From Nitrospirales bacterium (GTDB lineage: Bacteria; Nitrospirota; Nitrospiria; Nitrospirales; UBA8639): 64,000 nt of DNA. Positions within the stretch are counted from its first letter, which is position 1. Each line of letters begins with the position of its first letter. A program made the translations under genes and the position numbers. The DNA lies in NCBI GenBank assembly GCA_029261355.1, contig JAJDBM010000061.1, positions 186,001-250,000 of the forward strand, in the 5' to 3' direction. The notes under the pieces were generated by a model. The model was not told the DNA's origin, searched no databases, and saw only the letters and a program-made list of their open reading frames with translations. Below, piece by piece: positions 1-64,000 of the stretch.

Positions 1-1893
1 GATGATCCTCGTTACCAACAACATATCGTCATCATCTTTCTGGAAATGGATGAATTTATCGGTAATTCACAAGAATATATGAAAATCGCTGCCGACCGGA
101 TCAAAAGTAACTTAGGCTCTTCCGTGTATACCCCGCTCGATGTCGCTAGCGACGTGAACGGTGCCACTAACATTGCTGGTCCCTGCGTTGGCATTCCTAG
201 CGATTTAACCCCAAAAATGATGCTAGACCAGAATAAACGCGTGGTGATTTATCGCGACGGTTCCACTAAATGTAAATCCATCAACCCGGATCTGAGAGAT
301 CTGGTGTTCAAAGGGCTAGGCGACATCGACAAAACCTGGGAAGATCGGACTAACATTAGCGCTTCTTCTGACAAGGGAATATTTGCGAATTTTTCTAAGT
401 CTGACGTGACCCATCTGTTCGAAAACGGGATGAATCTTGTCAACCTAGATAAGATTAATGTGGGTGGAAATGGCCTCCCCACTGACCTAGACGATTTTGA
501 TGGCGCGGTATGGACTTGGGCCACTCGTGAACCGAATAATGCTGGAAATAATGAACACTGTGCCGCCCAAGGGTACGGACAGGGATATCGTTGGTATGAC
601 ATGGCGTGCAGTAAATCGTATCAGTTCGCCTGCGAAAATAGCGCCGGCCAATGGGCCGTCACGAAGGCAAAAGGGTCTTGGTCAGAAGGACAGGCTCAAT
701 GCCAACAAGTCCTCCCAAAAGGGAGTTATAACTTTAGCACCCCAGTGAACGCCCAAGCCAATCGCTCGTTAACCTGGGCCAAATCGAATGCTGCTGACTG
801 GGTCTGGCTTAACGCGACGGATCAGAGCAAAAAAGGCACGTGGGAGATCAAACACCGATACAACAACCCGCCAAAAACGCGCACGAAAGCCAAACGTGAG
901 GATTTCTCAGTCAATATTGAGGGGCATGGCCTTGACTATGGCAAGTGGAAAGGCATGACCTATTGTCCTCCCGGTACTTATGCCTCCGGATACGGCATCC
1001 GGATAGAAGATAGACAAGGAAGCAACAATTCTGATGATGATTCGGCCGCAAATTCCGTCACCCTCGTTTGCAAAGGCAAGGACACAGGCAAGGTCATTGA
1101 GCCCTTGCAAGTCAGTCCTCATGCCGGATTTTGGGGAACGTGGAACCACGCTGCTTGCCCCGACGGACAGTATATCACGGGGTTGCAGCCAAGAGTTGAA
1201 AGCCCTCAACACAAAGGCGATGACACTGCCCTAAACACCATTCAGGTGATGTGTGATCGGAAGAGCGTACTCCGAGCTCACACTGGTCATTTTGGAGACT
1301 GGAAACCTTGGCAACATTGTCCTGTCCACACCGCTGTGTGCGGAGTCGATTTAAATATTGAAAACAAGCAAACAGGAAGTGAGGCTGATAATACGGCGCT
1401 GAACAAGGTGAAATTGGCTTGTTGCTCTCTCCCCATCGTGACGAATGGGCGGGTACGTGGCTACGACCGACCCGGTCATGACTATTTGTCGAGTCTCCAG
1501 CCTAATCGAGAGAGTTGTCAGTCCGCCTGCGCCAAGGATGCCCCCTGTAAAGCCTGGAGCTTCCAACACCCCACTGTTGGGATCTTTGGCACCTGTTATT
1601 TGAAAGATTCGATACCTACAGCTGTGAAGAATGATTGTTGTAGTTCCGGTATAAAGACGGATGAGACTTTTCAACCTGGCTACGACCGACTCGGTCAAGA
1701 CTATTCTACCAAGAACCCTCCTAATCCTGAGCAGTGTCAGGCCCATTGTGCCAACGAGGACCGCTGCAAAGCCTGGACCTTCAAACACCCCGATTCAACT
1801 GGGACCAAGGGCATCTGTTATCTCAAAGAATCGGTGCCTGCTCCCGTGGCGAATGATTGTTGTACTTCCGGGGTGAAGGGCGGCGACTTATAA
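1..1893 (+). CDS. Secreted-type multidomain protein: C-type lectin, VMO-I and PAN domains (5' partial)
   Basis: The frame is open to the first base of the window, so the true start lies upstream. Counting from the first in-window Met (base 46), a C-type-lectin-like domain ends near residue 197: it has the carbohydrate-type EPN motif (162-164), WYD (183-185) and Cys188/Cys196. A second, shorter lectin-like unit follows (about 203-267, with WLNATD). Residues about 293-460 are three repeats of one pattern (G-W, Cys, then D-x-A-x-N-x-hydrophobic-x-Cys) matching the three-fold beta-prism of vitelline membrane outer layer protein I. Two Cys-rich PAN/apple domains (about 470-535 and 545-607) close the protein. 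All are extracellular carbohydrate- or protein-binding modules, so a surface or secreted adhesion role is inferred. No catalytic domain is visible. Confidence 0.8.
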   Translation, partial: DDPRYQQHIVIIFLEMDEFIGNSQEYMKIAADRIKSNLGSSVYTPLDVASDVNGATNIAGPCVGIPSDLTPKMMLDQNKRVVIYRDGSTKCKSINPDLRDLVFKGLGDIDKTWEDRTNISASSDKGIFANFSKSDVTHLFENGMNLVNLDKINVGGNGLPTDLDDFDGAVWTWATREPNNAGNNEHCAAQGYGQGYRWYDMACSKSYQFACENSAGQWAVTKAKGSWSEGQAQCQQVLPKGSYNFSTPVNAQANRSLTWAKSNAADWVWLNATDQSKKGTWEIKHRYNNPPKTRTKAKREDFSVNIEGHGLDYGKWKGMTYCPPGTYASGYGIRIEDRQGSNNSDDDSAANSVTLVCKGKDTGKVIEPLQVSPHAGFWGTWNHAACPDGQYITGLQPRVESPQHKGDDTALNTIQVMCDRKSVLRAHTGHFGDWKPWQHCPVHTAVCGVDLNIENKQTGSEADNTALNKVKLACCSLPIVTNGRVRGYDRPGHDYLSSLQPNRESCQSACAKDAPCKAWSFQHPTVGIFGTCYLKDSIPTAVKNDCCSSGIKTDETFQPGYDRLGQDYSTKNPPNPEQCQAHCANEDRCKAWTFKHPDSTGTKGICYLKESVPAPVANDCCTSGVKGGDL

Positions 1894-2371
1894 ATCTCTG
1901 GATGTGACCTGAGGCGTGATCGTGATACCGGTCGGGGTACGTCTGTACCCCGACCAAAAAAGGGACAGGAGAAAAAAGGGCAAGTTCCGCATGGCGAATC
2001 ATTGAACAACAGCCATGGTTGAAACCCGTCGTGTCTAGATCAAGCATTTTTCCAGTCGCGGGAATACGCCCCTCATTGCCAGGCATTATCCTTGTTGGTC
2101 AATAAACACACTCACCGCCGCTACCAGACGCTCCTTCCACAGATACGGATCGCGTTCTCGCTTTCAGTTTGAATTGTCGCTTTCGTGAAAAGCGGAAATT
2201 CAGAACAATGCAATTTCAATAACTGACATTGTTGAGTGCCAAGCCTATTTTGGCTTTTATGTCTAAAAGAGCCAAAAGCAAAAATGAGAATATGCTAAAA
2301 ATATAAGTGGCACAATCAGATTTTCTTGCATTAGTTGAAAGCAATGAATGGGTTTAAGAATGTCAGCAGAA
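1894..2371. other. Intergenic region between convergent genes
   Basis: No coding region is convincing here. It holds the hairpin at 1930-1955 and, just after it, two near-identical A6-GGG tracts with a GGGACAGG core. This is reminiscent of REP-like elements linked to IS200-type transposases, but the copy is too short to classify. The rest is AT-rich with no clear promoter. Confidence 0.5.
1930..1955 (+). terminator. Perfect 11-bp hairpin without a U-tract
   Basis: GGTCGGGGTAC pairs perfectly with GTACCCCGACC across a GTCT loop, 37 bases after the lectin/VMO-I stop codon. It is followed by A6 rather than T's, so it is not a canonical intrinsic terminator. It may protect the 3' end, or be half of a repeat element. 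Confidence 0.45.
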
Positions 2372-4075
2372 TTATGAGGTAGGTTTTCTCTTTTTGGGAA
2401 AAGCTACCGCCTTAAGCATTTCGGCTGCAGTTTGACGGACGGCTTTTGTCACTTCGACTCCACCGAGCATACGAGAGATTTCGTCTTCCCGTTCCCTCTC
2501 AACAAGCTGACGCACCCGCGTGACAGTTTTGTTTTCATTGACTTCTTTTTCAATGTGATAATGCGCATGGGCTTGTGAGGCGAGCTGAGGTAGGTGGGTG
2601 ATACAAAAGACCTGATGGTATTGGGATAAATCGCGTAGACGCTGTCCAATCACGTTCCCTACCCCACCACCAACTCCTGCATCAACTTCATCAAATACTA
2701 ACACGGGTATTTTGTCTGCATCGGAAAGCACTGACTTCATAGCCAACATGACTCGAGACAGCTCACCTCCAGAGGCAATCTTGGCTAGCGGATGCAATGG
2801 TTCCCCTGGATTGGCTGAAAACATAAACTCGACTGTGTCCTTTCCAGTCTGACCAAACTTCTCAACATCGGATAATGCATCTACCTGAACAGTCAGTCGG
2901 ACGTCACTCATTTTCAGTTCGGTGAGTTCCTCGGCGATCTTTTTTTCAAATTTCTTTGCTGCCTTCTGACGTTTACCTGAGAGATCTTGTGCAACTTTTT
3001 CTACTTGTCCACGAGAGGCCTCTACTTGTTTATGCAATCGCTCAATTTGCTGATCAACGTCGGTGTTGCCGCTTAGTTCGGCCTCCAAATCTTCCTGTAC
3101 CACGAGTAACTCATCGACTGAAGCTTTGTACTTCTTTTTCAGTCGCTGAAGTTTAGCGATGCGATCATCCAGTTCCCCAAGTCGTCCAGGATCATACTCA
3201 AGCGTTTCACGATAGTTTCGAAGACCATCTGCATATTCTCGTAGTGTAACAGCAGCGCTCTCCCCTAACGGAGACCATTCCTTGACGCTTGAATCAATAT
3301 TCTCGAGTTCTTGGATACGGTTGGTGATAACTTGCAGCCGTTCCACCACCGAAGCGTCGCCTTCATAAAGCAATTGATAGGACTGCTCAACGATTTCACC
3401 AATCCGCTCACGATGCCGTAGCCGTTGATGCTCTTGCGTCAACGACTCTTCTTCGCCAACTTTCAGATTGGCGTCTCGCAATTCCTGACATTGGAATTGC
3501 TTCATCTCTAGATGCTGGCTCTGCTCATCACGCTTCGCCATCGTCTCCGCCAACGTCTGCTCCTGCAGACGCCATTCTTGATAGGTTTGCGCATAAGATT
3601 CCCTTAACTCCTTCGTCCGGCCAAATCCGTCTAACACATCGAGTTGTGCCAGTGCGGACAAGAGAGACTGCTGATCATGTTGCCCGTGAATATCTATTAG
3701 GTTTTGTGTTAATGCTTGCACGTTTTGTATGGGCATGAGCGACCCATTAATGTAGGTTTTATTTTTCCCAGAACGGGAAAGTACTCGCCTGACAATCAGC
3801 TCATCTTCATCGGAACCCAGCAGATCCTGCTCTCGAAGAAGTGCAATTACCGGACTATTGTGAGGTAAAGCGAAGGCGGCTTCGATGGTGGCTTGCTCTG
3901 CTCCTGAGCGTATGTGTTCCGCTGAGGCTCGGCCACCAGCGATAAGCTCTAGGGCATCAACGAGCAAAGACTTCCCTGCACCTGTTTCGCCGGTGAGGAC
4001 AATAAATCCTACCGGAAATTCAAGTTGCAGTTGATCAATCAGCGCGAAATGAGAAATGCGGAGCTCGGTGAGCAT
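2372..4075 (-). CDS. recN: DNA repair protein RecN
   Basis: SMC-like ATPase for recombinational repair of double-strand breaks. The N-terminus has Walker A GETGAGKS (residues 29-36), a long charged coiled-coil middle, the ABC signature ASGGELSRV and Walker B VLVFDEVDAGVGG. The 567 residues match the family length. The ATG gives the typical MLTELRI-FALI start. A thioredoxin gene lies 25 bases upstream on the same strand, so the two may be co-transcribed. Confidence 0.96.
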   Translation of the reverse strand: MLTELRISHFALIDQLQLEFPVGFIVLTGETGAGKSLLVDALELIAGGRASAEHIRSGAEQATIEAAFALPHNSPVIALLREQDLLGSDEDELIVRRVLSRSGKNKTYINGSLMPIQNVQALTQNLIDIHGQHDQQSLLSALAQLDVLDGFGRTKELRESYAQTYQEWRLQEQTLAETMAKRDEQSQHLEMKQFQCQELRDANLKVGEEESLTQEHQRLRHRERIGEIVEQSYQLLYEGDASVVERLQVITNRIQELENIDSSVKEWSPLGESAAVTLREYADGLRNYRETLEYDPGRLGELDDRIAKLQRLKKKYKASVDELLVVQEDLEAELSGNTDVDQQIERLHKQVEASRGQVEKVAQDLSGKRQKAAKKFEKKIAEELTELKMSDVRLTVQVDALSDVEKFGQTGKDTVEFMFSANPGEPLHPLAKIASGGELSRVMLAMKSVLSDADKIPVLVFDEVDAGVGGGVGNVIGQRLRDLSQYHQVFCITHLPQLASQAHAHYHIEKEVNENKTVTRVRQLVEREREDEISRMLGGVEVTKAVRQTAAEMLKAVAFPKKRKPTS

Positions 4076-4100
4076 AGAACCCCGTCATCAACGCAACGAC

Positions 4101-4448
4101 CTACGCCGTTGCGGATGAATCTGCAAGGAGGGCATCAATGACTTGTTTAAATTGTTGCTTCGATCGAGCACCCACGATTTTCTCGACTGGCTCGCCGCCC
4201 TTAAAGAATAATATCGTCGGTATGCTCATGATTTGAAACTTTCCTGCGACCTCAGGAACTTCATCGGTGTTCAGTTTCATAACTTTTAATTTACCTTGAT
4301 ATTCTTGGGCCAATTCTTCCACCACTGGAGCAACCATCTGACATGGCCCACACCACACTGCCCAAAAATCAACCATGACGATATCTGAGGATGTCGCAAC
4401 TTCCGTTTCCCAATTTTCTGCCGTAGCTGCTGCAACCAATGTGGACAC
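4101..4448 (-). CDS. trxA: Thioredoxin
   Basis: Small cytoplasmic disulfide reductase with the active site WCGPC, followed by the conserved PTILFFKGGE strand with its cis-Pro. It is single-domain, without a signal peptide. Two GTG codons compete as start. The outer one (4454) abuts the AAAGGGG ribosome-binding site. The inner one (4448) sits five bases after it and is preferred, giving an MSTLVAAAT start. It lies just upstream of recN on the same strand. Confidence 0.93.
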   Translation of the reverse strand: MSTLVAAATAENWETEVATSSDIVMVDFWAVWCGPCQMVAPVVEELAQEYQGKLKVMKLNTDEVPEVAGKFQIMSIPTILFFKGGEPVEKIVGARSKQQFKQVIDALLADSSATA

Positions 4449-4620
4449 GCGCACCCCCTTTGCAATTCAATAAGTGAAATCAATTTTCTTTCTGACTTCA
4501 TCCTAAACTGAGGTTCCAGATACTGTCAACAATTATGCGTATTTCGTCGCTCGTTGTTCGTATCTCCTCACTGGCGTTTCGCTGTCCTATTCTCTCGCCT
4601 TAAATCTAACGTCACGCGCC

Positions 4621-5178
4621 TTACCAATCCCATTTCTCTGGCACCCCGGACCACCAATCATCGAGATTGGCCTTTCGCCATTTTGTCTGTTGTATCCACA
4701 TTTTTTTTGTACGTTTTTGATCAAGACGATTGGCCATACCTGAAGTGATATCAAATTGTTGGCGAAGGCCCTCGTGCATCATTTCTCGCGCCATGCGCGA
4801 CATCGCATTGGGTGGATCGATAATATCGATCAACTCTCGTGATGTGAGATTTAATGCAACCTGCCCCACTTTGACCCAATCATCTTTTTTCTGCAATGCT
4901 GCCAGATACCCGTCAATGGCTTCATAAACATATGCTAAATAGACATAGCCTTCCACAGAAGGATATTCATCCAAATACTGCTGACAGGCTTCAACGGCAC
5001 GCCGGTAATCTCCTGCAGCCATATAGACTTTTGCCCGATGCAGATGTGTCGCAGAAACCGCTTGTTGAATTCTTTGCTTCGCCTCGACCTGTTGGACGGT
5101 TAATCCCTCCACACCACTAAGAACAAAGAGCATCACATATCCAAGAAGAACTGCATACATCCTATCTTTTTTTATCAT
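4621..5178 (-). CDS. Exported protein with TPR-like repeats, function unknown
   Basis: 185 residues. The N-terminus is a signal peptide (basic MIKKDR, hydrophobic stretch to about residue 25). It is followed by helical segments of TPR character (HRAKVYMAAGDYRRAVEACQ and the next 25 residues). The C-terminal half is Trp- and Lys-rich with no motif I recognise. A GAGGAGG ribosome-binding site precedes the ATG with good spacing. No enzyme residues are evident, so a periplasmic scaffolding role is only a guess. Confidence 0.7.
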   Translation of the reverse strand: MIKKDRMYAVLLGYVMLFVLSGVEGLTVQQVEAKQRIQQAVSATHLHRAKVYMAAGDYRRAVEACQQYLDEYPSVEGYVYLAYVYEAIDGYLAALQKKDDWVKVGQVALNLTSRELIDIIDPPNAMSRMAREMMHEGLRQQFDITSGMANRLDQKRTKKMWIQQTKWRKANLDDWWSGVPEKWDW

Positions 5179-5533
5179 GATGGCCTCCTCGTTATCATGT
5201 TGGATGATCTTAATGAGTCCTTAGTTCTATCACTAGTCTAGTCCCCCCACCAAATCACCGTTAACAACTGACGTTCTGAATGTCATTTCCTTTAACACAT
5301 GCGAAGGAATCATTAACAGATTCATTGTTTACCAGAAGGTCGTCAATTGTACTGTTCACTCAAAACCTTCCATATTTTCATCAATTCCGCTACAAGTAGC
5401 AGCCAATCCTGTCCGTGGCTCCTAAGGCATAACCCTTGCGAATAGAACTATCTCAAGCGCAGTAATTATTGAGTCATATTTTCTGTGAAATGGGACATAC
5501 AGGATCTTCAACCTTCATAATGGTGAATAACTT
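5179..5533. other. Divergent intergenic region
   Basis: Separates two divergently transcribed exported-protein genes and should hold both promoters. I see no strong -35/-10 pair, inverted repeat or RNA structure in it. Confidence 0.5.
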
Positions 5534-6115
5534 ATGTTTTCAGCTCTTTTAGAAAAAAAATACCCACTGTTAAGTTTTGGCATCGTGATACTCATTGCCA
5601 TTTTCCTACCAGACGGGACGAACAATACCGCGGCATTTTCGTCATCCTCTCTCCTTACTGAATATTCGAGCCCTGGTACATTGAACGCACAACACGTAAC
5701 AGGAACCCCAGCCCCACTTTCTGATGAACATCTTGCGGCCTTAACCATTTATTTAGAAGCGCGGGGAGAAAGTTTTGCTGGAAAAATGGCCGTGGCCGCA
5801 GTGATTCGGAATAGAATGGAGGCCCAATATCAAAGTGATGGATCGGTCAAAGGGACCGTCTTGAAGCGTTTCCAGTTTCAACCGTGGAATCAGGCGAAAC
5901 CTGAAGATGTGCGGTTCACTATTAGCCCATCACGAATGCGTGACAGTCTTCTTGCCTGGAAAATGGTACAGGATGGACGGGAAGTCGTCCAGGGTGCTCT
6001 CTTGTTCTATAATCCTCGATTGGTCGAGGCTCCTCGATGGGCGACCGTTAGCCACAAAGTCGCTTCAATTGGCGGGCATGAATTCTTTGTCCCTCCTGGA
6101 AGACAGCAAGTCTAA
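5534..6115 (+). CDS. SleB/CwlJ-type cell wall hydrolase
   Basis: 193 residues. An N-terminal membrane or signal segment (about 9-27) anchors or exports the protein. The rest is a hydrolase_2 domain: LTIYLEARGES with the catalytic Glu of the SleB lytic-transglycosylase family, followed by GKMAVAAVIRNRM and a second conserved block near FQFQPWN. It should cut peptidoglycan glycan strands in the periplasm. Homologues in non-sporing Gram-negatives are wall-remodelling enzymes, not germination enzymes. It converges with the sigma gene, with only 10 bases between stop codons. Confidence 0.85.
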   Translation: MFSALLEKKYPLLSFGIVILIAIFLPDGTNNTAAFSSSSLLTEYSSPGTLNAQHVTGTPAPLSDEHLAALTIYLEARGESFAGKMAVAAVIRNRMEAQYQSDGSVKGTVLKRFQFQPWNQAKPEDVRFTISPSRMRDSLLAWKMVQDGREVVQGALLFYNPRLVEAPRWATVSHKVASIGGHEFFVPPGRQQV

Positions 6116-6125
6116 GTCTTTCGAC

Positions 6126-7007
6126 TTATGATAGCGGATTTGGAGAATCAACAGAATGACGCTTTGCGCTCAAACGTTTTCCCTTGACGTTCTGGGGCTT
6201 GATTTTAGAAGGCTGAGCAACATCAATCTCCAGTAAGGCGACTTGCAACTTTCGTAAAATCTCAGCATGTATTCGGCAAACGCCTGACTCCGTTAAGCTA
6301 AGGGTTTGGCCGATTTCCTTCATTGTTAACCCCTGAAAATAATATTGGTGCATGACATCTTGTTGCCGACCTGATAAATGCGTGATGGCCATTTCAAGCG
6401 CTTGATTAGTTTCTGAGGAGACACACAGCGCATATGGGTCTAGCTGTTCTTCATCGGGAAGCACGTCCTTGAGCGTATAGCCTTCATCGTGAGTTCCCAT
6501 TGGGTCGTCAAGACTCAACATCCTCGTATCGTATGCAGATGATGCATCTAACTCTTCCTGGGTAAGCCCGAGCAACTCTGCAATTTCATGTCGTGCAGGA
6601 GGTCTCCCTTCCCTTCGCACAAACGCGGCACTCGCCTGGTAAATTTGATCCTTCCTGGCACGAACTGAACGCGGGATCCAATCCATCGCGCGCATTTCAT
6701 CAAGCATCATTCCTCGAATTCGATATTCAGCAAACGTCCGAAACTTTATGGCTCTCTCAGAATCAAATCGAGCTAGAGCCCCTAACAAACCAATTATCCC
6801 AACACTCGTCAGATCTTCTGCGTCCAGAGATGAAGGATTCCTAAACGCTAATCCTCGGGCAATCCGACGGATCAGGGGAAGGAACTCTCGAACAACTTCA
6901 CTAGGATCCTGAGGCAGCCGTGGAGAAGTGGTCTCAGATCCATCACTAGAAGCCTCTGATTCATGTATACAATCTGGCAAAAAATGTGATTTCATTGACT
7001 CATCCAT
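6126..7007 (-). CDS. fliA: FliA/WhiG-family RNA polymerase sigma factor
   Basis: 293 residues. After an acidic unstructured N-terminus (about 1-40), sigma region 2 includes DAEDLTSVGIIGLLGALARF and the hallmark MLDEMRAMDWIPRSVR of the sigma-28 class. Region 3 (EIAELLGLTQEEL) and a region 4 helix-turn-helix (LTMKEIGQTLSLTESGVCRIH) follow. Sigma-28 factors direct flagellar and chemotaxis late genes. No flagellar gene is nearby, so the regulon is not shown here. The C-terminal basic tail (KIKPQNVKGKRLSAKRHS) is longer than usual. The c-di-GMP riboswitch and terminator just upstream imply control by c-di-GMP. Confidence 0.92.
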   Translation of the reverse strand: MDESMKSHFLPDCIHESEASSDGSETTSPRLPQDPSEVVREFLPLIRRIARGLAFRNPSSLDAEDLTSVGIIGLLGALARFDSERAIKFRTFAEYRIRGMMLDEMRAMDWIPRSVRARKDQIYQASAAFVRREGRPPARHEIAELLGLTQEELDASSAYDTRMLSLDDPMGTHDEGYTLKDVLPDEEQLDPYALCVSSETNQALEMAITHLSGRQQDVMHQYYFQGLTMKEIGQTLSLTESGVCRIHAEILRKLQVALLEIDVAQPSKIKPQNVKGKRLSAKRHSVDSPNPLS

Positions 7008-7066
7008 CTTAAAAATTCCTGTCCCTCATTCGCGACTCTCCACATCAATACCCTAAGAAATACGGC

Positions 7067-7104
7067 TAAAAAAAAAGCGCCCATCCAGAAGGAAGAGCGC
7101 TTTA
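7067..7104 (-). terminator. Intrinsic terminator, expression platform of the riboswitch
   Basis: On the minus strand AAAGCGC and GCGCTTT close a stem of about 13 pairs with one mismatch and a TTCT loop, followed directly by a run of nine T's. It lies 26 bases after the c-di-GMP aptamer and 60 bases before the sigma-factor ATG. It is therefore placed to decide read-through into the gene. Confidence 0.88.
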
Positions 7105-7129
7105 CACAACAGCACACATCATCTTCTCT

Positions 7130-7227
7130 CCAGTGCGGCAACCAGACGAACCTACCGGAACACTCGGTCCCTCTAGGTTTCTTGGCTTTGCGTCCTATCC
7201 TCACGGATAGTTTGCGTTTGTCACCTG
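7130..7227 (-). promoter_or_regulatory. Cyclic di-GMP-I (GEMM-I) riboswitch
   Basis: Read on the minus strand, the sequence shows the GEMM-I landmarks in order. GCAAAC is followed by a stem capped by a GUGA tetraloop (CUAUCC/GGAUAG) and then the near-invariant GGACGCAAAGCC. Next comes CCUA pairing into the second stem, ending in CCGGUAGGU, and a closing GGUUGCCG. This aligns base for base with the core of the Vibrio cholerae Vc2 aptamer. It lies in the leader of the FliA-type sigma gene with a terminator between. The sign of regulation (on or off with ligand) cannot be read by eye. Confidence 0.93.
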
Positions 7228-7522
7228 TTCGTCGTTACATCATCTCACAGTCTTTCACTACCTCCCTGATACAGACTCACCAGTCTTCTTATCGGAACAA
7301 TCGTGTATGGAGTTGAGGCTTATCCTCACTCAACAACCAGCCAGAAGATGCCTCAAATACATCATGGCCAACGAACTCAATAGAATTGAACACAAATAGG
7401 TCACATGGAAATTGTGTTTAGGTAAAAATATTACAAGGAGTATTGAGTGGAGTCGAATTGAAGCGAAATAAGGTACAAAATACAGGCAGGAAGCCATTCA
7501 GATGGGGAACCTATTATGGTGA
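7228..7522. other. Region upstream of the riboswitch
   Basis: Between the aptamer and the end of lptG. It must contain the promoter for the sigma-factor transcript, but I see no convincing -35/-10 pair on the minus strand and no gene. Confidence 0.4.
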
Positions 7523-8611
7523 TCAACGAATTTTCAAAAATAGATTTAACCCAACAACAAAAAACATCGCACTCGCAAACCACCCAGCGGCTATTGGGAG
7601 CAACGCACCATTTCTCCCCAACACCACTCCAAATGAATGTGTCACCCAAAATAAAAACCCAATGCCTAATGCTTGTCCAATACCTTTTGCGACAGCATGC
7701 CCTCTTCCGCCTGATCCGAATAAACCGATTGCCATCCCCACAATCGTCATGACAAACGTCATCGTTGAAAAAGCCATTCGCCCCCAATAATCAGTGGCAA
7801 AACGGCTACTACTATGTCCATCACGTGTCAATCGTTGAATATATGCATCCAATTGATGAAAAGTCATATTTTTCGAATCCAACGATAACCAGGTTTGAAA
7901 ATCTTCGGGGGTAAGTGGGAGTCCAATGAGCAACTCTGAGTATCGGTCAGCCATAACACGACCATCGGGTTCAACCAACCGCTGAGTTGCCTCTTTCAAA
8001 GTCCATCCCTCTGACCTGTATAGGGCTTCTGGAGATTCAATAATCTCACGAAGTTGAAACTGCTCATTCATCCGGTAAAGTTTGATCGAGCTGAGACGAG
8101 ACCCATTGTCTTTGACTGAACCAATTTTAAGTAAACCATCTTGTCCTAACCGCAGCCACACCCGATCTGGAGTAACGGAAAGAGCAGCAGGCTTTTTTTC
8201 AATCAGAACGGTTCTCACATACTCGGCATGAATGTTGGCCAGAGGCACGAAGACTGCGGTAAAACTAAACAGGATTGCACTCACAATAATCCCAAATCCA
8301 ACAAACGGTGAGGCAATCTGATAAAAGCTCACACCACAGCTCCGCATCGCCGTGATTTCTTGATTTTTATTCATGGCTCCAATCGTCAAGAGGGTGCCCA
8401 TCAAGGCCGCTAATGGGGTAATTTGAAAACTAATATCTGGGATACGGTAGAAGAAAAATGCGAGCATGGCAGACAAGTCAGCATCGTATTTTAAAAATTT
8501 TCGAAGTTTTTCGAAAAAGTCGACCACCAAATAGACCGTCAATAACGCACTTAAGCACATCAGGAAAACCTTGGCATATTGACGAAATATGTACCAGAAC
8601 AATAACCCCAT
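7523..8611 (-). CDS. lptG: LPS export permease, LptG-like
   Basis: YjgP/YjgQ-family inner-membrane subunit of the Lpt ABC exporter, which extracts LPS and feeds it to the periplasmic bridge. 362 residues: three N-terminal membrane spans, with the family motif ELTAMRS-like (NQEITAMRSCGVS), a periplasmic beta-jellyroll middle, and three C-terminal spans. It starts one base after the lptF stop codon (TAA-C-ATG), so the pair is translationally coupled. LptF and LptG are hard to tell apart by sequence; the order follows the usual lptF-lptG arrangement. Confidence 0.88.
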   Translation of the reverse strand: MGLLFWYIFRQYAKVFLMCLSALLTVYLVVDFFEKLRKFLKYDADLSAMLAFFFYRIPDISFQITPLAALMGTLLTIGAMNKNQEITAMRSCGVSFYQIASPFVGFGIIVSAILFSFTAVFVPLANIHAEYVRTVLIEKKPAALSVTPDRVWLRLGQDGLLKIGSVKDNGSRLSSIKLYRMNEQFQLREIIESPEALYRSEGWTLKEATQRLVEPDGRVMADRYSELLIGLPLTPEDFQTWLSLDSKNMTFHQLDAYIQRLTRDGHSSSRFATDYWGRMAFSTMTFVMTIVGMAIGLFGSGGRGHAVAKGIGQALGIGFLFWVTHSFGVVLGRNGALLPIAAGWFASAMFFVVGLNLFLKIR

Positions 8612-8612
8612 G

Positions 8613-9698
8613 TTACTGACGGCTCGCCTTCATAAAGAGCACGCCGGTAAGGCCCAACACCATCACATTAGGAAACCATGCTCCCACAAACGGATGAACG
8701 ATATAGGTGGTCACTAAAAACTCTCCAAATATATTAAGTAAATAAAATCCCACGATGATGCCAAGGCCAATGGCAAATCCACCTGCCTTCCCAGATCGTT
8801 TCGAGATGATGCCGACAGGCAATCCTAGTAGACCTAACAACAAAGAAGACACGGGAAATCCTAGATCTTTATAATGTTCCATGAGCCGTCGCAAATTCCC
8901 GGAATCTTTCCAATCCGATGCGTCCAATTTCTGAATAATCTCTTCATAACTTTTTCGTTGAGTTGTTCCCATGCCCTCAGGTGGAGGGACGGACATCCAA
9001 AAATCATACGTTTCAAACCCAACCTCATGGTACTGATCAAACTCTGGAGGAATCTGATGAATCGCCCCGTCAAAAAGACGTAACCCAAGTTGCTTGCGAC
9101 GTCCATCATGTAAAACTCGAAACGATTTCCCCACAATGACCAATGACTTTTTAGGGTCCCGCTGGTCAGAAATAAACACCCCCTGGACATTGCCCGCATG
9201 TTTGGGATCAGGTACATAGATCGTCAAATTTTGTAGAGGTTCATTAAATACCCCTTCATCCAACGCCAGACTTAACTGGTCCTCAATAACACTCATAGCC
9301 AATCCCTTTAAGGAAATATTGGACCAGGGCTGTCCCCACTGGGACAAAAACAATGTTGTCAAAAATACGAATACAGAAAACATGAGCACTGGCACCGTCA
9401 ACCGCCAAAGGCTCATGCCTACCGCTCGCATAGCTGTCAATTCGTTATCAAACGATAGACGGCTAAAAGTGGATATTGAGGCAATTAAGCAGGCAATGGG
9501 CAACGTCAAAACCAAAAAGGATGGCAGTAGGTAGCCGACGATTTTCACGAGAGACCACACACCAACACCTTTTGACACAAGGAGATCAATAAGCCGAAGC
9601 ATCTCTTTGGCAAAAATGATAAAACTCAGCGCTGCGAGGGTTGATAGAAATGGGGAAAACAGCTCTCGAAAGATGTAGCGATCCAGGAGTGTCAACAA
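8613..9698 (-). CDS. lptF: LPS export permease, LptF-like
   Basis: 361 residues with the same six-span, jellyroll-in-the-middle layout and the motif DNELTAMRAVGMS. It partners LptG in the LptB2FG transporter, and the ATPase LptB is not in this window. No ATG exists at the conserved N-terminus (LLDRYIFREL), so TTG at 9698 is the likely start, with an AAGG box a few bases ahead. First gene of a two-gene unit. Confidence 0.9.
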   Translation of the reverse strand: MLTLLDRYIFRELFSPFLSTLAALSFIIFAKEMLRLIDLLVSKGVGVWSLVKIVGYLLPSFLVLTLPIACLIASISTFSRLSFDNELTAMRAVGMSLWRLTVPVLMFSVFVFLTTLFLSQWGQPWSNISLKGLAMSVIEDQLSLALDEGVFNEPLQNLTIYVPDPKHAGNVQGVFISDQRDPKKSLVIVGKSFRVLHDGRRKQLGLRLFDGAIHQIPPEFDQYHEVGFETYDFWMSVPPPEGMGTTQRKSYEEIIQKLDASDWKDSGNLRRLMEHYKDLGFPVSSLLLGLLGLPVGIISKRSGKAGGFAIGLGIIVGFYLLNIFGEFLVTTYIVHPFVGAWFPNVMVLGLTGVLFMKASRQ

Positions 9699-10053
9699 GG
9701 AAACCTTGTAGGGCAGAAAGAAAAAGAAAGGGTAACGTGAGGTCTGACCCTTTAGAATATCTCAGTATGGACTGAACGACTATAAAGTCTTCCTAACTAG
9801 AGGCAAACTCTCTTATCATAGGTGATCTTACATGTAGTAGCTACTCCCCTCACTACATAATTTGAAGAAGGTCCTAATGCCATCCTTTTTGAGGAACGTT
9901 GGCCTATGTTTAACTATGGTCTGAAAATAAGACAAGCCAACCTTGCTGGAAGGAATGGGGTAGACTCTCAAATTCTGAGTCCTGCCTTGAATTATATGAA
10001 TAAATTTACGTGTATTGGGACCCTGTAGGAAAAACCTTTCCCCCTACAAGTTA
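9699..10053. other. Divergent intergenic region
   Basis: No gene visible. It includes the short palindrome AGTAGCTACT near 9837-9846 and a hairpin at about 10024-10049 (TGTAGG with CCTACA) just before the promoter noted next. It probably also holds the lptF promoter on the minus strand, which I cannot place. Confidence 0.4.
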
Positions 10054-10082
10054 TTGACAGGCAGAATGTACTATGCTAAATC
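10054..10082 (+). promoter_or_regulatory. Strong sigma-70-type promoter candidate
   Basis: A perfect TTGACA at 10054-10059 is followed after 17 bases by TAAATC (10077-10082), preceded by TGC, an extended -10. Transcription would begin near 10089. It drives either a short RNA ending at the terminator at 10130-10169, or the leader of the cold-shock gene. Confidence 0.55.
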
Positions 10083-10129
10083 CTCCTGTCGTCTTTGAAT
10101 ATTCCCTGTGGTACTGTCATCTATGTTTA

Positions 10130-10169
10130 AAGCCGTAGAAAGAACCAGACCTTTCTGCGGTTTTTTTTT
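10130..10169 (+). terminator. Intrinsic terminator in the cold-shock gene leader
   Basis: CCGTAGAAAG pairs with CTTTCTGCGG (one G-U) around an eight-base loop, followed by nine T's. It lies about 40-80 bases after the predicted transcription start and 57 bases before the csp start codon. It therefore either ends a separate ~80-nt RNA or acts as an attenuator. Confidence 0.85.
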
Positions 10170-10226
10170 GCCTGTTCTCATGCATATCCGAACCTAAATA
10201 TTGACACTAAATCTTAGGAGGTACCT

Positions 10227-10436
10227 GTGAAAAGCAAAGGAACAGTAAAATGGTTCAATGACCGAAAAGGATTTGGCTTTATTCATGTCGAAGATGGTCA
10301 AGATGTATTCGTACATTATTCGGCACTGCAGGGAGAAGGATTTAAGACCTTAAAAGAAGGTGAAGCGGTTGAGTTTGATTTAGTAGAAGGCGCAAAAGGC
10401 CCTCAAGCCTCAAATGTGATTAAGCTGGAAGCCTAG
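10227..10436 (+). CDS. Cold-shock domain protein (CspA family)
   Basis: 69-residue single OB-fold nucleic-acid-binding protein. It has RNP1 KGFGFIHV and RNP2 DVFVHYSAL, the aromatic residues that stack on single-stranded RNA/DNA. Such proteins act as RNA chaperones and antiterminators. The start is GTG at 10227, with a perfect AGGAGG at 10217-10222. The long leader with a terminator suggests post-initiation control. Confidence 0.96.
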
Positions 10437-10923
10437 CCTTCGTACAAGTTGTACCAGGAGTGATAGCGACTTCCTTTAAGTTCCTCAAGCTACAGTTAAG
10501 TGGTTTTCTACTCAATGACAAGCATTGAGCTAGGACTGACCTCCATTCAGAATTCTCTGAATCACCATAAAATACGTCACGCCCCCCTTTATGTCTGGCT
10601 CCATGGACTAAAATATTAGCAGCGACTTAGAATAGACAGAGAACAACGTCAATTCAACCGCTCAATTCATTCACACCGAATGCTAGAATAACAATACATA
10701 ACTAGCTATATATACCTACTTCATGTTTATTGCGATCTATAGCTCCTCCCTACAATGTTCCTTGTTATTTTGTCGTCTAAACTAACCTTGACTTCCAGAA
10801 AACCTGCCTGATAGAATTCCGCCTAAGTAATTGGATTTATTATTAAATTTAATAAACGAGCCTAATCCTGAAGCCTGGGGACTCGTTTGAGAAAACTACT
10901 ATTTTCTCAACACATGAGGGACT
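10437..10923. other. Intergenic region with AT-rich palindromes
   Basis: No coding region. It contains the inverted repeat ATTCAGA/TCTGAAT (10545-10562) and a perfect 16-base palindrome TTATTAAATTTAATAA (10840-10855). A hairpin just before the next gene is listed separately. The promoter of the NHL gene probably lies here. Confidence 0.45.
10887..10910 (+). promoter_or_regulatory. Hairpin in the leader of the NHL-repeat gene
   Basis: TTGAGAAAA and TTTTCTCAA form a perfect nine-base-pair inverted repeat with a six-base spacer, ending five bases before the GAGGG ribosome-binding site of the ORF starting at 10924. It could be an operator or an RNA hairpin affecting initiation. Confidence 0.45.
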
Positions 10924-13875
10924 ATGAGCGATTGGATGCGTAAAAATCGACAAGCAAACACCTACTCCTTCCACCAAAATATTTTCATCGAAGGGCAAGA
11001 GGAAGAATGGGGAGGCGGTACCACCAACGATCAATTACCCCCTCCGCCTGAAAATGTCAAAGCAAAACCAGACAACGGCCGTATTACCATCTCATGGGAA
11101 CCCGTCCCTGAGGCGCTCTACTACAATCTCCATTTCATGACAACTAAAGGCGTTTCGATAAAACCAAATGAATTACATCGACCAATTGCAAGTGCTGAAG
11201 ATTTCAATCCAATAATCGGGGTCACGGTAGAAAAAGCCAATTGTATCGAAGGGGCTAGTAGCCCCTATATTCACGACGATTTATCAAATAACTTATGCTA
11301 CCACTATGTTGTAACAGCCATCACAGCTGACGGAGAAAGTCCAGTGTCCGAGGAAGTGATGTCTATCCCTTCACCATACCTAAATGTCATGCATTTTGGG
11401 GTAGAAGGCATGGATGACGGTGAATTCAATTCACCCACGGGAATTGCCGTGGACAAAACTGGCAATATTTACGTCGCTGACACAGATAATCATTCCATTC
11501 AAAAATTTGATAAGGCTGGAACGTTTATTTCACGGTGGGGGGATGATCCAGATTCTGAAGAAGGCAAGTTTTATTACCCAAGAGGACTCGCAACCTCACC
11601 GGATGGGGTCATCTACATTGCTGACAGCGGGAATAACCGAGTACAAAAATTTGACTTAGACGGCAACTTGATCAATGCATGGGGAAAGTTTGGCTTTGCA
11701 TGGCGTGGTGCTGAAGCGGGAAAGTTTGATGTTCCATGGGGCGTCGCGACCGATCAACAAGGATTCCTCTATGTTTCAGACACAAGTAATGCCAGGATCC
11801 AAAAATTCCAAGCAGATGGAACCCCTCTTCTGAAATGGGGACGAGATGGCGGTTACGACGGGGCCATGTTCTATCCACGAGGCGTCGCCGTCGATTTCGT
11901 TGGAAATATCTTCGTTGCGGATGAAGGCAACCATCGTATTCAAAAATTCGATGCTCGCGGGAACTACCTTCTGAAATGGGGAAAAGAAGGCAACGGATTA
12001 GGACAGTTTAAGTCTCCTTGGGGTGTGGCTACTGACGCACTCGGCAATGTGTACATTGTGGATAGTGGCAACCACCGAGTCCAAAAATTTGATACGAATG
12101 GTACATTTTTGTGCTCATGGGGAAATCGTGGACTCACAGAAGGGCAATTAAACTTCCCATCAGGAATCGCTGTTGACAATGAAGGTAATGTTTTTGTCAT
12201 TGACAGTGGAAATAATAGGCTCACAAAGTTTGCGCCAACTGAAGATGAACTCAAACGAGGTAGAGAGCAAGCTCAACCACGGGAACAAGCAGACCTTTCG
12301 ACTCCGACCAATATGACCGTTAAAGCTGGCGACACAGAAAGCATCATTAGTTGGCTTGATGTCCCAGGAGCGGTGAGCTACAACCTTTATTTCGCAGCTG
12401 ACACAGGAATTACCGTCAAAAATTCAACCAAGATCGAAGGAGTGACAAGTCCTTACACTCATCTTGGATTAACAAACTCCACCACATACTACTATGGCTT
12501 ATGTGCCGTTACCGAAGATGGAGCCGAAAGCCTTCTCTCTGAAGAATATTCAGTTACACCCACCCTCATCGATGTCACGGCCCCACAAAACCCAGATATT
12601 GTCTTGAACCATGGGGCCTACATGACAAACTCACCGGACCTTGTGGCCACGATATCCGCAAGAGATGTTGATAGTGGGGTCTCAGCTTATTTTATATCAG
12701 AGAACCCAATGACACCCAGTGCCACCATGCCTGGATGGGTCGACATTGAGCCAGAGGAACGGTTTGGGGCCACCATCCCATTTACCACTTCGGCTGGTGA
12801 TGGAACTAAAACTGCTTATGTCTGGTTTAAAGATGTCAATAACAATGTTTCAGTACCAGCCATTTCAAGCATCTTACTGAATACTTCTGGTTATGTATGT
12901 GTTGCAAATTGGGGCAAGCCTGGTCGAGGCGCATCACTTCTACACGGTGGGGAGTTCATTAGCCCTATTTATGGCATGACGATTGATCGACAGGGTTCCG
13001 TTTTTGTAGTCGATAATGGAAATAATCGTATTCAAAAATTTGAAAAAAATGGCAACTTCATTCTGCTCTGGGGTAACTTCGGTGGTTCGAATGGGAGTTT
13101 CAATAACCCTACAGGTATTGCATGTGATGCAAAGGGCGATATCTATGTTGCAGATACGAACAACCACCGCATTCAAAAGTTTGACGGAAAACTTGGCCAC
13201 TATCTCATGAAATTTGGTTCACGAGGAAATGGAGAAGGACAACTGAACTCGCCTTGGGGAATCACAGTAGATAGAGTACGCGGCTACATTTATGTTGTAG
13301 ACAGTGCAAATTTCAGAATTCAAAAATTTGATGAAACTGGTGAATTCATTATGCAGTGGGGAAGCTTTGGGAATAATGATGGTCAGTTTTACTTTGCACG
13401 AGGCATTGCGGTCGACCAAACAGACGGTACCGTGTATGTCGTAGATATGGGAAATCACCGAATCCAAAAGTTTGACACAAGTACCAACGTCTTACCTCAA
13501 CTACTTGCTAAATGGGGCGGTGGAATTGGTGCAGGCCATGCCAGTAGTGCTCAGGCTCAAGAACCAGGACAATTCAGATCTCCTTGGGGAGTGTCAGTTG
13601 ACGAAGCTGGAGATGTCTATGTAAGTGATACAGGAAACCAACGGATCCAAAAGTTTGATAGCGAAGGGAACTTTGTGACTCAATGGGGTGGATTCGGAAA
13701 TGCACAAGGCCAGTTCAATTTCCCATATGGAATTTCATTGGATAACCGAGGCAGCGTTTTTGTTGTCGACAGTGGCAACATGCGAGTTCAGCAATTCATG
13801 CCGGCGGTTGATGCCGAAGAACAGTTGCAAGAAGAAGAAGCCGTAGGCCTCTTACCTGAGCATTCCGATCATTAA
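10924..13875 (+). CDS. Twin six-bladed NHL beta-propeller protein with FN3 domains
   Basis: 983 residues. A fibronectin-III-like domain (about 37-147) precedes six NHL repeats of ~48 residues (about 150-440; each with P-x-G-(I/V)-A-V-D, (I/V)-x-V-x-D-x-x-N-x-R-(I/V)-Q-K-F, WG). A second FN3 domain (about 457-545) and an Ig-like segment come next. A second set of six NHL repeats (about 660-965) follows, and then an acidic tail. Each set should fold as a beta-propeller used for protein, RNA or sugar binding. No signal peptide is visible although many bacterial relatives are extracellular, so the location is uncertain. An ATG with a GAGGG box at good spacing supports the start. No catalytic residues were recognised. 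Confidence 0.85.
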   Translation: MSDWMRKNRQANTYSFHQNIFIEGQEEEWGGGTTNDQLPPPPENVKAKPDNGRITISWEPVPEALYYNLHFMTTKGVSIKPNELHRPIASAEDFNPIIGVTVEKANCIEGASSPYIHDDLSNNLCYHYVVTAITADGESPVSEEVMSIPSPYLNVMHFGVEGMDDGEFNSPTGIAVDKTGNIYVADTDNHSIQKFDKAGTFISRWGDDPDSEEGKFYYPRGLATSPDGVIYIADSGNNRVQKFDLDGNLINAWGKFGFAWRGAEAGKFDVPWGVATDQQGFLYVSDTSNARIQKFQADGTPLLKWGRDGGYDGAMFYPRGVAVDFVGNIFVADEGNHRIQKFDARGNYLLKWGKEGNGLGQFKSPWGVATDALGNVYIVDSGNHRVQKFDTNGTFLCSWGNRGLTEGQLNFPSGIAVDNEGNVFVIDSGNNRLTKFAPTEDELKRGREQAQPREQADLSTPTNMTVKAGDTESIISWLDVPGAVSYNLYFAADTGITVKNSTKIEGVTSPYTHLGLTNSTTYYYGLCAVTEDGAESLLSEEYSVTPTLIDVTAPQNPDIVLNHGAYMTNSPDLVATISARDVDSGVSAYFISENPMTPSATMPGWVDIEPEERFGATIPFTTSAGDGTKTAYVWFKDVNNNVSVPAISSILLNTSGYVCVANWGKPGRGASLLHGGEFISPIYGMTIDRQGSVFVVDNGNNRIQKFEKNGNFILLWGNFGGSNGSFNNPTGIACDAKGDIYVADTNNHRIQKFDGKLGHYLMKFGSRGNGEGQLNSPWGITVDRVRGYIYVVDSANFRIQKFDETGEFIMQWGSFGNNDGQFYFARGIAVDQTDGTVYVVDMGNHRIQKFDTSTNVLPQLLAKWGGGIGAGHASSAQAQEPGQFRSPWGVSVDEAGDVYVSDTGNQRIQKFDSEGNFVTQWGGFGNAQGQFNFPYGISLDNRGSVFVVDSGNMRVQQFMPAVDAEEQLQEEEAVGLLPEHSDH

Positions 13876-13970
13876 TAAATATATGATACGTTCGCCAAAG
13901 TGCTTATAAGAACCCCAAGTATGGCAGGACTCATAGTGGATTAAGCGTTTCTACTTGCAAGCCTATTTAA

Positions 13971-14000
13971 TGTCTTCGTAACGATTCCGTTACGAAGACA
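13971..14000 (+). terminator. Perfect 13-bp hairpin after the NHL gene
   Basis: TGTCTTCGTAACG pairs without mismatch to CGTTACGAAGACA over an ATTC tetraloop, 95 bases after the NHL stop and 115 before guaB. No T-run follows, so it may be a Rho-type or protective hairpin, not an intrinsic terminator. Confidence 0.5.
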
Positions 14001-14114
14001 CAAGTCATTCCATTCTGTTTATTCAGACATATTAGGTTCACGGTACGGACCCTACCCTTTTGTAGCTCAATAGTTACTAAGGGCATTCCGATCATCAAGA
14101 AGGAATTCATTATT

Positions 14115-15581
14115 ATGTGGGAACAGGACATTCGAATCGGCCTTACTTTTGATGATGTCGTTCTGGTACCAGCCCGCTCTGATGTCATTCCTACAGAAGT
14201 TGACACATCTACCAATTTCACCAGAAATCTTAAGATTAATATTCCATTACTCAGCGCTGCAATGGACACTGTCACAGAAGGGCGATTAGCAATCGCTCTA
14301 GCACGTGAAGGTGGAATTGGAATTATTCATCGGGCCATTTCGCCTGAAGTCCAAGCTGGAGAAGTGGATAAGGTAAAAAAATCTGAAAGTGGAATGATCC
14401 TTTCCCCGGTCACAATATCTCCAGACCAAACTATTCGTGACGTTCGCCATCTCATGGCGACCTATCACATATCCGGAATACCTGTATCAAAAAATGGGAA
14501 ATTAGTCGGTATTCTCACAAACCGCGATCTAAGATTTGAATCTCGAATGGACTTAAAAGTCTCTCAGGTTATGACAAAAAAGAATCTCATCACGGTCCCT
14601 GAAGGGACCAACTTAGAAAAAGCTCGAGAAATTCTCCATGAACACCGTATCGAAAAATTACCCGTAGTTAATGAGAACTTTGAATTAAAAGGACTCATTA
14701 CCATCAAAGATATCCAAAAACGCATTCAATATCCTTCGGCATGCAAAGATGACCATGGACGCCTCCGAGTCGGTGCCGCAATTGGCGTCGGCCCTGATGC
14801 GGAAGAGCGTCTTGATCGACTCGTCAAGGCCCAGGTTGATCTGGTGGTAGTTGACACAGCACATGGCCATTCTCAAAGCGTGATGAATATGGTGAAATTC
14901 ATTAAGAAAAAACACCCGTCACTCGAAGTCATCGCTGGAAATATTGCGACATCTGAAGGAGCAAAAGATCTTCTTGATTGCGGAGTGGATGCCGTAAAAG
15001 TTGGAGTTGGCCCAGGCTCTATTTGTACCACGCGCGTCGTCTCAGGTGCAGGCGTGCCTCAATTAACTGCCATTGCAGATTGCGCAAAAATCTTGCACGA
15101 TGAAGCCATACCCATTATTGCTGACGGAGGCGTGAAATATTCTGGTGATATCACAAAAGCCCTTGCTGCTGGAGCCTCATCAATTATGATCGGCTCCTTG
15201 TTTGCCGGCACTGAAGAATCTCCAGGAGATATGGTGCTATTTCAAGGCCGCGCGTATAAAGAATACCGTGGCATGGGATCTTTAGGAGCCTTAGAACGAG
15301 GTGGAAAAGATCGCTACGCCCAAGAAGGTCAACCCACGGCTAAGCTGGTGCCAGAGGGGATTGAAGCACGTGTACCCTATAAAGGAACCTTGTCTGCTCT
15401 CGTCTATCAACTTGTCGGTGGACTGAAGGCCGGCATGGGATATTGTGGATGCCGATCAATTCCTCAGCTTCAAAAAGAAGCGAAGTTTACCCGCCTCACT
15501 CAAGCTGGGCTCAGAGAAGCTCACGTCCATGATGTGGTAATTACGAAGGAAGCTCCCAACTATCGAGCCGATGTGGACTAA
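14115..15581 (+). CDS. guaB: Inosine-5'-monophosphate dehydrogenase
   Basis: Converts IMP to XMP with NAD+, the committed step to GMP. 488 residues: a TIM barrel interrupted by a CBS-domain pair (about 95-205, [11 protein letters not shown] and [10 protein letters not shown]). The catalytic loop is [13 protein letters not shown] with its active-site Cys. The flap region is [17 protein letters not shown]. An AAGGA box lies ahead of the ATG. It is first of the guaB-guaA-rluB-aspS run and only about 20 bases from guaA. Confidence 0.98.
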
Positions 15582-15600
15582 GGCTCTTCTCTAAAAAGAG

Positions 15601-17184
15601 ATGGCCCAGGTCCCAACGATTTACCACGCAATGAATTCAACCTACGATACAATCGTCATTCTTGACTTTGGGTCTCAGTATACCCAATTAATTGCCAGAC
15701 GAATTCGAGAGCTTTCTGTTTACTCCATCATTCTTCCCCCAACCGCTTCGCTTGCTACCATCTTAGCTTACCAACCCAAAGGCATCATTCTCTCAGGAGG
15801 ACCGTCAAGTGTCCTTGAAAAAGATGCACCTTGCCCTTCTCCATCTATATTAGATTGCGGCCTTCCAATCTTAGGAATTTGTTATGGCATGCAAATTCTT
15901 ACGCACCACTTTGGAGGAAAGGTTGAATTAGCCCATCAACAAGAATACGGTCGAGCCGAACTTGTCATTGACGATAAGACAGATCTTTTCCAAGGTCTCC
16001 CTTCCATGAAGTTTTCAGTCTGGATGTCTCATGGAGATCGAATCGATCAATTGCCTGATGGGTTTCAAACTATCGCTCACACCAACAACTCTCCTATTGC
16101 TGCCATGAAACGAGTCCTGGGGCAGCATCAAGTCTATTGCCTGCAATTTCATCCAGAGGTGGCACATTCCGAATATGGACGGGACATTCTTTCTAACTTT
16201 GCCATGAATATTTGCCACTGTGGTCCAACCTGGACTATGGGATCGTTTATACAGCAGGCCATAACAGATATCCGGCAACAGGTAGGTACAGGAAAGGTTA
16301 TTTGCGCATTAAGCGGAGGTGTAGACTCGGCAGTGGCGGCAGCCTTAACGTATCAAGCCATTGGCGACCAACTGACTTGTATTTTCATAGACAATGGACT
16401 CATGAGGAAGAACGAAGTTGCCCTTCTCAAGGATGTCTTTTCGACCAAATATCAAATGCAAATTCAGATGCTGGACCGTGCCGCTGATTTCCTCAAAGCT
16501 CTCGGACGCACGACCAACCCAGAACGAAAAAGAAAAATTATTGGAAGGCAATTTATAAAAGCCTTTGAAGTCGAAGCAAAGCGCATGGGCAAGGTAGATT
16601 TTCTTGTCCAAGGAACCTTGTACCCTGATGTGATTGAAAGTGTCAGCACCAAAGGTCCATCCGCCACGATTAAAACTCATCATAATGTTGGTGGATTACC
16701 AGCTCGAATGAAGTTACGTCTTATTGAACCACTTCGAGAACTCTTTAAAGATGAAGTCAGAAAACTAGGTTTCGAGTTAGGATTGCCTCCTGATCTGGTT
16801 TGGCGTCAACCTTTTCCTGGCCCCGGACTTGCTATTCGAATTCTTGGGTCAATCAATGCCCAACGATTACAGGTTCTGCGCGAAGCTGATGCTATTGTCA
16901 CCGATGAAATACAAAAATCAGAATTCGCTGATGAGGTCTGGCAATACTTTGCCGTGCTTCTCCCAATTTGCACAGTCGGTGTGATGGGAGACCAGCGAAC
17001 CTACGAATCCGTGATCGCCGTCAGGGCAGTCACGAGCACCGATGGCATGACTGCAGACTGGGCCGCGTTACCACATGATTTCCTAGGACGACTCTCAAAC
17101 CGAATTATTAATGAAGTTAATGGAGTCAATCGAGTTGTCTACGACATCACCTCCAAACCACCAGGGACGATCGAATGGGAATGA
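15601..17184 (+). CDS. guaA: GMP synthase (glutamine-hydrolysing)
   Basis: Aminates XMP to GMP using glutamine and ATP. It has a class I glutamine amidotransferase domain (GICYGMQ nucleophile Cys, QFHPEVAHSE His/Glu), an ATP-pyrophosphatase domain with the P-loop ALSGGVDSAVAAAL, and the C-terminal dimerisation domain ending KPPGTIEWE. The ATG at 15601 gives a ten-residue extension. The internal ATG at 15631 (MNSTYDTIVILDFGSQYTQ) fits the family start better, so the exact start is open. Confidence 0.97.
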   Translation: MAQVPTIYHAMNSTYDTIVILDFGSQYTQLIARRIRELSVYSIILPPTASLATILAYQPKGIILSGGPSSVLEKDAPCPSPSILDCGLPILGICYGMQILTHHFGGKVELAHQQEYGRAELVIDDKTDLFQGLPSMKFSVWMSHGDRIDQLPDGFQTIAHTNNSPIAAMKRVLGQHQVYCLQFHPEVAHSEYGRDILSNFAMNICHCGPTWTMGSFIQQAITDIRQQVGTGKVICALSGGVDSAVAAALTYQAIGDQLTCIFIDNGLMRKNEVALLKDVFSTKYQMQIQMLDRAADFLKALGRTTNPERKRKIIGRQFIKAFEVEAKRMGKVDFLVQGTLYPDVIESVSTKGPSATIKTHHNVGGLPARMKLRLIEPLRELFKDEVRKLGFELGLPPDLVWRQPFPGPGLAIRILGSINAQRLQVLREADAIVTDEIQKSEFADEVWQYFAVLLPICTVGVMGDQRTYESVIAVRAVTSTDGMTADWAALPHDFLGRLSNRIINEVNGVNRVVYDITSKPPGTIEWE

Positions 17185-18059
17185 CATCGTTACAACCATC
17201 TACTGAGATACGGCTTCAAAAAGTCATCGCCCAGTCAGGCGTGACCTCTCGTCGACAAGCCGAACTACTGATGAAGCAAGGGCGTGTCACGGTTAATGGG
17301 AAAACCGTGACCATTATGGGCACATGCGTAGACCCCAAGCGCGATCACATCAAGGTCGACGGACGACATCTCAAGCCCCAGGCCCCTGATGTCTTCATGA
17401 TGGTCAATAAACCTGCGGGCTATGTCTCAACCATGAAGGACCCTCAAGATCGCTCGACAATTGCCGACCTTTTGGATAAAAAATCCGTCAGAACTTTTCC
17501 TGTTGGTCGTCTTGACTACGACAGCGAAGGATTGTTACTGCTCACCAATAATGGAGATGTAGCTCAAGCATGCCTTCATCCACGATTCCACGTCGAAAAA
17601 ACCTATCTCGTGAAAATCAAAGGTCATTTATTGGAAGATGCGATCCAAAAGTTAGAGCAAGGCCTCACACTGGAAGACGGACCAACAGCTCCAGCACGGG
17701 TCAGAAAAGTGAGGAAGGTTGCGATCAATTCCTGGATCGAACTCACCATTCATGAGGGTCGTAATCATCAAGTGAAACGAATGCTTCAGGCCGTCGGCCA
17801 CCTCGTTCTCAAACTCAAACGCACAAAATTTGGGCCACTTAACTTAGGGAATCTCCCACTGGGAAATAGTCGACACCTTACGGACCGAGAGGCGAATGCA
17901 TTACGGGCACTCCTTCATGAACCCAGCGAGCCGCTTGTTGAGTCACCGGTGATTAACAAAAAACCTGGATGGGCGAAAAGCACAAAAAAACGAATTGTGA
18001 AACATAGCTCACGACCCAATCAACAACGTGGGTCTCAAAAGAGACTACGCCGTTCCTAG
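17175..18059 (+). CDS. rluB: Ribosomal large-subunit pseudouridine synthase, RluB/RsuA family
   Basis: Modifies a uridine in rRNA to pseudouridine. An N-terminal S4 RNA-binding domain (about 11-60, LQKVIAQSGVTSRRQAELLM) is followed by the catalytic domain with GRLDYDSEG (Asp114). The C-terminal 60 residues are a Lys/Arg-rich tail typical of RluB. It overlaps the guaA end by ten bases, so translation is probably coupled. The RluB versus RsuA/RluE assignment rests on the tail and length (294 residues). Confidence 0.9.
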   Translation: MGMTSLQPSTEIRLQKVIAQSGVTSRRQAELLMKQGRVTVNGKTVTIMGTCVDPKRDHIKVDGRHLKPQAPDVFMMVNKPAGYVSTMKDPQDRSTIADLLDKKSVRTFPVGRLDYDSEGLLLLTNNGDVAQACLHPRFHVEKTYLVKIKGHLLEDAIQKLEQGLTLEDGPTAPARVRKVRKVAINSWIELTIHEGRNHQVKRMLQAVGHLVLKLKRTKFGPLNLGNLPLGNSRHLTDREANALRALLHEPSEPLVESPVINKKPGWAKSTKKRIVKHSSRPNQQRGSQKRLRRS

Positions 18060-18067
18060 GAGTCATT

Positions 18068-19849
18068 GTGATACGAACTCATCGTTGTGGAGAATTAAAT
18101 AACACTCACGTCGGACAAATAGTCAGACTCTGTGGTTGGGTCGATGGACGAAGAGACCATGGTGGTATCTTGTTTATTGATTTGCGAGACCGGCAAGGCC
18201 TTACCCAAATCGTCTTTGATTCTGAACAACAAAAAGACATCCATCAGGTTGCAAGTCAACTACGAAATGAATTCGTCATACAAATTTCTGGGACAATCGA
18301 GTTGCGACCAAATGATTCAATCAATCCACAACTCCCAACTGGAAAGATTGAAGTTAGAGTCAGCACGATCACCATCCTCAATGAAGCAAAACCACTCCCG
18401 TTTACCCTCGAAGATGATGTCCAGGCCTCAGAAGCCATTCGCTTAAAATACCGATACTTAGATTTGCGTCGCCCTAAAATGCAAGAACTCCTTGCACTCC
18501 GATCTCAAGTGTCACACCAAATCAGAAATTCATTACATACTCATGGATTTCTAGAAATTGAAACTCCGATTCTCACGAAGAGTACACCTGAAGGTGCAAG
18601 AGACTATTTAGTGCCCAGTCGAGTGAACCCTGGAGATTTTTTCGCCTTACCTCAATCTCCTCAATTGTTCAAGCAGATCTTGATGGTAGGCGGCACTGAT
18701 CGTTACTTTCAAATCGCTCGATGCTTTCGCGATGAAGACCTACGACTTGATCGGCAACCAGAATTCACACAAGTCGATCTCGAGCTTTCGTTTGTAGAAC
18801 GAGAAGATATCCTCAACCTCACAGAGAATATGATCCGAGATGTCTTTCTACAAACCAAGAATATTCAATTGCCCGACCCGTTCCCTCGATATACTTACGA
18901 CGAAGTCATTACGCGCTATGGATCAGACAAACCTGACCTACGATTTGAGCTTCCAATTGAAGACCTGTCAGAATTTTCGAAAACCTCGGACTTTAAAGTC
19001 TTCCGAACAACGGTTGAAGCCGGTGGCATGGTCAAAGGACTCGTCGTGAAGGGAGGCGCGGCATTCACGAGAAGTCGTGTCGATAATTTAGTTGATGTGG
19101 CCAAGGACTTTGGTGCAAAGGGTCTAGCCTGGGTCAAAATTCTGGATAATGGAAAACTCGAGTCCGTGATTGCCAAATTCCTCAATCCTGATTCGCTACA
19201 GCACGCTCTCCCCAATGCACAACCTGGCGATCTGCTGCTATGCGTGGCCGACACACCTTCAGTAGTCCACAATGTACTTGGACGCTTACGAACATATTTT
19301 GGTGAAGAGCTGAAACTCATCCAGAGTGATTGCTGGGCACCTCTGTGGGTCCTCGACTTTCCCATGTTTGAATACGACGAAGAAACACAAAGACATATTG
19401 CGCTACATCATCCCTTTACCTCACCCACGATGGAAAGCATGCCATTCCTTCAATCCAACCCACTCAAAGTCCAGGCCCAAGCTTACGATTTCGTATTAAA
19501 CGGGTTTGAATTGGGAGGAGGAAGTCTCAGAATTCACTCATCGACTCTTCAACAACAAGTCTTTGATCTGTTGGGAATTCCAAAGGAAGAAGCCAGAGAG
19601 AAGTTCGGATTCCTGTTGGAAGCATTAGAACTTGGAGCACCACCACATGGAGGCATCGCATTGGGCTTAGATCGCTTAATCATGCTACTTGGAAAAACCG
19701 AATCAATCCGAGATGTCATTGCTTTTCCAAAAACACAAAAAGTCCAATGCCAAATGACAGAAGCACCCTCATCTGTCAGTAACAATCAACTGAAAGAGCT
19801 CCACATTCGTTCAACGTGGAAAGCTGACCTTAAGAACCAAGAAGAATAA
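18068..19849 (+). CDS. aspS: Aspartyl-tRNA synthetase (bacterial type)
   Basis: Charges tRNA with aspartate. The 593 residues comprise the N-terminal OB-fold anticodon-binding domain, the class II core and the bacterial GAD insertion. Core motifs seen are FLEIETPIL (motif 1), CFRDEDLRLDRQPEFTQVD (motif 2) and GIALGLDRLIMLL (motif 3). The GTG start at 18068 is preceded by AGGAG. Last gene of the purine/translation run. Whether it discriminates tRNA-Asp from tRNA-Asn is not judged. Confidence 0.97.
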   Translation: MIRTHRCGELNNTHVGQIVRLCGWVDGRRDHGGILFIDLRDRQGLTQIVFDSEQQKDIHQVASQLRNEFVIQISGTIELRPNDSINPQLPTGKIEVRVSTITILNEAKPLPFTLEDDVQASEAIRLKYRYLDLRRPKMQELLALRSQVSHQIRNSLHTHGFLEIETPILTKSTPEGARDYLVPSRVNPGDFFALPQSPQLFKQILMVGGTDRYFQIARCFRDEDLRLDRQPEFTQVDLELSFVEREDILNLTENMIRDVFLQTKNIQLPDPFPRYTYDEVITRYGSDKPDLRFELPIEDLSEFSKTSDFKVFRTTVEAGGMVKGLVVKGGAAFTRSRVDNLVDVAKDFGAKGLAWVKILDNGKLESVIAKFLNPDSLQHALPNAQPGDLLLCVADTPSVVHNVLGRLRTYFGEELKLIQSDCWAPLWVLDFPMFEYDEETQRHIALHHPFTSPTMESMPFLQSNPLKVQAQAYDFVLNGFELGGGSLRIHSSTLQQQVFDLLGIPKEEAREKFGFLLEALELGAPPHGGIALGLDRLIMLLGKTESIRDVIAFPKTQKVQCQMTEAPSSVSNNQLKELHIRSTWKADLKNQEE

Positions 19850-19979
19850 GCCTCTGCTCACAACCCTTGAAGTATTCGCCTTAATTTCATTGCCATGCTG
19901 ATGAATTTCATGGTCAAAATTATAGTCTTCCCACTTTTTCAATGGTAAGCGAGCGAAAATCAATTCGCAACAGCCCTAT

Positions 19980-21008
19980 CTACACAGCCTTCACATCCAA
20001 CACAATAGTATGTAACCCACTTGCGCCAGCGGGCTGTGGTCTCGTAATTTCAGAGGTCTGAACCTTGCCATCAATATCAATGGCTCGAACAGCGACCATA
20101 TGTTTACCGGGCGAAGGAGCAACCCAATCGTAGTTCCAAATAACCCAGGTATAAGGTGAAAGCGGTGGTTCGATCGCAGCAGATACCCATGTTTTTTCCT
20201 GATCAAAACTTAATTGCACCTCACGAATCGTTCGTGGGCCACCAAAGGCAAGCCCACGGAGCCGCTGTTCAAGACCATGAATCACTTGATAGTGCCCAGG
20301 GCTATCAATTCGGGAGAACACTTTGATCGTCCCGTCATCCGTCCATCCCTTTCGCTGCCAATACCCTTGATAATCACCGTTATACACTTCAATTTCAGAA
20401 ATCCATTTGACATTCTTAATACCATATAAACCCGGGACGACAAGCCGAAGAGGAAAGCCATGCATCTGAGGTAATTTTTCACCATTCATGAGATATGCAA
20501 GCATGACATCATCTTCCATTGCACGACTAAACGGAATGCTGTCATGATAGCCATCAGCTGCACGAAAAATCACATCGCGTGCAGTTTCTCCATCAACCCC
20601 AACTTCTCGGAGGAGAACTTTCAAGGAAATACCACGCCACATGGCATTACCCAGACTACTTCCTCCTGGAAGCGTATCGATACACATCAAGGTTGCAGCC
20701 TGGTCAAATGATGTGCGATTCAGAATATCTCGCCAATTCAGAACAGATGATTTCTTGACTTCACCTTTGACATGGAGCCTCCATTGCTCTATATCAATCT
20801 CTCGAGAAAAATTATATGGAGAATCTGAAAAATTGACCGTATAAAACTTATCATTTGGAGTAAAGTACACAGTATCTCTTGAGGGGACGGCAAACATACC
20901 GCCTAAATCACACCCTGGCATCGCCCCCCAAATGGTGGCTAATCCGCCAAGTTTCAATAACGATCGGCGAGAGACAGAAATGGGTAAATTGATAGGTTGT
21001 ATCAACAT
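19980..21008 (-). CDS. Tat-exported sulfite-oxidase-family molybdopterin protein
   Basis: 342 residues. The twin-arginine-type leader SRRSLLKLGGLATIWG, with a nearby Cys, points to folded export. The oxidoreductase molybdopterin domain follows (WRLHVKGEV, LMCIDTLPGG with the likely Mo-ligand Cys, then MWRGISLKVLL). A C-terminal Mo-co dimerisation domain holds RIDSPGHYQVI-type and IREVQLSFD segments. Likely a periplasmic sulfite oxidase or related enzyme. The electron acceptor is not encoded alongside, so the substrate is unproven. Confidence 0.85.
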   Translation of the reverse strand: MLIQPINLPISVSRRSLLKLGGLATIWGAMPGCDLGGMFAVPSRDTVYFTPNDKFYTVNFSDSPYNFSREIDIEQWRLHVKGEVKKSSVLNWRDILNRTSFDQAATLMCIDTLPGGSSLGNAMWRGISLKVLLREVGVDGETARDVIFRAADGYHDSIPFSRAMEDDVMLAYLMNGEKLPQMHGFPLRLVVPGLYGIKNVKWISEIEVYNGDYQGYWQRKGWTDDGTIKVFSRIDSPGHYQVIHGLEQRLRGLAFGGPRTIREVQLSFDQEKTWVSAAIEPPLSPYTWVIWNYDWVAPSPGKHMVAVRAIDIDGKVQTSEITRPQPAGASGLHTIVLDVKAV

Positions 21009-21119
21009 AAATATAGGGTATGATTATCTACTAGATATGTAAACTTCTGCAAGAAGAGAGTTTATAAAATTTAAACGAGATTCATCTATCATTAATAGTC
21101 TGGGGAAAAAGGAATACCT

Positions 21120-22115
21120 ATGAGAATACTGATTACGGGTGGTGCGGGGTTTTTGGGTAGCCATATTTCTGATTTGCTCATCCAGCAAGGGCATGAGGTT
21201 ATCGGCATGGATAACTTTATCACAGGCAGACCCGAAAACATTTCTCACCTCATGGGACATGACCAATTCACGTTCATCAAATACAACGTCTGTGACTATC
21301 TACATGTCGATGGACAACTCGATGCGGTCATGCACTTCGCCTCTCCCGCGAGCCCACAAGACTATTTAGAATTTCCGATTGCGACCATGAAAGTAGGGGC
21401 CTTAGGAACACATAAAGCCCTGGGATTAGCTAAAGCCAAGAAGGCAAGATTTCTACTAGCCAGCACCTCTGAAGTCTATGGCGACCCACTCGTTAACCCT
21501 CAACCTGAGTCGTATTGGGGAAATGTCAATCCCATTAGTCCACGAGGCGTGTACGATGAGGCCAAGCGATTTGGGGAAGCCATTACGACGGCCTATCACA
21601 CCTTCCATGGACTCGATACACGCATCGTCCGAATTTTTAATACCTTTGGACCACGAATGCGCCCCAAAGATGGCCGAGTCGTCTCAAATTTTATTGTACA
21701 AGCCTTACAGAAAAGTCCATTAACAGTCTACGGGGAAGGCATGCAAACACGAAGCTTTTGTTATGCCGATGATCTCGTACGAGGAATCGTCGCACTACTC
21801 ATGGCTCCTAACGACGGACCAGCGACAATAAGTGACGAACAAGGGGTCAAAGGGACAACAGACAGGAAGGTCACGATTCATTATCCAGTGAACATCGGAA
21901 ACCCTCGAGAACTCACCGTCCTCGATATTGCCAAAATGGTATTGAGTCAGACAGGGTCACCCAGCCCAATAGAACATCTTCCACTCCCTATCGGCGATCC
22001 AAAAGTTCGAAGGCCTGACATCCAAAGAGCCAAATCAGTCTTAAACTGGGAGCCACAAGTGTCACTTGAAGATGGACTATCAAAGACCATCGACTATTTC
22101 AAAAGTATCGTCTAG
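21120..22115 (+). CDS. UDP-glucuronate decarboxylase (UDP-xylose synthase)
   Basis: 331-residue extended SDR. It has the Rossmann motif GGAGFLGSH and the UXS hallmark [19 protein letters not shown]. The catalytic Ser sits in the [10 protein letters not shown] region and YDEAKR supplies the Tyr/Lys. [19 protein letters not shown] and [14 protein letters not shown] also match decarboxylases more than epimerases. It makes UDP-xylose from UDP-glucuronate for surface polysaccharide. It is divergent from the Moco gene and convergent with pafA. Confidence 0.88.
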
Positions 22116-22273
22116 CTTCTAGAAGCAGAACTATACGGCATCTCTAAAAACCATATTTTTTCCTGAGTGCAAGGAAACCACGTGCACGAATCAAAAATGT
22201 ATAGCACATACATGAGGGGATGAGCTCAAAGATGAAGACCAATTCTCGGGAACGGACGGTTTGTAGAGGTGCC

Positions 22274-23752
22274 CTATATTTTTAAGTGATCTCGGACTTC
22301 TTGAGCGTAGGTTCGGAAGGGATCTGGCATGATGAAAGCTGAGCTTCCACGGACTTGAAAAACAGACCAATTGATAACATAGGGAGGGAATCGATGCTCC
22401 GACTGGTGAGAATCTTGAACGTCAGGCCACGACTGTTCTGATAAATGTCGAATGACCTCACCCCGACCAAACGCTCGTGTATTGCGTGGAGGAGCGTACT
22501 TGGCCAATTGAATAGCATCATTCGTGGTCACACGAGGTGCACTCCCCTCCTCGACGAGACCAAAATATAACCCTTTCTGTGGATCAACATTATGATATTC
22601 CAGATCAAGACTTTTCAGCCAAGGGTCCTCCCAGGGAAGATTTTCTTGTTCACGAAACGTCTCAAGTAGCCAAAGTTTCGACGCCCAATCGACACGTCCA
22701 ACGAGTTGCTTATAGTCACCTCGTAAATCATTTAACACCCCTTCCCACAACTCTAATACCCAATCAGTTTCTTCATCCTGACCATGATAGTGTTTTCGGG
22801 CAAGTTCGAGAAAGCGGTCTTGAATGTCGATGGCAGACAGTCTTTCTCCAGTCGCCAATGTCACCATCCATGTTCGGTCAGAGTCACGAGAGACCGCACG
22901 CAGGGTTTCAACGGGATCATGAAAATCCAAGCCGGTTGGCGCATGGCCATCTTCGATAAGTTGCAGGACGAGACCCGTCGTCCCCATCTTCAACGTCGTA
23001 GCAATCTCCGAAAGATTTGAATCGCCAACCAAGAGATGTATACGACGGAATTGCGTTGGGTCAGCTAAAGGTTCATCACGTGTATTGATGATCGCTCGAT
23101 TGTGTTGGACCCATTCAAAGAAGTCATTGACAATATAGTCTGCCCTCTGAGAAATCTGAAAGGGCACCGCCAGGCGCTCATGAGAGGCCTGCATCAAAGG
23201 ATCCTGACCTGCGAGATCCTCTATGGGTATCCATCCATCATGATTTTCTGCTGATCCAATTCTTCCGGCTCCTGTAAAAATCTGCCGTGTGACAAGAAAT
23301 GGAATAAGTTTTCCGAGCCCCTTGTAGCTAAAGGGGAAATTCCGAGACACCAAATAATTTTCATGACATCCGAATGTCGCACCTGTTTCATGATCAATAT
23401 TATTTTTGATCAGAGAAACATTTTCTGCCAGCCCTAACTCTTCTATTGCATCTTGAAGTATCCAATCACCGGCACGATCTGAAGCCACAAGATCACGTAG
23501 TGAATGACATTCTGGGGATGCAAATTCTAAATGCCCCATATCAACATACATCCGTCCTCCATTCAGAAGAAAACCACCATTGCCGGGTGGTTCATCATAC
23601 CCACGATGATGGAGATCGAGCACTCCATACCGTTTGACACGAAACAGATGTTCAATAATTTGATAAGCAACCCACGAGGGAGGACGATCAGGCTGTTCCT
23701 CATTGATCAATAGACCATATTCGGTTTCTATCCCAAAAATTCGGTGCAGCAT
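22274..23752 (-). CDS. pafA: Pup ligase PafA
   Basis: Carboxylate-amine ligase that joins the C-terminal Glu of Pup/UBact to substrate lysines. 492 residues, glutamine-synthetase-like fold: FGIETEYG at the start and NGGRMYVDMGHLEFASPEC (ATP/Mg site). SQRADYIVNDF and INTRDEPLADPTQFRR follow, with a PFRTYAQEV C-terminus like actinobacterial PafA. The Dop-type insertion is absent, which separates it from the paralogue at 25.7-27.2 kb. Start ATG with a GAGG box; 27 bases after prcA. Last gene of the operon. Confidence 0.92.
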   Translation of the reverse strand: MLHRIFGIETEYGLLINEEQPDRPPSWVAYQIIEHLFRVKRYGVLDLHHRGYDEPPGNGGFLLNGGRMYVDMGHLEFASPECHSLRDLVASDRAGDWILQDAIEELGLAENVSLIKNNIDHETGATFGCHENYLVSRNFPFSYKGLGKLIPFLVTRQIFTGAGRIGSAENHDGWIPIEDLAGQDPLMQASHERLAVPFQISQRADYIVNDFFEWVQHNRAIINTRDEPLADPTQFRRIHLLVGDSNLSEIATTLKMGTTGLVLQLIEDGHAPTGLDFHDPVETLRAVSRDSDRTWMVTLATGERLSAIDIQDRFLELARKHYHGQDEETDWVLELWEGVLNDLRGDYKQLVGRVDWASKLWLLETFREQENLPWEDPWLKSLDLEYHNVDPQKGLYFGLVEEGSAPRVTTNDAIQLAKYAPPRNTRAFGRGEVIRHLSEQSWPDVQDSHQSEHRFPPYVINWSVFQVRGSSAFIMPDPFRTYAQEVRDHLKI

Positions 23753-23779
23753 GAAAATGGCCTCAGGTAAAGAAAAGGA

Positions 23780-24604
23780 TTAGGCTGGGTGCACAGCGGA
23801 GGGAAGAAGCTCTGTGACCTCATCACGAGAAAGTGAGCGATACTTTGAGGAACCAGAAACCGTTCGATCCAACACACAACATTCCAATGTATGTTGAGTA
23901 AGAGTCTGACGTAAATGACTAAGGACTTCGTCCTCATCGAACTCTTTCGTTGAGATTGATTGTTCGAGGTCCTCGCCCTTCTCATCATCGAGATGCACAT
24001 CAGAAGAAACAGTTTGATGTAAAAGTGCCCCCTCGGCCCAAGTCTTCAAAGCGATATCAGCAGCAGCTTTCAGTGAAGGAAGACCCCCTTCTAGTCGTCT
24101 CTTCATGTCGTCTAATAATTTCAACTGAATAGATGAAGCCCCAGCCAACACGGCACAAGTATTTACTTCTTCAAACGTGCCATCATAGTCAACGCAAATG
24201 AACTGATCACGTTCCTTCGTGCGTCCCAACTCGGCTAAGAGAATTTTCACAATGAAGGGAGCTTTAAAGATTTCCTCAAACGCCTGCTTCACGGTTGGAG
24301 CGAGCCCATATTTTAAGAGTCGCGCTCCGGTCACATCAGATGGCGATCGATTAAAACCCTCAAGATGAGCCATATCCAAGACTTGAAATCGCAATTTTTC
24401 TAAGTCTGCTGGATGCCCCATTCCTCCCATCGCAATGCGGTCATAGACCTCATATATTTTGGGAGTTCCACGACTAAACGTCAGAAGAAGAATCCCTTCA
24501 GCATATGAGAGCGCTACAATTGGACTCCCCTGTTTAAATTGGTCATCTAAATATTGGCGCCGATTTCCGACCGCCTCAACCCATCGATGCGGTTCTTCAT
24601 ACAT
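23780..24604 (-). CDS. prcA: Proteasome alpha subunit
   Basis: Forms the outer rings of the 20S core and gates substrate entry. The sequence begins MYEEPHRWVEAV and has the alpha-type core (SPIVALSYAEGILLLTFS) without a catalytic N-terminal Thr. The ATG at 24604 overlaps the prcB stop by eight bases and has an AGGTGG box six bases ahead, so I prefer it to the longer frame starting at 24625. A long acidic C-terminal region (EDLEQSISTKEFDEDE) is a lineage-specific extension. Confidence 0.9.
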   Translation of the reverse strand: MYEEPHRWVEAVGNRRQYLDDQFKQGSPIVALSYAEGILLLTFSRGTPKIYEVYDRIAMGGMGHPADLEKLRFQVLDMAHLEGFNRSPSDVTGARLLKYGLAPTVKQAFEEIFKAPFIVKILLAELGRTKERDQFICVDYDGTFEEVNTCAVLAGASSIQLKLLDDMKRRLEGGLPSLKAAADIALKTWAEGALLHQTVSSDVHLDDEKGEDLEQSISTKEFDEDEVLSHLRQTLTQHTLECCVLDRTVSGSSKYRSLSRDEVTELLPSAVHPA

Positions 24605-25394
24605 GGCGAACCACCTGAGATGCACACAGTTGCTTCAACTGCTCTGAAGCAATTGTCTCCACGCCTTGTTCAGTGATACGTTTCACGATAGGAAAAATAT
24701 TCGATTCAAAATTAATTCCACCAGTTGCGGCGTCAAATTCAGCAGCACTGCTGAGTAAGCGTAACATTAAGACAATCGCCTCTTCTTCCGGGAGACTATA
24801 CAAGGGCCTGTCTCCCCATCGATGCAAATAATGAAGAATCCCACGTATAGTCGGTGAGCCGGACCCTGACACAGCATAATCGACACCCTCAAACTCTGCT
24901 CCAAGAATGTCATAAAAGAAGATTTTTCCTTCTTGCTGCTCTTGATCAAACCCTGCAAACACTGGGACCACGGTCCCCGTCCCGGCTAAAGCCGCGGGAG
25001 CATTTTCTTTCAACAACTTTGCCAACGCACGAAGCTTTCCTTCAAAACTTAAATCCTGTAGCTGGCTACGACGGTAATACTTAAACGAATGCTCAAGCAC
25101 CCGAGCCATTTCAAATGCCGTGGCCGGAACACCAGCTATAGCCATGACACAAAATCGATCCAACTCCAAGACTTTATCCGTCCGATCATACATCACCGAC
25201 GTACCCGCTGTGGCTCGACGATCACCAGCGACCATCACACCACCCTGATATTTACAGGCAAGAACCGTTGTACCTTTGGTGATCATGTCCTGGTGAGATA
25301 AAACGCTTTGAGCCTGATCTGAACGAAGAGGATCAAAGGCATAACCCTGTTCCCGCAACATATGAATGAAATCACCTTGTCTTCCCACGGCCAT
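24597..25394 (-). CDS. prcB: Proteasome beta subunit (catalytic)
   Basis: N-terminal-threonine protease of the inner rings. A 41-residue propeptide ends in KG, and the mature subunit should start at Thr42 (TTVLACKY). Counting from Thr42, Asp17 (AGDRRA) and Lys33 (DRTDKVL) fall exactly at the catalytic positions of active beta subunits. The SGSGSPT motif is present. The ATG follows the pup stop codon directly (TAA-ATG). Translational coupling links pup, prcB and prcA. Confidence 0.95.
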   Translation of the reverse strand: MAVGRQGDFIHMLREQGYAFDPLRSDQAQSVLSHQDMITKGTTVLACKYQGGVMVAGDRRATAGTSVMYDRTDKVLELDRFCVMAIAGVPATAFEMARVLEHSFKYYRRSQLQDLSFEGKLRALAKLLKENAPAALAGTGTVVPVFAGFDQEQQEGKIFFYDILGAEFEGVDYAVSGSGSPTIRGILHYLHRWGDRPLYSLPEEEAIVLMLRLLSSAAEFDAATGGINFESNIFPIVKRITEQGVETIASEQLKQLCASQVVRHV

Positions 25395-25643
25395 TTACTC
25401 CCCAGTACGCTGTTTGTAGCGCTCGGCTTGTTTCGGATCCACCTTCCGCATGCGCTTCAAGAGATTGTCTTTTTGTGCTGATTCAGGATCAGGACGTTTT
25501 GGCCCCCCTCCATCATCAGATGGACCCAATGGCTTTGGAATAGGGCTACTTGGCTGTTCTCGTCGCTCAAGCCCAATGGGAGAAGGGAACTCACTCAGAA
25601 TGAAACGCTCATCAATATGATGTGGGACTTGTCCAATCTTCAT
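25395..25643 (-). CDS. pup: Prokaryotic ubiquitin-like protein, UBact type
   Basis: 82 residues, longer than the ~64 of actinobacterial Pup. A Pro/Gly/acidic disordered N-terminal half is followed by a charged helical stretch (ESAQKDNLLKRMRKVDPKQ) likely to bind the Mpa coiled coil. It ends RYKQRTGE. The final Glu is genetically encoded, so no deamidation is needed before ligation. The penultimate Gly is kept but the usual Gly-Gly is Thr-Gly. Context between dop and prcB makes the identity firm. Good GAGGAG box ahead of the ATG. Confidence 0.92.
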   Translation of the reverse strand: MKIGQVPHHIDERFILSEFPSPIGLERREQPSSPIPKPLGPSDDGGGPKRPDPESAQKDNLLKRMRKVDPKQAERYKQRTGE

Positions 25644-25670
25644 AAAAGGCTCCTCTCATTCATCGTATCA

Positions 25671-27176
25671 TCACAGAACATCAGAAAAACTGCTAGCCGC
25701 CTCAATAGACGCTTTCAGAGCACTAACCACTACAGGTGTGACGGCATCATTCAAGTCTAGAGTTTTTAAACTACCAATTTCTGACTTGAACTGAACATGC
25801 TCCCATTGAACCGAGTGTATGTGACGGCCAAATTGTTTCACGCATAAACCACGAATGCCACCTCGGGTGTCGATTGGTCCTTCACGCATGGCTCGAAGAA
25901 TATCTTCCTCACTGCATACATGCTGAACTAGCCCCTCAGCTTCCAATCCCAAGTACAAACCACGATCAGGACTCACATTATGATACTCAAGATCAAGGCT
26001 AGCCAACCACGGATCTGACCATTCCAATTGCTCCTCCACACGAAACCGTTCAAGTAACGACAGCTTGGTCACCCAATCCAAATATCCCACGAGCGACGGG
26101 CGATCTTGCTCTAAGAGATTCAACACCTTGGCCCATTCGTAAAGAATCCAATCAGTTTCCTCATCACATCCTGAAAAAGCTTTGTGAGCAGCATCGAGAT
26201 AGATCGACTGAAGCTGACAGGCGGAGAGAGAAGATCCATCTTTTAGGTTTACCTGTGTCTTTAATTCAGAATCTCGTGATAATGCCTGAATTGCTCTGAC
26301 CGGATCTTCTAATTCCACACGAGGAGCCACTCGTTGATCAATCAAGTCCAAGACGACTCGGGTGGTCCCAACCTTGAGAGCGGTAGCATATTCACACATA
26401 TTCGCATCGCCAAGAATAAGATGCAGACGGCGATATTTGGTGCGATCGGCATGTGGTTCATCTCGGGTATTCAGAATCGGTCGGTTAAACATGGTGTCAA
26501 CACCAAGTTCAGCTTCCATAAAATCAGCTCGTTGTGAGAGTTGAAACTCGCCAGGTTGATATCCTTGCTCTTGTTTTTCAGCCCCAACTTTTCCAGCCCC
26601 TGCGATAACTTGCCGACTCACGAGAAACGGGATCAATTCTGCTTGCAGTTGTTCAAAGGGAATCGACCGTGCAACCAGATAGTTGTCATGACAGCCATAG
26701 CTGTGGCCATGAAAGTCCGTGTTATTTTTATATAATTGAACCGCATCACTCCCTATTTCATGATTACGTTGATTGGCTGCCTGCTGCACCACACGCTCTC
26801 CAGCTCGATCATGGGCAACCAAGTCAATGAGCGTTCTGCATTCAGGAGTGGAATATTCAGGATGCGTATGGTCATTGTAGAACCGAGCGCCATTCTGCAG
26901 CACCAGGTCACTTTTCATTTCATGAAATGAAAGGGCTCGATACGCATCCTGCTTCACATACTCATCTTCTTCTTTGTCCTGCTGCAATCCTGAAACTCGA
27001 AAGCCTCGTTGATCTTCATGAGGGTCTTCACCACGATAGTCCCATTGCTGTTCAAACTCACCCACAAGGTGCGCACGAACCAATTCCATGGACTCGACGA
27101 CAGGATCGACATCCTGTTGGTCTTCTCGTGTAATTCCATATTCTGTCTCAATGCCAAAAAGTCGTAATGGATTCAT
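25671..27176 (-). CDS. dop: Depupylase Dop (PafA paralogue)
   Basis: Removes Pup/UBact from substrates. It has the same fold as PafA, with FGIETEYGI, NGARFYNDHTHPEYSTPEC, QLSQRADFMEAE and INTRDEPHAD-type (LNTRDEPHADRTKYRR) motifs. It also carries the Dop-specific insertion (about 35-85; QQWDYRGEDPHEDQRGFRV), absent from pafA. ATG 27176 or 27179 gives the conserved MNPLRLFG start. The longer frame to 27272 would run into mpa and is rejected. The mpa stop codon lies a few bases ahead, so translation is probably coupled. Confidence 0.92.
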   Translation of the reverse strand: MNPLRLFGIETEYGITREDQQDVDPVVESMELVRAHLVGEFEQQWDYRGEDPHEDQRGFRVSGLQQDKEEDEYVKQDAYRALSFHEMKSDLVLQNGARFYNDHTHPEYSTPECRTLIDLVAHDRAGERVVQQAANQRNHEIGSDAVQLYKNNTDFHGHSYGCHDNYLVARSIPFEQLQAELIPFLVSRQVIAGAGKVGAEKQEQGYQPGEFQLSQRADFMEAELGVDTMFNRPILNTRDEPHADRTKYRRLHLILGDANMCEYATALKVGTTRVVLDLIDQRVAPRVELEDPVRAIQALSRDSELKTQVNLKDGSSLSACQLQSIYLDAAHKAFSGCDEETDWILYEWAKVLNLLEQDRPSLVGYLDWVTKLSLLERFRVEEQLEWSDPWLASLDLEYHNVSPDRGLYLGLEAEGLVQHVCSEEDILRAMREGPIDTRGGIRGLCVKQFGRHIHSVQWEHVQFKSEIGSLKTLDLNDAVTPVVVSALKASIEAASSFSDVL

Positions 27177-27183
27177 CATACTG

Positions 27184-28959
27184 TTAGATGATCGTGTGGA
27201 TCTTTCGTTCTTCTGACGTTGCGTTTCCACGAAATGAAGAGACCCCAACCACTTGATCGGGGTGATAATCAAGAAGCTTCAACCATTCTTCAGCTGACTC
27301 ATCAGGAGGAAATATTTCTCCCTCTTTAAATTCTTCTTTGACCGCAACCAAAAGATCCTCTTCCGTGATTCCGCCTTGCCCATGCGTCCCTGTCTCAATA
27401 TCTCTTTCGACCGCTCGTTCCTTTGCGCGACGGACCATACTCGCGAGAATTGCTCCACTTAATAAGTCTCGACGGTATAAGATCTCTCGTCGCCCATTCC
27501 TCAAACGGATGGACAGAACGCGATTCTCATCAGTTCTAGCAAAAAGGTGATCAAGCATCGTGGAAATGATGGACTGGCGCGCGGGTTCATGATTGCCTTC
27601 GTGCGCCTTAATCAGATCTGAGTCGAGAGGAATACCTGGAGATACATAAATCTGCAAAATTTCGTCAGCCTCAACACGAGACGGACGAGTAACTTTCACC
27701 TTACGATCAATTCTCCCAGGTCGCAAAATAGCAGGATCAATGAGATCAGGCCGATTAGAGGCGAGAATGACAACCACATCATGCAATGATTCAATACCAT
27801 CTAGCTCTGCACAAAACATTGGCACCAAGGTGCTAGAAATATTATAGGAACGAAGTGCCCGTCGTGTTCCAAGAATTGATTCAGCTTCATCAATAAAAAT
27901 AAACGGCAAGAACCCAGCTTTCCGACGCTCCCGAGCTTGCGTAAACAAGTCACGAACAATTCGCTCGGACTCGCCAACCCACATGTTCAAGATTTCAGGA
28001 CCTTTGATATGTAAAAAGCTCCCTCTCTCTATAGGAGGATACGCCGCTCCCCGATCCTGAATCTGCAGACCTTCGCTCATATGCTCAGAATGCTCTTTAA
28101 CTAATTGCGCCAAACTGGCTGCAGTCGCCTGACCAATTAATGTTTTCCCACACCCAGGTGGTCCATGAAGTAAAAAGCCTTTAGGTTGTGAAAACTGATA
28201 TTGTTGAAACGTATCCCGATGAAGAAGCGGATATTCAATAGCACGACGAATTGCGGCAATCGCAATCTTATGACCGCCAATCTGCTCCCACGTGACTGAT
28301 GGCACTTCATCCAGCACATGCCCCTTGGACTCAGACTTCTCAAGTCGCTCAAGCACAAGACGAAACGAAGGGTCGACGCGAACTTCATCTCCAGATTTAA
28401 ACTCCACATGCAGTAACTCAGCCGCCCTCTGTAAAAGCAGCCCTTGTCGCCCTGGTTCTTGATCCATTCGAAGCCGCCCATCAGCAAGCACTTCTCCCAC
28501 CTTGAGAATAGGACCATTAATGTCGAACCCCAATGACCGAATCACCACGTAGGCTTCATTTACCAGGACCTGACTCCCAATTTTCAAATCTAACGGTTCG
28601 AGACGTGAATCCACGGTCGTATAATACTCACTCCCGCCAACAATGATTCGTGCCATACCTTCAGAGGGTAAATCGATCAGCGTCCCAATGCGATTAGCTG
28701 GAGCCGTCAATTGCTCAACAACTGCATTGAGTTTCTGTATTTCGGTTTTATGTTGCTCATGATCCACTCCTTGTTGTAGGACAAGGTGCTTAAGCTTTTG
28801 AAGCAAAGGAACCCTAGAATCCCCCTCCGGCATTGAAGCAAGACATTCATCGATTAAGATGAGAGGACTCGTTGACATCGCACCAGATGATGGCTTGAGG
28901 GGTTTCCCCGCGGACTCAGATTGTGACATTCGCTCCGAACCTGTATTCTGATCGCTCAT
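27184..28959 (-). CDS. mpa: Proteasomal AAA ATPase (Mpa/ARC)
   Basis: Hexameric unfoldase that recognises Pup-tagged proteins and feeds the 20S core. N-terminal coiled coil (about 53-90), two OB domains, then one AAA module with Walker A GPPGCGKT and Walker B FIFIDEAES, and NRPDLIDPAILRPGRIDR. ATG 28959 with a GGA box is preferred to the TTG four codons upstream. The C-terminus ends KIHTII, lacking the penultimate Tyr (QYL) that docks mycobacterial Mpa on the core. First gene of the operon. Confidence 0.93.
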   Translation of the reverse strand: MSDQNTGSERMSQSESAGKPLKPSSGAMSTSPLILIDECLASMPEGDSRVPLLQKLKHLVLQQGVDHEQHKTEIQKLNAVVEQLTAPANRIGTLIDLPSEGMARIIVGGSEYYTTVDSRLEPLDLKIGSQVLVNEAYVVIRSLGFDINGPILKVGEVLADGRLRMDQEPGRQGLLLQRAAELLHVEFKSGDEVRVDPSFRLVLERLEKSESKGHVLDEVPSVTWEQIGGHKIAIAAIRRAIEYPLLHRDTFQQYQFSQPKGFLLHGPPGCGKTLIGQATAASLAQLVKEHSEHMSEGLQIQDRGAAYPPIERGSFLHIKGPEILNMWVGESERIVRDLFTQARERRKAGFLPFIFIDEAESILGTRRALRSYNISSTLVPMFCAELDGIESLHDVVVILASNRPDLIDPAILRPGRIDRKVKVTRPSRVEADEILQIYVSPGIPLDSDLIKAHEGNHEPARQSIISTMLDHLFARTDENRVLSIRLRNGRREILYRRDLLSGAILASMVRRAKERAVERDIETGTHGQGGITEEDLLVAVKEEFKEGEIFPPDESAEEWLKLLDYHPDQVVGVSSFRGNATSEERKIHTII

Positions 28960-29088
28960 AAGTGTTTCCAACGTCTAAGGAAAAATGTCTCGTTACGATT
29001 TCATAAATCATAACATGCTCAGCATGGGTATGCTGACATTTATCAAACCTTTTCACTCTATCCTATCGAAGCTCTCCTACTCAAACAC

Positions 29089-29126
29089 AAAAAAAAGCAG
29101 GGAACCCCTGTGTGAAGGCCCCCTGC
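29089..29126 (-). terminator. Intrinsic terminator of the RRM gene
   Basis: On the minus strand GCAGGG pairs with CCCTGC at the ends of a longer imperfect hairpin, followed by eight T's. It begins about 48 bases after the stop codon of the RNA-binding protein. Confidence 0.85.
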
Positions 29127-29174
29127 ATAATAATTCGATTCTATCTGAGACAGAGACGAACGTGTTTTAGGTTT

Positions 29175-29498
29175 TCAGAATCGCCTCCCACCATCACCGC
29201 CATAACCACCTTCTCCACCACCATATCCCCCACCATCGCGTGACCGAGGTGTTTGCGGACGTGCCTCATTCACCGTTAAGCTTCGTCCACCCAATTCTGT
29301 TTCATTGAGTGCCGCGATTGCAGCCTTAGCTTCTTCCTCTGAGGACATTTCGACAAAACCAAAGCCTCTCGATCTTCCGGTAAATTTGTCCATAATAATT
29401 CGAGCTGACTCTACGTTGCCGTGTGGACTAAATAGATCAGATAATTCTTGGTCGACTGTCGAGTAAGGCAAACCACCAACGTAAATTTTTGAACCCAT
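29175..29498 (-). CDS. Glycine-rich RRM RNA-binding protein
   Basis: 107 residues. A single RNA-recognition motif (about 3-80) has RNP2 KIYVGGLPYS and RNP1 GRSRGFGFVEM, then a Gly/Arg-rich tail (GGGYGGGEGGYGGDGG). This is the layout of cyanobacterial and proteobacterial cold-inducible Rbp proteins. It binds single-stranded RNA, probably as a chaperone. An AGGAGG box precedes the ATG. A leader of over 200 bases with strong pairing potential suggests RNA-level, possibly self, control. Confidence 0.93.
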   Translation of the reverse strand: MGSKIYVGGLPYSTVDQELSDLFSPHGNVESARIIMDKFTGRSRGFGFVEMSSEEEAKAAIAALNETELGGRSLTVNEARPQTPRSRDGGGYGGGEGGYGGDGGRRF

Positions 29499-29720
29499 CA
29501 GGCTCCTCCTTTTGATTATACTGTTGTTGTTTTGCGACAGAGATCAAAGAAGGAACAGGAAGGAATGGCCAGAGAACGCGATACTGAGGCGACTAAGGTC
29601 TGACTTCCGAATACGTTCCCAAAAAGCAAAACAACAGGCTATTCAGGGCCATCCCGGTTAGACCCCTAGCTTCCCGGCCCACAGAAGATAACTAGAGTAG
29701 GCGCTACGATAGCCTACCTT
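29499..29720 (-). promoter_or_regulatory. Long structured leader of the RRM gene
   Basis: Read on the minus strand, a hairpin GTAGGC...GCCTAC is followed by a compact element closed by GGGCC/GGCCC. Inside it lie AAGCTAGGGGTCTAACCGGG and a U-rich run. Further down, GCAAAACAAC close to the ribosome-binding site is perfectly complementary to GTTGTTTTGC some 90 bases earlier (plus-strand 29526-29535 with 29626-29635). The pairing would bring the start region into a closed fold. I do not recognise a named RNA family. Confidence 0.55.
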
Positions 29721-29790
29721 TTTTTAAAAAGCAACAAAAAAACTCCCATCGGATTTGAAATAATTTTAGGTAGAAAACCTATAGAAAAAA

Positions 29791-29819
29791 TTATGCGGGT
29801 GGAGGGAATTGAATCCGCT
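29791..29819 (-). pseudogene. Decayed copy of the tRNA-Leu 3' end
   Basis: Aligned without gaps to the 3' end of the intact tRNA-Leu, 21 of 29 bases are identical, including GGGAATTGAA (T-arm) and TGCGGG (acceptor). No anticodon arm or second acceptor strand can be found. It lies 50 bases downstream of the tRNA in the same orientation, the arrangement left by tRNA-targeted integration or by decay of a tandem copy. Confidence 0.6.
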
Positions 29820-29869
29820 TGCTTTTACAGGAATCAGCGTAAGCGTTCATTTTTTCGTAGAATAAATAA

Positions 29870-29956
29870 TGGTGCGGGAGACGGGAATTGAACCCGTATG
29901 CCCTTGCGGGCGCAGGATTTTAAGTCCTGTGCGTCTGCCAATTCCGCCACTCCCGC
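29870..29956 (-). tRNA. tRNA-Leu (anticodon UAA)
   Basis: 87 bases on the minus strand. The acceptor stem GCGGGAG/CTCCCGC has discriminator A and an encoded CCA. The anticodon stem CAGGA/TCCTG holds the loop CTTAAAA, giving anticodon TAA. A long variable arm (GCCCGCAAGGGC) is typical of leucine tRNAs. The T-arm is ACGGG-TTCAATT-CCCGT. All arms pair. Confidence 0.96.
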
Positions 29957-30245
29957 ATCCGCAAATGATTGGATTTTTTAAGCTTTGTATTTTGCAGTTC
30001 TGAGTAAAAATATACAATGGTGCGGCGTCTGCTGCAACGCGCCACATATTAGCATGATTCAACTGCAGCAACAACTCATTCTCATGGCTAAACATGACTA
30101 GATCAGACTACGTATCCGTCAGTAACAATGCTACAAGGGGAAACCCACATGACTTTGTTGTAAGGATTCAATATTCCTAAACATAGAGAATATTGCAGAT
30201 GACTCATTGATTACAGGATTATTGAGGTAGGCTAGAAACATGTCA

Positions 30246-30285
30246 AAAAAAAAGCTGCGGGAGTTTGAACTCCCACAGCCTTTTT
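30246..30285 (-). terminator. Bidirectional terminator of the OmpA-like gene
   Basis: GCTGCGGGAGTT and AACTCCCACAGC make a 12-pair stem (one mismatch) with a TG loop. On the minus strand a run of nine T's follows. On the plus strand CTTTTT follows. It lies about 25 bases after the lipoprotein stop codon. Confidence 0.9.
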
Positions 30286-30308
30286 GACTTCTTGAAGACG
30301 CGAAATTC

Positions 30309-31295
30309 TTAATGTGAACCAACCGACATATGTCCTCGTCGATTTTGTTGATAGCAATGCTCATTATGTTCTGAACAGAAAGGCCGCTCTTTCCCGTATG
30401 ACACCACTCTAAGCTGTGAAGCATCAACCCCAAGGTCAATGAGATAGGCTCTTGCTGCTTCGGCTCTCTTTCGCCCTAACACCATATTATAATTTTGTGT
30501 ACCACGTGAATCACAATGACCTTCAATCGTCACAGGTTGCCCAGGATGAGCCTTCAACCAATCCGCATCATTCTGAAGTGAGTACACACCACTTTTTGAA
30601 ATCTTCCAACTATCAAACTCAAAATAGACATCTTGCACGTTCCCATTGAACCCACCCATATGAAGACCATTCTTAGAGGACCGGGAGTCTCCTTGGGTCT
30701 GATGGAACATTCCATGATTACTCGATCCAGATTTGGCCACGAGCATATCTTGATCAACATGCTCGGACAATAACCCTCCACCTGATGAACCAGCGCCGGA
30801 AGCATTGCCGCGAAGGAACGCTTCTGCCCATTCTTCGGGCGTGGGATTCACACTCTCAGCTGAACCACTCCCAAATCCCGTGACCGGTCCATTATTAGAG
30901 CCATAGCCCGACACTCCAGCATAATTATGCCCATAGTCACTTCCGCCATCATACGCCATCCCGGTTTCTGGATCGACATATTGAACGCCTTCATAGTTGT
31001 GCGTCCCACTGTTAACTCCAGAGCTATCAGGAGTCACGCCCCATCCATATCCTCTTGATGAATTAATAGCTCCTGGATCATATGACTCCCCACTTTCATA
31101 GAATGACCGCCCAGAGGCATAATCACCATTGATAGGGTATCCGGATGAATCGGTCATACCCATTGCGCTTGAACCATGAGGTCCTGATTCTGAATCCACT
31201 GTGTAACCCACCGAATGAGAAGAACATCCTTGCCCGATCGCCAAAACGAGGGCAAGTGCGCTCATCCATAGCTGTGTTTGATAACGAGTCTTCAT
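30309..31295 (-). CDS. OmpA/Pal-family outer-membrane lipoprotein
   Basis: 328 residues. The signal peptide ends at Cys24 (AIGQGCSS, a slightly atypical lipobox), so probably a lipoprotein. Residues about 25-215 are Gly/Ser/Tyr-rich and low in complexity. The C-terminal OmpA domain (VYFEFDSWKIS, VTIEGHCDSRGTQNYN, LGRKRAEAARAYL) matches Pal peptidoglycan binding. It probably links the outer membrane to peptidoglycan. The long repetitive linker is unusual for Pal, which is normally about 170 residues. Strong AGAGGAGG box. No Tol genes adjoin. Confidence 0.88.
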   Translation of the reverse strand: MKTRYQTQLWMSALALVLAIGQGCSSHSVGYTVDSESGPHGSSAMGMTDSSGYPINGDYASGRSFYESGESYDPGAINSSRGYGWGVTPDSSGVNSGTHNYEGVQYVDPETGMAYDGGSDYGHNYAGVSGYGSNNGPVTGFGSGSAESVNPTPEEWAEAFLRGNASGAGSSGGGLLSEHVDQDMLVAKSGSSNHGMFHQTQGDSRSSKNGLHMGGFNGNVQDVYFEFDSWKISKSGVYSLQNDADWLKAHPGQPVTIEGHCDSRGTQNYNMVLGRKRAEAARAYLIDLGVDASQLRVVSYGKERPFCSEHNEHCYQQNRRGHMSVGSH

Positions 31296-31841
31296 AGAAA
31301 CCTCCTCTAAATTAAGCAGATGATACGCGTGCGTTTCTCATCGCGGTTTTGTAACTGATGCGACACGGGTTAGGTCGATATGTGTTTGGATTTCCAACGA
31401 ATTGTGAGATCGACTCAACAATAAATGAGGAAATTTGACCTTGTTCCATAAGGCCTCTATCGGTAATCCAGAATAAAACTTAAGTACTTGCCCCTTTCTC
31501 TTGGCCAATCTTGGTTCTCTCTATTCAGGATTCGTCAATGATGGAACAACGAAAATACTGACCGGTAGCAATAGAAAAGACGCACTGGTTGAGTAGGCAA
31601 CGACTCACACCAACCCGATTCACTCGATTAAAAATTTGATGGAGAAAATGATCAGAAACGGCAGGGACCTCAAAGCAAAAACAGAAACAACACAGGCTAA
31701 AAAACTACCACCGCACGAATCTCTCCCTAGTTGTACCTTGTCGGTCAACCAAAATAGGAAATAAGGAGATCATCGGTCAGATGCACATCATCTGACCGAT
31801 CAAAGACAAATGGGGAGAAGAACGATTATTTTAGACTTCTA
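31296..31841. other. Intergenic region of about 545 bases
   Basis: No ORF with convincing coding character on either strand. It contains the hairpin at 31772-31800 and should hold the minus-strand promoter of the lipoprotein. Nothing else is recognisable. Confidence 0.45.
31772..31800 (-). terminator. Perfect 12-bp hairpin after the epimerase gene
   Basis: ATCGGTCAGATG pairs perfectly with CATCTGACCGAT around a five-base loop, about 41 bases past the epimerase stop. No T-run follows on the minus strand, as with the hairpins at 1930 and 13971. Confidence 0.5.
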
Positions 31842-32852
31842 TCATGCTGATGGAAGAATGGCGTCTTGATACCATTTCCAAAAGTTGGCAACTCCCTCTG
31901 GGACAGAAGTTTTTGGCTGATACCCTAGGAGGCTTTGCGTTTTACTAATATCCGCAAATGTATAGGAAATGTCCGCGTCTAACATGGGCGTCGGTACAAG
32001 ATTCGCTGGTCGACCAGCCAGCGCTTCAATGCCCTTAATAAAGTCAGTCAATAAGACAGGTTCACCGCGCCCAAGGTTCAGCACTTCATACCCAAGTGGT
32101 CGATCAACGGCAGCAATAATACCACTCACAATATCTAGGACATACGTCCAATCACGATGCATATTTCCAGAATTATAGAGTGGCACCTCCGTGCCTTTAA
32201 ATATATTGTCAAGAACCTTAAAGGCCATCATGTCAGGACGACCACGCGGACCGTAGACCGTAAAAAAACGTAGCATAGTGCAGTGCAATGCATAGAGATG
32301 ATGGTAGGAATACGCCAACATTTCGCTTGCGCGCTTACTTGAGGCATAGGGAGCTAATGGACGATCACACCGGTCATCAGGCACAAAGGGAATTTGCTGG
32401 GTATTCCCATAGACCGATGAGGTTGAGGCAAACACAAAGTTTGGCAGGTTCTTCGGCTTGGATGCCTCGGACAATCTCCCGACGCAGGCATCAAGGAGAC
32501 ACAGCGTGCCGTTGACGTTAACATCATAATAGAGCCCCGGGTCATCGATGGAAACGCGAACACCGGCCATGGCTGCCAGGTGCACCACAGCATCAAACTG
32601 ATAGGTTTCAAATGCCTTTTGCACAACCTTGCGGTCACGGATATCCCCTTCAATAAGCGTAAAGGCCTCAAACTGACCAGAAGGGACGAGATTCGTTTCA
32701 ATTTCTTTAATATTGGCGCGCTTTCGCCTTGGATCATAATAATCATTAAAATTATCAATTCCGATAACCCGATCACCTCGTTTCAGCAGCGTTTCGGCCG
32801 TATGGCTCCCAATAAAGCCAGCAGCTCCTGTCACAAGTACGGTCTTAGCCAT
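31842..32852 (-). CDS. UDP-glucuronate 4-epimerase-like NAD-dependent epimerase
   Basis: 336-residue extended SDR: GAAGFIGSH cofactor loop, IDNFNDYYDPRRKRAN (a hallmark of UDP-glucuronate epimerases), STSSVYG, catalytic YASSK, and FFTVYGPRGRPDMMAF. It should interconvert UDP-glucuronate and UDP-galacturonate for capsule, LPS or exopolysaccharide. The UXS gene at 21.1 kb uses the same substrate. It stands alone in its transcription unit. Confidence 0.88.
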   Translation of the reverse strand: MAKTVLVTGAAGFIGSHTAETLLKRGDRVIGIDNFNDYYDPRRKRANIKEIETNLVPSGQFEAFTLIEGDIRDRKVVQKAFETYQFDAVVHLAAMAGVRVSIDDPGLYYDVNVNGTLCLLDACVGRLSEASKPKNLPNFVFASTSSVYGNTQQIPFVPDDRCDRPLAPYASSKRASEMLAYSYHHLYALHCTMLRFFTVYGPRGRPDMMAFKVLDNIFKGTEVPLYNSGNMHRDWTYVLDIVSGIIAAVDRPLGYEVLNLGRGEPVLLTDFIKGIEALAGRPANLVPTPMLDADISYTFADISKTQSLLGYQPKTSVPEGVANFWKWYQDAILPSA

Positions 32853-33120
32853 GCGTCGTCTCCCTCTTTCTTCGAAAATATCTTTAAATTTTCTACTCTC
32901 TAAGGTGCCTCAACCTCTCAACAGCGGTCAAGGAAAGTGCTGGGGTTGCTTCCCTAGGGACGTAGTCTTCTTGAATAATCAGTCGGTTATTCGCGGGCCT
33001 ACCTTAACATATTGGAGAATTCATTAGTCAGGATCAATAAACGGTGACTCTGAACTCTGGCTCAATCTACAAAAAGTCTCTCACCTTGTGAGCCACTCAT
33101 GTGATTGCTAGAATACCTCC
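32853..33120. other. Divergent intergenic region
   Basis: 268 bases between the epimerase and ClpS-like genes, with room for two promoters. I see no distinct motif. Confidence 0.35.
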
Positions 33121-33426
33121 ATGAATCAAGAAATACGAGACAGTGCGCTTGAGTCTCCAGATGTCATTGAAGAATCTGGCATTGGCACGAAAGAGGACTT
33201 TGAAGCTGAAGTCATCGTATTTAACTGTAACTGCCATACCTACCAACAGGTCATCGCCCTCTTCTGCCAATACATCCCTGGTATGACGCCTGAACGGGCC
33301 TTTGAGCTTGCATGGCAAATTGATCACCACGGGAGTGCCGGAGTCTACCAAGGTGAGCAAAAAAAAGCGGAAAGTATTGCCAAGCATTTAGCCACAGGCG
33401 GCTTACGAGTCGAAGTTCGATATTAA
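33121..33426 (+). CDS. ClpS-like adaptor with altered N-degron pocket
   Basis: 101 residues. The C-terminal 70 follow the ClpS fold (VIVFNCNCHTYQQVI, then ERAFELAWQIDHHGSAGVYQG, KHLATGGLRVEV). ClpS hands N-degron substrates to ClpAP/ClpCP. The canonical N-D-D-x-T-T stretch is N-C-N-C-H-T here and the pocket His of V-H-x-x-G is Asp. Most N-terminal-residue contacts are therefore replaced. The fold assignment is fair; classical N-end-rule function is doubtful. ClpS normally neighbours clpA, but none is here. Confidence 0.7.
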   Translation: MNQEIRDSALESPDVIEESGIGTKEDFEAEVIVFNCNCHTYQQVIALFCQYIPGMTPERAFELAWQIDHHGSAGVYQGEQKKAESIAKHLATGGLRVEVRY

Positions 33427-33516
33427 GGAAGGCTGTCTAACTCCTCCGCAAAATAAAATCCAAATCATGACTTAACTTCGACAACCGGCCTACGCTCCTG
33501 CCACCTTTCCATCGTG

Positions 33517-34080
33517 CTAACCTTTTTTACTTCCTTTCGCGACCGCAGATTTATTTTTGACTGCACCCTTGGCTGGTGATTGTTGTTTTGCAGTTTTTAA
33601 AGATTTGGCCTTGGTTGTTTTTTTGGAAGAAGATTTGGCGGTCATTGACTTAGATGAAGTAGTGGCAGATTTTGCAGATGGAGAAACCTTTTTGGTTGAC
33701 TTAGGTTCGATCGTCCGTTTTGCATCTGCGGCTGAACTCGAGGCCGCCTTCGGCTTTCCTGATGTTTGGGGGGCACTCTTAGCCTCGTGCTTCGCCAGGA
33801 CCTTCTGGTCAGGAGCCGTCTTCGTTTCAGGTTTCCGTGATTTCGAAGATGCAGGTTTCTTTAATTTAGAACCTTGCCGCTTTTCAGAACTCAGCGGTTG
33901 CGGATCCTTTGAAAATGAAGTTTTGCTTTTCTTGAGAGTCTCTCCAGTATAAACTTTGACTTGATAAAGTTCGAATAATAACCCAATAGCTTTTTCATCA
34001 CCTTTTCTGGCAAGACCTAACAGGCGTCGGCGTTGGTTCATTTCCTCTTCTTCGGTATGGGAAGTCACTCGCCGTTCCAT
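33517..34080 (-). CDS. Lys/Ser/Ala-rich basic protein, histone-H1-like tail
   Basis: 187 residues. The N-terminal 45 residues (RRRLLGLARKGDEKAIGLLFELYQVKVYTGE) look helical and globular. The remaining 140 are a highly basic, Ser/Thr/Ala/Pro-rich disordered tail with PAKGA/KSATTSSK-type repeats, like eukaryotic H1 and bacterial H1-like DNA-compaction proteins. A nucleoid or RNA-associated role is inferred from composition only. The composition is not explained by a frameshift: the codons are varied and the start has clear N-terminal structure. Confidence 0.65.
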   Translation of the reverse strand: MERRVTSHTEEEEMNQRRRLLGLARKGDEKAIGLLFELYQVKVYTGETLKKSKTSFSKDPQPLSSEKRQGSKLKKPASSKSRKPETKTAPDQKVLAKHEAKSAPQTSGKPKAASSSAADAKRTIEPKSTKKVSPSAKSATTSSKSMTAKSSSKKTTKAKSLKTAKQQSPAKGAVKNKSAVAKGSKKG

Positions 34081-34347
34081 CCTGTGTTCCTTTCATTTCG
34101 TCCAAAATTAGGATCAATTTGACACAAAGTCGACGGATTGTACAGAAAACGGCCAACCTTTGTCAGTATCCCCTAGTGTATTTTTCTCAGTTGACACAAA
34201 CATGGCTCAGTCTATGAACTGATTAAGCCGTCAGGCTAAAAATGGTCTCATCGAGACCGTACGAGTCGACCACAAATCGTTGACAACACTTCATCCGTAT
34301 AAATACCCCAAAAGACCACACATTATTCAATGAAATGGATCAGTGAG

Positions 34348-36642
34348 TTATAGACTGCTAAGGGTCGATTTAGCTTCCTCCGCGCCTGGGAAATCTGGAC
34401 TAATTCTGAGAGCCGCCTCCAATGTTTTTTTCGCTCCTTCAGGATTTCCCTTTTTCAATTGAGCCATGCCGAGATGATACTGTACCTGGGGATTGTCTTT
34501 GAGTTTTTCTGCAGCTTCAGAAAGCAAGGAGACCGATTTCAGGAAGGCCTCCTTTTTATAATAAATCCAACCCAGCGTATCAGCAATATGTGGCTCATCC
34601 GGCTGCTGTTCACGTGCGGTCTGCGCATGCGAGAGCGCTACATCAAGATTACCTCCATGTTCAGCAAGAATCCAGGCTAAGTTGTTCGCTGCTGGCGCAA
34701 ATATTGGTTGGATGGCCAGCGTATCTTGATAGTGAGACTTGGCCTTTTCATAGTTTTTTTGTTGCTCTGCCATCATCCCTAACACCATGTGGGCTGACAC
34801 CAACTTCGGATTTCTTTGTAGCAGATCTTCATATTCTTTGACCGCTTCATCAATCCTATCCGTCCTACGATATAATTCAGCTAGATTCAGGTAGGACGCT
34901 TGGACATTTTCATTAATTTCAATGGCTTTCTTAAATGCAGCCTCTGCTTGCCCGGCATCGTCACCCTGCATCCAAAGCCCACCAAGAAGATTGTAGAACA
35001 ATGGGTTCTTGGGGGAAACTTCAATCTGCTTCAAGACCCGCTCACGGGCCGCGGCAACATCATTCTTAGATAGATGGATACTCGCAATCTGCGATAACGT
35101 TTGAATGGAGTCCGGGCTCCCCTTCAAAGCTTCTTCAAAATGGGTCATCGCTTCGGGGAGACGAGTATCATGTCTAGCGATCAGACCCAACTGATAGTGA
35201 CTGGATGACTCTTGGGGTATTTGAGCAACAATCATCTCAAATACTTTCTTGGCGTTCGAAATCTCTCCCTTCTGCATGTAGGCCGTACCAAGAATACGAA
35301 CGGCTTTCAGATTGCGAGGATTGAGACGAATACCTGCTTTCGCCTCCTCAATCGCTAAATCAAACTCTCCAGAAGCTAATCTGATCGCAGCCAGTGCCGT
35401 TCGTGTTGAAACCGTGTTCGGAGACAGCTTCACAGCTTCAGACAATGCGGCGGCGGCCTGAGAGAATTCCTTCTTAGCTCCATAAGCGATACCAAGAAAT
35501 TCATGTGCCACTGCCAGCTTAGGCTTATCAGTGAGCACTCGTTGCAACTGAGATATCGCATCATCAATTTCATTTCGCGCCAACTTGAGTCGTGCGTCAT
35601 GGACACGTCCCAGTAAATCACGCTCATCTTTCTCCAATGCCGCCTTGATTCGAGGTTCAGCCTTGTCCAGCATGTTTCGATCAAGATAATAATTGGTCAA
35701 TCTATCGCGTGCAGCAGTGGAATCTGAGTTCAGCTCTTCAGCACGCATAAAACTCTGTAAGGCTTCATCCGCCTTCCCAATGTACGTATAAAAATCACCA
35801 AGAAAGAGTTGCGGTTTTTCACTCTGCGGATTCTGTTGAGCTAACTGCTTATAGGTTGCCTCGGTTTGATCAAATTTTTGATACGCTTGGAAAAAAAGTG
35901 CGAGTTTTACATACATCGCCTCATCATGAGGGGCCAACTTAATGGCCTTTCGATATTGCGCTTCTGCCTCCTCTGGCTTTTGCCGAATCGCATAAAAATC
36001 ACCTAAAGCAGTCACCAGTTGAGTGGAACTTGGATGTGAAGCCAATGCATCCTGAAGAGTTTTTTCTGCAATCGAAAAATCCTTAAGGCCCACATATGCT
36101 CTCGCCAAGTCTAGATAAATCTGAACATTGCTCGGGTCTAATTCAATTGACTTTTTGAGCTCAGTAATCCCTTCTGAATATGCCTTTTCACTGATCAAAC
36201 TCCGACCACGGAGCAGATGCCCCTTGGGATCTTGTGGTGAAGAAGCTAAAACAATATCCGCTTTTTCTCGAGCTTCTGCAGGTTTTTTCCCGAGCAGATA
36301 AAACTCTCCAAGCTTAAGCTGTGCATCTTGATTTGCTGGATCTAAATCCACAGTTTTGGATAACTCCCCGAACGCCGCCTGCATATCGGTCAGCCCACCA
36401 CTTTTCAGATAGCTCAACGCAAGCTGATAGTGGCCCTTCGTATTCCGAGGGTCGATCTGAATGACATTTTTAAATTCAATGATGGCTTCAGGATATTTTT
36501 CTTGCTCAAAATATGTCATGCCTCGCTCAAAATGAATCGCCTTCTTTTCCTCTGGAGACATCTGGGTACAATTCCCCAGCACAAGCATCAAGAGGGGAAT
36601 AAGATAGATCATGATCGGGTAAGCAAAGCGTCTGGATGTCAT
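34348..36642 (-). CDS. Large TPR-repeat lipoprotein
   Basis: 764 residues. The signal peptide ends with the lipobox-like VLGNC (Cys25). About twenty consecutive 34-residue tetratricopeptide units fill the rest (repeated A-x-x-x-(F/Y)-x-x-A-(I/L)-x-x-x-P). The layout resembles the TPR proteins attached to exosortase/PEP-CTERM polysaccharide systems, but no such neighbours appear here. It is expected to sit at the periplasmic face of a membrane and scaffold a complex. Confidence 0.85.
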   Translation of the reverse strand: MTSRRFAYPIMIYLIPLLMLVLGNCTQMSPEEKKAIHFERGMTYFEQEKYPEAIIEFKNVIQIDPRNTKGHYQLALSYLKSGGLTDMQAAFGELSKTVDLDPANQDAQLKLGEFYLLGKKPAEAREKADIVLASSPQDPKGHLLRGRSLISEKAYSEGITELKKSIELDPSNVQIYLDLARAYVGLKDFSIAEKTLQDALASHPSSTQLVTALGDFYAIRQKPEEAEAQYRKAIKLAPHDEAMYVKLALFFQAYQKFDQTEATYKQLAQQNPQSEKPQLFLGDFYTYIGKADEALQSFMRAEELNSDSTAARDRLTNYYLDRNMLDKAEPRIKAALEKDERDLLGRVHDARLKLARNEIDDAISQLQRVLTDKPKLAVAHEFLGIAYGAKKEFSQAAAALSEAVKLSPNTVSTRTALAAIRLASGEFDLAIEEAKAGIRLNPRNLKAVRILGTAYMQKGEISNAKKVFEMIVAQIPQESSSHYQLGLIARHDTRLPEAMTHFEEALKGSPDSIQTLSQIASIHLSKNDVAAARERVLKQIEVSPKNPLFYNLLGGLWMQGDDAGQAEAAFKKAIEINENVQASYLNLAELYRRTDRIDEAVKEYEDLLQRNPKLVSAHMVLGMMAEQQKNYEKAKSHYQDTLAIQPIFAPAANNLAWILAEHGGNLDVALSHAQTAREQQPDEPHIADTLGWIYYKKEAFLKSVSLLSEAAEKLKDNPQVQYHLGMAQLKKGNPEGAKKTLEAALRISPDFPGAEEAKSTLSSL

Positions 36643-36982
36643 AGAGTCGTCTCCTCCATCTATACAGGTTCTAAAGTTATAAGCAAAAATACTAATGATG
36701 AGAATAACGCAACATCTCCACTACAAATTTCCAGAAAGACAGGTCTCGCTATTATCCATCATTGTCCAAACCCAACCCACGGATTGGTCGACTCAACTAA
36801 AAGGGCTAAAGATCTCTCATTTTTCTCTCGTAACCTGCGGCCAAATTTGATTCATTGACATCTTCGAGAACCCATCGATATAGTAGTTTTTTGGTCTTCA
36901 TTCGCTTGTTTTTTAAGATTTTCAACCATTTTTTGTGGGCCTATCACTCGATACGTCCGATCACTTCAAACGAAAGACTATC
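36643..36982. other. Divergent intergenic region
   Basis: About 340 bases between the TPR lipoprotein and the dienelactone-hydrolase homologue. Overlapping plus-strand frames here have no ribosome-binding site or recognisable content. Confidence 0.4.
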
Positions 36983-37804
36983 ATGGCCGAACAAGCTACA
37001 ACTCTTACCCTCGATGATATTGGCAGCTCAACCGTCCGCTTCTCCAGTTCTGGGATTTTCGCCACGCATAAGGACAATATGGTTGACCCCTATGCGGCCA
37101 CTCGCATACCAAAAGAAGCCCAAATTGAAGGCACTCAATATACCCCACAAGCCGCCGGAGTCTTTCCAGCTTTAGTCTTTTTACACGACCGATGGGGACT
37201 CACACGACATGCTCAAGCCCTTGCCAAACTGATCGCCTGTGAGGGATATATCGTATTAGTGCCAAATCTCTATGGCCGCCAAGGCGGGATGATTACGGCA
37301 AATGATGAAGTCGCGGAAGCCCTCATGGGTCGACTCGATGAAAAACTTGCGATACAAGATATTAATGCCTGCTGTGAATATCTCAATACCAACATTCCAG
37401 AAGACGAACTCTTAGACAATGCGAAACGAAACATGCATGGTGTTATAGGGTTTGGAATGGGTGGAGGACTCGCAATCCAGTTTACTGCTCGACGAAGGCG
37501 ACTCAGAGCAGCTGTCTCTTTCTACGGACACCTGTCTCAAAATAGCGACGAAATTGCTAAAACGTCATACTGTCCGATCCTATACCATTCCATCAGTCCC
37601 AATGGACTTGCAACTCTTGAAGAAGTGACTCAATTCCAGCAACGCGCAAAAGACGAAGGAAGAACGGTGAAAATTGAGTCCTATCCTGATACCCCAGCAG
37701 GATTCTGCGATCAGGAAAACCCTGCGACCTATCGCCCTGAGGCATTTCAACAAGCATGGAAGACAACAACCAAATTTCTTAATGAGGTCTTGAAGCCAGC
37801 CTAA
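36983..37804 (+). CDS. Dienelactone-hydrolase homologue lacking catalytic residues
   Basis: About 273 residues from MAEQATTLTL, preferred to the upstream in-frame ATG at 36935. The alpha/beta-hydrolase core of the DLH family is clear (ALVFLHDRWGLTRHAQ, GYIVLVPNLYGRQGG, AAVSFYGH, YPDTPAGF). In DLH the nucleophile is Cys in G-x-C-x-G-G; here the motif is GFGMGGG, so Cys is Gly. The Asp aligns with Asn (SPNG) and the His of the H-x-F motif is lost. It therefore looks like a pseudoenzyme, perhaps a binding protein. Confidence 0.75.
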   Translation: MAEQATTLTLDDIGSSTVRFSSSGIFATHKDNMVDPYAATRIPKEAQIEGTQYTPQAAGVFPALVFLHDRWGLTRHAQALAKLIACEGYIVLVPNLYGRQGGMITANDEVAEALMGRLDEKLAIQDINACCEYLNTNIPEDELLDNAKRNMHGVIGFGMGGGLAIQFTARRRRLRAAVSFYGHLSQNSDEIAKTSYCPILYHSISPNGLATLEEVTQFQQRAKDEGRTVKIESYPDTPAGFCDQENPATYRPEAFQQAWKTTTKFLNEVLKPA

Positions 37805-37890
37805 GGTATGCTAATCCCAATTACGCTTGATACAGTGATTGTATCAGAATAGTATAATATTGCCAGCCCCTTTTACGTATCACCTGACTC

Positions 37891-39030
37891 ATGTATTGGA
37901 GTAGAATAAATATTCTTGTTGTCCTGATCTTCCTGACCTGGACAACATACTCATCGGCCGCAGACTCTCTTTCCGATATTAAGCATATAAGCAAGAAACA
38001 TCAGACAGAGTTATACGCCATCGCATCCGACCAAGATGCTTTAGAAGCATTTCGAAAACGTCTACTAACTGATTTAGCACTATCCTCTAGCCGCACTCGA
38101 TACTCCAAAGATTCTTTTCGCAAACAACAAACACTAGGCTTACAAGAAGATGTTCTGAGGTTGGTCTCGAATATGCTGGCCTCACGTCTTGCCGTGACGA
38201 TTCAAGCAACAGTGCAACAGGCAGACGTGCATCACTTCATTGACAAAGCTCCAGCAGGCTATACATGGGTACAAACTCATGCACTCTCGGCATCAATAAA
38301 AAGGGCCTTCTCATTCAGCACAACCCTTTCTTATTTGATCAAGACGGTTCCCTCGCTTTCTACCCGCCCCCCACAATTCGATCAATTTTCAAGGTATGTC
38401 GACCAACATTATCCAGAATTAACTGAATCCGATGAATCTTGGGTGACCCTTCTTGCCCAAGGAAACTTCTCGCTGATCGCCGATCGCCTGACAGAATATT
38501 GGGAACAAAACCCTCCCCTCGAAAACTCTGCATCCACCATGGCTCAGCCATTAAGCCAATCGGATAAAGACAGTCATGCCCATTATTATATATGGACCAG
38601 ATTATGGCCAATATTCAAGACCCATCTAATCGTCCTCACCATTCAAGCGGAAGCTGAATCCACTTACCTCGCTCAAGAAGCCTTGCGGAAACTACAAAAA
38701 GGTCAGAACACCCAATTCACCAAGGGTGACAACAGCCGAATTTGTGGTACATGGCATTGGACCGTTCATAATCATCAAAATCATGGCGATCATAAGATGA
38801 CCATTGCCATTGGAACGTCTTCCCAACAATCAACCTCGCAACCACAACCCACGACAATCGCAGTAAATGGCGATACCGTGTATCTTTTCTGGAAGTTCCC
38901 AAATGGATACCAAGAGGATAGTCTGCTTCTCAGTAATAACGATAAACGATTAGAAGGCACATTTACGAATAACACTGGCCCTTATGGTAGCATTATGGGG
39001 AAACGTATTTCGTCCTGTAAGGGGAAATAG
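37891..39030 (+). CDS. Exported protein of unknown function
   Basis: 379 residues. A signal peptide (about 1-24, ending SSAADS) is followed by a helical, charged middle. The C-terminal ~90 residues run from ICGTWHWTVHNHQNHGDHKM to a Cys-containing end and look like a small beta domain. I recognise no family. It has no close operon partner; the gene before it is 86 bases away on the same strand. Confidence 0.65.
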   Translation: MYWSRINILVVLIFLTWTTYSSAADSLSDIKHISKKHQTELYAIASDQDALEAFRKRLLTDLALSSSRTRYSKDSFRKQQTLGLQEDVLRLVSNMLASRLAVTIQATVQQADVHHFIDKAPAGYTWVQTHALSASIKRAFSFSTTLSYLIKTVPSLSTRPPQFDQFSRYVDQHYPELTESDESWVTLLAQGNFSLIADRLTEYWEQNPPLENSASTMAQPLSQSDKDSHAHYYIWTRLWPIFKTHLIVLTIQAEAESTYLAQEALRKLQKGQNTQFTKGDNSRICGTWHWTVHNHQNHGDHKMTIAIGTSSQQSTSQPQPTTIAVNGDTVYLFWKFPNGYQEDSLLLSNNDKRLEGTFTNNTGPYGSIMGKRISSCKGK

Positions 39031-39150
39031 TTGGGATACCAACAATCTGTTGGTAGATCATGTATGGGGAAAGAAAATTAGCTAAATCAATACGAAAAAG
39101 AAGGGAACGAAGGAACGGTTACCGCAATACTTTATCAAGAGATCTCTGAG

Positions 39151-39984
39151 TCAAAATACCCTTTGCGATGAATCCTGGGTACCCCCAGCAATGGCTTGTC
39201 CTTGAACCGTGGCTTTTTCGAGCTCTTCAATCACTTCAATCGTCCTATCATTTTCTGAGCGCAACGAGGGAATCGTTTGTCGTTCTTCATATTTTAACAA
39301 ACCAATACCCCGACCAAACCAGGCTGTCATGGTATCGGTCCCTTTGACTACCAGTCCTGCTTGTGAAAGATGCACATGCATAGACATTCTCGCCTCCAAC
39401 CGAATGGCATCTGGATACGTCCCTAATGGAACCGTCACAGTTTCTTTCCCAAGCACCGAGACGACAGCTTGCACGTCAACCTTCTCAGACTCACCATCAC
39501 GATCTAAATCTAACCCTAAATCAAGTCCTTTTCGATCAAGCTGCTGAAAGGAACTTGGAACCTCGAGGGGAAATCCAACAATTTGATAGGGTATCAGCTG
39601 TTTCTCAAGTACCGTTCCTGGCTTTGAACCAAAGTAGCGAATCCCTGCGACATCTCGTCGGTAATAACTATCAGACGGCCCTTGATCACCAGGATTCGTA
39701 TCATGAAATACCACCATTTCGATCCCGTCTTTTTTTTCATTCCCCATCACGGTCGATACATTGGTAAACGACTTCTCAGCGATTTGCACCATCTCTCCTT
39801 CAATAAACCTCCCACGATACGTCCACTCATTACCTTTATGATCGGGGAAATACTCTTCTATATTAGGCACTACTTGACTCATAGGCTCTGCGAAGCTTGT
39901 CACAGGATCCGTTAAAGTTGCCACAATAATCAGACTCAGTGTACCGCAAACAATATAAAGTTTGATAATTTTATTGAACAACAT
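39151..39984 (-). CDS. Exported protein of unknown function
   Basis: About 277 residues. The N-terminal hydrophobic stretch (NKIIKLYIVCGTLSLIIVAT) ends in a cleavage-like SFAEP. The body is a beta-rich domain (HKGNEWTYRGRF, VPLGTYPDAIRLEARM, GIGLLKYEE) seen in many uncharacterised exported proteins. The start is ATG 39984 or the adjacent TTG; an AAGGAGG box lies very close, so the first codons are uncertain. Confidence 0.65.
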   Translation of the reverse strand: MLFNKIIKLYIVCGTLSLIIVATLTDPVTSFAEPMSQVVPNIEEYFPDHKGNEWTYRGRFIEGEMVQIAEKSFTNVSTVMGNEKKDGIEMVVFHDTNPGDQGPSDSYYRRDVAGIRYFGSKPGTVLEKQLIPYQIVGFPLEVPSSFQQLDRKGLDLGLDLDRDGESEKVDVQAVVSVLGKETVTVPLGTYPDAIRLEARMSMHVHLSQAGLVVKGTDTMTAWFGRGIGLLKYEERQTIPSLRSENDRTIEVIEELEKATVQGQAIAGGTQDSSQRVF

Positions 39985-40174
39985 ACCCTCCTTCACCTAT
40001 GTTAATTTTCCTAGGGCACAGTATCATATCCTGATTTCAGGCAGCAAGAAACGAAGGAAACACATACATTATTCTGTCATATTAGAAATGACAAAAATAT
40101 TCTTCCATAAAAAGGACATCTAGGGTTATACGTTCACATACTTGAACCACCCATATCCCAGTGATTCGGAATCT

Positions 40175-40918
40175 ATGACAAGACTGACAATAAATGATAC
40201 ATCTCCTAGCGTCTTAGTTGCCGGTGGCTCAGGAGTGATTGGTCAGGCCATTTGCCGGTGCTTTGGAGAACAGCGATGGCACGTCGCCATACAGTATTCC
40301 CAAAACAATGAATTAGCCAAACAAACATCTCAGGTAATTCATAAGGCAGGAGGCACAGCAACACCATATAAATCAAATATACGGGATCACGCACAAACTC
40401 AAACAATGATTCAAAACTATATTGAGAAACACGAACGACTGGACGTGTTAATCTGGGCCATAGGATTGTCAGAAAGTCACTTACTCGCACGCACCACCCA
40501 GGAGTCGTGGACCAACCACATGAACACAAATTTAACGGGATGCTTTCACCTTATGAAAGCGGCTGCACCAATCTTTGAACGCCAACAACATGGGTCAGTG
40601 GTCATCGTTGGTTCTTTGTCAGGGATGCAGGGAACGACTGGACAAGCAGCCTATGCTGCCTCCAAAGCGGGACTCATCGGATTCATGAAAAGTGTGGCAA
40701 AGGAATGGGCTCCATGGAATATTCGGGTCAATGCCGTCTTTCCAGGTTGGCATGCCTCGCCATTATCAGGATCCGCATTTCCGATTGACGCTGATTTAGA
40801 TAATCATCTTCTTAAGAAAACACCCGCCACAGAAGATGTTGCGAAAGCAGTCTATGACCTAGCACTCATGCAAAGTGTTTCTGGGCAAGTTTGGAATCTC
40901 GATAGCAGAATATTCTGA
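40175..40918 (+). CDS. Short-chain dehydrogenase, FabG-like
   Basis: About 247 residues from MTRLTIND, which has GGAA ahead and is preferred to the TTG at 40142. Cofactor loop AGGSGVIGQ, NAG-type LIWAIG, catalytic Ser in VGSLSGMQG and YAASK, and the helix RVNAVFPGW. It is a classical SDR reductase, closest in style to 3-oxoacyl-ACP reductases. It ends 11 bases before bioD, which suggests a part in making the pimeloyl precursor of biotin; this rests on context only. Confidence 0.8.
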   Translation: MTRLTINDTSPSVLVAGGSGVIGQAICRCFGEQRWHVAIQYSQNNELAKQTSQVIHKAGGTATPYKSNIRDHAQTQTMIQNYIEKHERLDVLIWAIGLSESHLLARTTQESWTNHMNTNLTGCFHLMKAAAPIFERQQHGSVVIVGSLSGMQGTTGQAAYAASKAGLIGFMKSVAKEWAPWNIRVNAVFPGWHASPLSGSAFPIDADLDNHLLKKTPATEDVAKAVYDLALMQSVSGQVWNLDSRIF

Positions 40919-40929
40919 ATGGCTCTTGC

Positions 40930-41700
40930 ATGACATCAATAACGACTCGACAACACAAACACACAGGGCAGGGATATTTTCTAACTGGAACTGATACGGC
41001 GGTCGGTAAAACTGCGATTACTGCCGCGGTCGGACAGGCCCTTCAAGAACGGGGGCTGACTATTGGCCTCATGAAGCCGATTGAGACTGGAGTTCAGGAG
41101 TCCCGACTCAATCATTCTGATGCTCAGAGACTTCATTCTATTTCACCAGAACAGTCATTTGAATCCGTGACCCAATTCCAATTCCCAGACCCACTGGCGC
41201 CACTCGCCGCCGCTCGAGCTCAAGGAAAAAACAATTTTGTCGACATACGAGTCATTCAAGCTGCCTATCACTCGTTATCACAGGGTTGTAACTATACGTT
41301 GGTAGAAGGGATTGGGGGAATTATGGTTCCGTTGACTCAGACATTAACGGTCCGTGACCTCATCAAAGCTTTGAGAATACCGTGCATTGTGGTGGGGCGA
41401 ACGTCGATTGGCGGAATCAACCACCTCCAACTGACCGTGAAAGCCTTACGATCATGGCAGATACCTATTGTCGCCATTATTTTGAACGATGGAACATCCA
41501 ACCATGGCTCAGAAGATACGTTACAACAACGCGACTCCACGTTTGATCTTATCCAGGAGCTAAGTGGCCTTCCGGTCTTTGGGCCCATTGCCTATCAAGC
41601 GGAACTTGGCACTCAGTGGAATACCGGCGTGACCAAGTTACGACAACAGGTACCGATTCAACAGATTACAGATTTCCTGATAACTGAAATGCGGAAGTGA
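40930..41700 (+). CDS. bioD: Dethiobiotin synthetase
   Basis: ATP-dependent carboxylation of diaminopelargonate to dethiobiotin. 256 residues, P-loop GTDTAVGKT, KPIETG substrate loop, VEGIGGIMVPL, and the switch region up to LNDGTSN. It lies right behind an SDR gene. Its 3' end overlaps the convergent thiE by 35 bases. The genes for the biotin carboxylase and biotin carrier stand opposite, so enzyme and cofactor synthesis share a locus. Confidence 0.93.
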   Translation: MTSITTRQHKHTGQGYFLTGTDTAVGKTAITAAVGQALQERGLTIGLMKPIETGVQESRLNHSDAQRLHSISPEQSFESVTQFQFPDPLAPLAAARAQGKNNFVDIRVIQAAYHSLSQGCNYTLVEGIGGIMVPLTQTLTVRDLIKALRIPCIVVGRTSIGGINHLQLTVKALRSWQIPIVAIILNDGTSNHGSEDTLQQRDSTFDLIQELSGLPVFGPIAYQAELGTQWNTGVTKLRQQVPIQQITDFLITEMRK

Positions 41701-42319
41701 ACTCCGCAACAGTGTGAGGACGATCCGTCGAATTTAAAATGGCCGAAGCCACTGCGACGCCATTGGCCCCTGCAAGCATTACCTCTTTCGTGGAAGAAGG
41801 CGTGATGCCACCAATCGCAATAATTGGAAGTGAGGTCATGGCTCGAACACGTCTGAGTCCGTCAAGCCCAACCAATGGTTCATGATCTGTTTTCGTCGAG
41901 GTGCCAAAAATAGGGCCAAATCCTAAATAGTCGGCACTTCCCTTACTGGCCTGCTGTATCTCTTGAGAATGATGGGTTGAGATGCCGATGAGTCGATCAT
42001 CGCCCAATAGATCACGGGCTGATTCCAACGGAAGGTCTGACTGCCCTAAATGCACTCCATCTGCCTCAATAGCTAATGCCAAATCGCATCGATCATTCAC
42101 AATAAATACCACACCCATTTCCCCCGCAGCCTCACGTAATTTCGTAGCATGCGAATAGGCCTCACGCATGGTTCCACATTTATTACGATATTGGACAAGC
42201 TTGACTCCGGCTTCTCCCACCTGAGTCAACACCTCAAGCAACGAATAGGTTGAGGCCCATTGCTCATCCAAAATCACATAGAGTCCGGTTAGGAGACGTT
42301 GACTGGAAGAAGGGTCCAT
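41666..42319 (-). CDS. thiE: Thiamine-phosphate synthase
   Basis: TIM-barrel enzyme joining the thiazole and pyrimidine halves of thiamine. 217 residues with LVQYRNK, VNDRCDLALAIEADGVHLGQSD, GFGPIFGTSTKT, and IAIGGITPSS. It lies eight bases after accC on the same strand, so probably in its transcript. No TPP riboswitch is visible. Its end overlaps the bioD end on the other strand. Confidence 0.92.
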   Translation of the reverse strand: MDPSSSQRLLTGLYVILDEQWASTYSLLEVLTQVGEAGVKLVQYRNKCGTMREAYSHATKLREAAGEMGVVFIVNDRCDLALAIEADGVHLGQSDLPLESARDLLGDDRLIGISTHHSQEIQQASKGSADYLGFGPIFGTSTKTDHEPLVGLDGLRRVRAMTSLPIIAIGGITPSSTKEVMLAGANGVAVASAILNSTDRPHTVAEFTSAFQLSGNL

Positions 42320-42327
42320 AAGGAAGG

Positions 42328-43680
42328 CTAGGACGTTGGTCGGGAAGCCATGACACGATCCAAAAAGCGGGTCGAGACTTGCCCCTTTTGAAAGTCTGGA
42401 TGATCGAGCACTCGTCGATGAAGCGGAATGGTCGTCTTAATTCCTTCGATCGTAAACTCATCTAACGCACGCCTTGTGCGGGCAAGAGCTTCTTCTCGAT
42501 CACGACCATAACCTATGAGTTTGGCCACCAGCGAGTCATAGTGAGGTTGAACAATTCCGGAAGTTTCCATGGCAGAGTCCACTCGAATACCCGGACCGCC
42601 TGGTGGGTGATATCGTGTCACCTTCCCAGGGCTTGGTGTAAACCGTTCCGGACATTCGGCATTCACTCGACATTCAATGGCATGCCCCGACACGCGAATG
42701 TCTCGCTGGCTAAACGACAGTTTCAACCCCGCAGCAATTCGAATTTGTTCTTTGATCAAATCAATGCCAGTCACCATTTCGGTCACCGGATGTTCCACTT
42801 GGATTCGTGTATTGACTTCCATAAAGTAAAACTTCCCATCACGATCCAACAAAAACTCCACCGTTCCGGCATTCCGATAGTTAACCGATTTCATCACTTT
42901 GATAGCCACGCGTCCCATTTGTTGACGTAACTGATCATCCATCCCGGGAGAAGGGCTTTCTTCAATCAACTTTTGATATCGCCGCTGAACAGAACAATCT
43001 CGTTCATTCAAATGAACAATATGACCATGGTGATCAGCTAACACTTGTATTTCTATGTGACGCGGGTCTTGAAAAAATCGTTCAAGATACACCCCTCCAT
43101 GACCAAATGACGACTCGGCTTCCCCTTGTGCTGCTTGCACCGCTGGCAATAAATCTTCTTCTTTTAGCACCACGCGCATCCCACGTCCTCCGCCACCAGA
43201 AGAAGCTTTAACAATGACTGGGTACCCAATTTTTTTGGCAACCTTTTGACAATCTTGATCGGGACTAATCTCTCCATCACTTCCGGGGAGGACAGGAATT
43301 CCTTCGCGACTCAATTGTTGTCGCGCCTTGGACTTATCTCCCAACAGCGCAATATGTTCTGAAGTAGGTCCGATAAATGTCAAACCAATCGATTCACATA
43401 CCTCAGCAAAGTGGGCATTTTCTGCCAAAAATCCATAGCCTGGATGGATGGCATCAACGCCAGTCACCTCAGCCGCACTCAAGACATTTGGAATATTTCG
43501 ATAACTCAATGATCCATCAGCTGGACCAATGCATATATGTTCATCAGCTTGTCGAACTGGCAGTGAATCAGCATCAACATCTGCGTAGACGATAACCGTC
43601 CGAATCCCAAGCTCTCGACAAGCCCGGATAATGCGAAGTGCAATCTCGCCTCGATTGGCTACAAGGATTTTTTTAAACAC
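42328..43680 (-). CDS. accC: Acetyl-CoA carboxylase, biotin carboxylase subunit
   Basis: 450 residues, ATP-grasp enzyme carboxylating biotin on BCCP. MFKKILVANRGEIALRI start, the Gly-rich ATP loop SSGGGGRGMR, LERDCSVQRR-type block NERDCSVQRRYQK and FMEVNTRIQVEHPVTE. Family-standard length. accB lies 219 bases upstream in the same direction. Confidence 0.97.
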   Translation of the reverse strand: MFKKILVANRGEIALRIIRACRELGIRTVIVYADVDADSLPVRQADEHICIGPADGSLSYRNIPNVLSAAEVTGVDAIHPGYGFLAENAHFAEVCESIGLTFIGPTSEHIALLGDKSKARQQLSREGIPVLPGSDGEISPDQDCQKVAKKIGYPVIVKASSGGGGRGMRVVLKEEDLLPAVQAAQGEAESSFGHGGVYLERFFQDPRHIEIQVLADHHGHIVHLNERDCSVQRRYQKLIEESPSPGMDDQLRQQMGRVAIKVMKSVNYRNAGTVEFLLDRDGKFYFMEVNTRIQVEHPVTEMVTGIDLIKEQIRIAAGLKLSFSQRDIRVSGHAIECRVNAECPERFTPSPGKVTRYHPPGGPGIRVDSAMETSGIVQPHYDSLVAKLIGYGRDREEALARTRRALDEFTIEGIKTTIPLHRRVLDHPDFQKGQVSTRFLDRVMASRPTS

Positions 43681-43898
43681 GCGCTACACTCCTGGTTCCT
43701 AGGATAGAAATACCCCCTGCAGATTCTACGGTGAATGTAGGAAGAAACAGTTGCATCATACAATTCATAGCCTATTCAGATGGACGTATAAATGAAAGAA
43801 CCCACCGGGGGAAAATAGATAGATGTTGCCACACCTACTAGCAGTAAAGGAAAACCACACAAATTGATAGAGTGAGCCCATCGCTCACCGGTGGAGTC

Positions 43899-44369
43899 CT
43901 AAGAGACTCCCATTGGGTCAAGAAGAAATAAGGGTTGGCCATATTCCACAGGAGTGGTGCTCTCAAGCAATATCTTTACGATTCGACCATCAGCTTCGGC
44001 TTCGATCTCATTCATCAGCTTCATCGCTTCAACAATACACAGCACTTGCCCTTTTTTCACAAAATCCCCTTCTTCAACATACGCATCAGCATCAGGAGAA
44101 GGGGAACGATAGAAAGTGCCAACAATGGGAGACGCGACGGTGACAAATCTGGCTTGCTCAGCGGGTGTCGCTGACGCCACAGGCTCAACAGCCGCTTGCT
44201 CAATCGGCGGTGAGGTAAATCGTTCCCCAATAGGGGACGAAATAACTGGAGGAAGATCACGACGGATTCGAATTCGTACGCCTTTTTTTTCAAGTTCTAA
44301 TTCAGTCAGGTGATGCTGATCAAGAAGACGGACTAACGCCTCAATCTCTTCTTTTTGTGAATCACTCAT
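43899..44369 (-). CDS. accB: Biotin carboxyl carrier protein of acetyl-CoA carboxylase
   Basis: 156 residues. A flexible Pro/Ala linker (about 40-75) precedes a biotinyl domain with EAMKLMNEI (Lys117 is the biotin site) and the BCCP thumb region FYRSPSPDADAYVEEG. It precedes accC as usual. efp and aroQ come before it on the same strand. Confidence 0.96.
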   Translation of the reverse strand: MSDSQKEEIEALVRLLDQHHLTELELEKKGVRIRIRRDLPPVISSPIGERFTSPPIEQAAVEPVASATPAEQARFVTVASPIVGTFYRSPSPDADAYVEEGDFVKKGQVLCIVEAMKLMNEIEAEADGRIVKILLESTTPVEYGQPLFLLDPMGVS

Positions 44370-44460
44370 ACGGGTTCTAACTTAGAATAGTAAAAAGATA
44401 ACGGGCCACATTCAAAATAATCCGTCACTGAGAAAATCTTCACAATTTCCAGCAAACTGC

Positions 44461-45021
44461 TTAGCGAACACGTTCAACATAGTCTCTCGATCGTGTATCA
44501 ATTTTAATGATTTCCCCAGATTCTAGATATAGCGGAACCTTAATTGACGCACCGGTTTCAACGATCGCTGGCTTTGTTCCACCAGAAGCGGTATCGCCTC
44601 GCACACCAGGATCTGTTTCAACTACTTTGAGTTCCATGAAAATTGGTAATTCGACGGTGATCGGTTCGTCATGATACAGGAGAATTTTAACATTGGTATT
44701 CTCTTTTAACAGATCGACATTCTCGCCCAACATTTTTTTTTGGTACGCAAACTGCTCATAGTTCGTCGTATCCATAAACGTATACTCATCACCGCTATTA
44801 TACAAAAACTGCATCTCTCGTTCGTCTAAGTTGGGCTCTTGAAATTTTTCTCCAGGTCGAAATGTTCGATCAAGCACATTGCCTGTCCGGTAGGCCTTGA
44901 GCTTTGTTCGAACAAAGGCTCCCCCTTTTCCTGGCTTCACATGCTGAAACTCAACGATGTGATATGGAACACCATCAATCTCTATCTGTAACCCATTTCG
45001 AAATTCAGACGTTGAAATCAC
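44461..45021 (-). CDS. efp: Elongation factor P
   Basis: Rescues ribosomes stalled on polyproline stretches. 186 residues, three beta-barrel domains. The modification-loop lysine is Lys32 in KPGKGGAFVRTK, suggesting a Lys-type (EpmA-like or unmodified) EF-P rather than the Arg type. It starts 18 bases after aroQ, a common pairing. Confidence 0.96.
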   Translation of the reverse strand: MISTSEFRNGLQIEIDGVPYHIVEFQHVKPGKGGAFVRTKLKAYRTGNVLDRTFRPGEKFQEPNLDEREMQFLYNSGDEYTFMDTTNYEQFAYQKKMLGENVDLLKENTNVKILLYHDEPITVELPIFMELKVVETDPGVRGDTASGGTKPAIVETGASIKVPLYLESGEIIKIDTRSRDYVERVR

Positions 45022-45039
45022 AATGACATGAATCCTTCC

Positions 45040-45513
45040 CTAAGGTTTTTTCAATTCTTTACGCTCATCGCTTTCCCGCATCCTCAAATAATCAAGAGCC
45101 GCCTGAATTCCAAGGAGATAGCTCATAGGGCCAAAACCAGAAATTTGACCAAGAGACACTGGAGCAATATATGACCGTTTTCGGAATTGTTCTCGTCGAT
45201 GAATATTGGATAAATGAACTTCCACAGTTGGAAGCCCTGCTGCCACAATCGCATCTCGAATAGCCACACTCGTGTGAGTATAGGCAGCAGGATTAATCAC
45301 CAAGGCCTGGAATTGTCCTCGTGTTTCCTGAATCCATGTCACTAATTCGCCCTCATGATTGGACTGCCGAACTTCGACATGAATCCCTTCACGCCTGGCG
45401 AGTTGACCAATGGCCATATTGACATCTGAAAGTGTTTGTACACCATACATGGCTGGCTCTCTGATGCCAAGCAAATTTAAATTAGGCCCATGTAAAACTA
45501 GTATTCGAAACAT
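45040..45513 (-). CDS. aroQ: Type II 3-dehydroquinate dehydratase
   Basis: Third step of the shikimate pathway. 157 residues beginning [19 protein letters not shown], with the catalytic Tyr in YGVQTLSD replaced in context AMYGVQTL, then [21 protein letters not shown] and [20 protein letters not shown]. First gene of aroQ-efp-accB-accC-thiE. Confidence 0.95.
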
Positions 45514-45745
45514 GGAGTCTCGCTCTCAGGATGATCGTGATTGGGATGGGCAATACCACACTCGATTATGACTGTATAGCCCCAAATATTGGTAGGAACT
45601 GAACCAATTTTAACAGGCATCTTAGAAAGGGTCAACGGAATGACTGGCAGGACGGCGATTGTGATAATTGACACAACTCTCGATGATTGACGGTCTTCAA
45701 TTTACTATGCATTTCACATCCCAGGTCTCATCAGACGACCAGTTA

Positions 45746-47239
45746 TCAGTTTGTGTTTGTCGCGGCTTGCTTAGACTTTTCCAATAAAACATGCCGAAGT
45801 TTCAGCATACCCTGAGTGTCTCTCGCGCAATATTCCAACATGGCAGTCGCCATCCTCGAACGCTCAATTAAGTCCGGTTCCTCAAACACCATTTTTCGAT
45901 AAATCACGGACGCCATCGCTCCATTCTGCACATCCAAATTATCATAGGACAAACTAGGCACTAAGGCCGGCAATACCGTCTTAATTGAAAAAGATCCGGC
46001 AAAACCTGGATGGTAATAGTGATTCTGCAGAACCCAAAAAAGGTCCCAGAGACGTTCCACCACCGCCACCAGAGAACTTTTGAGTGAAGGCACTGAATCG
46101 CCCAATGACAAAAGAATATGCCGTTCATTTTCGGAATACACACAGATCGTTCCACTCTGACGAACTGTTGCAAGCACACTGTGGGCAATCTCCTCACGAG
46201 GATCCTTTGGGTCCGTACACAGATAAGATTCGTGCTGAATCGTTCCATCTTCATATTCAATGTGATTGGACCATTGAATAGGAATCGGACGATAGGGTCG
46301 AGTCCCTGGATAGGGAGGAATCGCTGGCATGAACATCTCAAAGTCTAGATGGTGGATCGGATACTCAACCGTGCGCAAAATCGTCGAGAATTCATCAGAC
46401 ATCCATTCCACATTATCTTTCATACGCTGTTGAAGAATAGTGAGATGAAAGTCCTCAGGAATCTCATCAATGGTTTCGATCCCCTTGTCTTGAAGGTCAT
46501 AAAAAGTTTGACGTTTCCCAGGAAGAACATACACCCACCGCGGAGGTTTTTCTTTCGTACAATTTTCCCAAAACTGACATTCATATGGCGAATGACAATG
46601 ACTATCGGGGGCAATAGTTGGAGGTACCGGCTCACTCAAGATACGGCGCATTTCGATTAATTGCACAGCAACTTGAGGCGCTCGCTCTTGCACTGACTCC
46701 GTGACGTCGGCCACCACAAATAATGCCTCTAAGTCTAACGGGCCTCCTTCATAGAGATAGCGAGTATTCAGGTGCATCAGGCTCATCCCCGCTAACTGGA
46801 TCCCAGCACCAAGAAGCACTTGGGCCTGAACAGCCAAATCATGAATATGAATCGCCTTCACCTTTGCCGTTGATTTGACCTCTATCAGTTTCCACGAAAG
46901 TGCATCGACTCGTTCCAACACATCGACACGCACCAACGTACCTTGCCATTCAAATGCTCCCTCAAAAATCGCATGAATCGATGGATCTTGAACAAGCTCC
47001 GAGGTTCGACGCAAAGCGGCACTGGTTTGCCGATAAGTTTCTTGTACTAAAACACCCTGAGGAAACCGTTTTCTGGCCATAACGCCAACCTCTGTGCCCA
47101 TTTCCATAATAGCTTTGCGAACTGGGTCAACCTTGCTAGCGAGTTCAGGGGTATGGATTTCAAGATAGAGACGTTTCAAACATTGAAGGCCAGACAGGAA
47201 TTTGCTTTTGGACAATCGAATGGGGCTTTGAGGATTCAC
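45746..47239 (-). CDS. Cas4-like nuclease fused to a DnaQ-like (DUF2779) domain
   Basis: 497 residues. The N-terminal PD-(D/E)xK nuclease-like half shows Asp106 (RVDVLER) and Glu120-Val-Lys122 (IEVKS). Cys20 and Cys215/221/227 match the split iron-sulfur layout of Cas4 and AddB. The C-terminal half (DUF2779) begins HHLDFEMFMPAIPP, contains CVYSENER, and ends with CARDTQGM, like an RNase-H-fold 3'-5' exonuclease. Related proteins are widespread and uncharacterised. Not next to any CRISPR array or defence gene here; a DNA processing role is inferred. Confidence 0.78.
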   Translation of the reverse strand: MNPQSPIRLSKSKFLSGLQCLKRLYLEIHTPELASKVDPVRKAIMEMGTEVGVMARKRFPQGVLVQETYRQTSAALRRTSELVQDPSIHAIFEGAFEWQGTLVRVDVLERVDALSWKLIEVKSTAKVKAIHIHDLAVQAQVLLGAGIQLAGMSLMHLNTRYLYEGGPLDLEALFVVADVTESVQERAPQVAVQLIEMRRILSEPVPPTIAPDSHCHSPYECQFWENCTKEKPPRWVYVLPGKRQTFYDLQDKGIETIDEIPEDFHLTILQQRMKDNVEWMSDEFSTILRTVEYPIHHLDFEMFMPAIPPYPGTRPYRPIPIQWSNHIEYEDGTIQHESYLCTDPKDPREEIAHSVLATVRQSGTICVYSENERHILLSLGDSVPSLKSSLVAVVERLWDLFWVLQNHYYHPGFAGSFSIKTVLPALVPSLSYDNLDVQNGAMASVIYRKMVFEEPDLIERSRMATAMLEYCARDTQGMLKLRHVLLEKSKQAATNTN

Positions 47240-47387
47240 GAATCACATCTCACGTTTAGATCTCTCTCATGATTGAATTCCATATGCATGGTCACCTCTC
47301 TCCTTCGATCATTGAACTACGGTTCTTGGGTCACTTGCAATAGGAGAGGCTTGATCGATAGGCTTAGCTCTTAAGACTGGACTTATA

Positions 47388-47897
47388 ATGCCATCACCTC
47401 AACAGACGTCAACATCTCAAGACAAAAATCCACCGCCGCCAGGTAATGGGCGCGATCTCAGTACGATCATTGCGACATTACTGGACTCAGCGTTTGCAAT
47501 ACCAGGCACAACCATACGGATCGGATTGGACCCACTACTAGGACTCATTCCTGGCATTGGAGATTATCTCTCCAGTCTAATTGGCTCATCACTTTTGTTT
47601 TTAGCTTCACGGTCAGGTGTTCCACGAATTGTGATACTCCGTATGGCACTGAACATCTTTCTCAACATGGCCATAGGAGCCATCCCAGGAATCGGTGACC
47701 TCTTTTCCTTTTGGTTTAAAAGCAATATCCGAAATGCACAATTACTTCATCGACACAGCCCTATTTCACCACCTGCCACCACCACGGCTGATTGGATCTA
47801 CGTTAGCGGACTCATTGCTGGTATGTTCATTATCCTCACAATAGTACTTGCTGGCGGAATATGGCTTATAGCCCAACTATGGCAATATTTTGCATAA
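47388..47897 (+). CDS. DUF4112 membrane protein
   Basis: 169 residues. The family signature LLDSAFAIPGTTIRIGLDPLLGLIPGIGD is present, then a second G-x-I-P-G-I-G-D repeat (GAIPGIGDLFSFWFK). Three or four membrane segments, the last near 140-165. Function unknown for the family. Transcribed away from the nuclease-like gene. Confidence 0.8.
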   Translation: MPSPQQTSTSQDKNPPPPGNGRDLSTIIATLLDSAFAIPGTTIRIGLDPLLGLIPGIGDYLSSLIGSSLLFLASRSGVPRIVILRMALNIFLNMAIGAIPGIGDLFSFWFKSNIRNAQLLHRHSPISPPATTTADWIYVSGLIAGMFIILTIVLAGGIWLIAQLWQYFA

Positions 47898-47960
47898 GGT
47901 TTCTCTGTGAGACGCGCTTTGCCCATACCAATGTTTCTGTCATAAAATTGACTGTCAATA

Positions 47961-48318
47961 AACCCACATCTGTGAAAAACCTCTGGTTTCACAACGAAAT
48001 TCCCTCTTGTATATCCTGTTAATAAGTACTATTTCATTGGTCAAATACATCTAGGTATTCCTCCCAATTCGCATACGGTCCCATGACCAGTCCATTCTAT
48101 TCATGAAGATATTGATTCATAACATATGAGAATAATTGAACTTTCTAAATATGTGACGGCTCTTTTTTATTCAAGGGTGCGAGGGTTGATTCAGGATATG
48201 TCAAGAAAAATTACTATCCACAGAATCTGTGGAAAAACTCTTTGTAAGCCTGTTCATAAGTCCTATATCAATACATCATTAGCTACCCCAAGCAAATTGC
48301 CTAGATATTAGGCAATTT
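47961..48318. other. Origin-like region: paired DnaA-box-like sites and repeats
   Basis: Two similar blocks lie about 230 bases apart. Each has an inverted pair of TTWTNCACA-like nonamers (TGTGAAAAA at 47971; CTATCCACA at 48214 facing TGTGGAAAA at 48228). Each is followed by a copy of CCTGTTMATAAGTMCTAT (48015-48032 and 48249-48266, two mismatches). An AT-rich stretch lies beside them (48105-48175) and another at 48371-48400. Boxes plus TGTT-ATAAGT tails are common in chromosomal origins. No dnaA is in the window, so this is a candidate only. Confidence 0.45.
48294..48318 (+). terminator. 10-bp perfect hairpin AAATTGCCTA/TAGGCAATTT
   Basis: Perfect stem with a five-base loop and a short T-run at its 3' arm on both strands. 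It lies in the gene-free region between DUF4112 and hemW, so it may end a transcript from either side, including hemW's. Confidence 0.45.
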
Positions 48319-48491
48319 TAAATCATCGAAGAATCAACCAAGAAATATGAGAAATGAGTCTACCTGGGAAGGAATAATATATATAAAAAGACCATAAATT
48401 CTCCAAGGCCAACCTAAAGGCATTCTCCCCCCAGATTCGTAGAAGAAAGCATCAATCCGGCACAGCATCTTTTCACTTTTGTACAATTACT
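48319..48491. other. Gene-free AT-rich stretch before hemW 3' end
   Basis: Contains ATAATATATATAAAAA (about 48373-48388), a possible duplex-unwinding segment if the origin reading is right. No gene visible. Confidence 0.35.
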
Positions 48492-49676
48492 TCACGACAT
48501 CAATTGCAAAGAGATCTCATCCATGAATTGTTGCCCTTTTGTGGTTGCCTTCAAATAGTTGTGGTCTTGGATCAACAAGCCTGAGTTGATCAACCTGTCA
48601 ACAGTTAACTGCCACATACGATCAAACTCTAATGGACGTAACACATGAATGGGAACTCCTTGATTCATTCTCAATCCAAAAATCGCATGTTCACGTACTG
48701 ACTCACGCGTCGATAAGAAGTCAATGGAGTCGAGCGGCCATTCCTGATTATCAAAAGCGTCAGAATATGAGGAGAGATCAGCTACATTTCCAAACCTTGC
48801 CTTGGCGACATATGATTGGGCACTTGGCCCTAGCCCAAGAAAGTCGAGTCCTGACCAGTAACGAAGATTATGCTGACATTCAAATCCATCGTAAGCAAAA
48901 TTTGACACTTCATACTGCCGATATCCGGCATCCCGCAAGCAATTGATGGTCTCATCTTGCATAGCAGTTTCTAAGTCCCAATCATTGGGATTCAATATCC
49001 CACGTTCTTGCTCACGATAAAATCGGGTGCCCTCTTCTATCGTCAAGGCATAACAAGAAATATGTGTTGGGAACAGAGCAATCGCTTGCTCTAATGAACA
49101 TTGCCAGGACCGTAATGTTTGCCCTGGTAGCCCGTACATCATATCAATACTGATATTCAAAAACCCTGTATCTTTCGCCATCTTTATGGCTTGCTCGACC
49201 TTGCTCATGGCCCCTGACCGTCCCAACCGTTTCCACTCAGATTCTTCCAATGATTGCACACCAAAACTTAAACGATTCACGCCCGCATCATATAAAACTT
49301 GAAGACTGCCTAGGTCCACCGTTTCAGGGTCAGCCTCAACGGTCATTTCAAGAGAAGAGGATAGTGAAAAATGCTGCTGAATACATCGAATAATCTCTAC
49401 CAATTGCTCTGACCGTAAGGAGGTCGGCGTCCCACCCCCAAAGTAAATAGAAGATAGGGGGAAACCATGACATCTGGCTTGACTCGAATAGAAGGAAACT
49501 TCTTTCGCTAAGGCAGATAAAAATGCTTGAACCCGACCTTCTTGGTGAATCGTTAAATAAAATGCACAGAAGTGACAGCGCTTTTTACAAAAGGGAATAT
49601 GGACATACAGGCCAAGATCATGGGCATCTTGATTGAGTTGCAGTCGCTCCAGCAATCTCGCTTTCTGGTTTTTCAT
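48492..49676 (-). CDS. hemW: Radical SAM heme chaperone HemW
   Basis: About 394 residues from MKNQKARLL, which puts the family start YVHIPFCKKRCHFC 24 residues in. The upstream in-frame ATG (49751) would add 25 unrelated residues. Cys30/34/37 form CxxxCxxC for the [4Fe-4S] cluster; GGGTPTSL, EADPETVD and SFGVQSLEE are present. HemW-type proteins lack the extra Cys of HemN and insert heme into respiratory enzymes rather than oxidise coproporphyrinogen. Confidence 0.92.
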   Translation of the reverse strand: MKNQKARLLERLQLNQDAHDLGLYVHIPFCKKRCHFCAFYLTIHQEGRVQAFLSALAKEVSFYSSQARCHGFPLSSIYFGGGTPTSLRSEQLVEIIRCIQQHFSLSSSLEMTVEADPETVDLGSLQVLYDAGVNRLSFGVQSLEESEWKRLGRSGAMSKVEQAIKMAKDTGFLNISIDMMYGLPGQTLRSWQCSLEQAIALFPTHISCYALTIEEGTRFYREQERGILNPNDWDLETAMQDETINCLRDAGYRQYEVSNFAYDGFECQHNLRYWSGLDFLGLGPSAQSYVAKARFGNVADLSSYSDAFDNQEWPLDSIDFLSTRESVREHAIFGLRMNQGVPIHVLRPLEFDRMWQLTVDRLINSGLLIQDHNYLKATTKGQQFMDEISLQLMS

Positions 49677-49818
49677 AGCACAGGGTTTCTCCGCATTGAG
49701 TAATAGATGCAGTACTCTCCTATCACCAGTGCGCACGACTGCCAGAAACACAAGCCACGAGACTCTATATAAAACCTGGCGACATGTTTATGCCTTTGCG
49801 CACACCTTTTATAACTAT

Positions 49819-50529
49819 TCAGCATTGTTCTCGATAAATTGGACAATCCCCTTTTTCCCGTAGGATTTGTGAGACTTCATTGACCATGGGTTGATGACCA
49901 CAGACATATACCGCGAGGCCATCAACAGAGGGGAGACGTGCAACGAGCTCGGTCACCCGGCCAGTGGCACCGGACCAACCTTGATGTGCGCGTGAAAGCG
50001 TGGTCACAAAAGAAAAGCAGGGATACTGATCTGCTAGCGCTTGCAATTCTGCCTGATAATATAAGTCACGCTCGCTACGCAGTCCCCAGTACAATGTCAC
50101 GGGAATCGTAGTGGCATTATTCAAGAGGCTTGATAGCATCGAAAGGAAAGGGGCAATGCCAGTTCCAGTTGCAATAAACAATATCTGCTGGCTCTTATCT
50201 TCTTGTAGATAAAAAATGCCATGCGGCCCTTGAAATTGTACCGTCGCCCCTTCTGACTGCTGGAAGAGATAGGTCGCCCCTACTCCTTGATCAGCTAAAC
50301 TTAACAGGAGGGTGAAACGAGTTGATTGAATTGACGGTGAAGCAAGTGAATAGTAGCGTACCGTTTGGGATTGATTCTCAGGCAGCAAGATTTCGACCGC
50401 GATAGACTGGCCAGCAAGAAAGTGAAGAGCCGATGGACCTGGTTCCACCAAACACAGTGTGAGTTCACGAACATTAGGAGCCAGGTCACGGATGTGATCT
50501 ATCCGAGCCATGTATCGAGACGCAGACAT
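49819..50529 (-). CDS. Ferredoxin-NADP+-reductase-like flavoprotein
   Basis: 236 residues with an FAD domain (RYYSLAS) and an NAD(P)H domain (FIATGTGIAPFLSML, YVCGHQPMVNEV). It is like the reductase part of multicomponent oxygenases or flavodoxin reductase Fpr. There is no fused iron-sulfur domain, so electrons must go to a separate partner. Single gene; partner not in the window. Confidence 0.85.
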   Translation of the reverse strand: MSASRYMARIDHIRDLAPNVRELTLCLVEPGPSALHFLAGQSIAVEILLPENQSQTVRYYSLASPSIQSTRFTLLLSLADQGVGATYLFQQSEGATVQFQGPHGIFYLQEDKSQQILFIATGTGIAPFLSMLSSLLNNATTIPVTLYWGLRSERDLYYQAELQALADQYPCFSFVTTLSRAHQGWSGATGRVTELVARLPSVDGLAVYVCGHQPMVNEVSQILREKGDCPIYREQC

Positions 50530-50721
50530 AATCAGTGGAATGTAGTGGATTCAGTACAGCTATGACAACCACTACCTGAGAGTCAAGTGGCACATGAACC
50601 AATTTTGCAAGCCAAGGGCTTCCCCCTGAACTTGATATGTTTCTATAAAGCCATGATCTGCTATGATGGTTCAAGGAAGTCGCACAACCACAAAATCTAA
50701 ATACCTTCGATCGAGGGCTAT

Positions 50722-51123
50722 ATGAAAGATAAACTCACAAAATCTGAAGAAGAGTGGAAACAGGACCTCACACCTGAGCAGTACAATGTAACCAGACTAC
50801 ATGGCACAGAGCCAGCGTTCTCTGGTCAATACTACAGTCACAAAGGCTCGGGCACCTACCTCTGCGTCTGTTGTGCGAACCCATTATTTCAATCAGAACA
50901 CAAATTTGATTCTGGAACAGGATGGCCTAGCTTCACGAAACCAGTTGAAACAGAGTCCATAGGATCTGTGCATGATGATAGCTACGGAATGAGAAGAACG
51001 GAAGTCACCTGCTCCACCTGCGATGCCCATTTAGGCCATGTCTTTGATGACGGACCTCTTCCCACAGGGCAACGCTATTGCATTAACTCAGCAGCACTTC
51101 GCTTTAAAGAAGAGTCTCCATAA
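50722..51123 (+). CDS. msrB: Peptide methionine (R)-S-oxide reductase
   Basis: 133 residues. The fold is held by a zinc site Cys48-x-x-Cys51 and Cys97-x-x-Cys100. The catalytic Cys120 lies in [24 protein letters not shown] and the C-terminal ALRF are conserved. Repairs R-sulfoxide of methionine in oxidised proteins. The next small gene starts 50 bases later on the same strand. Confidence 0.96.
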
Positions 51124-51173
51124 CCAACAATCATATCATCGTACGTTCTCTACCAACTTACCTGATCACACGT

Positions 51174-51494
51174 ATGCATAAAATTGACAGCGAAAATGGC
51201 CTCGTTGAAATTACTGTGAGCTACCGATATGCACAGGAGCACCAGTGGGTTATTCAAGGTATTACGGGGTTTCTCTCGGCATATTATATGGAAAAACCTG
51301 GGTTTCAAATCCGCAAACACCACGACGAGCTAGAAACTGGCATCCATGTTTGGATCTGTGAAGTACCTGCAGGCACTAAGATCCCACGACTCCTGAAACG
51401 GCTCCAACACGATATCCCTCCATCACAGATTATAGAAGCTCAACCCACCGCACAGGCACTACCTCGCTATCTTATTGACATGCAAAATGAATAG
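51174..51494 (+). CDS. Small protein of unknown function
   Basis: 106 residues, alternating beta/alpha look (VEITVSYRYAQEH, ETGIHVWICEVPA). No known motif and no clear ribosome-binding site, but the codon structure and placement directly behind msrB suggest it is real. No function assigned. Confidence 0.5.
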   Translation: MHKIDSENGLVEITVSYRYAQEHQWVIQGITGFLSAYYMEKPGFQIRKHHDELETGIHVWICEVPAGTKIPRLLKRLQHDIPPSQIIEAQPTAQALPRYLIDMQNE

Positions 51495-51524
51495 CACTTG
51501 TCATTGAACAATCTATCCAACCAG

Positions 51525-53594
51525 TCAGGAATGACAACCGGCTAGATCAAGGAGATAGGCATAAATCGATGCCGTTTCTTTATAACGTTTGAACCGTCCT
51601 GATGTACCTCCATGCCCAGCTTCCATATTCGTTTTGAGGATAAGACGATTAGAATCGGTCTTAAGCGTCCGCAATTTCGCGACCCATTTCGCTGGCTCCC
51701 AATACTGCACCTGCGAATCATGGAGACCCGTCGTGATGAACATATGAGGGTAGTCCTTCGCTTCGACATTATCGTAGGGAGAGTATGACAACATATACTC
51801 GTAAAATTCTTGTTGATTGGGATTCCCCCATTCGTCATATTCTCCAGTCGTCAATGGAATAGTTTCATCCAGCATGGTCGTCACAACATCGACAAACGGT
51901 ACCTGGGCAACGACCCCCGTAAATAAATCAGGACGTAAATTCGAGACGGCTCCAATGAGAAGTCCACCAGCACTGCCTCCCATCCCAAATAACTTTTCTG
52001 GGTGAGCATATTGCCGATCACGTAAATATTCAGCGCATGCAATAAAGTCTGTAAACGTGTTCCGTTTCTTAAAAAGTTTTCCATCTTCATACCAGACTCG
52101 CCCCAACTCTTCACCACCACGAATATGTGCCAAGGCATAGACAAAACCACGGTCTAACAAACTAAGACGAGCTGAGCTAAAACTGGCATCCATACTTGCC
52201 CCATATGACCCATACCCATACAGCAACAACGGGGAACGGCCATCTGCCACAAACCCTTTACGATACACGAGCGAAATGGGTATCTCCGTTCCATCCGGTG
52301 CCAAGGCATGAAGGCGTTCCGTTTGATACTGGTCCACATCAAATTCTCCAAGAACCTCTTCTCGCTTCAAATAAACCTTTTGACGTTGTTCCATATCATA
52401 ATCATAGATCGTCATAGGAGTCGTCATGGATGTGTAGCCAAATCGAAGCACCGAAGTATCAATTTCATAGTTATCTCCAAAAGCGGCATAATACGCTGCC
52501 TCTCCGAATTCGATCTCATGTTCACCCACTCCTTCCCAGGGAACAATTCGAAGATGAATTAATCCTTGCACTCGCTCTTCAACCACCATAAATTTCCGAA
52601 ACAGTTCAATACTCTCCAACAACACCTGATCCCGATGAGGGATCAACTCTTTCCAATTCGCTTTTCCTGGATGGTCAACCGCTGTCACCATCAGGCGAAA
52701 GTTTTTTGCCTGATCGTTCGTACGAATAAAAAACTGTTGATCGTAATGATCGACCTCGTACTCATGCCCTCGCATACGAGGTTCGAAGAGTTGAAACTTA
52801 CCAGATGGCCTATTGGCATCAAGATAACGAAACTCACTGGAAAGGGTTTGATGTGAGGCAATTAAGAGGTAGTCTTTGGACTTGGTTTTATAGACATAGG
52901 TCGAAAAGGTTTCATCTTGCTCTTCATACACCAATTCATCCGTCTCTACCTCGGTCCCCAAAACATGACGCCAAATTTGATAGGACCTTAGAGTCTCAAC
53001 GTCTTGTTTCCCATAGAAGACGGTTCGATTGTCATTGGCCCAATCCATATTCCCTGTGGTCTGAGGAATCGTATCGTGAAGAACTTCACCTGTAACAAGG
53101 TTCTTAATATGTAGGGTATAGATTCTTCGCCCTTGTCGATCAATCGCATAGGCGAGAAGGTCCTGATCAGGGCTAATCATCCAGTTGCCGAGTGAAAAAT
53201 ATTCTGCCCCTTCTGCGAGAAGATTGGCATCCAACATTATTTCTTCTGAATTTTCTAACGTTTGGTATTTTCGACAATAGATCCCATATTCACGCTCAGC
53301 TTCATAGCGGACATAATAATAATAGTCACCAATCTTAAACGGAACTGATAAATCAGTGGGTTTAATCCTCCCCTTAATTTCTTGAAACAACTGTTCTGCT
53401 AACGGCTTCGTATGAGCCATCACCTTATCTGCATAATCGTTCTCCGCAGTCAGATATTGAACGACTTCTGGATTCTCTCGCTCTCGAAGCCAGTAATAGT
53501 CATCAATCCGCTGATGGCCATGTATTTCTAAGGTAAAGGGATCTTTTGCCGCTTGAGGAAATTGGTGTTCTGCAGAAACTGGCGTAGTCTTCAT
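51525..53594 (-). CDS. ptrB: Oligopeptidase B (S9A serine peptidase)
   Basis: 689 residues. A seven-bladed propeller N-terminal half (DDYYWLRERENPEVVQYL start) gates an alpha/beta-hydrolase C-terminal half. The catalytic Ser lies in GMGGSAGGLL. The Asp should lie near FITTGLHDSQV and the His is in EAGHGGTSGRF. It cuts short peptides after basic residues in the cytoplasm. The length is normal. Confidence 0.94.
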   Translation of the reverse strand: MKTTPVSAEHQFPQAAKDPFTLEIHGHQRIDDYYWLRERENPEVVQYLTAENDYADKVMAHTKPLAEQLFQEIKGRIKPTDLSVPFKIGDYYYYVRYEAEREYGIYCRKYQTLENSEEIMLDANLLAEGAEYFSLGNWMISPDQDLLAYAIDRQGRRIYTLHIKNLVTGEVLHDTIPQTTGNMDWANDNRTVFYGKQDVETLRSYQIWRHVLGTEVETDELVYEEQDETFSTYVYKTKSKDYLLIASHQTLSSEFRYLDANRPSGKFQLFEPRMRGHEYEVDHYDQQFFIRTNDQAKNFRLMVTAVDHPGKANWKELIPHRDQVLLESIELFRKFMVVEERVQGLIHLRIVPWEGVGEHEIEFGEAAYYAAFGDNYEIDTSVLRFGYTSMTTPMTIYDYDMEQRQKVYLKREEVLGEFDVDQYQTERLHALAPDGTEIPISLVYRKGFVADGRSPLLLYGYGSYGASMDASFSSARLSLLDRGFVYALAHIRGGEELGRVWYEDGKLFKKRNTFTDFIACAEYLRDRQYAHPEKLFGMGGSAGGLLIGAVSNLRPDLFTGVVAQVPFVDVVTTMLDETIPLTTGEYDEWGNPNQQEFYEYMLSYSPYDNVEAKDYPHMFITTGLHDSQVQYWEPAKWVAKLRTLKTDSNRLILKTNMEAGHGGTSGRFKRYKETASIYAYLLDLAGCHS

Positions 53595-53639
53595 TCTATA
53601 TTTCCTAGTCCTAATTATGACAATTAAGTAACACGATCC

Positions 53640-54065
53640 TTAGTCCATATCATTATGTGTTGAACGTTTTTTCTTTATTTGTCCATGTCGTTTTTTTTCT
53701 TCAAGTCTCCGGTTTTTAACAGACTTTGATATCCGAGTCGCCACTCGAAATTGTTTTGGCGTAAGAGCCCCACGTAACAGACTAGAGAAACGCTCAATCA
53801 GCTCTGCCCGATTCATCGACTGCATCCGATGTTTCTGACAATCCAAACGAAAGATTCCATCTGTCGTTATTCGACTAGCTAAAGACGAAAATAGTAACTT
53901 TTTCTGAGTTGGGGATAGAGCGGGACATTCAGGCACATTGAAATGTAAAGTCAAACGGCTATTGACCTTATTCACATGCTGTCCTCCAGGCCCACTACTT
54001 CGAGAGGCAGTAAATGTGAGTTCCCTCTCAGGAATTGATAGATTATTCTTAATGTGAATATCCAT
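53640..54065 (-). CDS. arfB: Peptidyl-tRNA hydrolase ArfB (stalled-ribosome rescue)
   Basis: About 141 residues from MDIHIKNNLSI. The GGQ motif (SGPGGQHVNK) cuts peptidyl-tRNA. The basic C-terminal tail (KKRHGQIKKKRSTHN) enters the empty mRNA channel, which separates ArfB from release factor 2 domains. Releases ribosomes on truncated mRNA when tmRNA fails. Confidence 0.93.
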   Translation of the reverse strand: MDIHIKNNLSIPERELTFTASRSSGPGGQHVNKVNSRLTLHFNVPECPALSPTQKKLLFSSLASRITTDGIFRLDCQKHRMQSMNRAELIERFSSLLRGALTPKQFRVATRISKSVKNRRLEEKKRHGQIKKKRSTHNDMD

Positions 54066-54430
54066 ACTATGCACAAATCACTGAAATGACCTAATTGTTT
54101 GTCCCCTCTGTTGACGAAACATTTGGCGACCAATCATTTAAAAATGTGAGAAACCCCTCCTATTGTCGAAGAACAAGCATCATTCCTCTGTTCAAGCACA
54201 GTCAGGGATTTCCTCATGGACTTTCGTGAGAATTTGCTTTCTCTGTTCGGTCATTTTTGGGGCAAACCTGATCATGAAACAGTCTCACCATGAAGCTCTC
54301 CATTGATCATCTATGTACTGTTGTCAGCAATCTATACTTGGACGAATTTTAGGATCTTATCACATACAGTTCGACACGATACCCGAAAACACCCTCACCT
54401 GCAATGAAACATTTCATTGACCATTTGGTC
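54066..54430. other. Intergenic region
   Basis: Between arfB and the terminator of the sigma gene. No ORF, repeat or RNA signature noticed. Confidence 0.4.
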
Positions 54431-54475
54431 AAAAAATAAGCGTAGGGGGATATCAACATATCCTCCTACGCTTTT
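54431..54475 (-). terminator. Strong intrinsic terminator of the group 2 sigma gene
   Basis: AAGCGTAGGGGGATAT and ATATCCTCCTACGCTT form a 16-pair stem (one G-U) with a four-base loop. On the minus strand TTATTTTTT follows. It starts about 64 bases after the sigma stop codon. Confidence 0.9.
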
Positions 54476-54538
54476 AGTCCTGTCATATTAAGAACTGTTG
54501 GGATGCCTTAAATTACATGACCTTTACCAACCTCACAA

Positions 54539-55795
54539 TTAACGTAATTCAGCTAACATGGCTTTAACCTGAGGGTCTTTTAGCTTCTTAAGGGCAACAC
54601 CTTCTATCTGTCGTATGCGTTCACGAGTCACCGACATGCTACGTCCTACTTGCTCTAAGGTCCAAGCCTCTTCTTGCCCAATTCCAAAACGCAGACGAAC
54701 AACCTGTTGTTCCCGTGGAGTTAAAATTTCTAATATCCGTTCAAGTTCAGCAACCGTCCGTTTTTTATCAATTTCAACATCAGGAGAAATACCTTCATGG
54801 TCTGGGATCAGGTCTCCAAGATGGGTATCCCCATTCTCGGGTGTTGCATCTAATGAAATAGGCTCAAGAAAGGCCTGGATGGTTTCACGAACACGCTCCT
54901 GACTCAGTCCAAGCTCTGCACCAAGTTCTTCATAGCTTGGATCTCGATTCAACTGTTGAGATAACCGTTGGCTAGTTCGTAGGAGACGGTTCGAGGCTTC
55001 AGTCGTATGAACCGGCACACGAATTGTTCGAGATTGATCAGCGACAGCCCGAGTAATGCCCTGCCGAATCCACCAGGTGGCATACGTACTAAACTTAAAA
55101 CCACGTTGATAGTCAAACCGCTCGGCAGCCTTCATTAATCCAATATTGCCCTCTTGAACTAAATCAAGGAATCCAAGTCCACGATTCAGATACCGTTTCG
55201 CAATATCAACCACGAGCCGAAGATTTCGTTGTACAAGTTCATCTTTTGCTCGTTCAATTTCCTGTCGAGCAAACTGTATTTGAGGAAGAAGACGAACGAT
55301 CTCTTTTTCAATTTTCTGCCCTTCACGACCAGCGGTAGAACAAATCTCTTGAATAGTTGTTAATGACAGAATCACTTCATTAATAATTGGGGCAGAAAGA
55401 CCATTGAGCTCTAACACATGATTGAATCTTTCCATCATACTCGAAACCATTGGCATATCGCTCAAACGTTCAGCCAGTCGAATGGTTGTGCGTAACCCAT
55501 CACGAATGACGGTACTTCCATGGTATAACTGTTTGGCTAGCTGAAGTTCGGCATCAGGGTCCAGAAGTGGACGAGATCGAAAATCTCGGAAATACACGGT
55601 CTCCAGAGAAACGGAGCCCTCCCTGCTTGGTATGGGAAATTTATCAACGGCACTCATCTTTTTTGAAGTGGCCCTTTTCTGGCGATGTCCTTTTCCCACG
55701 ATGACTTCCTGCTTAACTTGTGCCTCATGACAACCGAAATTATTTTTCCGACGCTTGGAGGCAGTTGTTCTCGGTGATTGTTCTAGGACATTCAT
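54539..55795 (-). CDS. Group 2 sigma-70 factor (RpoS/RpoH-like)
   Basis: 418 residues. A ~60-residue basic N-terminus lacks region 1.1. Region 1.2 (LETVYFRDFRSRPLLDPDAELQLAK), region 2 ([34 protein letters not shown]), region 3, and a region 4 helix-turn-helix ([20 protein letters not shown]) are all intact. Shorter than the primary sigma at 59.8-61.6 kb. Most likely a general-stress or alternative housekeeping sigma. The assignment to RpoS is not certain. Confidence 0.92.
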   Translation of the reverse strand: MNVLEQSPRTTASKRRKNNFGCHEAQVKQEVIVGKGHRQKRATSKKMSAVDKFPIPSREGSVSLETVYFRDFRSRPLLDPDAELQLAKQLYHGSTVIRDGLRTTIRLAERLSDMPMVSSMMERFNHVLELNGLSAPIINEVILSLTTIQEICSTAGREGQKIEKEIVRLLPQIQFARQEIERAKDELVQRNLRLVVDIAKRYLNRGLGFLDLVQEGNIGLMKAAERFDYQRGFKFSTYATWWIRQGITRAVADQSRTIRVPVHTTEASNRLLRTSQRLSQQLNRDPSYEELGAELGLSQERVRETIQAFLEPISLDATPENGDTHLGDLIPDHEGISPDVEIDKKRTVAELERILEILTPREQQVVRLRFGIGQEEAWTLEQVGRSMSVTRERIRQIEGVALKKLKDPQVKAMLAELR

Positions 55796-55887
55796 GGAGC
55801 ACCCCTTTCATATTTCTTCGTAGACTTGATTGACATTCCTACTAACACATGAACTTTGCTTTGAATCCTGATCCTCTCTGTGCCCCA

Positions 55888-57396
55888 TCACACTTTGACG
55901 GACAGAAACAGGACCGAGCCTTTTCGTTCAATAAACAATAGAGCTACTTGTCCTTTCGTCAAACTCTGAGTCAACTGTTCATACTCATCTAAGGAAGAAA
56001 TGGCATTCCTGTTGACTTCCTGTATTATGTCGCCACGAACCAAACCTGCTTGCTCGGCGGAACTGCCTGGACTGACATTAGTCACCACCACCCCTTTGGT
56101 TTGACGATCAAGACCCAATTGTTGAACCGTTGCCGTATCCAACTCCTCCACAGTTAACCCCGAGAAATGTTGCGTAGGCTTGGGAGCAGAAGCCTTCGCT
56201 AACTGAACAGGACTAAATGGTTCAACAATAGTCGGATGAACAATCTGCTCCTCTCCGGCACGAATGACTGTGACAGTGACAGTGGTCCCAAGAGGGGTCT
56301 GCATCACCTCACGTTGAAGCGCTCGCGGACTATCTATGAGAGATTCCTGATAGCGAATAACCGCATCTCCACGCAGGAGACCAGCTTCAGCTGCCGGACT
56401 ATTAGGTTTCACATCAGTAATCAACGCGCCTTTTGAATCGACTAAATCAAACGATTGAGCTAATTCAGGTGTTAATGCTTGAATCCCAACACCAAGATAT
56501 CCACGGGCGACCTTCCCATTGGCGACAACGCTGGAGTAGACCGATTGAGCCATGCTTGCAGGGACAGCAAATCCAATCCCTTGATATCCACCGGTACGTG
56601 AAAAAATTGCGGTATTAATACCAATTAATTCCCCCTGGGCATTGACTAAGGCTCCACCAGAATTCCCTGGATTAATCGCTGCATCGGTTTGAATGAAATC
56701 TTCATACTGCGTAATCCCCATACCATCTCGCCCGAGACCACTAACGATCCCTTGAGTCACGGTCGCCGTTAATCCAAATGGACTCCCCACGGCTAAAACA
56801 TAATCACCCACCTGAAGACGAGATGAATCTCCCCAATGTAAATATGGCAAATCTCCTCCGTTGATTTTTACGACTGCTAGATCAGTTTGAGGATCCAGAC
56901 CAAGTACTTTACCCTCGAATTGCCGTTTATCCAGCAAGGTCACTGTGACTCGGGTGGCGCCTTCGACTACATGATGATTCGTCACGATATGGCCATTTGC
57001 AGAAATGAGAACCCCAGACCCCATCCCTTTGGAACTTCTTCGGGGGGGCGTCGGAACACGTCGCTCAAAAAACTCACGCCCCCCAAAATTGAAAGAACCA
57101 TCAGAGAAATTATTTTGTTGTTCATGAACAACCGCAATGTGAACGACCGCAGGTCGCACAACACTCGCAACTTGCGCAAAGCCCTTCCCTTGATAGCGAG
57201 CAGGTTCACTAACTTGTGTGTTTTCAGGGATGGCGGCATTTAGTGGAGCTGGGTTTGATAAGAAACCTGAGACCCACCCACCAGCTAACCAGCCTGCGAA
57301 TAGGAGTCCTCCCAGGAGTCCAACTTTATTAGCAGCTGGTTGCCTTCTGCGTAAGGATTGCATGAATTGGGGAAAACGAGAGACCTTCATTTGCAT
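55888..57396 (-). CDS. HtrA/Deg periplasmic serine protease
   Basis: 502 residues. A transmembrane or signal segment (about 25-47) and a Gln/Phe-rich loop are followed by the trypsin domain with His142 (TNHHVV), Asp172 (TDLAVV) and Ser246 (GNSGGA). Two PDZ domains follow (about 295-375 and 410-495, with VVTNVSPGSSAEQAGL). It degrades misfolded envelope proteins. An AAGGAGG box lies ahead of the ATG. It sits just downstream of the two-component pair, which suggests that pair controls it. Confidence 0.94.
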   Translation of the reverse strand: MQMKVSRFPQFMQSLRRRQPAANKVGLLGGLLFAGWLAGGWVSGFLSNPAPLNAAIPENTQVSEPARYQGKGFAQVASVVRPAVVHIAVVHEQQNNFSDGSFNFGGREFFERRVPTPPRRSSKGMGSGVLISANGHIVTNHHVVEGATRVTVTLLDKRQFEGKVLGLDPQTDLAVVKINGGDLPYLHWGDSSRLQVGDYVLAVGSPFGLTATVTQGIVSGLGRDGMGITQYEDFIQTDAAINPGNSGGALVNAQGELIGINTAIFSRTGGYQGIGFAVPASMAQSVYSSVVANGKVARGYLGVGIQALTPELAQSFDLVDSKGALITDVKPNSPAAEAGLLRGDAVIRYQESLIDSPRALQREVMQTPLGTTVTVTVIRAGEEQIVHPTIVEPFSPVQLAKASAPKPTQHFSGLTVEELDTATVQQLGLDRQTKGVVVTNVSPGSSAEQAGLVRGDIIQEVNRNAISSLDEYEQLTQSLTKGQVALLFIERKGSVLFLSVKV

Positions 57397-57510
57397 AAAC
57401 CCCTCCTTCTTGATTCCGTGGATGTTAACTATACTTATATCCGCAGGAAATGAGAGGAAGATTAAGGCTAGATTAAAAAACTTTAATCTACGTGTTAAAG
57501 GAGATGAGGG

Positions 57511-58923
57511 TTACGAAAGAGAAGAAGGAAGGGGCAATAACACAGTAAAACACGTTCCCTTATCAGGGAAACTCTCAACTTGGATGGTGCCTTGATGGAC
57601 TTCGACAATCCATTTGCAAATGGCCAACCCTAATCCAGTGCCTTTAGAAGCATGCCCACGAGCAATATCAGTGCGATAGAAACGATCAAAAATTCTTTGC
57701 TGCTCTTGTTCAGACACACCAATTCCATGATCACAAACCTTCAGTTCAGCCTGAAGACCGGCCTGGACTAACGAAATCTCAACTTGTGTACGTGAATGAG
57801 AATATTTAATCGCATTGTCTACAAGATTCAATAATAACTCCCGCAATCGCAGCTCATCTCCGTCTATCACGATTGGAGAAATAGGGCCTAATACCGTTTC
57901 AACTTCTCGATCTTGCCCAAGGACCATTGCCTGAAGCTGAACTTCACGAACGATTTCATCAAGCTGAATCGGCATCATGGTCATTTTAATTTCGCCTAAA
58001 TCAGCTCTTGACAAAAACAACAACTCATCCACAATCCTGCTCATACGATCAATTTCTTCCAAATTGCTTTCTAAGACTTGGCGATAATCTTCGGCCTGGC
58101 GAGGACGTCGTAAAGCCAGTTCTGTTTCCCCTTTGGTAATCGTCAAGGGTGTTCGGAGTTCATGGGAAGCATCCGCGCTAAATTGCCGAATTTGTCGAAA
58201 GGATGTTTCCAATCGAGCAATCATATCATTGAATACGGAAGCTAACCGCCCAATTTCATCACTTGAGCGCGGACTCGTGATCCGTTGAGTAAAATCGCCA
58301 TCTGCAATTCGCTGAGCCGCATGCGTAATGACATTCACCGGCTTAAGAGCTCGACCAGCCAAAAACCAACCACCGAGTAATGAAACAATAATGGCAATTG
58401 GAGAGGCGATAAGTAGGGCAAGGAGTAATCGTTGCAGCATCTTGTCAGTCGGATACAAAGAAATCCCCACACGCAAAATACTCACGAGCCTATCGGTGTG
58501 CATGATAGGCACTGACAACAAACGAAACGGCACTCCCTTATCAAATCGAACAGACTCAAATGTGGCATTCCCTTTGAGGGAAGCTTGAAAAGCTGTTTGA
58601 CTCAGAGGGATTTCGCGGCTCTGAATATTAGCGGATTGAATAGTCACTTGACCGGCTGGGCCAAATATTTGAAAAAATTTGTCGAGAAGAGCAAGTTCAG
58701 GAAAGTTTTGTGAGAGATCTTCGAAAATTAGAAATGGACCAAAGCGATGCTCGCCTAACGTACGGATCGCAGCAGAGGAGGCCTCTTCAAGAGACGCATC
58801 GACTTGGTCCCGCAATGCACGTGCCATGACGAAATAAATCGTTCCAGCGAATAAAATGAGAATGAGAGCCAATGCCGTGCCATACCAGAGAGTGAGACGG
58901 ACTCGGATTGACGCCTGACTCAT
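57511..58923 (-). CDS. Sensor histidine kinase
   Basis: 470 residues: TM1 about 9-31, a ~130-residue periplasmic sensor region, TM2 about 166-189, HAMP, and HisKA with H254 in ASHELRTPL. The HATPase_c domain carries LLLNLVDNAIKYSH, ICDHGIGVSE-type (VCDHGIGVSEQEQ), and GTGLGLAICKW. ATGA overlap with the response regulator upstream. It likely senses envelope state; the signal is unknown. Resembles the CusS/BaeS-type kinases. Confidence 0.93.
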   Translation of the reverse strand: MSQASIRVRLTLWYGTALALILILFAGTIYFVMARALRDQVDASLEEASSAAIRTLGEHRFGPFLIFEDLSQNFPELALLDKFFQIFGPAGQVTIQSANIQSREIPLSQTAFQASLKGNATFESVRFDKGVPFRLLSVPIMHTDRLVSILRVGISLYPTDKMLQRLLLALLIASPIAIIVSLLGGWFLAGRALKPVNVITHAAQRIADGDFTQRITSPRSSDEIGRLASVFNDMIARLETSFRQIRQFSADASHELRTPLTITKGETELALRRPRQAEDYRQVLESNLEEIDRMSRIVDELLFLSRADLGEIKMTMMPIQLDEIVREVQLQAMVLGQDREVETVLGPISPIVIDGDELRLRELLLNLVDNAIKYSHSRTQVEISLVQAGLQAELKVCDHGIGVSEQEQQRIFDRFYRTDIARGHASKGTGLGLAICKWIVEVHQGTIQVESFPDKGTCFTVLLPLPSSLS

Positions 58924-59594
58924 ACATCAGTCCTCATCACATACCCACTCCCTCGTACCGTCTGAATAAGACTCTGTTCTCGCCCTCGATCAATTTTATT
59001 CCGTAAATAACTGATATACACATCAATGACATTGGTAAATGTATCAAAATCAAGATCCCAGACATGTTCAGTAATCATGGGCCGTGTGAGAACACGACCC
59101 GCATTCCGCATCAAATATTCTAATAACGCATATTCTTTAGTCGTCAATTCTATACGCTGCTCTCCCCTAGAGACTTCTCGAGTGACAGGATTTAAGACCA
59201 AATCATCAACCTGTAAAATACCTGATGGGGTGCCTCCTGCTCGGCGAAATAGTGAGCGAGTACGAGCGAGTAACTCCTCTATGGCAAAGGGCTTCGTTAG
59301 ATAATCGTCTGCACCAGCATCTAATCCCTTAACCCGCTGATCAACTTCAGAACGCGCAGTCAGAATAACGACAGGAATTTTCACTCCGTTTCGACGGAGT
59401 TGCTTGAGAAGTTCCAGGCCAGGAATAACAGGAAGCATCAAGTCTAAAATGATGAGGTCATAATCCACAGATTGTGCCCAATCAAGCCCTTTTTGGCCAT
59501 CAGCACACACATCAACGGCATAACTTTCTTCTTCTAACGCCCGTCGAATAAACGACGCGACCTTGGGCTCATCTTCAACAACAAGAATACGCAT
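58920..59594 (-). CDS. OmpR-family response regulator
   Basis: About 224 residues from MRILVVEDEP (the eight residues before it are non-conserved). The receiver domain has acidic pocket EDE, phospho-acceptor Asp51 (IILDLMLP), Thr/Lys switch (LTAR, TKPF). A winged-helix DNA-binding domain follows (LTTKEYALLEYLMRNAGRVLTR, VIDVYISYLRNKID, IQTVRGSGYVMR). Overlaps the kinase by four bases; probable regulator of the htrA gene. Confidence 0.95.
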   Translation of the reverse strand: MRILVVEDEPKVASFIRRALEEESYAVDVCADGQKGLDWAQSVDYDLIILDLMLPVIPGLELLKQLRRNGVKIPVVILTARSEVDQRVKGLDAGADDYLTKPFAIEELLARTRSLFRRAGGTPSGILQVDDLVLNPVTREVSRGEQRIELTTKEYALLEYLMRNAGRVLTRPMITEHVWDLDFDTFTNVIDVYISYLRNKIDRGREQSLIQTVRGSGYVMRTDV

Positions 59595-59682
59595 AGTAAT
59601 TGAATTGTACCATCTCACCTAAATGGCTAGAAGTGAAAACAGGAAAAGACTTGGGACTTTAGATAATTCCTTGGAATAGAGG

Positions 59683-59723
59683 AAAAAAAACGAAAAAGCC
59701 CCGTCAATGATGACGGGGCTTTT
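59683..59723 (-). terminator. Terminator between rpoD and the two-component genes
   Basis: AAAAGCCCCGTCA pairs perfectly with TGACGGGGCTTTT (13 pairs) over an ATGA loop. The minus strand continues with TTTTT and a further T8. It follows the rpoD stop by about 30 bases. Confidence 0.95.
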
Positions 59724-59751
59724 CATTCATATCAAAATTTCAGCAGGACAA

Positions 59752-61575
59752 TCAGATGTGTTCAACCAAACTACGAAGTTTGTGACTACAGCTTGGATGA
59801 CGAAGCTTTTTAAGAGCCTTCGCTTCAATTTGGCGAATTCGCTCTCGTGTGACATCAAAGTCTTGCCCAATTTCTTCTAAAGTATGATCAGTGCTATCAC
59901 CAATACCAAACCGTTTACGAATAACGGTCTCTTCCCGAGGAGTCAACACACCGAGAGCATTAGCGATCTGCCGCTGAAGATCATATCTATTCGCTGCATC
60001 CATGGGCGAGACAGCATTTTTATCTTCAATTAAGTCACCAAGTTGACTATCTTCCTTTTCTCCAATTGGGGTCTCAAGAGAGATAGTCCCTTTTGAAATA
60101 TCTAGCATCATGCGTACTTTCTCGGCCGTCAGACCCATGCGATTCGCAATTTCCTCTGGCGTTGGTTCTCGTCCAAGCTGCTGGACTAACTGCCTTGCCG
60201 TTCGTGCCAGCTTCGTATTGGCTTCAATCATATGAACCGGAATTCGAATGGTCCGTGCTTGATCGGCGATCGCGCGCGTCACTCCTTGCCGAATCCACCA
60301 TGTCGCATACGTACTAAACTTATAGCCTCGTTGATATTCAAATTTATCAACCGCACGCATCAGCCCAATATTACCCTCTTGAATAAGGTCAATAAATTGG
60401 AGTCCTCGATTAGTATACTTACGAGCGATACTGACAACGAGACGAAGATTGGCTTCAATGAGTTGAGCCTTTCCTCGCTTGACCTTTTCTTCGGCTCTTC
60501 CCAAGTTGGTCAGGGCATCTCGAAACTCACCAAGCGGGATCAAGACCATATCTTCTTGAATCTCTTTCAACCGATGTTTGGCTTCGGCAACGAGATCTTT
60601 AAGTTTGGTAACTTCCTCTGTACTGAGTGTAATTTTCCGTTTTCCTGCTCCCTTTGAGGTACTTGGGGAAGGTTGGGATGTACCTTGTTCCACATCTTGA
60701 CCAGCAAGCCCTAATCGTGTTGTGCACCGCCTAACCATTGACTCACAATCAAAAATCTCTCTGCCAATATCCTTGATTCGCTTCAGCATCTGATCGCGAA
60801 CTCGCTGATGTAAATTCAAAGATTCAATTTGATCAACAAATTGGTCACACACGGCCGTAATTCGCTTTTCTAGCTGACCATTATCCTTCGTCTTTGAAGC
60901 AGCAGCTTTCCGCTGATTTTCATACAGGCCTAAGAGTGTCTTCCCAAACCGTCGAATTGAGCTTAAAATTTCAAGGGTTCGCTGCTGTAGTTCCTCATCT
61001 TCCTGATCAGCGGGTTGTGGTTCCTCTTCTACATCATCCTCTTCTAAGGTATCTTGCAGAAGCACCAGGTCACGAACACGAATCTCCTGGTTTTTTAATT
61101 GTTCGTAGAGCGTTTCAAATTGTTGGATCGTTACCGGCATCCCAAACATGGCGCATGCGAGTTCACGCTTGCCTTCTTCAATTCTCTTCGCAAGATCAAT
61201 TTCCCCTTCACGAGTAAGAAGAGGGACTCTTCCCATTTCCTTTAAATAAAGACGAACAGGGTCATCGATACGAGTAGGTTCACCAGGAGTTAAATCGATA
61301 TCGGCGCCACTCGACTCGCTGTCATCTGAAGATTGTTCAGATTCATCACCTTCATTTGATGAAGACTGGCCAGTTGAACTCCCTGAATCCTTATTCGGGA
61401 CATCAATGACTTCAATATTCATCTCATTTAATGCTAATAAAACCATATGTAATTGATTCGATGACACTTTTTCAGGTGGCAACACCTGAGCAAGGTCTTT
61501 TTGGGTTAGATGACCCTTTTCTCTCGCAAGAGTAATCAGACCTTGAACATCACCGGCTAGCTTTTCTTTGGTCAT
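59752..61575 (-). CDS. rpoD: Primary RNA polymerase sigma factor RpoD
   Basis: About 607 residues from [11 protein letters not shown] with GGGGTG ahead, where the upstream in-frame TTG is unlikely. Region 1.1 (about 10-60), region 1.2 ([29 protein letters not shown]), a long non-conserved acidic insert, region 2 ([34 protein letters not shown]), region 3 and region 4 ([20 protein letters not shown]). The housekeeping sigma factor. Strong terminator behind it. Confidence 0.97.
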
Positions 61576-62083
61576 GCAACACCCCTTCAAAAACAAAATA
61601 TCGAAAATAACCTACTGAATTTGTTTGCGATAATGCAACGATTCACCGAGCACTACAGCTATTTAATCAAGAAGATGACAACAGCTCATGATGAAAATCC
61701 CCATTGACTCGACAGTATTGACCACACTTAATTCAATCATACACTCAAAAACCATGTGATCAAAAATAGCTTAATGGTCGAAACGTTTCAGGTGCAAATG
61801 ACATGCAGGGAAAAATTCATTAAGAAAAGACTAAGTAGAAGACGATCTAAGCATATGAAATACAATGCTAAATTTCTTCACATGAGTCATAGAATTCTCA
61901 TGATGTTTTATAAGACATAAGTTGAACTCAATATACGCGATTATATCATGAAAGTAAATATACCTAAAATTAAGGTATTTTGACTAGATTACAGTTCTAC
62001 GCCGTATTGAAGAAACGGATTACAACGATTTGAAATTCAAACGATTTCTAGAGGTAAATGACGAAGATCTCCAAGCGAAGACC
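61576..62083. other. Leader/promoter region of rpoD
   Basis: About 510 bases without a gene. A short inverted repeat GAAACGTTTC (about 61780-61789) and a hairpin ATACCT/AGGTAT near 61958-61978 are present. I cannot fix the rpoD promoter. Confidence 0.4.
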
Positions 62084-63451
62084 TCAATGATGGGATAAAC
62101 TCACTTGTGTAAAACGAGTGCCCTCACCAAAGAACACTCCTCCGTGGGCCTGAATACCTTCCATACTCAGATTTGCCGAGAAAGTGGCACCAACTATCGA
62201 GAGCCGTCCTTGAATTTCAGCACGGTCGAGATTAACAGGACCAAAACCGTCATTATCGTACAAGTTTAAACTCCCGCCAACCCGAATGTCCTGCATATTT
62301 AACTCATTCTTCACATTGGCGTTGAGAAATAATACAGACCCCCCGACTAAAACCTGGGAGAGATTTATTGTATCCAATTGCGTATGTGAACCGATAATGA
62401 CATCGCCTAAAATTTGCGTATACCTCAGATTCATAATTGACGAAATATGTACGCCAATCAACGTCAGAGATTCGACAACTCGTGCATACTCAAAATTGAT
62501 CTCAGGACATGAGACGTTTTGTCCAATTGAGAGAGAACCCCCAACCTTGATGCCTTCAAAATTCATCAAGCTATCGATGTGTGAGTGAAGGATAACCAAC
62601 CGAGCGTCCAACTGCGCTTCATGAAAATCAACGGATTCGCATTGAAGACCATGTCGTAAGTAGGCATCACCATGTACATGAAGGCCCTTCATCTTCAAAC
62701 AGCCAAAAATCATGGAATTGGAACACGACAGTTGCCCTTGAACACTAGTGTTCTCCATAGATAGATCTGATAGAACTTCAGATTTTTCTATGTACACATT
62801 CCCTGCAACCTGAGATTGCTCTATGTTGAGCCCTCCCTCAATCGTCGTCTTTGAAATCGAAAGACCACGACCAATGCGACTGCCTTTTAGGTTAACAGAG
62901 GCAAATGTCCCATGTGCCCCGAGCCAGAGCAATCCTCCGACGGCAATCGCTTCCATGTCTAAAGGCATCGGCATCGTACAACCATCAAACACTAGATCTT
63001 GCTTGATTGACGAACCACGCAATGTGAAGGCTTCCGCAAAGTGAGATCCCTCAAAAGACAACGTACCTGTCGTCTGTAATCCCGCAAGATTAACAGAAGA
63101 ATCAAAACGACAAGCACGCAAACATAAATCATGATGAATGTGGTGATGTGGATAATCTAGACGTTCAGACCACCAGGCACCCTTGATTCGCACGCCAGCT
63201 GCGGGAATCACACTACAGTAGGGTTCATCACATAATATCTGCCACAAAAAACACGAGCGGAGAATATGACGAATGGCCCACTCCTTGGGTTGAGTCAAGT
63301 CAACTAACTCTCCGACGTGATGAAATTCCTGCAGGTCGGCCATCTGGCCATCGCAAACTTTCCCCCAAACCCATTGTTCTTGAGGGGACCACGATAGACT
63401 CAATGGAGGGGCAGCAGGACTCGATCCAACAAAAAGTGGCGAACGTGCCAT
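62084..63451 (-). CDS. Beta-solenoid repeat protein, function unknown
   Basis: About 455 residues from MARSPLFVGSS, since the upstream frame lacks an ATG. The first ~110 residues are Trp-rich and look globular. From about 110 to the end there are some 17 repeats of roughly 20 residues with the pattern L-x-(M/L)-x-(D/E/G)-x-x-(I/V)-x-G-x-L. This is a right-handed beta-helix like pentapeptide-type or bactofilin-like proteins. No catalytic motif. A filament- or surface-forming role is possible but unproven. Confidence 0.75.
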   Translation of the reverse strand: MARSPLFVGSSPAAPPLSLSWSPQEQWVWGKVCDGQMADLQEFHHVGELVDLTQPKEWAIRHILRSCFLWQILCDEPYCSVIPAAGVRIKGAWWSERLDYPHHHIHHDLCLRACRFDSSVNLAGLQTTGTLSFEGSHFAEAFTLRGSSIKQDLVFDGCTMPMPLDMEAIAVGGLLWLGAHGTFASVNLKGSRIGRGLSISKTTIEGGLNIEQSQVAGNVYIEKSEVLSDLSMENTSVQGQLSCSNSMIFGCLKMKGLHVHGDAYLRHGLQCESVDFHEAQLDARLVILHSHIDSLMNFEGIKVGGSLSIGQNVSCPEINFEYARVVESLTLIGVHISSIMNLRYTQILGDVIIGSHTQLDTINLSQVLVGGSVLFLNANVKNELNMQDIRVGGSLNLYDNDGFGPVNLDRAEIQGRLSIVGATFSANLSMEGIQAHGGVFFGEGTRFTQVSLSHH

Positions 63452-63479
63452 AAACAGAACATCCTTTATCTTAATGTAC

Positions 63480-63785
63480 TCATATGCCTCGATAGAAAAG
63501 ACTATCAAACCACTTCCAAGTGACAGGCTTCTCGCTCATTCTCGGACAAGAATGAGAAGTAATTGAATGAACAAGGATCACGGCCCCCAAATAAACAAAG
63601 AACAGAATGAGGAACTGACAACTCAGCATTGCTAGATCGACAAATAACATAGAGATTGAAATACACCACCACCAGCTACCTGAAAAACATGACCCCCCTC
63701 CCCAAGCATTTTTAATTTTCCCCTGAGACCCTAGTCTGAGAGTATCCGGCCAGTGACGCTGACAGGCGAATCTTGTCGCAAGCAT
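63480..63785 (-). CDS. Possible small membrane protein
   Basis: A 101-residue frame with one or two strongly hydrophobic segments (about 40-78) and a GAAGG box close to its ATG. It ends 28 bases before the solenoid-protein start. Low-complexity Trp/Cys content makes it doubtful, and it may be a chance frame. Kept because placement would fit a two-gene unit. Confidence 0.3.
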   Translation of the reverse strand: MLATRFACQRHWPDTLRLGSQGKIKNAWGGGSCFSGSWWWCISISMLFVDLAMLSCQFLILFFVYLGAVILVHSITSHSCPRMSEKPVTWKWFDSLFYRGI

Positions 63786-64000
63786 CTGCCTTCAACCTGA
63801 AATCGAAATGAGTAAATAAATATTTTTCACATCGCCATCCAGGTCAAGGAGTGAAAAGATAAAGAAAACATCATGATACGACCATATCTACACAACATTA
63901 CGTACCTTCAAGAATCCAACAATAACCTCAAGCACCTGCCCCAATCTCCCGAAGAGAAGCACAGGCGGGACACAACCAATACAAACATCCTCAAATTGAA
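63786..64000. other. Window end, nothing recognised
   Basis: No coding frame, RNA gene or strong inverted repeat found on either strand in the last 215 bases. Confidence 0.4.

Follow-up and report, generated by a model that had tools for sequence, protein, structure and literature searches.

A c-di-GMP-I riboswitch in front of sigma-2, a second FliA/WhiG-family sigma factor gene of a Nitrospirales family

In Streptomyces, the FliA/WhiG-family sigma factor WhiG is controlled by an anti-sigma protein that depends on c-di-GMP. A riboswitch that puts a sigma-28 gene under c-di-GMP control is established in C. difficile, where the class I riboswitch Cd1 controls the flgB operon including sigD (PMC6366702). 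In Cd1, an OFF switch, aptamer and terminator coexist, whereas in the ON switch pilM they are mutually exclusive (PMC9262584). In Bdellovibrio, FliA is a broad nonflagellar regulator with the promoter TTAAG-N16-CCGATA (PMC3627812).

The locus described here belongs to a Nitrospirales bacterium (UBA8639; assembly GCA_029261355.1, genome code G000, 4.63 Mb) and lies in positions 186,001–250,000 of contig JAJDBM010000061.1; this whole 64-kb stretch is referred to as the window. We consider it moderately probable that this region controls a second sigma-28 system, in which c-di-GMP switches the sigma factor, sigma-2, OFF. A preliminary description had placed a c-di-GMP-I riboswitch with a terminator at 7067–7227, on the minus strand, in front of a FliA-type sigma factor gene, and these coordinates agree with the features in Table 1 to within a base or two. 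A cmscan search of the whole window bore out the aptamer, returning the full RF01051 model (positions 1–87) with 55.8 bits (gathering cut-off 35; E = 3.4e-8) as the sole riboswitch. The terminator, 30 bases downstream of the aptamer, consists of a 9-bp stem and a 3-bp inner stem followed by a U run, with a fold energy of −18.1 kcal/mol and a shuffle z-score of −4.5. It was missed by a simple terminator scan, probably owing to its internal bulge, and the fold is therefore taken as the evidence for it. A search of 6000–7600 on both strands gave no sigma-70-like promoter. The sigma-2 gene is solitary, with lptF-lptG upstream and a convergent gene for a SleB-like hydrolase downstream. Two more sigma-70-family genes are present on the minus strand of the window (54578–55180 and 59797–60408, in frames of 422 and 619 aa). 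A 983-aa NHL-repeat protein (10924–13875) was above the cut-off (375 bits) for NCBIfam ScyF, a scytonemin-cluster PEP-CTERM protein, a match that is probably repeat-driven.

Table 1. Features of the sigma-2 control region, in window coordinates.
Feature	Position	Strand	Evidence
c-di-GMP-I riboswitch aptamer (RF01051)	7134..7226	-	cmscan; kept before orthologous genes
Intrinsic terminator	7068..7103	-	Stem 7103-7074, U run 7076-7068; fold energy and conserved stem
sigma-2, second FliA/WhiG-family sigma factor, 293 aa	6126..7007	-	TIGR02479 match; own clade; altered region 4.2
Putative sigma-28-type promoter of sigma-2, TCAACTC-N14-CCGATAA	7289..7316	-	Genome-unique motif; same place in eight relatives
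G20 ligand-contacting position (Vc2 numbering; model position 11), C here	7216	-	cmscan alignment, 85-riboswitch comparison
J2/3 strand GGACGC, proposed antiterminator strand within aptamer	7190..7195	-	Complementarity to terminator 5' arm

Sigma-2 is a paralogue that occurs in a single Nitrospirales family and is not the flagellar sigma-28 gene, a point on which the preliminary description needs correction. Sigma-2 scored 198.8 bits with TIGR02479 (FliA_WhiG; cut-off 189.6) and 179.1 bits with the FliA-specific NF005413, below its cut-off of 201. The canonical fliA of the same genome (G000:C12) exceeded both models, with 263.0 and 248.7 bits, respectively, and sits in an flhB-flhA-flhF-flhG-fliA cluster (gene names read from translations), near which no RF01051 match was found; sigma-2 is located outside the flagellar gene cluster. 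In a tree built with a quick method, in which long branches were flagged, the sigma-2 orthologues formed one clade (30 rows, SH-aLRT 100) beside the family's canonical FliA. The region reading the −10 element is conserved in sigma-2, and the −35 recognition helix (region 4.2) reads TESG[VI]CR[VI]H in every helix-intact sigma-2 and TESR..Q[LI]H in FliA. The best sequence match to sigma-2 in the PDB was 6pfv, which, like 6pfj, is a structure of Streptomyces WhiG-RsiG-(c-di-GMP).

Two FlgM genes were present in eight of the nine genomes searched, the exception being G010, which has one. This genome (99% complete) has sigma-2, and neither a canonical fliA nor flagellin or FlhA was found in it. Because the flagella-less and fliA-less G010 keeps sigma-2 together with one FlgM, and because the second FlgM gene and sigma-2 lie 6 kb apart in G008, a pairing of the two is suggested, the second FlgM probably being the partner of sigma-2. 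The second FlgM gene adjoins a gene for a YcgR-type PilZN-domain protein in the window genome (L294:2730-4015, G000:C44) and in G008 (L297:7542-8724), the domain being above the cut-off in G008 only; a DAHP synthase-like gene is close by.

The riboswitch lies directly upstream of sigma-2 in 20 of the 22 sigma-2-bearing genomes of the family, in six genera. In G035 the contig edge was reached before the riboswitch site, which leaves 21 relatives that can be assessed; 20 of these keep aptamer, terminator and sigma factor gene together in the one-strand order given in the preliminary description. No riboswitch was found upstream of sigma-2 in G008, where the switch has been lost and sigma-2 kept. 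Nine additional GTDB MAGs also have a riboswitch before sigma-2. The genomes compared are mostly MAGs, and the named relatives are Nitrospirota, labelled mostly Nitrospirales or Nitrospirae. Within the family, 22 genomes contain both sigma-2 and c-di-GMP riboswitches, 14 contain neither, and one (G018, 64% complete) contains riboswitches but no detected sigma-2; the corresponding Fisher value of 2.5e-9 is only descriptive, because the genomes are related.

The flagellin leaders of this genus carry a −35/−10 pair of the type TCAAGT-N-TCCGATA, and the same pair was observed before riboswitches. A search with GCCGATA in a strict sigma-28 pattern of the E. coli type had only one match, and flagellin and riboswitch leaders were therefore used to derive the motif anew. 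Within 250 nt upstream, 28 of the 85 riboswitches of the family have a perfect T[CA]AAG-N15-CCGATA, and 45 of the 85 had a score of at least 10 of 11. The same search yielded 0 downstream and 0.05 per 85 in shuffles, and the finding rests on these controls and not on the raw counts, because the motif was derived partly from the same riboswitch leaders. Across the window genome the strict sigma-28 pattern occurred at 10 sites, vs. 8 in the reversed control; four of the 10 were located at most 150 nt upstream of one of the genome's six riboswitches, and one at flagellin. Elsewhere, the motif preceded five of the 10 riboswitches scored in family f3 and one of five in f30, occurred once, in relaxed form, in f8, and was otherwise absent from the loci scored. 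Coupling of promoter and riboswitch was thus strong in two families, f1 and f3, and almost never seen at the loci scored in others (14 were not scorable by pattern).

Compared with a TAAAG-type −35 and a GCCGATAA-type −10, the putative promoter of sigma-2 has an exact −10 (CCGATAA) and TCAACTC as −35. The pattern YAAYTC-N14-CCGATAA has this single site, at 7315-7289, in the 4.63-Mb genome; its −35 (YAAYTC) deviates, and a good match is not present in every sigma-2 orthologue. The pattern also occurs in the flagellar region of G019 (L255:1593-1937), G001, G012, G021 and G033. A gene for a STAS-domain (anti-anti-sigma-like) protein lies downstream of the site in G019 and G001; for the other three the match is one of sequence and location only.

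In the consensus fold, aptamer and terminator are separate segments and both are formed, and the terminator stem is conserved among relatives with changes on both sides. The J2/3 strand of the aptamer (GGRCGC) is complementary to the 5' arm of the terminator in 136 of 138 cells (98.6%) over 23 orthologues, compared to 18–65% in slid controls. This alternative helix covaries, A for G in J2/3 being matched by U for C in the arm in four sequences, at one base pair (A-U/G-C) in one clade. In simulated folding of the nascent RNA, with the locked aptamer imposed by energy penalties, the terminator arm was paired upstream more often when the aptamer was free than when it was locked in most relatives; the window copy gave no free/locked difference. 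An antiterminator formed by the 3' strand of P1 was set aside, as it is not conserved, and so was a P3-mimic element (CGTTCGTTCATG), being found in some genera only.

Because terminator and aptamer coexist, the J2/3 alternative helix is conserved and nascent folding agrees in most relatives, OFF polarity is likely. Transcription of sigma-2 would start at the sigma-28-type promoter, read by sigma-2, FliA or both, and the leader would next fold the c-di-GMP-I aptamer. With ligand bound, the aptamer would keep J2/3, the terminator hairpin 30 nt downstream would form and transcription would stop; without ligand, J2/3 could pair with the 5' arm of the terminator and the polymerase would continue. 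High c-di-GMP would turn sigma-2 OFF. Sigma-2 itself would read promoters with a FliA-type −10 (CCGATAA) and would probably be held by the second FlgM. It would belong to a regulon with many genes (for pilus, secreted surface proteins and response regulators) that have a sigma-28 promoter and a c-di-GMP riboswitch of their own.

The copy in the window may depart from this scheme. Position 20 is a key ligand contact in the class I aptamer (PMC3764141), and the window aptamer, in which equivalents of A47, A48 and C92 are present, has C there and thus an incomplete G20/A47/A48/C92 contact set. G20 was found in 16 of the 18 orthologous aptamers scored before sigma-2; among the 85 family riboswitches, position 20 is mostly G, with nine A and four C (one of these a weak match). 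With most of the genomes being MAGs, a one-base difference might stem from faulty assembly, though C20 is not unique to the window copy and recurs in G003, G019 and, as the weak match, G006. The A20 variants, resembling cGAMP-type GEMM-Ib, comprise G010:C54:13781-13875 (before sigma-2) and eight other family riboswitches. No data on a C20 variant were found in the open-licence literature searched. By the covariance model, the window RNA is an RF01051 member with a variant pocket and a candidate c-di-GMP binder. The switch could nevertheless be degenerate or ligand-changed, acting as a constitutive attenuator or as one for another cyclic dinucleotide. Besides the C at the ligand-contacting position, this is favoured by the low micromolar range to which c-di-GMP affinity is reduced in G20U (PMC4686816), by the A/G exchange at position 20 that decides whether a Geobacter switch prefers cGAMP or c-di-GMP (PMC6456294), and by one A.C mismatch in the alternative helix, present at this pair in the window copy only. 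Since the remaining core positions and the terminator are all retained, and since the C20 riboswitches G003:C25 and G019:C1:2463565 have strong sigma-28 promoters, we regard this explanation as rather unlikely, and the window copy with its C20 may still work.

A different objection concerns the sign of control. Were the ligand to disfavour the terminator, c-di-GMP would induce sigma-2, in the manner of a sigma factor for attachment; the genome's other riboswitches head pilus and secreted surface-protein genes, which are expected to be c-di-GMP-induced, and pilM shows that ON switches are known in this class (PMC9262584). The mutually exclusive arrangement of pilM, however, is not that of the separate segments found here, which are able to coexist, and the conserved alternative helix requires an opened aptamer, so that ON polarity appears improbable. 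More doubtful still is that sigma-2 is a redundant fliA copy, a plain flagellar sigma factor with motility adjusted through its riboswitch, as is the case in C. difficile. Its membership in the FliA/WhiG family with a conserved −10 recognition region, and the motif shared by flagellin and riboswitch promoters, would agree with such a role; the retention of sigma-2 in G010 without flagellin, FlhA and fliA, the change in the −35 helix across the whole sigma-2 clade and the presence of a separate FlgM speak against it. A second sigma-28 system, probably switched OFF by c-di-GMP, is the reading we prefer.

One of the other riboswitches of the window genome heads a Flp/Tad pilus operon, in which five tandem Flp pilin-like genes and TadE/TadG-like genes were identified by sequence. 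Further targets are genes for a response regulator, a response regulator-kinase and a secreted protein that combines InlB-B-type repeats with a fibronectin domain; one uncertain target is near a glucose-6-phosphate dehydrogenase-like gene. At G000:C5:110500-115200 (L284), a sigma-28-type promoter and a c-di-GMP-I riboswitch together head the Flp/Tad genes. The genome encodes six GGDEF domains. The proposal that riboswitch control of the sigma factor places a whole regulon under a single RNA switch had to be given up, as the other riboswitches themselves sit on sigma-28-type promoters. The direct link between c-di-GMP and sigma-28 at the RNA level, also put forward in the preliminary description, was already known from Cd1 on the flgB operon with sigD (PMC6366702), and with C at G20, binding by the window copy is not assured. 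What had been observed was thus upheld and its interpretation in part; the promoter, the C at 7216 and the paralogue status were absent from that account.

With most riboswitches of the family lying behind sigma-28-type promoters, expression of attachment and signalling genes seems to depend on both controls together. Tentatively, we propose that a duplicated sigma-28/FlgM module has been split from the flagella in one Nitrospirales family, with riboswitches placed systematically behind sigma-28 promoters, that of the sigma gene included. The attachment genes would then form an AND gate (start by sigma-28, elongation by c-di-GMP), and an antiterminator inside the ligand-binding junction would give the sigma factor negative feedback. 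If this is true, a second messenger and an alternative sigma factor are wired together leader by leader, the sigma factor licensing a gene and c-di-GMP deciding on its elongation, and a nonflagellar sigma-28 attachment regulon is predicted in relatives of Nitrospira for which metagenomes are the main source. To a specialist, the surprise would be the conserved two-layer wiring. The orthologous leaders also provide a natural G20/A20/C20 pocket series for tests of ligand choice.

A limited search of the open-licence literature found no report of c-di-GMP riboswitches in Nitrospira, of a second fliA-like gene preceded by a riboswitch or of riboswitches placed systematically on sigma-28 promoters. 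As with Streptomyces WhiG-RsiG, a FliA/WhiG-family sigma factor is predicted here to be under c-di-GMP control, by an RNA leader instead of an anti-sigma protein. Bdellovibrio is similar in having a nonflagellar FliA regulon in a cell with abundant c-di-GMP riboswitch RNA (merRNA); unlike the riboswitches described here, merRNA has no downstream gene and is not listed as FliA-driven, and a riboswitch on a sigma gene is not reported, in the part of the source available (PMC3627812). The Geobacter GEMM-Ib cGAMP switches likewise form a riboswitch regulon of pili and surface genes, with A20 and cGAMP there vs. mostly G20 and some A20 variants here, and the available part of that article reports no sigma gene as a target (PMC6456294). 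A close parallel is C. difficile Cd1, which shares a class I aptamer and a terminator able to coexist and the lowering, by c-di-GMP at the RNA level, of a sigma-28-family factor, if OFF polarity holds here (PMC6366702, PMC9262584). Unlike Cd1, which heads a 23-kb early flagellar operon including sigD, the present switch precedes a stand-alone paralogue outside the flagellar cluster and follows a putative sigma-28-type promoter, and J2/3, not the aptamer-stabilising strand, is proposed to act as antiterminator. Against the literature searched, this version of such control, on a second paralogue, appears new, and it is conserved among the relatives.
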